Below, in pieces: positions 1 to 25,170 of a DNA stretch of 25,170 bases. Position numbers and translations under genes: made by a program. Origin of the DNA: a virus; IMG/VR virus record IMGVR_UViG_3300025168_000613, positions 1 to 25,170 of that record. One strand, written 5' to 3'. Position 1 is the first letter of the stretch. The number at the start of each line of letters is the position of its first letter. The notes under the pieces were generated by a model. The model saw only the letters and a program-made list of their open reading frames with translations, had not been told where the DNA came from and ran no database searches.

Positions 1-936
1 GGATGATTCTTCTACCGTCTTGAGTATCTCACCGTCTCTCATGAGTACGGCCTTCCATTTGGTATTCGGATTGGCAAGCACCCACTCTGCCGTTGTTTGT
101 TCTTCGATTGGTTGAATGTTGATACTTGAATACCCGTATGAGTTTGCGACGAATCCAACTTCGCCGGCAGCACCAGTGTCTCCTGCTACGGTGAGAGGAC
201 CGGCAATCACTTCGGTTGTGATGTCTTCCATCGGTACACCCCAGTGGGCATTGTTGTTGTCGTTGTTTGGTAGTTCATTCAACGTGAGACGTATCTCGAT
301 CGGATACTCACTTATGATTGGTTCTTCTGGTACGATTGGTGCTTCATAGTCCATGAGAGAGATACACATGTTTATTCCTTGTGCATCCATTCCTTTGATT
401 GCCATCAGCAGTGCCAAGTCCGTGGTGTCGATTACACCATCATCGTTCCGATCCCATTGATCTACGGATTCGTCAAATGTTACAAGGATCGAAAAGTCTA
501 TGATTTTAGTGGTTTCTGGGGGTATTTTTGATGCAACAACACTCATCACCACTCCATCCTTTGCGTCTACGCATACGTCGAGTGAGAACCCCTCCTGAGT
601 CGTAGGTTCGATTATGAACGGCGTACCTACCTCGCCTTTGGTTCTCTTACCAGATGCACCTCGATATCGATATCGAATGGTTCTCGGTTTGTCTGTGACG
701 TTTGTCATAGTAACCGTACCGAATGCTGCAAACTGATCGGTGAACGTGTTTCGGTTGTCCTTGTAGTTCACCTCTACAATGTTACCACTTGCGAGGGTGT
801 TGCTGCCTATGGTGTGAGTCAATCCTTCATCGGCAGCAGATCGATCTACGTCAAGGTCGTGTGGGAGTTGTGGTAGGCAAGGTGGGACATGCATGAGGCA
901 TATTCCTAGTATCATCGTAAAAATGCTTGAAGTCAT
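1..936 (-). CDS. Exported protein with one dockerin/EF-hand-like loop, partial at the left edge
   Basis: An uninterrupted frame of 312 codons begins at an ATG that overlaps the upstream gene's TGA by 4 nt (ATGA), and no stop is reached before base 1, so the C-terminus is missing. Residues 1-23 look like a signal peptide (MTSSIFTMILGICLMHVPP, then a polar region). Residues 162-173 (DRNDDGVIDTTD) fit a calcium-binding loop with acidic or Asn side chains at loop positions 1, 3, 5, 9 and 12, followed by LALLMAIKG, as in half of a dockerin type I repeat. The remainder is Thr/Asn-rich and beta-like and I do not recognise it. It is the third gene of a late operon behind a holin-like gene and another exported protein. 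The role is unknown: envelope protein, lysis accessory or virion adhesin are all possible. The reading frame and export signal are well supported, the function is not. Confidence 0.75.
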   Translation of the reverse strand, partial: MTSSIFTMILGICLMHVPPCLPQLPHDLDVDRSAADEGLTHTIGSNTLASGNIVEVNYKDNRNTFTDQFAAFGTVTMTNVTDKPRTIRYRYRGASGKRTKGEVGTPFIIEPTTQEGFSLDVCVDAKDGVVMSVVASKIPPETTKIIDFSILVTFDESVDQWDRNDDGVIDTTDLALLMAIKGMDAQGINMCISLMDYEAPIVPEEPIISEYPIEIRLTLNELPNNDNNNAHWGVPMEDITTEVIAGPLTVAGDTGAAGEVGFVANSYGYSSINIQPIEEQTTAEWVLANPNTKWKAVLMRDGEILKTVEESS

Positions 937-1718
937 AGGGTTCTAGAAGTAGTGAAAACAATATTGAATGGTTCAGTGGGTAGTGCCGGCAAGGCGATCT
1001 CGTACATGAGGGCATCATCCTCTATCACGGAGTGATCACCCAACAGCGTACCATTGAATGATGCAACCTCTACCGTTGCTTGATAGCGTTGTCTATCCTC
1101 TACCGTGTTGAAGTCGAAGACCACCTTGTTGTCTGCGTTGATCTTGATGGTGGATATACCGAAACGTGTGTACGGTGCATCCTCATAGGTGAACATGTAG
1201 GTGTTGTTCTCGTTCAGTCCAGAGAGATCGAATCGGTATCCATTGACTTCATGGAGGAGAACAGCAGACACATTCTGCTTGATCTTCACCTCGATCGTCT
1301 TACCCTTGTACGAGTTGCGAATGTCCGTATCGAATCCCGGTTGGTTAGGCCTCTTCATGTAGAAGTAGTTTCCACGGGATCTCGAAGTGTAGTACCGATA
1401 GGCATTGTACTCGTTCGGTCCTATCATCACCTCATACGAATCACCGTCTGGTTCACCAGATGGCAGTCGATTGTATACTTCCTGTCCTCGCTTGGGGTTG
1501 TCGAAGAAGACGTACGTTTGTTTGGTGTTTGATAGCACGGCAACGACACCAGTCCTCTCACGAATATCATCGGGAAGAACTTGTCCCACACCAGTGCGTC
1601 CATCGTATGTGATATTGACATCAGAAAACGTAACTGGAAAAGTTATGTCTTGTGCCTTTGCTTGAATGTTCATTAGTGTTGCTCCTGCAACTACGATTTT
1701 AGTTAGTAGTTTCTTCAT
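933..1718 (-). CDS. Exported protein of unknown function
   Basis: 261 aa. The first 22 residues (MKKLLTKIVVAGATLMNIQA, then KAQ) form a good Sec signal peptide with a likely cut after AKA. The start is supported by GGAG six bases upstream of the ATG. The mature part is rich in Tyr, Asn and Thr, alternates hydrophobic and polar residues, and looks all-beta; I see no catalytic motif and do not recognise the family. The gene overlaps the end of the holin-like gene by 20 nt and the start of the next exported gene by 4 nt, so the three are almost certainly translated as one operon. A secreted, periplasmic or outer-surface role is inferred from the signal peptide alone. Confidence 0.8.
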   Translation of the reverse strand: MKKLLTKIVVAGATLMNIQAKAQDITFPVTFSDVNITYDGRTGVGQVLPDDIRERTGVVAVLSNTKQTYVFFDNPKRGQEVYNRLPSGEPDGDSYEVMIGPNEYNAYRYYTSRSRGNYFYMKRPNQPGFDTDIRNSYKGKTIEVKIKQNVSAVLLHEVNGYRFDLSGLNENNTYMFTYEDAPYTRFGISTIKINADNKVVFDFNTVEDRQRYQATVEVASFNGTLLGDHSVIEDDALMYEIALPALPTEPFNIVFTTSRTL

Positions 1719-1977
1719 TCTTTTCTCCGTGTAAGATCTCGGTTCTTTTCAACCAACTCCTACAGAAGATATATGTCGATACAACGATAGATGCAGCAAT
1801 CCATGCCGCCATCTCACCCAGTTCAGTCATGGGTTCTTTATCAAAGTATCCTAATGCACCGACGAGTGGCACTCCGGTGATTACACCAGTTGCCCAGAAC
1901 TCGGATGTCTTGATTCCGGTTTTCACTTCTAAACCGGGTTGTTCCACACTCAAATTGACCGTCTTCTTTGCTGCCAT
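1699..1977 (-). CDS. Small two-TM membrane protein, holin-like
   Basis: 92 aa with two hydrophobic stretches: about residues 27-45 (SEFWATGVITGVPLVGALGY) and about 57-72 (AAWIAASIVVSTYIFCRSW), followed by a basic, charged tail. The 'T-S-E-F-W' entry into the first helix and a closing 'R-S-W-L-K-R' resemble a common family of small two-helix phage membrane proteins often annotated as holins. It is the first gene behind a perfect T4-type late promoter (TATAAATA, 30 nt upstream), with GGAG in front of the ATG, which fits late lysis timing. No endolysin is visible nearby, so holin is a size, topology and position argument only. Confidence 0.6.
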   Translation of the reverse strand: MAAKKTVNLSVEQPGLEVKTGIKTSEFWATGVITGVPLVGALGYFDKEPMTELGEMAAWIAASIVVSTYIFCRSWLKRTEILHGEKNEETTN

Positions 1978-2007
1978 GCTGAATCTCCATTTATTAAATA
2001 ACCATCC

Positions 2008-2015
2008 TATTTATA
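2008..2015 (-). promoter_or_regulatory. T4-type late promoter for the holin-like operon
   Basis: Perfect TATAAATA on the minus strand, ending 30 nt before the ATG at 1977, with GGAG in between. In T4 this octamer is recognised by the phage sigma factor gp55 with the sliding clamp. The spacing and position directly after a hairpin make this a convincing late promoter. Confidence 0.8.
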
Positions 2016-2021
2016 ACTACA

Positions 2022-2047
2022 ACGCCGGCGAGTTTCCTCGCCGGCGT
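2022..2047 (-). terminator. Strong hairpin after the tailspike gene
   Basis: An 11-bp perfect GC-rich stem (ACGCCGGCGAG) closes a four-base loop that reads GAAA, a GNRA tetraloop, on the minus transcript. It lies about 35 nt past the stop of the beta-helix gene and just before the late promoter of the next operon. The bases after it (TTGTAGTT) are only a weak U-tract, so it may be an RNA 3'-end stabiliser or a weak terminator rather than a classical one. Confidence 0.6.
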
Positions 2048-2079
2048 GCAGAGATACGTCATGGAAGTGACGATAGTAT

Positions 2080-4002
2080 TTAGTCTTCCCACTTCTCCAG
2101 TAGATCATCGTTGTTTGCGTAGTCATTCCATTTGTGACTTGCTAACTTAGATGCGTCTCCTTCGTAGTGAATACCCGTAGCAGGACTTGTCCAAGGCAGA
2201 GTCATCGTTTCCGGATCGAATCGAAGTTCCTCTGGTACACCCAGTCCTTGTCCCGTTGTAGCATCGGGAGTCGGCATGAAATACTCTTCCTTGTCTGGTG
2301 TACGGTAGTTGTCTCGCCACATAACATTGATGTACATGGGAGATCCCTCTCTAGAATAAGATTGCACAGGATATTGAACTTCGCGTTCTTCTCCTGTGTA
2401 GTGCTTCGGGGGTTTAACACCATTCCAGTTACCTTTACCAAACATGAGATTGTCTTGGAACAAGCAGTTTCGAGTGTTGTGTACACCCCATGCAAACATC
2501 CTTGCTCGTCCGACGAGGAGACTACCAAGTCCTTCGGGATTCGCTGGATCTTCTCGTCTTGCTCCGGGGTAGTTTTCGTCATCGATACCTGCCCAGTGAG
2601 CAATCTTGTTACCTACGAATGCGAAGTTTCTGAATTCAGATTCTGGTACAAGGTTTCTTTCAAACGAACCAAACACTTGCTGTCCACCACTGCGATTCCA
2701 TTCGGTGATGTACCGAAGAATGATATTTTCCTGAATAACCTTTTCATCATGCTTACTACCAGTGTGAGTCTGAATCAAGTCTACATGGACTCCACTTACT
2801 GGTGGTGGTGTACCATCGTCATCATTGAAGAACCCGTGACGAGATGTCGATAGATTCGACACAAGTTGAGACCAACCAGTGAGAATGATGTCACCAACGA
2901 TGAGATCATAGTGTGACTGGATGTCAACGATACGCATTGCGGGTTGGAAGTGTCGCTTCCATGTAGAACCGATCGAGAAGATATGCGGTCCACTCTTCGT
3001 CACGGCAGTAGTGGTAAACTCACCAGTCTCTAGATCTTGATAAGCAGACTCTCTACTCTTCCCTTCGATCAAGCAGTTGTCGAAACAGTACATGCCATTT
3101 CTTCCACTGTTGAACATATTAGAACCATCTTCTACTGTAGCGGGTACGATGTGAACATTCTTGAAGTAGAGTTTGCATTGCCATACACCATCGTGTTGTC
3201 CGACGATAGGGCATAGTTCTGGATCGACTGCGGATTCGATAGTCACCCACTGACCATCTTCTCTACCAGAAGAGTTTACCTTTCGTAGATCACGGTCTTC
3301 GCTGTTCGATGCAAGTTTGTGTTCACCTTCGAGCAGTTTAATCACACGCCCTGCGTTGGTGCCACCCTTAACAAGACCATGGTACGCTGCCTTATGAATC
3401 GTAGCAAATGGATTCTTTCTGGAACCATCACCAGTCTCATCGTTACCCTTGCCACTTACAAAGAATGCGGGATCATAGTCTGGTCCCCATGTCTGGTTGT
3501 TTGGGAATACATCGAATCCACAGATTGCTGGGTAGTCAAGGAATGAACCCTTTAATTCAAGGGGAATGCCAACCTTAGGATAAACCTTTGCACTGATGCG
3601 AAGTCGTTCTCCGTGTGTGAACTGTACAGGATTGAATTCAAAGAACCATTCGAGTTCACCAGTCTCTTCGTTGAGACGTTCTTCTGTAGCAATGCCAAGA
3701 ATGTTTGAGTATTCTTGTTTTGCACCCCAATTAGAGAGTACCTTTACGAGATCTTTTGGTCCGACTGTTCCCCAGTTTGCGAGAATGTAATTCAAATCAT
3801 CGACGTTCACTTCACCGTCTAGATTGAAATCACCACTGAGTTGTGTTGGGATCTTCTCGGCATCATGTAGATAGAATTCTACTTTCTCGATACCTTCGAG
3901 GGCGTATGCTGCTACGCCAATTTTCGTCTTACCACCCACATCAATATATTGTGGTCTCGTCCAATACGCAATTGCTGTTTCGTTCTCTGGTGTGTACGTC
4001 AT
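2080..4002 (-). CDS. Tailspike-like parallel beta-helix protein with dockerin-like insert
   Basis: 640 aa. Residues about 1-50 and 104-150 look like two halves of one Ig-like domain (KVEFYLHDAEK ... ELEWFFEFNP ... RISAKVYPKVG). Between them sits a dockerin-like segment: D58, N60, D62, N66 and D69 form a full calcium loop, followed by ILANWG, then a second half that keeps DLVKVLSNWG but has lost its loop. From about 168 the sequence is typical of right-handed beta-helix spikes (FFVSGKGNDETGDGS, NPFATIHKA, then many short turns and Asn/Gly ladders to the end). The start has AAGGAG upstream. There is no signal peptide, so I favour a virion tailspike or receptor-binding protein over an exported enzyme. 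No catalytic residues can be assigned by eye. Confidence 0.75.
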   Translation of the reverse strand: MTYTPENETAIAYWTRPQYIDVGGKTKIGVAAYALEGIEKVEFYLHDAEKIPTQLSGDFNLDGEVNVDDLNYILANWGTVGPKDLVKVLSNWGAKQEYSNILGIATEERLNEETGELEWFFEFNPVQFTHGERLRISAKVYPKVGIPLELKGSFLDYPAICGFDVFPNNQTWGPDYDPAFFVSGKGNDETGDGSRKNPFATIHKAAYHGLVKGGTNAGRVIKLLEGEHKLASNSEDRDLRKVNSSGREDGQWVTIESAVDPELCPIVGQHDGVWQCKLYFKNVHIVPATVEDGSNMFNSGRNGMYCFDNCLIEGKSRESAYQDLETGEFTTTAVTKSGPHIFSIGSTWKRHFQPAMRIVDIQSHYDLIVGDIILTGWSQLVSNLSTSRHGFFNDDDGTPPPVSGVHVDLIQTHTGSKHDEKVIQENIILRYITEWNRSGGQQVFGSFERNLVPESEFRNFAFVGNKIAHWAGIDDENYPGARREDPANPEGLGSLLVGRARMFAWGVHNTRNCLFQDNLMFGKGNWNGVKPPKHYTGEEREVQYPVQSYSREGSPMYINVMWRDNYRTPDKEEYFMPTPDATTGQGLGVPEELRFDPETMTLPWTSPATGIHYEGDASKLASHKWNDYANNDDLLEKWED

Positions 4003-4032
4003 GAGTACACTCCTTCCAAAGTTCTATGCTGG

Positions 4033-4055
4033 GATCAGATTCTCCGGCACTGATC
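4033..4055 (-). repeat. Short inverted repeat between two minus-strand genes
   Basis: GATCAG and CTGATC, 6 bp each, separated by 11 nt, in the 67-bp gap between the double-CTS gene and the tailspike gene. No U-tract follows, so it is at most a weak processing or attenuation hairpin. Confidence 0.3.
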
Positions 4056-4069
4056 ACGCCGTTGTAATA

Positions 4070-4555
4070 TTAGCAGTCCCACTTACGGAGTGCGAGTGCC
4101 TTTCGGGTTGGTTTACCCTTATCATCTTTCATGGGACCGGGCATACCACCCATCCGGGCACAGAACGATTTTCTTCTCTTTGCTGCTTTGCCGCCTTTGC
4201 TCTTCGCGGCCTGCTTGGCAGATACTGGTGCTTTCAAGTCACTTCCGGGATTCTCTTTCTCGTAGGATTTTCGTCCCTTGGCGTTTAGTCCACCCTTGGA
4301 ATTCTGTCCTTCTTTGCGACTCCATGCGGCAGTCTTTGCCTCGTTGGTTCCGTCGCAACCACAATCCTCTTCTACTGACTCAGATGCCTTCTTCCAACCT
4401 CCACCCTTCTTCTTGTAGTCCTTCGATGCCCATGCGTTTGCATATGCAGAAGGGTACACATCAAACTTCGACTTTGCTGCCGCCTTTGATGCTGCCCACT
4501 TAGCAGGATCGGTTGGTACGTTTTTCTCACTGATATAATTTCTGAATGATTTCAT
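4070..4555 (-). other. Possible internal in-frame start giving a 161-aa product
   Basis: The second targeting peptide begins with its own Met at codon 264 (ATG at 4555-4553) and is preceded by AGGA with seven bases of spacing. Translation from here would give a stand-alone 161-aa protein with the same leader design as the neighbouring genes. Either the gene is a fusion of two ancestral internal-protein genes or both products are still made. Inferred from sequence only. Confidence 0.4.
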
Positions 4556-5344
4556 AACGCTATCCTGAATACCCTTCTTTTTCTTGTCCTTGTCTATACG
4601 ATTGGACACGTTAACTGGTTTGTTCCCAGTTCCGGGTTTATCCCGCACCGAGTCTTGTGCTTTCTTTCTTTTCGCAGCATTACCGATTGCTTTCTTGCCA
4701 CCTTGACTGCGGAGTTTATCTGCCTTTGCTTTCGACAGACACTTTGGTGTGCCTTCACCGGGTTTGGAGTCGCCACACTTACCCACCTTCTCGCCCTTGG
4801 TGTTGTATCGATCCCAACCACCCTTCGATGATCCGCCTTTTCCACCTTTCCCGAACCACTTACCGAGGCCCGAGTCTGCGTATACTTCACCGAGGAATCC
4901 CCGGATCTCTTCGTAGTCGTTGTATGCCTTATCACCAGCACGACTTGTCTTGCCCTTCTTCCATGCATCGACATACATGGGACGGTTTATTCCCTTGTTG
5001 CCATACTCAGGTCCAGCATCGACGATATCTTGTAGTGTCTTCTTCTGTGATCGTGTCAGTTTAGAAAGATTTACTTCGACATCAATCTCGCGTGGGTTGT
5101 TTCGTACTCTTGCCCATCCCTTTTCGTGTGGTGCATCGTAGACAACATTGCCCATATTATCTGGTGCAGTCTTACCGAAATACTTGGTGAAGTTTGCAGC
5201 AACCCAATCATAGTGAGTGTATGGGTGTCCTTTGGGATGTGTAATCTCTTTGCGACTGTTCATATCATACACTTTACCCTTGGGATCAATCCAAAGGGTG
5301 TGACCAAACTTCGCTTCGATGATGTACTGTTTCATTGACTTCAT
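4070..5344 (-). CDS. Basic internal-head-like protein with two capsid-targeting-like peptides
   Basis: 424 aa, very rich in Lys, Gly and Ser. The N-terminus MKSMKQYIIE followed by A matches T4-type capsid-targeting peptides and an (L/I)xE prohead protease site. A second copy, MKSFRNYISE, lies at 264-273. In order: an N-terminal domain (12-110) shared with the gene at 5749; a small Cys-containing basic module around 165-232 (GGWDRYNTKGEKVGKCGD); the second targeting peptide; a module around 293-318 (FDVYPSAYANAWASKDYKKK) resembling DUF5872; and a C-terminal module 337-424 (GGLNAKGRKSYE, RRKSFCARMGGM, ALRKWDC) resembling DUF6321. These modules also occur in other phages and giant viruses; the DUF names are from memory. 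The start at 5344 is chosen because it aligns with the other 10-residue leaders; M4 (5335) is possible. Likely role: DNA-associated protein packaged in the head. Confidence 0.8.
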   Translation of the reverse strand: MKSMKQYIIEAKFGHTLWIDPKGKVYDMNSRKEITHPKGHPYTHYDWVAANFTKYFGKTAPDNMGNVVYDAPHEKGWARVRNNPREIDVEVNLSKLTRSQKKTLQDIVDAGPEYGNKGINRPMYVDAWKKGKTSRAGDKAYNDYEEIRGFLGEVYADSGLGKWFGKGGKGGSSKGGWDRYNTKGEKVGKCGDSKPGEGTPKCLSKAKADKLRSQGGKKAIGNAAKRKKAQDSVRDKPGTGNKPVNVSNRIDKDKKKKGIQDSVMKSFRNYISEKNVPTDPAKWAASKAAAKSKFDVYPSAYANAWASKDYKKKGGGWKKASESVEEDCGCDGTNEAKTAAWSRKEGQNSKGGLNAKGRKSYEKENPGSDLKAPVSAKQAAKSKGGKAAKRRKSFCARMGGMPGPMKDDKGKPTRKALALRKWDC

Positions 5345-5351
5345 GCACTGT

Positions 5352-5359
5352 TATTTATA
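5352..5359 (-). promoter_or_regulatory. T4-type late promoter with almost no leader
   Basis: Perfect TATAAATA on the minus strand, but only 7 nt from the ATG at 5344, compared with 22-40 nt for the other late promoters here. T4 late transcripts start about six bases past the octamer, so the mRNA would begin at or near the start codon. No Shine-Dalgarno sequence is visible. Confidence 0.65.
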
Positions 5360-5384
5360 CATATTATATACTAGGGAGAAAACT

Positions 5385-5747
5385 ATGTCTACAGAAGAAC
5401 CATTTGATTTTGGGTTTACTGCCGTCAACGAAGACGAACTCGGTTCTATTCTTGGTCCGTCAGAACCAGAGGTAGAATCTGCTTCGGCAGAAGAAATCCG
5501 TGAGATGCAAGAGAAGTTGGATCTGATTCTACAGATCAACTCTACTTGCGAGGGTGCGAATGAAGTGAAGGATCAATACGATCAATTGCTCAGAGCAAAG
5601 ATGAACGAGATCGAGAGTGTGGTGATGCCACTGCTCCAGAATCTGAAGAAAAACGCAGAGAAAGACTATCTGTACTGGCCGGGCGCACAGCGAGTCACCC
5701 AGTGTGATCTGCAAATGCAAAAACTAACAAACATCACAAGAGGTTGA
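5385..5747 (+). CDS. Conserved small phage protein, acidic with coiled-coil region
   Basis: 120 aa. The ATG at 5385 has GGGAG ten bases upstream; an in-frame ATG at 5319 would lie inside the divergent gene and its promoter and is rejected. The N-terminal third is acidic and Ser/Glu-rich (EEPFDFGFTAVNEDEL), the middle is helical and likely coiled-coil (about 37-90), and the C-terminus has KKNAEKDYLYWPGAQR, which resembles a KDYxxWPxR motif I recall from small conserved proteins of T4-like cyanophages. Its function is not known to me. It heads a rightward operon of four genes, followed after one base by the next start. Confidence 0.75.
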   Translation: MSTEEPFDFGFTAVNEDELGSILGPSEPEVESASAEEIREMQEKLDLILQINSTCEGANEVKDQYDQLLRAKMNEIESVVMPLLQNLKKNAEKDYLYWPGAQRVTQCDLQMQKLTNITRG

Positions 5748-5748
5748 T

Positions 5749-6327
5749 ATGCTTTCATTCAAACAGTACATTGTAGAGTACAGTACATTCGGATACAAGG
5801 GTTGGGTACACCCTCGTTCGAAGAAGATGTACCTGCACGACAAAATGTCTCCATACCATGTCGAGATGATTGCCAGCAATCCCAAGAAATTTGGATTGGA
5901 CATGAAGACAATCATCGCCGAACTTGAGAAAGAATATGATGGTATGGATGCACCCGAACCAGATAAGGATGCCCGAAAGGCATTCAGTCAACTAGCGATG
6001 GGGAAATATGATGTCCACAAGGGCGTAGAACAGATGGCAATGAAAAAAGGATGGGTGCGAGTAATCGCCGGCGGTGACTTCGGTGAAGTCAGTGGAGTAA
6101 AAATGAACGAAAGACTTGCAGGAAAAGTCTTGAATATGATTGAAGACGCTGGTAAACTAGGGAAAGAACTGAAGAATGTTGTTGTTTCAGAATATAAAGG
6201 TCCATTTGAAGATGTCCGCGAAAAAGGCATCAAGGTTCTAGAAGGCGATGCAATCCGTAGAATGATACAAGGAAAGACTACTGGTAAACGTACCGAGATT
6301 GGTACGACCATGGCAATGTTTAGATGA
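5749..6327 (+). CDS. Capsid-targeted internal protein, paralogue of the neighbouring double-CTS gene
   Basis: 192 aa. It starts MLSFKQYIVE then Y, the same length and pattern as the other targeting leaders, with an IxE cleavage site after residue 10. The body shares a domain with residues 12-110 of the gene at 4070-5344: FGYKGWVHPRSKK against FGHTLWIDPKGK, a His then a hydrophobic helix ending in a conserved FG, KKGWVRV against EKGWARV, then a leucine-rich helix ending in I-x-D-A-G. The C-terminus (from about 145) is different and basic. AGAGG five bases upstream supports the start, and the next gene overlaps the stop by 4 nt. Probably packaged in the head; its molecular activity is unknown. 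Confidence 0.8.
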   Translation: MLSFKQYIVEYSTFGYKGWVHPRSKKMYLHDKMSPYHVEMIASNPKKFGLDMKTIIAELEKEYDGMDAPEPDKDARKAFSQLAMGKYDVHKGVEQMAMKKGWVRVIAGGDFGEVSGVKMNERLAGKVLNMIEDAGKLGKELKNVVVSEYKGPFEDVREKGIKVLEGDAIRRMIQGKTTGKRTEIGTTMAMFR

Positions 6328-7043
6328 GAAGTTTTAGAAGATCCTTAGCAGAAGCGTTTATTTCACCAAACCAAGGTGCAAACTATGGACAGATCATCTT
6401 CCTAGTTGGAGGTGCCGCCAGTGGTAAGTCTACCGCAATCAGAAACCTGATTGATGTGTCTAAGTATAAGACAGTCAACCCAGACGATGTAAAGAGACTG
6501 ATGCAGAAGGCAGCGAAGGCAGGGTTCAAAGGATATGAAGAACTCAAGGGAGTTGATCCCAACACACCCGAGGGTTCACAGATCATGCACGCATTGATGC
6601 TCAACAAACGTCTCTCGTCTAAGATGACGAAGAAACTATTCTCTCTAGACAAGAGAAGTCCCGATCTACTGCCGAACTTGCTGTTCGATCGTACCTTCTC
6701 GTTTGCTGGTGAGATTGAGAAGTTCTCGAAGAGGTTGTATGGTGCAGGGTACAAACCAGAGAACATGCACATCATCTTCGTGTACACCGATGTTGATGTG
6801 GCGATACAACAGAATAAGAACAGAGCAAGAACGCTCCCCGATGAAGTGATCATCAAATCCGCACAGGGAGCAAAGAAGAACTTTATGGACCTTGTGTTCG
6901 CAAGACTCAAGGGTGCTGCCGTTAACGGCGATTTTTATATGATCATGCGTGACAGATACTTGAAGATAAAGGAATCAGGAAAACGACTGGACCGAGCGGG
7001 CGAGATTGCTCGTAAACTCGGCATCATTCTAAGGAGGCGCTGA
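6324..7043 (+). CDS. Capsid-targeted P-loop kinase, zeta toxin / polynucleotide kinase-like
   Basis: 239 aa. After the targeting leader MRSFRRSLAE then A, a P-loop kinase domain begins: hydrophobic strand QIIFLVGG, Walker A GGAASGKST at 29-37, and VNPDDVKRL at 51-59, which is typical of zeta-toxin and PNK-type kinases where the Asp binds substrate. LLFDRTF near 120 and a later Arg-rich region (KNRARTLPDEVI) fit strand 3 and the lid. The substrate cannot be told from sequence: candidates are a nucleic acid 5' or 3' end, a UDP-sugar (as for zeta toxins) or a protein. It overlaps the previous gene by 4 nt, so the two are coupled. Carrying a head-targeting leader suggests the enzyme enters the cell with the DNA. 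Confidence 0.8.
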   Translation: MRSFRRSLAEAFISPNQGANYGQIIFLVGGAASGKSTAIRNLIDVSKYKTVNPDDVKRLMQKAAKAGFKGYEELKGVDPNTPEGSQIMHALMLNKRLSSKMTKKLFSLDKRSPDLLPNLLFDRTFSFAGEIEKFSKRLYGAGYKPENMHIIFVYTDVDVAIQQNKNRARTLPDEVIIKSAQGAKKNFMDLVFARLKGAAVNGDFYMIMRDRYLKIKESGKRLDRAGEIARKLGIILRRR

Positions 7044-7045
7044 TC

Positions 7046-8305
7046 ATGGCACTAGAATTTTCAGAGATTGCAATGTTAGGTTGCATGTTTTACAAGAAAA
7101 AAGATCTGGTAAAGGCAGGTTCTAGTACAGAGAACCTCGTCTCATTTGTCAACTCCGTCAAAAAACTAGTAGACTCGACAGATAAGATTAAATTTGGATC
7201 GAGCAAGGCCTCATTCGTTAAGGCAATGAATCCTGCTGTTGAGGAGGTTCTTGATGACTTTTGTCGTGGTATATCTGGTGCAATAGCGACCAAAGAGTGG
7301 TTGACTAAACACCATAACGAACCGGCAGATACAGTAATCAAAGCAGGATACATGACTGGTAATGTGTGGCCTTCTCCAGTAGATGCGTTCAAGTTCAAAG
7401 CGTTTGGTATGGCAGACTACAATTCATCCGACATTATTTTGTATACTGGTAAGCAAGGATCAAGTGAATACTTTTATGGTGTGTCTCTCAAGAAGAAAAA
7501 CACAGAGTATGCTCCTGATCCTACCATCATCAACAAAGCATTCGATACTATCATGGACGGTCCACAGTTTGATGCCATTAAAGAGAAACTAAAAGATGTC
7601 CGTGTGAAATGGTTTGCTAATAAAGTGAGAGAGGCAGACAAACTAGGTTTGATTGAAATAGAAGATAGACACAAAAAATTAAGTGATCCTGATCTTCTAA
7701 CTGCAAAACCTACGAGTGAAGAGGCCAAGGGCGGTAAGGGTAAGCAATATGTAAACCTCAAAGGAACATTGGCCGAGGGATATGACAACAAAACAGCAAG
7801 TTTCAAAAAGTGGATGAATAAAGAAGTTGGTACTGGTAATCTGTTCACACAACTGGTAAAAATTATTGAACCACACATGGAGATGTTCGCAAACTCCCTG
7901 ATCAACCTTGTATTCAAAGCAAAGTTGAACGATAAACTAAATGCAAACAGAGATCTCGATAAATACTACTTCGGATTCACACTAGCGACAGGTGTTGGTA
8001 AACACCACAAGAAGAATGGACCAAGCATAGGTAAAGGTCAAGTATACCCACAAGAAAGCGTGTTGTGTGCATTGAGTCACCTTGCTGCGGCAAAGAAACC
8101 ATATAAGATGGTACAGGTTCCAAACCCGGCCGCGAAAGAGGATTCGGTTGCTGCGAAAGTGTTCTTCGAGATCAGAGTAGGTAAAGTTAAACTTCTGGAT
8201 CTACAACTTCGTTACAAGGGTGACTTTAAGAGTCAACCCCAGTTCTTCGCCTTCATGACTGATGACTTCAAAGCACTCATGAAGGGCAAATGCTTGGACC
8301 CGTGA
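7046..8305 (+). CDS. Conserved phage protein with a nuclease-like DxnSxK motif
   Basis: 419 aa with no targeting leader. Strong AAGGAGG precedes the ATG and the gap to the kinase gene is 2 nt. The central part NSSDIILYTG (D129) followed by a strand ending YGVSLKKKN (S147, K149) is laid out like the D...(E/S)xK core of PD-(D/E)XK nucleases, with DPTIINKAFD just after. The C-terminal part has another beta hairpin (KVKLLDLQLRYKG, then QFFAFM) of the sort that closes such folds. I recall similar sequences in marine T4-like phages without an assigned function. A nuclease is therefore a hypothesis; the gene call itself is firm. Confidence 0.75.
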   Translation: MALEFSEIAMLGCMFYKKKDLVKAGSSTENLVSFVNSVKKLVDSTDKIKFGSSKASFVKAMNPAVEEVLDDFCRGISGAIATKEWLTKHHNEPADTVIKAGYMTGNVWPSPVDAFKFKAFGMADYNSSDIILYTGKQGSSEYFYGVSLKKKNTEYAPDPTIINKAFDTIMDGPQFDAIKEKLKDVRVKWFANKVREADKLGLIEIEDRHKKLSDPDLLTAKPTSEEAKGGKGKQYVNLKGTLAEGYDNKTASFKKWMNKEVGTGNLFTQLVKIIEPHMEMFANSLINLVFKAKLNDKLNANRDLDKYYFGFTLATGVGKHHKKNGPSIGKGQVYPQESVLCALSHLAAAKKPYKMVQVPNPAAKEDSVAAKVFFEIRVGKVKLLDLQLRYKGDFKSQPQFFAFMTDDFKALMKGKCLDP

Positions 8306-8308
8306 AAA

Positions 8309-8316
8309 GATAAATA
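8309..8316 (+). promoter_or_regulatory. Late promoter variant before the polyprotein gene
   Basis: GATAAATA, one base off the T4 octamer, 24 nt upstream of the ATG at 8341, with AGGAG in the leader. First-position variation is tolerated in late promoters of T4-like marine phages. Confidence 0.55.
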
Positions 8317-8340
8317 GATATAAACTATTAGGAGACTATA

Positions 8341-10335
8341 ATGTCAATACCACATCAAGCGTTTCTTGCCATGCTGGCAGAGAAACAACAAATTCTTAGA
8401 GACAACCACCTCATCGACATCACCGAAACCATGCGGACAGATATCCAAGAGGCCTCATGCGGAAACATGAAGATCGATGAACCTCTCAAGGGTAAGGGTT
8501 ATCCATACAACGAGAAGACTTTCAAACCTCACACGATGTATGATCCGAAGACTGGTAAGGGTTACGAGGCGAAAACCTACCAAGATCACCTTGACATGAA
8601 GAAGAAGGGGTATGGACACGAGAAACCTGAAGTCAAGGAAGATACTGAGCAAGTTGATGAACTCAAGGTAAAAACCTTAAGATCGTACATCAGCAAGGCA
8701 CAGAAGGACAACACCAAGCGTGTCACTCGAATGGCAGACAAACCAAGTCACATGAAAGCAGACAAGGGTGAGATGCAGAAGTTGCGAAAGCGACAAAAGG
8801 GCGTGGTAAAGGCGAAGACTGATATCGACATGCGTAAGATCCTCGGTAAAAACTACAGGGGTCGTATGGGTGAAGGTGTCGAACTAGAAGAAGCAACGAA
8901 CACGAGTGTTGTTGTCGATTTAAACGACGCGGCACAGATGCGATCAGCGTACAGAAAACTTGAATTAAAGATCTCAAGTCTTGATGGATACCGTGAGTCA
9001 GAGTTTGACAGTGCTAAGAACATGGCGACTTTTCGCTTTGACGCAAAGAAGCACGACGTTTCCGAACGCAAACAGGTAGCAGAGTTTATCAAAAAGACAA
9101 AAGGTGCTGAGTTTCATCACGCCATGACAGAAGAGATTGAACTCGAAGAGGGACCAGCAACTCAGAACCCTCTCAAGACTGCATTCGGTGGTATGAAGGC
9201 AGCACAGAACACTCCATCATATAAGAAATATATGAAGAGAGTAGGGAAAGAGCAGAAGGACAGAGCAAAGAAAATTGCTGCGGAACGTAAGTCAGGAAAG
9301 CGTAGCAAGTACGAATCCGTTGATAATCCTGAGTACGAACCAGAACTCGGTGAGATGAACATCGGCGAGGAACGAATCGAAGAGATGTCTGCGAAGGCAC
9401 ACTACAAGTCAGTCTTGAAGGGCGGAAAGGGTAAGGGTTATGTGGTTGGTGTTGCCATCGATCGTGAGCGTTATCCAAACCGTGAGAAACAAGGACTCGA
9501 AGGACCATACAAGAGTCGCAAGTCTGGTAAGATTTTCTACTACGACAAAAAAGAGGGCAAGTATTACGATCCCGATTCTGATATGTACCTGAAGGTCAGC
9601 GATGTCATGGAACGATATGAGTCTGCCGATCTCGCAAGAGAAAGAGATGAAAAGGAACTCAAGGAGTCCTTCCAGTTCCAGTTCGCAGACAAAGAAACCG
9701 CACAGGAGTTCATGCGAGAAATCTCACAGAAAAGATTAGGATCTTCGACCGGAACCAGTGACGGTAAAGTCAGATCAGAGGGTCCAGCAGGAGCAGGTGT
9801 TGGTAGTCCAACACGGGCGCATCAGCAGATGGCAAAGATCATGAAGAAGCATGGTGGTAAACTGATCTCGACAGACGAAGGTCCACGCATGAAGAAAGTG
9901 TTCAAGGAAGATGTCTCCTACGAGGGCAAGAAACCTCACTTCGACATGAGCAAGAAGAGAAAGTTCAATGTCCCAGATAAAACGACGAGACTAAAGGACA
10001 CAGGCAAAAACCCTGCCAAGAAACCATACCCCAAACAAGTCGGTGAGGAGATCGATATGATTAACGAGGATGACGTAGAACGCCGAGAGATTGAACTGTT
10101 CACATCCAACCACGCACAGATTTATCGTCAGCGTATCCAACCCATCATCAAGAACCTTGCTAAGAAGAAGGCAAAGGGAACCTACGATGATAAACTTGCC
10201 ATCAAGGCATGGACGTATGCAGTCAACGATGGAATCAAGGCATATAACAAGGAGTTTGGTAGTTCGATCAAACTCTCCGGTGCCGAGAAGGCGAAAGCAG
10301 CAGAGTACCTGCTGAAACAGTTCGAAGACGAATGA
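8341..10335 (+). CDS. Internal head polyprotein with several prohead protease-like sites
   Basis: 664 aa, highly charged. It looks like a chain of small domains cut by (L/I)xE sites: LAE then K at 12-15, IQE then A at 35-38, LEE then A at 182-185, LEE then G at 268-271, and LKE then S at 440-443. Segments include a basic helical piece (LKVKTLRSYISKAQKD, 108-123), a compact alpha/beta segment at 188-262, a second Gly/Lys-rich segment with SRKSGKIFYYDKKEGKYYD around 392-410, a segment starting FQFQFADKETAQEFM at 444, and a C-terminal helical domain from 589 (HAQIYRQRIQPIIKNLAKK) that I recall at the end of many phage structural proteins. AGGAG supports the start. Best read as a scaffold or DNA-associated head polyprotein; the exact role is unknown. 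Confidence 0.75.
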   Translation: MSIPHQAFLAMLAEKQQILRDNHLIDITETMRTDIQEASCGNMKIDEPLKGKGYPYNEKTFKPHTMYDPKTGKGYEAKTYQDHLDMKKKGYGHEKPEVKEDTEQVDELKVKTLRSYISKAQKDNTKRVTRMADKPSHMKADKGEMQKLRKRQKGVVKAKTDIDMRKILGKNYRGRMGEGVELEEATNTSVVVDLNDAAQMRSAYRKLELKISSLDGYRESEFDSAKNMATFRFDAKKHDVSERKQVAEFIKKTKGAEFHHAMTEEIELEEGPATQNPLKTAFGGMKAAQNTPSYKKYMKRVGKEQKDRAKKIAAERKSGKRSKYESVDNPEYEPELGEMNIGEERIEEMSAKAHYKSVLKGGKGKGYVVGVAIDRERYPNREKQGLEGPYKSRKSGKIFYYDKKEGKYYDPDSDMYLKVSDVMERYESADLARERDEKELKESFQFQFADKETAQEFMREISQKRLGSSTGTSDGKVRSEGPAGAGVGSPTRAHQQMAKIMKKHGGKLISTDEGPRMKKVFKEDVSYEGKKPHFDMSKKRKFNVPDKTTRLKDTGKNPAKKPYPKQVGEEIDMINEDDVERREIELFTSNHAQIYRQRIQPIIKNLAKKKAKGTYDDKLAIKAWTYAVNDGIKAYNKEFGSSIKLSGAEKAKAAEYLLKQFEDE

Positions 10336-10341
10336 AAAATG

Positions 10342-10371
10342 GGGGAGTGCTTGACACTCCCCTGTTTTTTT
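10342..10371 (+). terminator. Intrinsic terminator overlapping a promoter
   Basis: An 8-bp stem GGGGAGTG / CACTCCCC with a five-base loop, followed by TG and seven T. It ends the rightward operon 6 nt past the polyprotein stop. Its loop and 3' arm contain the -35 box of the next promoter. Confidence 0.85.
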
Positions 10372-10379
10372 GTTATAAT
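10351..10379 (+). promoter_or_regulatory. Consensus sigma70 promoter for the HNH / protease genes
   Basis: TTGACA and TATAAT, both perfect, separated by exactly 17 nt (10351-10356 and 10374-10379). A start near 10386 gives a leader of about 20 nt with CGGAG before the ATG at 10407. A perfect host-type promoter in a phage suggests early expression by unmodified host RNA polymerase. Confidence 0.85.
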
Positions 10380-10406
10380 CTATCCAACTCACAACGGAGA
10401 CAATAG

Positions 10407-10910
10407 ATGAGCAGAAATGTTTTGCTGCTGAATGCTTCCGAAGAAGTAATTAATGTCATTGATTGGAAAAGAGCGATTACATTGTTATTCTCGGGTAAGG
10501 CACAGGCGCCATATAATTATGAACATGCATACGAAGTAAGAACCAACAACGGTAAATTCAAACTACCTTGTGCAATCATGCTTCTCAAGTATGTACGGTT
10601 GCCGTTTAGCACGGCAAATCCAACACGAAACAATATTCTCAAACGAGATAGTTATCTGTGTCAATATTGCAGTACCCGTCTCACTGCGAAGAACACCACA
10701 TTGGACCACGTTATCCCAAAGAGTCGTGGTGGCGGTGGTGGATGGGAGAATCTAGTATCATCTTGCATGAAGTGCAACAACGTCAAGGGCAATCGCACAC
10801 CGAGAGAAGCAGGTATGCCCCTGAACAAACATCCACGCAAAGAAACCAACATTTCACTTCTGATTATGTCAATGGGTGACGTTGAAGCATGGAAACGCTG
10901 GAACCTATAA
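10407..10910 (+). CDS. HNH endonuclease
   Basis: 167 aa. The N-terminal half ([27 protein letters not shown]) is the usual front of a widespread bacterial HNH family. The C-terminal half carries a zinc-binding and catalytic unit: C85-x2-C88, the D100-H101 pair in [14 protein letters not shown]115 in WENLVSSC, and C120-x2-C123 followed by N124. All expected residues are present, so it should be active as a metal-dependent DNA nuclease. It stands directly behind a consensus host-type promoter, so early action on host or incoming DNA, or free-standing homing, is plausible. No intron or homing target is visible around it. Confidence 0.88.
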
Positions 10911-10915
10911 CAAAT

Positions 10916-10941
10916 TAGGCATTTTGTGTAAAACGTGCCTA
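10916..10941 (+). repeat. Inverted repeat between HNH and protease genes
   Basis: TAGGCA and TGCCTA flank an inner TTTT / AAAA pairing with a GTGT loop and a two-base bulge. It fills most of the 41-bp gap. No U-tract follows directly, so it may be a weak terminator, a processing site or an operator. Confidence 0.35.
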
Positions 10942-10951
10942 TATATTATAG

Positions 10952-11758
10952 ATGTATAGTTGTAAACACATCTTGGCAAGTATAACATTGTGTCTCGCGT
11001 TTATACTTACACCATCATGTTCCACCCCAACCAAAGCAATTGACGACTCACCCGGAACCTTCTTGGAAGATTCTGGGTTTCTCTGGTTCTTTGATCCATC
11101 AGAAGGTCCACTGCAATGTGTGGGTTCATTCCACAAAGAGAATGGTTCTCTGATAGGCGGTGGTACACTCATCGACGAAGACACAATCATAACAGCAGCA
11201 CATGTGGTAGAGGCCTCAACCGGAGCAACCAAGTTTCGTGTTGGTAAAAAGTTCTATGAGATAGAAAGCATCTGCCTACACGGAGACTATGAGGGTGATA
11301 CGGCAATCAAGAATGACATCGCCATTGTAGAACTTGAAGAGAAAGTTCTTGGTGTGGAATTCCCTGATGTCAGTGTCGATCAATCATACCTTTCACCATT
11401 CCGAATGTTGATCACCGTGGGGTATTCACTCGGGATCAAGAAGATCAGTAAACCAGGCGTGATGTTCTACTATGGCACTCTGGAACGCGAACCGAATTTC
11501 TTCAAGATGTTACCAATGAAGGAAACAATGAAGTTCGGTGATTCTGGTGGTGGAGTGTTCGTCGTAGAAAACGGCAAGTTCGTGCTGGTTGGCGTAGTTT
11601 CTTACCTACAGATAATGCATGGTAAAGTGATAGACAACAGCGTATTGAGAATTGATAGATATACAAACTGGTTAGATAATGCCGGAGTATTAACATCGAA
11701 GTGGAGTCCGCTCGATGAGATCGATTCTGAAATGCCTCATGAGGCAACACGATATTGA
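10952..11758 (+). CDS. Exported trypsin-like serine protease
   Basis: 268 aa. The N-terminal 23 residues are hydrophobic (HILASITLCLAFILTPSC), a signal peptide with Cys23 in a poor lipobox (TPSC), so the mature protein may be a lipoprotein or soluble in the periplasm. The chymotrypsin-fold triad is complete: H84 in TAAHVV, D122 in NDIAIVEL and S198 in FGDSGGG. LIGGGTLIDEDTIITAAH is the typical strand before the His. No PDZ domain follows, unlike DegP-type proteases. The ATG has no clear Shine-Dalgarno, but no other in-frame start keeps the signal peptide. It follows the HNH gene behind the host-type promoter. Its target is unknown: host surface proteins, defence components or virion proteins are possible. 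Confidence 0.85.
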   Translation: MYSCKHILASITLCLAFILTPSCSTPTKAIDDSPGTFLEDSGFLWFFDPSEGPLQCVGSFHKENGSLIGGGTLIDEDTIITAAHVVEASTGATKFRVGKKFYEIESICLHGDYEGDTAIKNDIAIVELEEKVLGVEFPDVSVDQSYLSPFRMLITVGYSLGIKKISKPGVMFYYGTLEREPNFFKMLPMKETMKFGDSGGGVFVVENGKFVLVGVVSYLQIMHGKVIDNSVLRIDRYTNWLDNAGVLTSKWSPLDEIDSEMPHEATRY

Positions 11759-11864
11759 TCACCCGATTGCCTTTGTTGCGGACTATCTGGACCTCTTGTC
11801 CACGAAACGTCTAGAACTAAGGGAACGGGGCGCCTGTAGTCTCCGAGAGACAGTGCATACTTGG

Positions 11865-11872
11865 TATAAATA
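11865..11872 (+). promoter_or_regulatory. T4-type late promoter before the exonuclease gene
   Basis: Perfect TATAAATA, 40 nt upstream of the ATG at 11913, inside the 154-bp gap after the protease gene. The leader carries AAGGA nine bases before the ATG. Confidence 0.7.
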
Positions 11873-11883
11873 TAGGAAAAGAC

Positions 11884-11912
11884 TTGCACTAAAAGAAAAA
11901 GGATGTTATAAT
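11884..11912 (+). promoter_or_regulatory. Possible sigma70-type promoter abutting the exonuclease start codon
   Basis: TTGCAC and TATAAT with exactly 17 nt between them. The TATAAT touches the ATG at 11913, so a transcript would start near the second in-frame ATG at 11919 and be leaderless. It may be a chance match in an A/T-rich leader. Confidence 0.35.
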
Positions 11913-12572
11913 ATGAGTATGACTTTGAAGTTTACACACATTGGTGACGCTGAGGCATTTGATGATCTAGAAGCGACAACAGAAGATTCTGGTAAGAGAG
12001 TATACAAAACGCCTTCCGGCATTTCCTACCCTTCCGTGACTACGGTAGTGGGATTTAAGAAGAGGGCGTTTTTTGCTGAATGGAGACGAAAGAATCCAGA
12101 GGAATCCAGACGAGTCCTTTCCAGAGGCAACAGTTTGCACTCAACGATCGAGGATTACCTAGACAACAAAGACATCAGCATGGAAGACTGCGGACCTAAC
12201 AGTTGGCAGTTGTTCGAGCAGTTGCGTCCTGAACTAGACAAGATCAACAACGTCCATGCACAAGAAGTGCCTCTGTACTCGAATCTTCTTCAGTTAGCAG
12301 GTCGTGTGGACTGTGTTGCCGAATACGATGGTAAACTTTCGATCATCGACTTCAAGGGTAGCACTCGCAACAAGACTGCCGACAACATTGAAGAATACTT
12401 CATGCAGGCAACCGCGTATGCAATTATGTGGCAAGAGAGAACTGGTACTGCTATCGATCAGGTAGTCATCCTGATGTCATGCGAAACAGGAGACACAAAC
12501 GCATTTGTTTCGTCTCCTGTTCGGCATGTAAAAAATCTGAAAAAGATTATCGAAGAGTACAACGCTCAATAA
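11913..12572 (+). CDS. RecB / MGME1-type PD-(D/E)XK exonuclease
   Basis: 219 aa. Motifs follow the RecB-like single-strand exonuclease plan: RGNSLHSTIEDYL (H76, E80) in an N-terminal helix, QEVPLY with E118, LAGRVDCV with D133, IIDFKGS with D146 and K148, and a final helix with Q165 in QATAYA. The core residues D133, D146 and K148 are all present. Similar proteins in T4-like marine phages act in DNA recombination or processing. AAGGA nine bases upstream supports 11913; the frame is open back to 11715, which would add 66 residues overlapping the protease gene, and I consider this less likely. The 3' end overlaps the convergent small gene by 7 nt. Confidence 0.85.
   Translation: MSMTLKFTHIGDAEAFDDLEATTEDSGKRVYKTPSGISYPSVTTVVGFKKRAFFAEWRRKNPEESRRVLSRGNSLHSTIEDYLDNKDISMEDCGPNSWQLFEQLRPELDKINNVHAQEVPLYSNLLQLAGRVDCVAEYDGKLSIIDFKGSTRNKTADNIEEYFMQATAYAIMWQERTGTAIDQVVILMSCETGDTNAFVSSPVRHVKNLKKIIEEYNAQ
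12485..12521 (+). repeat. Inverted repeat near the end of the exonuclease gene
   Basis: AACAGGAGAC (12485-12494) and GTCTCCTGTT (12512-12521) form a perfect 10-bp stem, with an inner ACAAA / TTTGT pairing. CGAAACA / TGTTTCG offers an alternative, mutually exclusive fold. No U-tract follows on either strand. Confidence 0.35.
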
Positions 12573-12859
12573 AGAATGAAAACGTGTGAGTCCGCATCCG
12601 CATTGTGCTTGATTTGTGCTGGTATAATCGGGATGATTTGATGTGCGCCTGACGGCGTGATAACAATCTCATTCCCATCTCTCATCAGATAAGTGGTTGC
12701 GTCTGCGTCGATATGTAAAACTCCGGTTGGTCTGCCACCGATAACTGGTGGTGCTGTTCCAGCAGTGATACCACCCAAGATACTCTGATATGAAGTGGTT
12801 AAATCCACTCGTCTCGCATCTTTGTAAAATTCTCTTCCGCCTGAATTAGTAAATGCCAT
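12566..12859 (-). CDS. Small unknown protein, possibly virion-associated
   Basis: 97 aa with no signal peptide or membrane segment. It starts MAFTNSGGREFYKDARR, is rich in Gly, Ala, Ile and Thr, and is probably all-beta (TGVLHIDADATTYLMRDG, then EIVITPSG). This is the composition of small decoration, tail or fibre-attachment proteins, but I do not recognise the family. GAGGAG precedes the ATG. It is a lone minus-strand gene among plus-strand genes, convergent with the exonuclease gene (stops interleaved over 7 nt) and divergent from the ligase-like gene, with an 86-bp A/T-rich intergenic region as shared promoter space. No late octamer is seen in front of it. Confidence 0.7.
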   Translation of the reverse strand: MAFTNSGGREFYKDARRVDLTTSYQSILGGITAGTAPPVIGGRPTGVLHIDADATTYLMRDGNEIVITPSGAHQIIPIIPAQIKHNADADSHVFILY

Positions 12860-12945
12860 TTCTCTTCTCCTCTATGACTGGACACTTTAAAAACCTACAT
12901 AGTATGTATATTATAGATAATCTTATGTAAAATTGAGGACCAGGC

Positions 12946-14142
12946 ATGAAGTTATTCAGTACGTTCTTATCTGAATCAAAAAACCTCCATATGGAACACA
13001 TTGAAGATGCTATCTTTAATGAGGGAAGCGAAGGCACAGTGGAGGCCATAAGGTTCTTAGAATCAGTTACCGAAATGCTTACGGGAAACAGTAAGTCGTC
13101 GGTTAACATTACAGTGAAGTGGGATGGCGCCCCGGCAGTATTTGCGGGAGTCAATCCAGAGAATGGAAAATTCTTTGTCGGATCTAAGTCTATCTTCAAC
13201 AAGACACCGAAGATCAACTACACGAATGCGGACATCGACAAGAATCATCCGGGGGGACTTGGTACTACTCTTAAGGTAGCACTCAAGGAACTTAAAAAAT
13301 TGAATATCACGGGAGTATTACAAGGCGATGTCATGTTTACTTCCGATAGCATCGAGGTACAGGATATTGACGGTGAAAGTCACATCACTTTCCAACCAAA
13401 TACCATCACCTACGCAGTGCCATCTAACTCCGATCTCGCAAAAGTAATTAAGCGAGCAAAGATCGGAGTTATTTGGCATACTAAATATACAGGCAAAACA
13501 ATGGCCACCATGAAGGCGGGATTTAATCCGAACATTAGTAAGTTAGGTAAATCATCAAGCGTCTGGTATGATAATGCATCGTTTAAAGATACTTCGGGCG
13601 CCAGCACCTTTACCAAGGCAGAAGTCAAAACGATGCGTGGTTACATTGATGCTGTCAAGAAGAAATTCAAGTCAGCAGGATCCTTCATTGATGAGTTGCA
13701 CAATAGCGACTTAATATCTGAAGTGAAAATCTATGGTAACGCTCAAATCCGAAAGGGTTCATCGAGTTTGTCCGCGGCGGATTTCCAAAAACGTATGGAA
13801 GACAAAATGCAGACTGCCATAGATAATTTGAAGACAGATAAAGCAAAGGCGGCGAAACAGAAAAAAATGGATAACACCATGAAGTTTCTGTCCCGCAACC
13901 GAAAAAAACTCCAGTCTGTCTTTGATCTACATGATTCACTGACTCAGGCAAAGATCTTTATTGTAAGAAAATTAGAAAAGGTTAAGAGTCTAGGTACATT
14001 CATCAAAACAGACAATGGATTCGATGTAACGTCACCCGAAGGATATGTCGCCATAGATAGACCATCTGGTAACGCATTAAAACTTGTAGATAGACTAGAA
14101 TTTTCTAAATTAAATTTCACAGTACCAAAAAATTGGACATAA
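12946..14142 (+). CDS. Capsid-targeted ligase-like nucleotidyltransferase (DUF6267-like)
   Basis: 398 aa. The leader MKLFSTFLSE then S matches the targeting peptides of neighbouring genes. HMEHIEDAIF and a helix follow, then ITVKWDGAPAVFAG with K58-x-D60-G61, the KxDG lysine motif of covalent nucleotidyltransferases (DNA and RNA ligases, capping enzymes). FFVGSKSIFN (77-85), GVLQGDVMF (123-131), FQPNTITYAVP (149-159) and GVIWHTKYTG (174-183) fall in the order of motifs Ia, III, IIIa and IV. I recall this as a conserved marine phage family (DUF6267, from memory). The C-terminal half (from about 225) is helical and Lys-rich. Function by inference: end joining or adenylylation of a nucleic acid. 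GAGG upstream supports the start. Confidence 0.78.
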   Translation: MKLFSTFLSESKNLHMEHIEDAIFNEGSEGTVEAIRFLESVTEMLTGNSKSSVNITVKWDGAPAVFAGVNPENGKFFVGSKSIFNKTPKINYTNADIDKNHPGGLGTTLKVALKELKKLNITGVLQGDVMFTSDSIEVQDIDGESHITFQPNTITYAVPSNSDLAKVIKRAKIGVIWHTKYTGKTMATMKAGFNPNISKLGKSSSVWYDNASFKDTSGASTFTKAEVKTMRGYIDAVKKKFKSAGSFIDELHNSDLISEVKIYGNAQIRKGSSSLSAADFQKRMEDKMQTAIDNLKTDKAKAAKQKKMDNTMKFLSRNRKKLQSVFDLHDSLTQAKIFIVRKLEKVKSLGTFIKTDNGFDVTSPEGYVAIDRPSGNALKLVDRLEFSKLNFTVPKNWT

Positions 14143-14154
14143 AGGAGAATACAT

Positions 14155-14319
14155 ATGAGAAGAGAAGAAGTACGAAAAACAGAGAGTTCACGACTTGGTA
14201 GAGCAAAACTAAACACAAAGGGTCGTCAACGAGCGGCCGAACCAGTCGCTGAAGTAGTTAAACCAGTAGTTGCAGTAAAACCTGCACTTAAGAAGAAGAG
14301 TATTTTTGGAAAGGATTGA
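14155..14319 (+). CDS. Small basic protein
   Basis: 54 aa: MRREEVRKTESSRLGRAKL, then an Ala/Val/Pro/Lys hinge (PVVAVKPALKKK) and SIFGKD at the end. A strong AAAGGAG lies six bases before the ATG, 12 nt after the ligase-like gene. It looks like a small nucleic-acid-binding or structural accessory protein. Not recognised. Confidence 0.65.
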   Translation: MRREEVRKTESSRLGRAKLNTKGRQRAAEPVAEVVKPVVAVKPALKKKSIFGKD

Positions 14320-14322
14320 TAA

Positions 14323-14448
14323 ATGGACGTAATTCAAAACGCATTAGGAACAGCATTTTACACCGTAGTAGTTTTCGCCGCCGGCGCACTGGTAGGTGTA
14401 CCACTATGGAATTGGGTACGAAAGTTCTTCCCGTGGAATAAAGATTGA
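14323..14448 (+). CDS. Tiny single-TM protein
   Basis: 41 aa: MDVIQNALGTAFYTVVVFAA and on, one transmembrane helix of about 20 residues, then an aromatic/basic tail (WNWVRKFFPWNKD) that would sit at the inner face of the membrane. AAGGA precedes the ATG, which follows the previous stop by 3 nt (TGATAAATG). Similar tiny W-rich membrane proteins occur in T4-like cyanophages; role unknown. Confidence 0.65.
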   Translation: MDVIQNALGTAFYTVVVFAAGALVGVPLWNWVRKFFPWNKD

Positions 14449-14505
14449 TATCAGGCACGTTGGTGTCTCGATGTCAACACTGCGGGAGGTGATCGGAAAT
14501 CTAAC

Positions 14506-16056
14506 ATGAAAAGTTTAAACGACTTTCAAACTTCAATTATGGAAAGTACCAAGGATACGATTGTGTATACCTTTGGTCGATTTCAACCACCGACATCGGG
14601 ACATCAACTCCTGATTGACAAGGTTATCTCTGTAGCGAAAAAGCAAGGAGCAGAACACCGCATTTACCCAAGTGTATCGAACGATCCCAAGAAAAATCCT
14701 TTGTCTCATACGGACAAGGTAAAGTTCATGAAACAGATGTTCAAGAAAGCGAACATCGTGAATGATAAAAAAATCATCACACCCTTTCATGCCGCCAAAC
14801 AACTCAGTGATCAGGGTTACAAGAACGTAACCCTGATCGTTGGGGGCGACAGGGTTGCCGATTTACGCAAACAAATCACACAGTATATCGATCATCCAGA
14901 TCCCAAGAAGGCATTCTACTTTGATTCGTTCAAGGTAGTAAGTGCAGGGAAGCGTGATCCAGATTCGAGCGATATCAGTGGCATGTCAGCATCTAAGATG
15001 CGAAAAGCAGTAGGAGATAAAGACTTCGATCTGTTCATGCAAGGGATGCCAGACTCGGTGTCCAAGACAACAGCAAAGAGACTATACAACGCGATCGCAA
15101 AGGGTATGAACCTCAAGGAAGATCGTGATTATGCAGACGAATACGAAAAGCATCATGCAAGTCCTGAGCAGCGTGCAAGACGCATCTCACGCACCGTAAC
15201 CCGGAAAAAAGCAGAACGAGAGGGTAGAGTCGCTAAAGGAGACGGAAAGGATATAGATCACAAAGATCACAATCCCCACAACGATTCTCCTTCTAATCTC
15301 CGTATAAAATCCAAGGCCTCGAACCGAAGTGATAACGGTCACAAACCTGGCGAGAAGCAAAAACAACACGAAGAGACTGAAGTTGACGAACTCACAATTC
15401 AGCAGCGAAGAAATATCTCCCGAGCAGCAAAGAAAACTTCCAAGAGAAGACTGAAGACTAGACTTCGCAAGAAGAAGCAGAAAAAGGGCACAGTAGATCT
15501 TCAGAAGAAGGCAGGCAAAGAAGCGATCAATGCTCTCAAGAAGAAATTCTTGAAGGGTAAGAACTATGCAGATCTGTCTCACTCAGAAAAAGAAAAGATC
15601 GACGGCAAATTGAAGAAGGTTCCTAAAACCAGACTAGATGCCATCAGGAAAAAGATGATGAAGGTTGCCAAGGAAAAAGAGAGAGAAAGACTCAAAGTCG
15701 CCCGTGCTGGTACGAATGAAGAGAAACTAAAACCAAAGGATCGGGAGATGGGAACCAAATCTTGCACCGATACCTATGCAGACGATACACCCGGACAGAA
15801 GAAGATCAAGTCGTTCAAGGAAGCATGTTGGGATACCCATGTGCAGAAGGGTATGAAGAAGAAGGGTAACAAGATGGTTCCCAACTGCGTACCCAAGAAC
15901 GAAGATATTGATGAAGTGTCTCCTCCCGGATTCGAAGGAACCGTAAAGGCGATGAAGAAGCATAAAGAAGTAGATAACCCATATGCACTCGCGTGGTATA
16001 TGAAGAATAAGGGTTACAAGTCACACAAGAAGAAAGACGGATCAGACAAAAAATAA
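14506..16056 (+). CDS. Capsid-targeted nucleotidyltransferase fused to HNH-like and basic domains
   Basis: 516 aa. The leader MKSLNDFQTSIME then S ends in an IxE site at residue 13. A NadR/NMNAT-type nucleotidyltransferase follows: strand TIVYTFGRFQPPTSGHQLL (18-36), where GRFQPPxxGH is the ATP-binding HxGH-type motif with the first His replaced by Thr, and ISGMSASKMRKA (157-168), the ISSTxxR-like motif. Residues 247-276 (GKDIDHKDHNPHNDSPSNL) look like an HNH core with D251-H252 and N264. From about 290 the chain is basic and helical, then ends with a Cys-containing module (CTDTYADDTPGQ, ACWDTHVQKGM) and PGFEGTVKAMKK. The HNH segment is short and may only bind DNA. Substrate of the transferase is unknown: NMN, a nucleotide or a sugar phosphate. 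Confidence 0.8.
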   Translation: MKSLNDFQTSIMESTKDTIVYTFGRFQPPTSGHQLLIDKVISVAKKQGAEHRIYPSVSNDPKKNPLSHTDKVKFMKQMFKKANIVNDKKIITPFHAAKQLSDQGYKNVTLIVGGDRVADLRKQITQYIDHPDPKKAFYFDSFKVVSAGKRDPDSSDISGMSASKMRKAVGDKDFDLFMQGMPDSVSKTTAKRLYNAIAKGMNLKEDRDYADEYEKHHASPEQRARRISRTVTRKKAEREGRVAKGDGKDIDHKDHNPHNDSPSNLRIKSKASNRSDNGHKPGEKQKQHEETEVDELTIQQRRNISRAAKKTSKRRLKTRLRKKKQKKGTVDLQKKAGKEAINALKKKFLKGKNYADLSHSEKEKIDGKLKKVPKTRLDAIRKKMMKVAKEKERERLKVARAGTNEEKLKPKDREMGTKSCTDTYADDTPGQKKIKSFKEACWDTHVQKGMKKKGNKMVPNCVPKNEDIDEVSPPGFEGTVKAMKKHKEVDNPYALAWYMKNKGYKSHKKKDGSDKK

Positions 16057-16060
16057 ATGG

Positions 16061-16068
16061 CATAAATA
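16061..16068 (+). promoter_or_regulatory. Late promoter variant before a capsid-targeted gene
   Basis: CATAAATA, one base off the T4 octamer, 32 nt before the ATG at 16101, with AAAAGGA in the leader. Confidence 0.55.
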
Positions 16069-16100
16069 TATGTGACGTTTAACCCAGAAAAGGAACCAAC

Positions 16101-16544
16101 ATGAAAAAGTTCAAAGAAATAAGACAAGAAATTCACGAAAGCACAGGCGGAGAATCCCGAGCAGGATTTGGCGTAGGTAAGTCTGCCAGAGACTCAATCG
16201 GAAACCTCAACGACGTTACTGATGAGCAAGGACGAAGTGCAGTTAACGCATTCATCGAGTCATTCCTCAGTGGTCCCTGCCTCAACCCCGGACACAGACT
16301 AGCAGAACTTCGTGCTAGACTCAACACTGTGGGACTTTCGTTTGATATGGATCATAGAAACGTAGGACTCGGCGAACAATCATACGGACTCAACGCATAC
16401 GGTGGTAGGTATGGGTTTGTTGACATGGACGGCGTAGTCAAAGAAGACGATGGCATCGAACACAAGTTGGGCCGAAGTCTCTCCCTTAATGTGAATGTAT
16501 CCTCCGATGGCGGAGAGTACAGAATGGAAGCAAAGATCGTATAA
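16101..16544 (+). CDS. Capsid-targeted conserved phage protein
   Basis: 147 aa. The leader MKKFKEIRQEIHE then S has an IxE site at residue 13, the same spacing as in the nucleotidyltransferase gene. Gly/Ser-rich residues follow to about 40, then a helical and beta body (NAFIESFLSGPCLNPGHRL, AELRARLNTVGLSFD) that I recall, with SGPxLNP, from marine T4-like phage proteins without a known function, and a beta-rich C-terminus. AAAAGGA upstream and a late promoter variant support late expression. Likely an internal head protein. Confidence 0.75.
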   Translation: MKKFKEIRQEIHESTGGESRAGFGVGKSARDSIGNLNDVTDEQGRSAVNAFIESFLSGPCLNPGHRLAELRARLNTVGLSFDMDHRNVGLGEQSYGLNAYGGRYGFVDMDGVVKEDDGIEHKLGRSLSLNVNVSSDGGEYRMEAKIV

Positions 16545-16547
16545 AAT

Positions 16548-16925
16548 ATGAATTTCGATGAGTTGAATGATGCAAATTTCGTGATGTATGCGATGAAGCA
16601 TTATGAAAACCCACAGTTTACAGGTATTGACGAGTTTCATGAAGACTTGAATAGAATCAAATATATCAAACGTCTTCTACGAAAATATCACAAAACCAAC
16701 GAACTCAGGGAACGATTAATACTGAATCACTTAATAATAATGAACAACGTGTTTGATTGTGAACCGATGTGTCGTTTGTTATTTCATAAGATTGATGACG
16801 AATTGCAACCTCAACTCAAGACGTTTTTAGTTTATCTGAATTACTTACCAAGAAAAATTCCAAACATAGATCTAGAAGAGATCCCATTGGATCCTAGAAT
16901 AGTAGAAAAATTGAGAGGCCTCTAA
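16548..16925 (+). CDS. Conserved T4-like phage protein
   Basis: 125 aa, helical and acidic/basic mixed: ELNDANFVMYAMKHYENP, FHEDLNRIKYIKRLLRKY, ERLILNHLIIMNNVF, CRLLFHKID and LKTFLVYLNYLPRKIP. This series of motifs matches a small helical protein that I recall as conserved in marine T4-like phages (DUF7207, from memory), function unknown. No clear Shine-Dalgarno; it starts 3 nt after the previous stop and its own stop overlaps the next start (TAATG), so translational coupling is likely. Confidence 0.75.
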   Translation: MNFDELNDANFVMYAMKHYENPQFTGIDEFHEDLNRIKYIKRLLRKYHKTNELRERLILNHLIIMNNVFDCEPMCRLLFHKIDDELQPQLKTFLVYLNYLPRKIPNIDLEEIPLDPRIVEKLRGL

Positions 16926-17614
16926 TGGGCGCAGTAGACGCATTCATTGCATACAAATTCATCAAGATCCTAAGCACGCCATGGGAAAAGACCGAGGCGT
17001 ACAAACTTGGGATCATTGATGCTAATGGTAAGGTTCTCAAGAAAAGAAAAGATCTCACCCTCGGAACAGAAAAGAAAGCGTATACTATCTTCCACCAAAT
17101 CGGTTGGAACCTGAAACGAATTCTTGATAAGGTTCCAGGCGGTAAGAGTAGGTTCGGTTCTTTTGCTGCTGCTCTGTTTCTCCTTAAAGAAGAATCAAAG
17201 GGTAAGTACAGCGACTGGAACCTAGTCGAGCAACATATCATGGAATACGCACAAGAAGAAGGCCTTCTGTTGACTGAAGACGTACCAGCAAACAACGCTG
17301 GTGGTGGGCAGGTTGCAGGACTCGGTGACGAACCTCCTGTGAAGAAGGGTATGACTGGGGACGTTCAGAGAAGAAAACAAGTCAAGGAAGGTTATGAATC
17401 CTTCGCTGGTGCGAGAGTGTTTGATGTTACCGAAGACGAATTCACGAAGTGCAACTACGGAAGAACTAAACACGAAAGATGGAATCGCAAACTCAAGATG
17501 GAAGATGTGGGGCGAGAGGACATCAAAAAGTTCGCCCATCGAAACCCATCCAAGTCAGTAATTGTTAGAAACGAGAAAACTGGGGAGATGCAGTATCTAC
17601 TCCGCAGGAGGTGA
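16925..17614 (+). CDS. Conserved T4-like phage protein, possibly virion-associated
   Basis: 229 aa. The N-terminal domain (1-110) has DAFIAYKFIKILSTPWEKTE, YKLGIIDANGKVLKKRK and LKRILDKVPGGKSRFGSFAA, a pattern I recall in T4-like cyanophage proteins that are linked to structural gene clusters. A Gly/Asn-rich linker (about 119-135) separates it from a basic C-terminal domain from about 152 (YESFAGARVFDVTEDEF, KCNYGRTKHERW) that ends MQYLLRRR, a tail seen on other phage virion proteins. Function not established. The start overlaps the previous stop by 1 nt and an AGAGG sequence lies upstream. Confidence 0.7.
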   Translation: MGAVDAFIAYKFIKILSTPWEKTEAYKLGIIDANGKVLKKRKDLTLGTEKKAYTIFHQIGWNLKRILDKVPGGKSRFGSFAAALFLLKEESKGKYSDWNLVEQHIMEYAQEEGLLLTEDVPANNAGGGQVAGLGDEPPVKKGMTGDVQRRKQVKEGYESFAGARVFDVTEDEFTKCNYGRTKHERWNRKLKMEDVGREDIKKFAHRNPSKSVIVRNEKTGEMQYLLRRR

Positions 17615-17616
17615 AA

Positions 17617-18471
17617 ATGAAAAGGTTACTCTTATTGTCATGTCTTTTATTAGGATGTGAAACTACACCAGAACCATCAGCGTCGAGTACAATCACTCAC
17701 GCGATAGAAGTTCAGGAAGAAACAACAGAACAAATAGACGAATCCTCTGCTATAATTGAGGAGAGTAGCGATACCATTCGTAGAGATGCGGATGGTATCC
17801 TTGATATCACGGCGTTTAAAGAACGAACGCCTGAGATTAAACGTATCGAAGATAGGGCGCATAACATAATCGATGAAACTAACGTCATCGAAAATGAGAC
17901 AATAAAGACAAAAGAGGCATTAAAAGACCTAAATCGTGCAAATGAATTAATTCGACAAAGTGGCGCCAAAGTGGCACAACTGGAAAGAGAAGTCGCTGAG
18001 TTATCTAAAGAAGATGCCGCTTTACGACGCGAGGCGATCGAGAACTTTTATGGTACGATTACCCTGTTCTATGTGATAGGGTTCGCCGGACTCATTCTTG
18101 GTATCTTCATGGTTTCGTACAGCAAGAAACTCGGTGGTACGCTTATCCTTGCAGGACTTTTGATTCTTGGTTTTGCTACTGCTTCCGTGTACTACCTAGA
18201 AGAGATTGCAGCAGTAGGATTCTGGATCACCATAGCAGGAATCATAACTGCTGTTGGTACTCTGATCTATCTTATCCTTCGAGCAAAGACAGAAAGAAAG
18301 ACAAACGATCAAGTAGTAGAGTTAGTCGAGGTGATCAAAGAAAAGATGCCACAGGACGTTCGAAACGAAATGTTCTCAAAAGGTGGTGTGGCATACACAA
18401 TCACCGATCCGTCCACCAAGAAAATAATAAACGAAGTTAAAGTTCGGAATGGATTTAAGCATACCCGTTGA
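17617..18471 (+). CDS. Lipoprotein with coiled coil and three TM helices
   Basis: 284 aa from the ATG at 17617, which has AGGAGG five bases upstream; a GTG at 17611 lies inside that site and is less likely. Residues 1-14 (MKRLLLLSCLLLGC) are a lipoprotein signal with lipobox LLGC. A long polar, helical, coiled-coil-prone stretch follows (about 30-145, many Glu, Ile and Arg). Three hydrophobic helices lie between about 145 and 223 (FYGTITLFYVIGFAGLILGI, GGTLILAGLLILGFATA, GFWITIAGIITAVGTLIYLI), then a charged tail. A lipid anchor in one membrane plus a coiled coil and helices in the other is the layout of unimolecular spanins, but those have one helix, so the assignment is weak. It closes the rightward operon and overlaps convergent ruvC by 17 nt. 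Confidence 0.75.
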   Translation: MKRLLLLSCLLLGCETTPEPSASSTITHAIEVQEETTEQIDESSAIIEESSDTIRRDADGILDITAFKERTPEIKRIEDRAHNIIDETNVIENETIKTKEALKDLNRANELIRQSGAKVAQLEREVAELSKEDAALRREAIENFYGTITLFYVIGFAGLILGIFMVSYSKKLGGTLILAGLLILGFATASVYYLEEIAAVGFWITIAGIITAVGTLIYLILRAKTERKTNDQVVELVEVIKEKMPQDVRNEMFSKGGVAYTITDPSTKKIINEVKVRNGFKHTR

Positions 18472-19036
18472 TCTTTCCGTGTAGCATCTTACAGATGTAA
18501 TAGGCGTCCACGATATCCGATACCGGGTTCTGGACGCCTGTTTTCTTAGGTGTCATGATCTTACATAGATCTTTACCAGTTTCCTTGAGGAAGGCATCGA
18601 ACATCAGATCCTTGGATGCATTACCCTTATCGGTTGCGAACTTCTTTACTTCAGTGGGTGCTAATACCTCAAGTGGCGTGGCAGATTGAAACAACTTATA
18701 TTTCAGAACCCCCACGTTCTCTGCTAACTGGAATACTCTACCAGTGGCATTGTATGCATATCCTTCGAGTGCTACTTGATCACATCCCACGATGCAATCG
18801 ATTGCCCAGTCTGATATGCTATCGTATCGTCCAGAGTCAGGACACAAATTGACGGGAGATCCAATTGATTTAAATCGTTCGCCCTTTATGTTCTTGAGAA
18901 ATGATTTTGCATATTTCTCAGTGTCTGTTAGATAAAAGAATAAACAATGCTCGAACTTAAACTTAGCAGATGATGGTTTAGAAAAAACACATACTGCTGG
19001 TGATGTTAAACTGTAATCGATTCCTGCAATGGCCAT
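18455..19036 (-). CDS. RuvC-like Holliday junction resolvase
   Basis: 193 aa of RNase H-fold nuclease type. D7 in AIAGIDYSL is the first catalytic Asp. VALEGYAYNATGRVFQLAE gives E91 and the basic helix, APTEVKKFATDKGNASK the third region, and SDIVDAYY the last pair, D174 and D177, spaced as in RuvC (D138/D141 in E. coli). All four metal ligands are present, so activity is likely: cutting of branched DNA before packaging or during recombination. It starts with GGGAGG before the ATG. Its late promoter and ribosome site lie inside a 17-bp hairpin that seems to block translation of read-through mRNA. The 3' end overlaps the plus-strand lipoprotein gene by 17 nt. Confidence 0.87.
   Translation of the reverse strand: MAIAGIDYSLTSPAVCVFSKPSSAKFKFEHCLFFYLTDTEKYAKSFLKNIKGERFKSIGSPVNLCPDSGRYDSISDWAIDCIVGCDQVALEGYAYNATGRVFQLAENVGVLKYKLFQSATPLEVLAPTEVKKFATDKGNASKDLMFDAFLKETGKDLCKIMTPKKTGVQNPVSDIVDAYYICKMLHGKINGYA
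18502..18546 (+). terminator. Terminator-like hairpin for the rightward operon inside ruvC
   Basis: AGGCGTCCA (18502-18510) and TGGACGCCT (18531-18539) form a perfect 9-bp stem with a 20-nt loop, followed by GTTTTCTT on the plus strand. It begins 31 nt after the lipoprotein stop. The same bases encode the region of RuvC D174 and D177. The long loop makes it weaker than a standard intrinsic terminator. Confidence 0.55.
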
Positions 19037-19038
19037 AA

Positions 19039-19077
19039 AAAACCTCCCGTATAAAGACTATTTATACGAGAGGTCTT
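19039..19077 (-). promoter_or_regulatory. Hairpin that hides the ruvC ribosome site, also terminator-like
   Basis: On the minus transcript a 5' arm (19077-19061) pairs with a 3' arm (19055-19039) over 17 bp, with two G-U wobbles and a five-base loop UAGUC. The 3' arm contains GGGAGG, the ruvC Shine-Dalgarno, and ends in six U directly before the AUG. Read-through from porin or nrdJ would either stop here or have the site sequestered. Confidence 0.75.
19059..19066 (-). promoter_or_regulatory. T4-type late promoter of ruvC, inside the hairpin
   Basis: Perfect TATAAATA on the minus strand, 22 nt before the ATG. The expected start, near 19053, lies past the loop, so late mRNA lacks the 5' arm and its ribosome site is free. 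Confidence 0.75.
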
Positions 19078-19103
19078 AGGTTGTTTGTAGGTTGGTTCGC
19101 TAA

Positions 19104-20129
19104 TCAGAAACTGATAGTGATACCACTACGGAGAACGAACTGTCCCGAATCGGAACCAGATCGCCATCCAGTGTTTTCTGTGTCGAAGTTACTACCGATA
19201 CCCTCAAGAGCATACCCGGCCGTGTTGGTCCAGACAAGTCCGTGAGCGAGATCGTAGTTACCACCTACGGTAAGAATGTTAAGACTACCATCGTAGTCAC
19301 CGTATTCCCACTGTGCGAATCCTTCGAACTTATCGAAGCACTTATATGCAGCAGTAGTTACTACAGACCAGTTGTCGAGACTACCAGCACCTGCATCATT
19401 AGCAATCCAGTCTGCATCGAGAGTAAGAAGACCCTCGGTGAGTGTACCACCAAAGGTGAAACTGTTCACACCTTCCGTGACAGAATCATATGCCCAACCA
19501 CCGTTGAGTGACACGGAATCATTCACACGATAATTCGCTGCGACACCGATGGCATACTTGTTGTCTCCAACTCCCACACCAGCAGTATCGAAACCATTGT
19601 TGTAGAAGGCGCTGACTTCGAAGTCACCGAATGATCGGAAGGCCTCAATACCTGCTCCGCGTCCCTGTCCGAAGGTAAGTGCCGTGACACTATAGTTCAG
19701 GGTTGTGAGTTGAGTTGGATCAGTGACGTATCCAGCATAGAACTGGGGAACGAACTGTCCGACTCGAATGTTTGCTTCTTCAAACATACGAAGAGTAACG
19801 ACTGCATCAAGCAGATCGAAACTGTTGGTAGCGTCCGACCATTCACCACTGACGAGGTAAGAGAAACTCTCGTTACTCGTATCTCCTGAGAAGGTAAGAC
19901 GGGCGCGGTCAACCGAAAAACCGTTTTGGGCGGGAAGTCCGCCACCGTTGGAATATTCCCAACCAGTTTGAATGAAACCACCGACGTTGATACCGAGGTG
20001 ATTGTCATTGAGTGATGCTCTCGTAGAAGCATCGGCGAGGACGAGACTGAATGTGTCTGAGTCCGTATCTTGTCCAACAGCAACTCCGCTGAAAACACAA
20101 GATGCAATAATAGCACTGATAAATTTCAT
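19104..20129 (-). CDS. Outer-membrane porin, OprO/P-like
   Basis: 341 aa from the ATG at 20129, preceded by AAGGAG; the frame is open 22 codons further up but that part overlaps the reductase gene and lacks a signal. Residues 1-20 (MKFISAIIASCVFSGVAVGQ) are a Sec signal peptide. The mature chain alternates hydrophobic and polar residues in about sixteen beta strands. INVGGFIQTGWEYSN, RARLTFSGDTS, NIRVGQFVPQFYAGYVTDP and GRGAGIEAFRS resemble the OprO/P phosphate-selective porin group. The chain ends in Phe (GITISF), the BAM recognition signal. Located 23 bp after the reductase gene, it is presumably on the same early transcript. Possible roles: nutrient uptake during infection, or replacing a surface receptor. 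Phages with porin genes are known (PA-2 Lc), but a gene of this family is unusual. Confidence 0.82.
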   Translation of the reverse strand: MKFISAIIASCVFSGVAVGQDTDSDTFSLVLADASTRASLNDNHLGINVGGFIQTGWEYSNGGGLPAQNGFSVDRARLTFSGDTSNESFSYLVSGEWSDATNSFDLLDAVVTLRMFEEANIRVGQFVPQFYAGYVTDPTQLTTLNYSVTALTFGQGRGAGIEAFRSFGDFEVSAFYNNGFDTAGVGVGDNKYAIGVAANYRVNDSVSLNGGWAYDSVTEGVNSFTFGGTLTEGLLTLDADWIANDAGAGSLDNWSVVTTAAYKCFDKFEGFAQWEYGDYDGSLNILTVGGNYDLAHGLVWTNTAGYALEGIGSNFDTENTGWRSGSDSGQFVLRSGITISF

Positions 20130-20152
20130 AATTTTCTCCTTAATGATTAAGA

Positions 20153-22087
20153 TCAGTTTGTTAAATCTACGATTTCGCAAGAGTTCCCAGAACATGCCAT
20201 TGTCTGAGATCCAGAAGTATTGTCTTCCTTTTCATACTCCCCGAGATCGCTCCAGTCTACACCGACTGGCAAATTCTTTAGTAATTCGTTGTACTCTTCC
20301 TTGGTACAATCTTGATATGGTGCTTGTCTGTATGTGTGATCTGAGAATGGAAGGAATGAAACTCCAGACATTTCTTTAAAGTGATCGTATACCCATGCAC
20401 CAACTTCCATCCATTCGTGATCCTTAACAGAAACTGTGATAGAAGGTTTGTGTTCACACCAATGTCTCTGGTACGTCAACCAAAGTTCAAGTTGTTCGAT
20501 GGCAGTCGAGTCCACCCTACAAATCGCCTTATCAGGTGACTTCTGTGGGAACGAGAAAACCATCGTGTGTTCTGGTTTCATTACATCTGGTTCACACGGG
20601 AAACCCTTTTCCTTCATGAACACACACAGGGGATCTTTGATATCCGCACGGACAGTGCGAACGTAATAAGGATTGTGTCGAGCATGAATACCAGATGCAG
20701 CATCCACCAACTGTGAAACTGTTCCACTTGGTTTCACACAAGTGATAGCAGCAGATTGGTTGATGTGTAGTTTCTTTGCCCATGTCTTATTGACATCAAC
20801 AGAATGCTTCTTGAGATCCTCTAGGGTTCCTGCAAGTTTACCGTTGGTAGAACCATTGAGTAATGCGTTGTCCATGATACCCGTGAGAGAAACACCAAGT
20901 AGTCTCTCTTCTTCGCAGTTCTTTGTCCACTCACTGGACAGGTACTTGAAGTTCAGAAGGGTAGACTGCCATGTTCCGAGGATCGTTGCAAGACGAACCT
21001 TTTCCTTGAGAGTCTTTACTGTGTCATCAGCACGAACGACAACTTCTGTTAGATTACAGAACTCACGATCACGCAAGATGATTTCACTGCATGGGTTGGT
21101 TCCGAAGTTGTAGTTTGGATCTCGACGTTCGTCAACGATCTTCTTTACCTGTTCCTGACACGCAGCACGACTGAACATACCTCTCTCGCCACTCTTTGAC
21201 TTATAGAGAGATAACCACTCTTCCATGAATGTGCCAATTTCGGGCGTACTCTTATACGCAACAGAGTTGTTTGCAAGGGCCCGTTGTGCGTTGTGTTCCC
21301 ACCACTGTCCTGTCTTTGCATCTCTCATTCGTTCATCAGTAAGTGAAGACAATGAGATAAGAGCAGATCGACGGACACCACCGACTACAACAATTTCAGC
21401 AATCTTGCAGATGATATCGTGACACTCGACGGTAGTGAGTTTTCTACCTGCGGCCTTACGGTAAGTCTCTACCGTGAATTGGAAAAGATCCTCAAGAGGT
21501 TGCGGTCCAGATGCTCTGCCACCGAATGTCTTGAGTCTTGCTCCAGCAGGACGAACTTTACTTGTGTCCCATTGTGGTACTTGACCACCAATGAGTAGCG
21601 AGGTGAGTTCTTTGTATGACTTTGCCCAACCCATCTTAGAATCACCGACGACAATGAGTGAGTCACTCGCATCGAATTCCTCTGCAATCGTTGGAAGTCT
21701 GTCTACGACATCACGTTCTACACTAAAACCCATCCCTGTCCCGCACATGAGAACGTAGAGGATCTCATCGAAGGAACGAGGACGACTCGCTTCACAGTAT
21801 GCACAGTTGTATCCTGCAATATTGTCGCGTCTCAGTGCCTCACCGGCAGTCATCAACGCTCTCATGGAAGGCATGATCTTGAGTTCACGAACTGCTGTTT
21901 CGAGTTCGTTCCTCTGATCTTTCGTTACCTTGAAATTACATTCTTCCTTGAGGTGTTCCTCAAAGAAATCAAAATATCTGGCAACCGTTTCGGGCCAGGT
22001 CTCTCTTCGTCCTTTATCTTCTAACCACCGAGAATACCGTGATAGGTGAATAAAAGACTGGTATAGCGTGGGCAATTCATCACACAT
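20153..22087 (-). CDS. nrdJ: Adenosylcobalamin-dependent (class II) ribonucleotide reductase, monomeric type
   Basis: 644 aa from the ATG at 22087, with GAGGAG eleven bases upstream; a GTG at 22099 lies inside that site. It reduces ribonucleoside triphosphates to deoxynucleotides for phage DNA synthesis. By position counted from the GTG: C99 in GYNCAYC and C348 in REFCNL are the redox pair, C337 and E339 in NFGTNPCSEI are the radical Cys and the acid. CHDIICKIAEIVVVGGVRRSAL and the C-terminal CSGNSC (C636/C641) complete the set seen in the Lactobacillus RTPR type. No NrdB-like subunit or ATP cone is seen. It is somewhat shorter than RTPR (about 740 residues). The promoter is sigma70-type, fitting early expression. 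The porin gene follows. Confidence 0.9.
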   Translation of the reverse strand: MCDELPTLYQSFIHLSRYSRWLEDKGRRETWPETVARYFDFFEEHLKEECNFKVTKDQRNELETAVRELKIMPSMRALMTAGEALRRDNIAGYNCAYCEASRPRSFDEILYVLMCGTGMGFSVERDVVDRLPTIAEEFDASDSLIVVGDSKMGWAKSYKELTSLLIGGQVPQWDTSKVRPAGARLKTFGGRASGPQPLEDLFQFTVETYRKAAGRKLTTVECHDIICKIAEIVVVGGVRRSALISLSSLTDERMRDAKTGQWWEHNAQRALANNSVAYKSTPEIGTFMEEWLSLYKSKSGERGMFSRAACQEQVKKIVDERRDPNYNFGTNPCSEIILRDREFCNLTEVVVRADDTVKTLKEKVRLATILGTWQSTLLNFKYLSSEWTKNCEEERLLGVSLTGIMDNALLNGSTNGKLAGTLEDLKKHSVDVNKTWAKKLHINQSAAITCVKPSGTVSQLVDAASGIHARHNPYYVRTVRADIKDPLCVFMKEKGFPCEPDVMKPEHTMVFSFPQKSPDKAICRVDSTAIEQLELWLTYQRHWCEHKPSITVSVKDHEWMEVGAWVYDHFKEMSGVSFLPFSDHTYRQAPYQDCTKEEYNELLKNLPVGVDWSDLGEYEKEDNTSGSQTMACSGNSCEIVDLTN

Positions 22088-22131
22088 AATAAGTGTCACT
22101 CCTCTGAATTTTGTATATCAATAAGTTATGT

Positions 22132-22159
22132 ATAATAGCAGAAACTGTGCAGATGTCAA
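22132..22159 (-). promoter_or_regulatory. Sigma70-type promoter for nrdJ and porin
   Basis: On the minus strand TTGACA (22159-22154) and TATTAT (22137-22132) are 16 nt apart. The -35 box is perfect and the -10 box differs by one base. The leader to the ATG at 22087 is about 40 nt and holds GAGGAG. Confidence 0.75.
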
Positions 22160-22162
22160 GAA

Positions 22163-22189
22163 CAATTTATCATTGTGAAGGATAAATTG
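22163..22189 (-). terminator. Inverted repeat at the end of the tail operon
   Basis: CAATTTATC and GATAAATTG form a perfect 9-bp stem with a 9-nt loop that includes the stop codon of the small gene, followed by TTCTTG. It lies just before the -35 box of the nrdJ promoter. A/T-rich, so a weak terminator at best. Confidence 0.45.
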
Positions 22190-22484
22190 GTCGTACACAT
22201 GGTTTGCTTATTGCTACTTCTGCTGCTGTGTCAATATCTTCAAGCAGTGCGTTGAATACGGCAGCAACTGCATGAATATCTGCACCAGTAAGGCGACTGA
22301 TACCTTCGGCATCTCTACCATCTACAACTGGTGATGTGTCGTTATCAAACTTTGCACTCATGCCAGTGTCCCATTTGATCTTCCAGTCTTTGCCTCTTGC
22401 ACACATGTAACGAAGTTGTTCACACAGTGGTCGAACGTATTCGTTTGTAAATTTGATTGCTTCTGCGTCTGTAATATCTGCCAT
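22170..22484 (-). CDS. Small conserved-looking protein next to the tailspike
   Basis: 104 aa, mixed helical: FTNEYVRPLCEQLRYMCARG, VVDGRDAEGISRLTGADI and AVFNALLEDIDTAAEVA. The order of a helix with 'NE.VRPL.E.LR', then 'DGR...G...LTG.D' resembles small proteins that I recall beside phage tail genes; no function is known to me. AAAGGA precedes the ATG, 15 nt after the tailspike stop, so it belongs to the tail operon. Confidence 0.7.
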   Translation of the reverse strand: MADITDAEAIKFTNEYVRPLCEQLRYMCARGKDWKIKWDTGMSAKFDNDTSPVVDGRDAEGISRLTGADIHAVAAVFNALLEDIDTAAEVAISKPCVRPIYPSQ

Positions 22485-22499
22485 CTTAATTTCCTTTGT

Positions 22500-23741
22500 C
22501 TAAAAGACGTTACTTGATTCTGGGAATGGATTTGGTTGGATTGCACCAGCGGAGCGGAAAGAATTGATAGGTCCAGTTCCTCCGGTAAATGCACCGGACA
22601 GTCCAGCAGCATATCCCGCGCCTCCGAGTAAAGCACCTTTAATCAAAGCACCTCCACCCGGTGCATTATTTAGGCCTATTGCTTGTTGTATATACGACAC
22701 AGGAGACGCTTGCAGTGAACTATCTGCGAGGGTTTCTCCTTCACCGAAACTCTTGAATGGAGTTGCCGTCAGAGTTATTTCGTCGTGAGTAAGTCCGGGG
22801 AGAGTTCTCTGTGATGTAGTGATATTTCCGTATGCGTTACGGATCATTATTCCCGTAGGACCATCGAAAGTTGCTTGCGATTGTCTAAATCCTTGTTCGC
22901 AGTTGTAGAACACATTCTCTAATGCTAAACGGGCGCCGTCGGTAAGAGCAGAAACATCTATACCCTGTTCATCGTGTATAGCGATGGACCAGTTGAGAAA
23001 TGTATTATTAATGAAAGTATATCCACGCGGGTTTACCCCCTGATTTACCCTAATTCCGATTCCGTCGGCGGCGTCGTGACGGTTGACTATGATACATCCT
23101 GTAACGGTCGCATTGGAGCGATCGGACGCCATGTCAATTGCCTGACCGTTTGTTACAGCACCATGAGAGGTATCCTGTAATTCAATATAACAATTGATTA
23201 TAGAAACAGGACGACTGTTTACCCGGATTACTGCGGATGACAGATTGTTACTAGAACCGTATACAGCACACTCTAACATAGTAGAATCCGAGAGATCTAC
23301 GGTGCTACCACCTAACTCATAGTCTGAATTTATCACACAACGATATAAAAATATACCATCTGCCTGGATTTGCATGGGTACTTGGTTTCCGCCACCGTTA
23401 TCGACATCCCAATATAGATAATGCTGGTTATCACCTCTAAAACGGTGATGACCACCAATCCTAAACATTCCCTGATCACCGGGAGTAGTTTTATACCCCT
23501 CGAATACAGTCGGTCCTGAACTATCGGTTGATGCGATATTAAAATCTTGTCGAGAACCCGAACCATCTACTCCGAGACGACTTAAATCTGCTCGGGATCC
23601 ATCTGCGGGTGTTTTCATGTAAACATGATCACCAGCAGCGACGTTGGTTGCACAGTCTGCAACAGTTTTCCATGCATCAGTTTCGGATGTACCGTCGTTA
23701 GCACCAGTTGTTAAATCTGGAATACAAAATCTAATTGCCAT
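22500..23741 (-). CDS. Tailspike-like parallel beta-helix protein
   Basis: 413 aa with no signal peptide. It starts MAIRFCIPDLTTGANDGTSE, then TDAWKTVADCATNVAAGDHVY, the standard front of right-handed beta-helix spikes. Residues about 90-310 are a ladder of short strands with Asn, Asp and Gly at turns (VINSDYELGGSTVDLSD, IINCYIELQDTSH, GCIIVNRHDAADGIGI, FINNTFLNW). The C-terminus (from about 360) is Gly/Ala-rich, GGGALIKGALLGGAGYAAGL, possibly a trimerising or attachment end. AGAGGGA supports the start, 3 nt after the fibre gene stop. Probable role: receptor binding or polysaccharide contact at the tail tip; no catalytic acids can be named. Confidence 0.78.
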   Translation of the reverse strand: MAIRFCIPDLTTGANDGTSETDAWKTVADCATNVAAGDHVYMKTPADGSRADLSRLGVDGSGSRQDFNIASTDSSGPTVFEGYKTTPGDQGMFRIGGHHRFRGDNQHYLYWDVDNGGGNQVPMQIQADGIFLYRCVINSDYELGGSTVDLSDSTMLECAVYGSSNNLSSAVIRVNSRPVSIINCYIELQDTSHGAVTNGQAIDMASDRSNATVTGCIIVNRHDAADGIGIRVNQGVNPRGYTFINNTFLNWSIAIHDEQGIDVSALTDGARLALENVFYNCEQGFRQSQATFDGPTGIMIRNAYGNITTSQRTLPGLTHDEITLTATPFKSFGEGETLADSSLQASPVSYIQQAIGLNNAPGGGALIKGALLGGAGYAAGLSGAFTGGTGPINSFRSAGAIQPNPFPESSNVF

Positions 23742-23744
23742 CTA

Positions 23745-25170
23745 TTATTCCCTCTCGCTGATTTCTACGAATACAGATCCACGAACAACTGCTTCTGGTG
23801 TTCCGAAGAAGATGAACTCCAAGAAGTCACCAGCAGTTATTCCTGTAGTAAATCCACCAAGTGTCGAACCTAGTGTTATACCACTAAGTTGAACAGTACC
23901 AAATGTCTCACCCGTGAGAGGTCTGCCGGTTAAATTGCTATGAATTGCGACACTCAGTGTGCATCCATTTGCATTGTTTTCTTGTGTTAGTCCAACCACA
24001 GTGCATTTAGAGATGGTTGCATCATATGGAATGAATCTCATTCCTTTAGATCCTGTTGTTAGAATTGCACCGGCACCATCTACCACGACACCGACTATAT
24101 CAGATTTCGCACCTGCGGCAGTAGATTGGAAGGTTCCATCAGCGAAGGTGATACCAGCGGCATCCATTGAGATACCTGCTTTTGGATTAACCTGCTTATT
24201 AAATATAACCCCAGTACTACTGAAGAGGGCGCTGTTAGACGCTGAACTTGCAGGTATGATCTCGACTGATGTTGGATTAAATTTAATGCCATTGCCACCA
24301 GAGGCACTCACAAGTTTAGAGTTGAGATTAACGACGACGTTTTTACCAGCAGCAATATTCACAGTGTCATTGAACGTCGATACACCATCAACAGTAAGAT
24401 CACCACCAAAGGTAGCACCACCATCACTAGAGATACCAGCGACATGAAGGTGTGTAGATGTCACTGCGGCCTGAACATTTGCAGTATCAGTTACATCAGC
24501 ACTTGCTTCAATTCCATCTAGTTTACTATGATCGGCAACAGTAAAGTTTCGATCAGTGTGAGTCGCACCTGCGGCAGTAGATTGATAGGTTCCATCAGCG
24601 AAGGTGATACCACCAGCGCCAAGAGATATACCAGTTCCAGCGTGAACATATGTTCCTGCTTTGACGTATGTGGTTGCTTCTAAATTGTTTGAACTAAGTA
24701 ATCCCGCACTGGTTATACTTGCTCGTGTGGTGTTACCAGTAATAAAAGTTATGCTGTTATTACTAGCGATGGCCATTCCGTCATTGTTACCGAATGTTGA
24801 GTCAACGAACCTATTTGACCGTACCTCAGTTCCAACAGTAACATTACCATCAGCAGAGATACCAGCGATATGAATTACGGCGGTTGGATCTATACCAATT
24901 GTGCTTCCATTAAGTGTTAGTCCTGCATCAGCAGAAACTCCCCCAGCAGATCCGGCCGGCCCAGTTGCTCCGGTAGCACCAGTTGCTCCGGTAGCACCAG
25001 TTGTTCCTTGGGCGCCAGCAGCGCCAGGATCACCATCGGAACCTGCTGGTCCAGTAGCACCAGTTGCTCCGGTAGCACCAGTTGCTCCGGTAGCACCAGT
25101 AGAACCAGTTGTTCCTTGGGCGCCAGCAGCGCCAGGATCACCATCGTCACCATCAGAACCTGCTGGTCCA
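23745..25170 (-). CDS. Collagen-like tail fibre protein, partial at the right edge
   Basis: The frame is open from the edge to a TAA at 23747-23745, 475 codons including the stop; the ATG at 24776 is internal, because Gly-x-Y codons run on upstream. About 25 Gly-x-Y triplets (24945-25169) made of [18 protein letters not shown] and GTT are followed by a non-collagen body. Motifs include two copies of GITFADGT(Y/F)[25 protein letters not shown], and repeats of the form VAGISSDG, all typical of phage tail fibres. The final 70 residues ([25 protein letters not shown]) look like a globular tip. Function: trimeric fibre for host recognition. The N-terminus lies beyond this window. Confidence 0.85.
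24945..25169 (-). repeat. Gly-x-Y tandem repeat in DNA and protein
   Basis: An 18-bp unit (CCGGTAGCACCAGTTGCT on the plus strand) recurs in runs, and a longer block including the GTTCCTTGGGCGCCAGCAGC segment appears twice (about 25002 and about 25110). The repeats encode collagen-like triplets and would allow copy number changes. Confidence 0.8.

Follow-up and report, generated by a model that had tools for sequence, protein, structure and literature searches.

A hairpin before a viral ruvC gene that probably combines a transcription terminator, a T4-type late promoter and a gate on the ribosome-binding site

Introduction

The locus described here raises the question of whether one hairpin between two genes can end one transcript, start another and control translation of the gene that follows it. 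It lies directly before a gene for a RuvC-like Holliday junction resolvase of a T4-related marine virus, in a 25-kb IMG/VR virus record, the whole of which was analysed (and is called the window below); a nucleotide search against cultured phages gave no match. A preliminary description had proposed that this hairpin hides the ruvC ribosome-binding site, holds a late promoter whose RNA lacks the 5′ arm, and doubles as the terminator of the porin unit upstream.

Results

Genes around the element

The ruvC gene (18455..19036, minus strand) encodes a 193-aa protein that matches phrog_159 (E = 1.5e-30) and found no Pfam match in a profile search; its D7, E91, D174 and D177 are invariant in an alignment (A1) of ten viral RuvC homologues, which fits the acidic catalytic quartet of RuvC. 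Upstream on the same strand are a porin-like gene (19104..20129; Porin_O_P, PF07396, E = 4.9e-6; stop codon 19106-19104) and, just beyond it, a ribonucleotide reductase gene (20153..22087; phrog_367, E = 4e-189), for which the ATG at 22087 is preferred as start over the listed GTG at 22099. The sigma-70-like promoter TTGACA-16-TATTAT before the reductase gene (22132..22159, minus strand) probably drives early transcription of the reductase-porin unit, judged by its sequence; it is kept as TTGACA-16-TATAAT in a 128-kb relative (G001) whose ruvC and porin are 98% and 97% identical to those of the window. Reductase, porin and ruvC are consecutive on the minus strand behind this promoter, and the hairpin, which sits between porin and ruvC, may end the RNA that starts there. 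Relatives of the porin-like protein occur in about 30 viral loci, and a virus-encoded Porin_O_P-like protein is itself unusual phage cargo.

Structure of the hairpin

The hairpin (19039..19077, minus strand) reads, from 19077 to 19039, AAGACCTCTCGTATAAA, TAGTC and TTTATACGGGAGGTTTT, which form a stem of 17 pairs (including two G.U) closed by a 5-nt loop (UAGUC in RNA). Its 3′ arm contains the Shine-Dalgarno sequence GGGAGG (19043..19048, minus strand), 6 nt from the ruvC ATG (19036-19034), and between the GC-containing stem and that start codon is a U6 tract (19037..19042, minus strand) that the ATG follows directly; four of its six T fall inside the 17-bp stem as drawn. The T4-type late promoter sequence TATAAATA spans the upper part of the 5′ arm together with the loop (19059..19066, minus strand). 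Sequence and predicted fold bear out every structural feature claimed earlier, namely a 17-bp hairpin that hides GGGAGG and is followed by six U, with the late promoter within its 5′ arm and loop (19066-19059).

Such a structure is not readily produced by chance: the local fold has a z of −4.2, none of 200 dinucleotide shuffles was equally stable, and when the whole window was shuffled 25 times, a 17-bp stem arose anywhere on one strand in one shuffle only. No other TATAAATA-bearing stem of at least 13 bp is present in the window or in the 128-kb relative. The generic terminator scan of the window did not return the hairpin, probably because some of the U tract is taken up in pairing with the 5′ AAGA. 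Elsewhere in the window an 18-bp inverted repeat (14803-14844, plus strand) lies inside a cytidyltransferase-like gene and is kept with small changes in G001 (8005-8046).

Terminator character and syntenic relatives

The hairpin has the layout of an intrinsic terminator, a stable stem with a U tract directly after it, and its d'Aubenton-Carafa score (published formula) is d = 28.8, compared with a maximum of −6.7 among 150 random 100-nt stretches. Hairpins at the same place in relatives score 10–54, and the leaders of T4 gene 49 and SFP10 ruvC score 10 and 7, respectively. We regard its function as an intrinsic terminator as credible on this basis, and the earlier proposal that it also terminates the porin unit is upheld by the score together with the presence of a terminator at the same spot in most syntenic relatives. 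The terminator role is indeed the best-supported comparative feature of the element, as read from the sequences. A second overlap of this kind is seen at 10334-10370 (plus strand), where a 16-bp terminator hairpin (score 44.6) contains the −35 box TTGACA of a sigma-70-like promoter (12/12) that serves an HNH gene at 10407; it is kept in G001 at about 3290-3330.

Syntenic relatives were retrieved via the porin, and the order porin, (short ORF), terminator hairpin, ruvC was found in clearly diverged viruses. A terminator precedes ruvC in 11 of the 12 distinct scorable leaders on contigs that also bear this porin (the window, L002, L005, L193, L257, L264, L265, L268, L271, L273 and L274), a count that leaves out records that end before ruvC or in which ruvC was not recognised beside the porin. 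The exception, L210 (the L210/L270 contig), has about 2.6 kb between porin and ruvC and no terminator before the latter. L268 and L271-L274 have a GC-rich terminator and, after it, NATAAATA at a spacing that predicts a late mRNA starting at the AUG; L257, L264 and L265 have the terminator and no late motif by the test used. Many more distant ruvC loci have no hairpin.

Within the window's own clade (L002-L007) the arms are identical, and there is no covariation. L193/L255, whose porin and ruvC are 86% and 54% identical to those of the window, likewise has terminator and late promoter merged (AAGACCCCCGTGCTAAATAGTACGGGGGTTTTTTATATG). Between L193 and the window the flanks (5′ AAGACC and 3′ GGTTTTTT) are the same and the stem has been rebuilt symmetrically, from CCTCTC/GGGAGG to CCCCC/GGGGG, so that pairing is preserved in this one-sequence comparison; a search with the L193 ruvC found no further relatives. 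By sequence, then, terminator and late promoter are fused both in the window's clade and in the syntenic L193/L255.

The late promoter and the late-transcription system

In the 25-kb window TATAAATA occurs four times, compared with 0.47 expected. In T4 the late promoter lies at −13 to −6 relative to the start (PMC1524935), and this spacing places the predicted late start of ruvC at 19053 (minus strand). RNA from that predicted start would lack the whole 5′ arm, in agreement with the preliminary description.

The window contains neither a gp55-type late sigma gene nor a gp45-type sliding clamp gene; both are present in G001 (phrog_234, 1.6e-60, and phrog_223, respectively). Our guess that phrog_275 was gp55 proved wrong, and the gp55-type gene was found instead beside an SbcD-like gene. 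Over the whole 128 kb of G001 TATAAATA is not clearly enriched (9 occurrences and 7 of the reversed pattern), and a late-motif signal emerges only with restriction to intergenic leaders, where NATAAATA has 10 sense and 0 antisense occurrences, mostly 16–43 nt from the ATG; the antisense count was used there since ATAAATA is the same read backwards, which makes the reversed-pattern control uninformative. Genes preceded by NATAAATA include those for the tail tube, major head, tail sheath and PAAR proteins. The gp55 and gp45 genes of G001 and this placement of the motif support T4-style late transcription in this virus group, and they make TATAAATA before ruvC a credible late promoter.

Predicted accessibility of the ribosome-binding site

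Fold prediction for read-through RNA gives GGGAGG an unpaired probability of at most 0.0013 (about 0.1%). For late RNA with 90 nt of downstream context GGGA is about 72–90% unpaired and the last two G are mostly paired, and with a shorter context the figure for the scored tetranucleotide is 97%; in the late RNA of G001 the ribosome site is predicted to be only 3–40% unpaired. The Shine-Dalgarno sequence is thus predicted to be fully hidden in read-through RNA and partly released in late RNA, a release that appears large, depends on the model and is weaker in G001. Mean Shine-Dalgarno accessibility gain was 0.41 for ruvC leaders (n = 12) and 0.15 for other late genes (n = 151), the latter a set itself enriched through the pattern scan that was used, and these predictions lend weak support to a larger gain for ruvC leaders as a class.

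ruvC leaders in other viruses

In Ackermannviridae (SFP10, SKML-39, Magnus, Kevin and IMG/VR relatives) ruvC is preceded by a 10–16 bp hairpin that ends at the ATG, with [A/C/G]TAAATA in or beside its 5′ arm. In a seven-sequence alignment of these hairpins 98.9% of cells pair and two pairs are changed on both sides, and none are in slid controls; these are small numbers from related sequences. Published accounts of this family give its late consensus as unidentified (PMC3184105) or as TATAAATA-like (PMC3121705), and the late-gene leaders of SFP10 suggest to us that TAAATA is its late promoter. The leader of the SFP10 endolysin gene (L169:15962-16756, minus strand), TTTAAATACCTTCGCATACATTGCGGAGGTATTTT, resembles the same gate and, if it is one, would parallel T4 gene e.

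An automatic rule (with a gate defined as at least 7 pairs) sorted 119 distinct viral ruvC leaders, sampled unevenly over phages, into 24 with a promoter-in-hairpin gate (doubtful cases included, such as L203, whose motif is well upstream), 38 with a predicted leaderless or nearly leaderless late start, 12 with a late motif and no or a weak gate, and 45 with no late motif. A late promoter exactly 5 nt before the ATG, as in L197, L198, L199, L201, L214, L218, L271-L274 and others, predicts a leaderless late mRNA; the predicted start falls exactly on the A of the ATG in 22 of 70 leaders for ruvC and in 22 of 264 for other genes, a sharp peak. A pattern scan of viral contigs also returned T4-lysozyme-like genes with TATAAATA in a ribosome-site hairpin (L056, L062, L082, L099 and L135) and a recurring family of small proteins (MDISKQSQ and similar; L054, L063, L075, L090, L102, L104 and L108) with leaders of the form CTTATAAATAG...TTTATAAGGAGG.

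Comparison with known systems

The likeness to T4 e, soc and 49 drawn in the preliminary description is right: it matches the reviews cited below, and when we folded the gene 49 and soc leaders the hidden-site layout was seen in both. Gene 49 (endonuclease VII) is like the window in having a late-promoter-like AATAAATA in the 5′ arm, a ribosome-binding site in the 3′ side of the hairpin, which extends as far as the ATG, and a Holliday junction resolvase as its product, but its terminator character is weaker (10 vs. 28.8). The two resolvases are presumably not homologous, one being endonuclease VII and the other having the RuvC fold. Ackermannviridae ruvC leaders share with the window a homologous gene and a late-motif gate hairpin at the ATG, but have a weaker Shine-Dalgarno sequence, little terminator character and unrelated arm sequences. 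Intrinsic (rho-independent) terminators likewise have a GC-containing stem followed by U6, but the window's hairpin also holds a promoter and the ribosome-binding site of the next gene.

Reviews count T4 e, soc, 49, I-TevI and others among the late genes for which long early RNA keeps the ribosome site covered and late RNA exposes it (PMC2988022, PMC3014915). For e, soc, I-TevI/II/III, segB and Aeh1 mobE, as is predicted for the window, RNA folding masks the ribosome-binding site in long early RNA, and transcription from a late promoter within or beside the 5′ strand releases it; these genes have other functions and their structures are not described as terminators in those papers (PMC2988022, PMC3014915). 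The window's element appears to fit the T4-type gated late genes in every feature that can be tested by sequence, and to stand apart from them through its strongly terminator-like character. Among the papers searched, none was found that links RuvC to a late promoter and a hairpin, which does not in itself prove novelty.

Discussion

We consider it quite probable that one element acts as terminator, late promoter and ribosome-site gate, so that ruvC is silent until late transcription. Early polymerase coming from the reductase-porin unit would transcribe the whole hairpin, and most of this transcription would end at the GC-containing stem and U6, just before the ruvC ATG; in the RNA that reads through, GGGAGG would be locked in the stem and poorly translated. 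When the gp55-type late sigma becomes active, TATAAATA in the hairpin DNA would start RNA at about 19053; because the 5′ arm is missing this RNA could form neither terminator nor gate, and it would keep the Shine-Dalgarno sequence and be translated. The resolvase is therefore probably made only late in infection, as the preliminary description had it, and its suggestion that ruvC RNA may exist early is weakened, since with so strong a predicted terminator most early RNA should end before ruvC. We judge termination to be the main effect and ribosome-site hiding the back-up. Termination, start site, translational repression and the timing of the ruvC switch are all things that we infer from the DNA.

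An ordinary terminator of the reductase-porin unit might, by chance, share its DNA with the late promoter and leader of ruvC, because intergenic space is short, and have no gating role. We give this explanation appreciable though clearly less than even weight: the score is high, L257, L268 and L271-L274 have same-position terminators without a ribosome-site gate, and the same virus has the second promoter-terminator overlap at 10334-10370, but the Shine-Dalgarno sequence lies wholly in the 3′ arm with near-zero predicted accessibility, and the Ackermannviridae ruvC gates show compensatory changes with little terminator character. The converse, a pure gate of the gene 49 type in which early RNA enters ruvC, hiding alone delays the protein and the U tract is incidental, is favoured by a layout shared with gene 49 and with the e, soc and I-TevI cases in the reviews; we think it improbable, given a U6 right after the GC part of the stem, a score far above those of gene 49 and SFP10 ruvC, and the conservation of terminators in syntenic relatives. 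That a TATAAA...TTTATA promoter region merely folds on itself with no regulatory meaning is very improbable. TATAAA is easily completed to a self-complementary arm, and an IMG/VR scan with such a pattern gave 84 stretches, some not before genes; nonetheless, the 11 further pairs beyond the TATAAA part, the z value and the preservation of the rebuilt stem in L193 all speak against it.

A wider reading, which we hold tentatively and with slightly less than even confidence, is that late-only expression of the resolvase, locked in at the RNA leader, has arisen several times, in part independently, among phages with T4-type late transcription, by a promoter in a hairpin (T4 gene 49, and RuvC of Ackermannviridae and of the marine group) or by leaderless late mRNA (many other viral ruvC genes), and that the window's clade fused this lock with the upstream terminator. 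Timing should matter to phages, because premature resolvase activity could cut intermediates of replication and recombination. Cultured phages such as SFP10 carry concrete leaders on which these ideas can be tested. The fused terminator, promoter and ribosome-site element would be an unusually compact regulatory design, and the recurrence of similar late-only arrangements for resolvase genes that are not related to each other, across phage families, would point to selection on the timing of resolvase synthesis.
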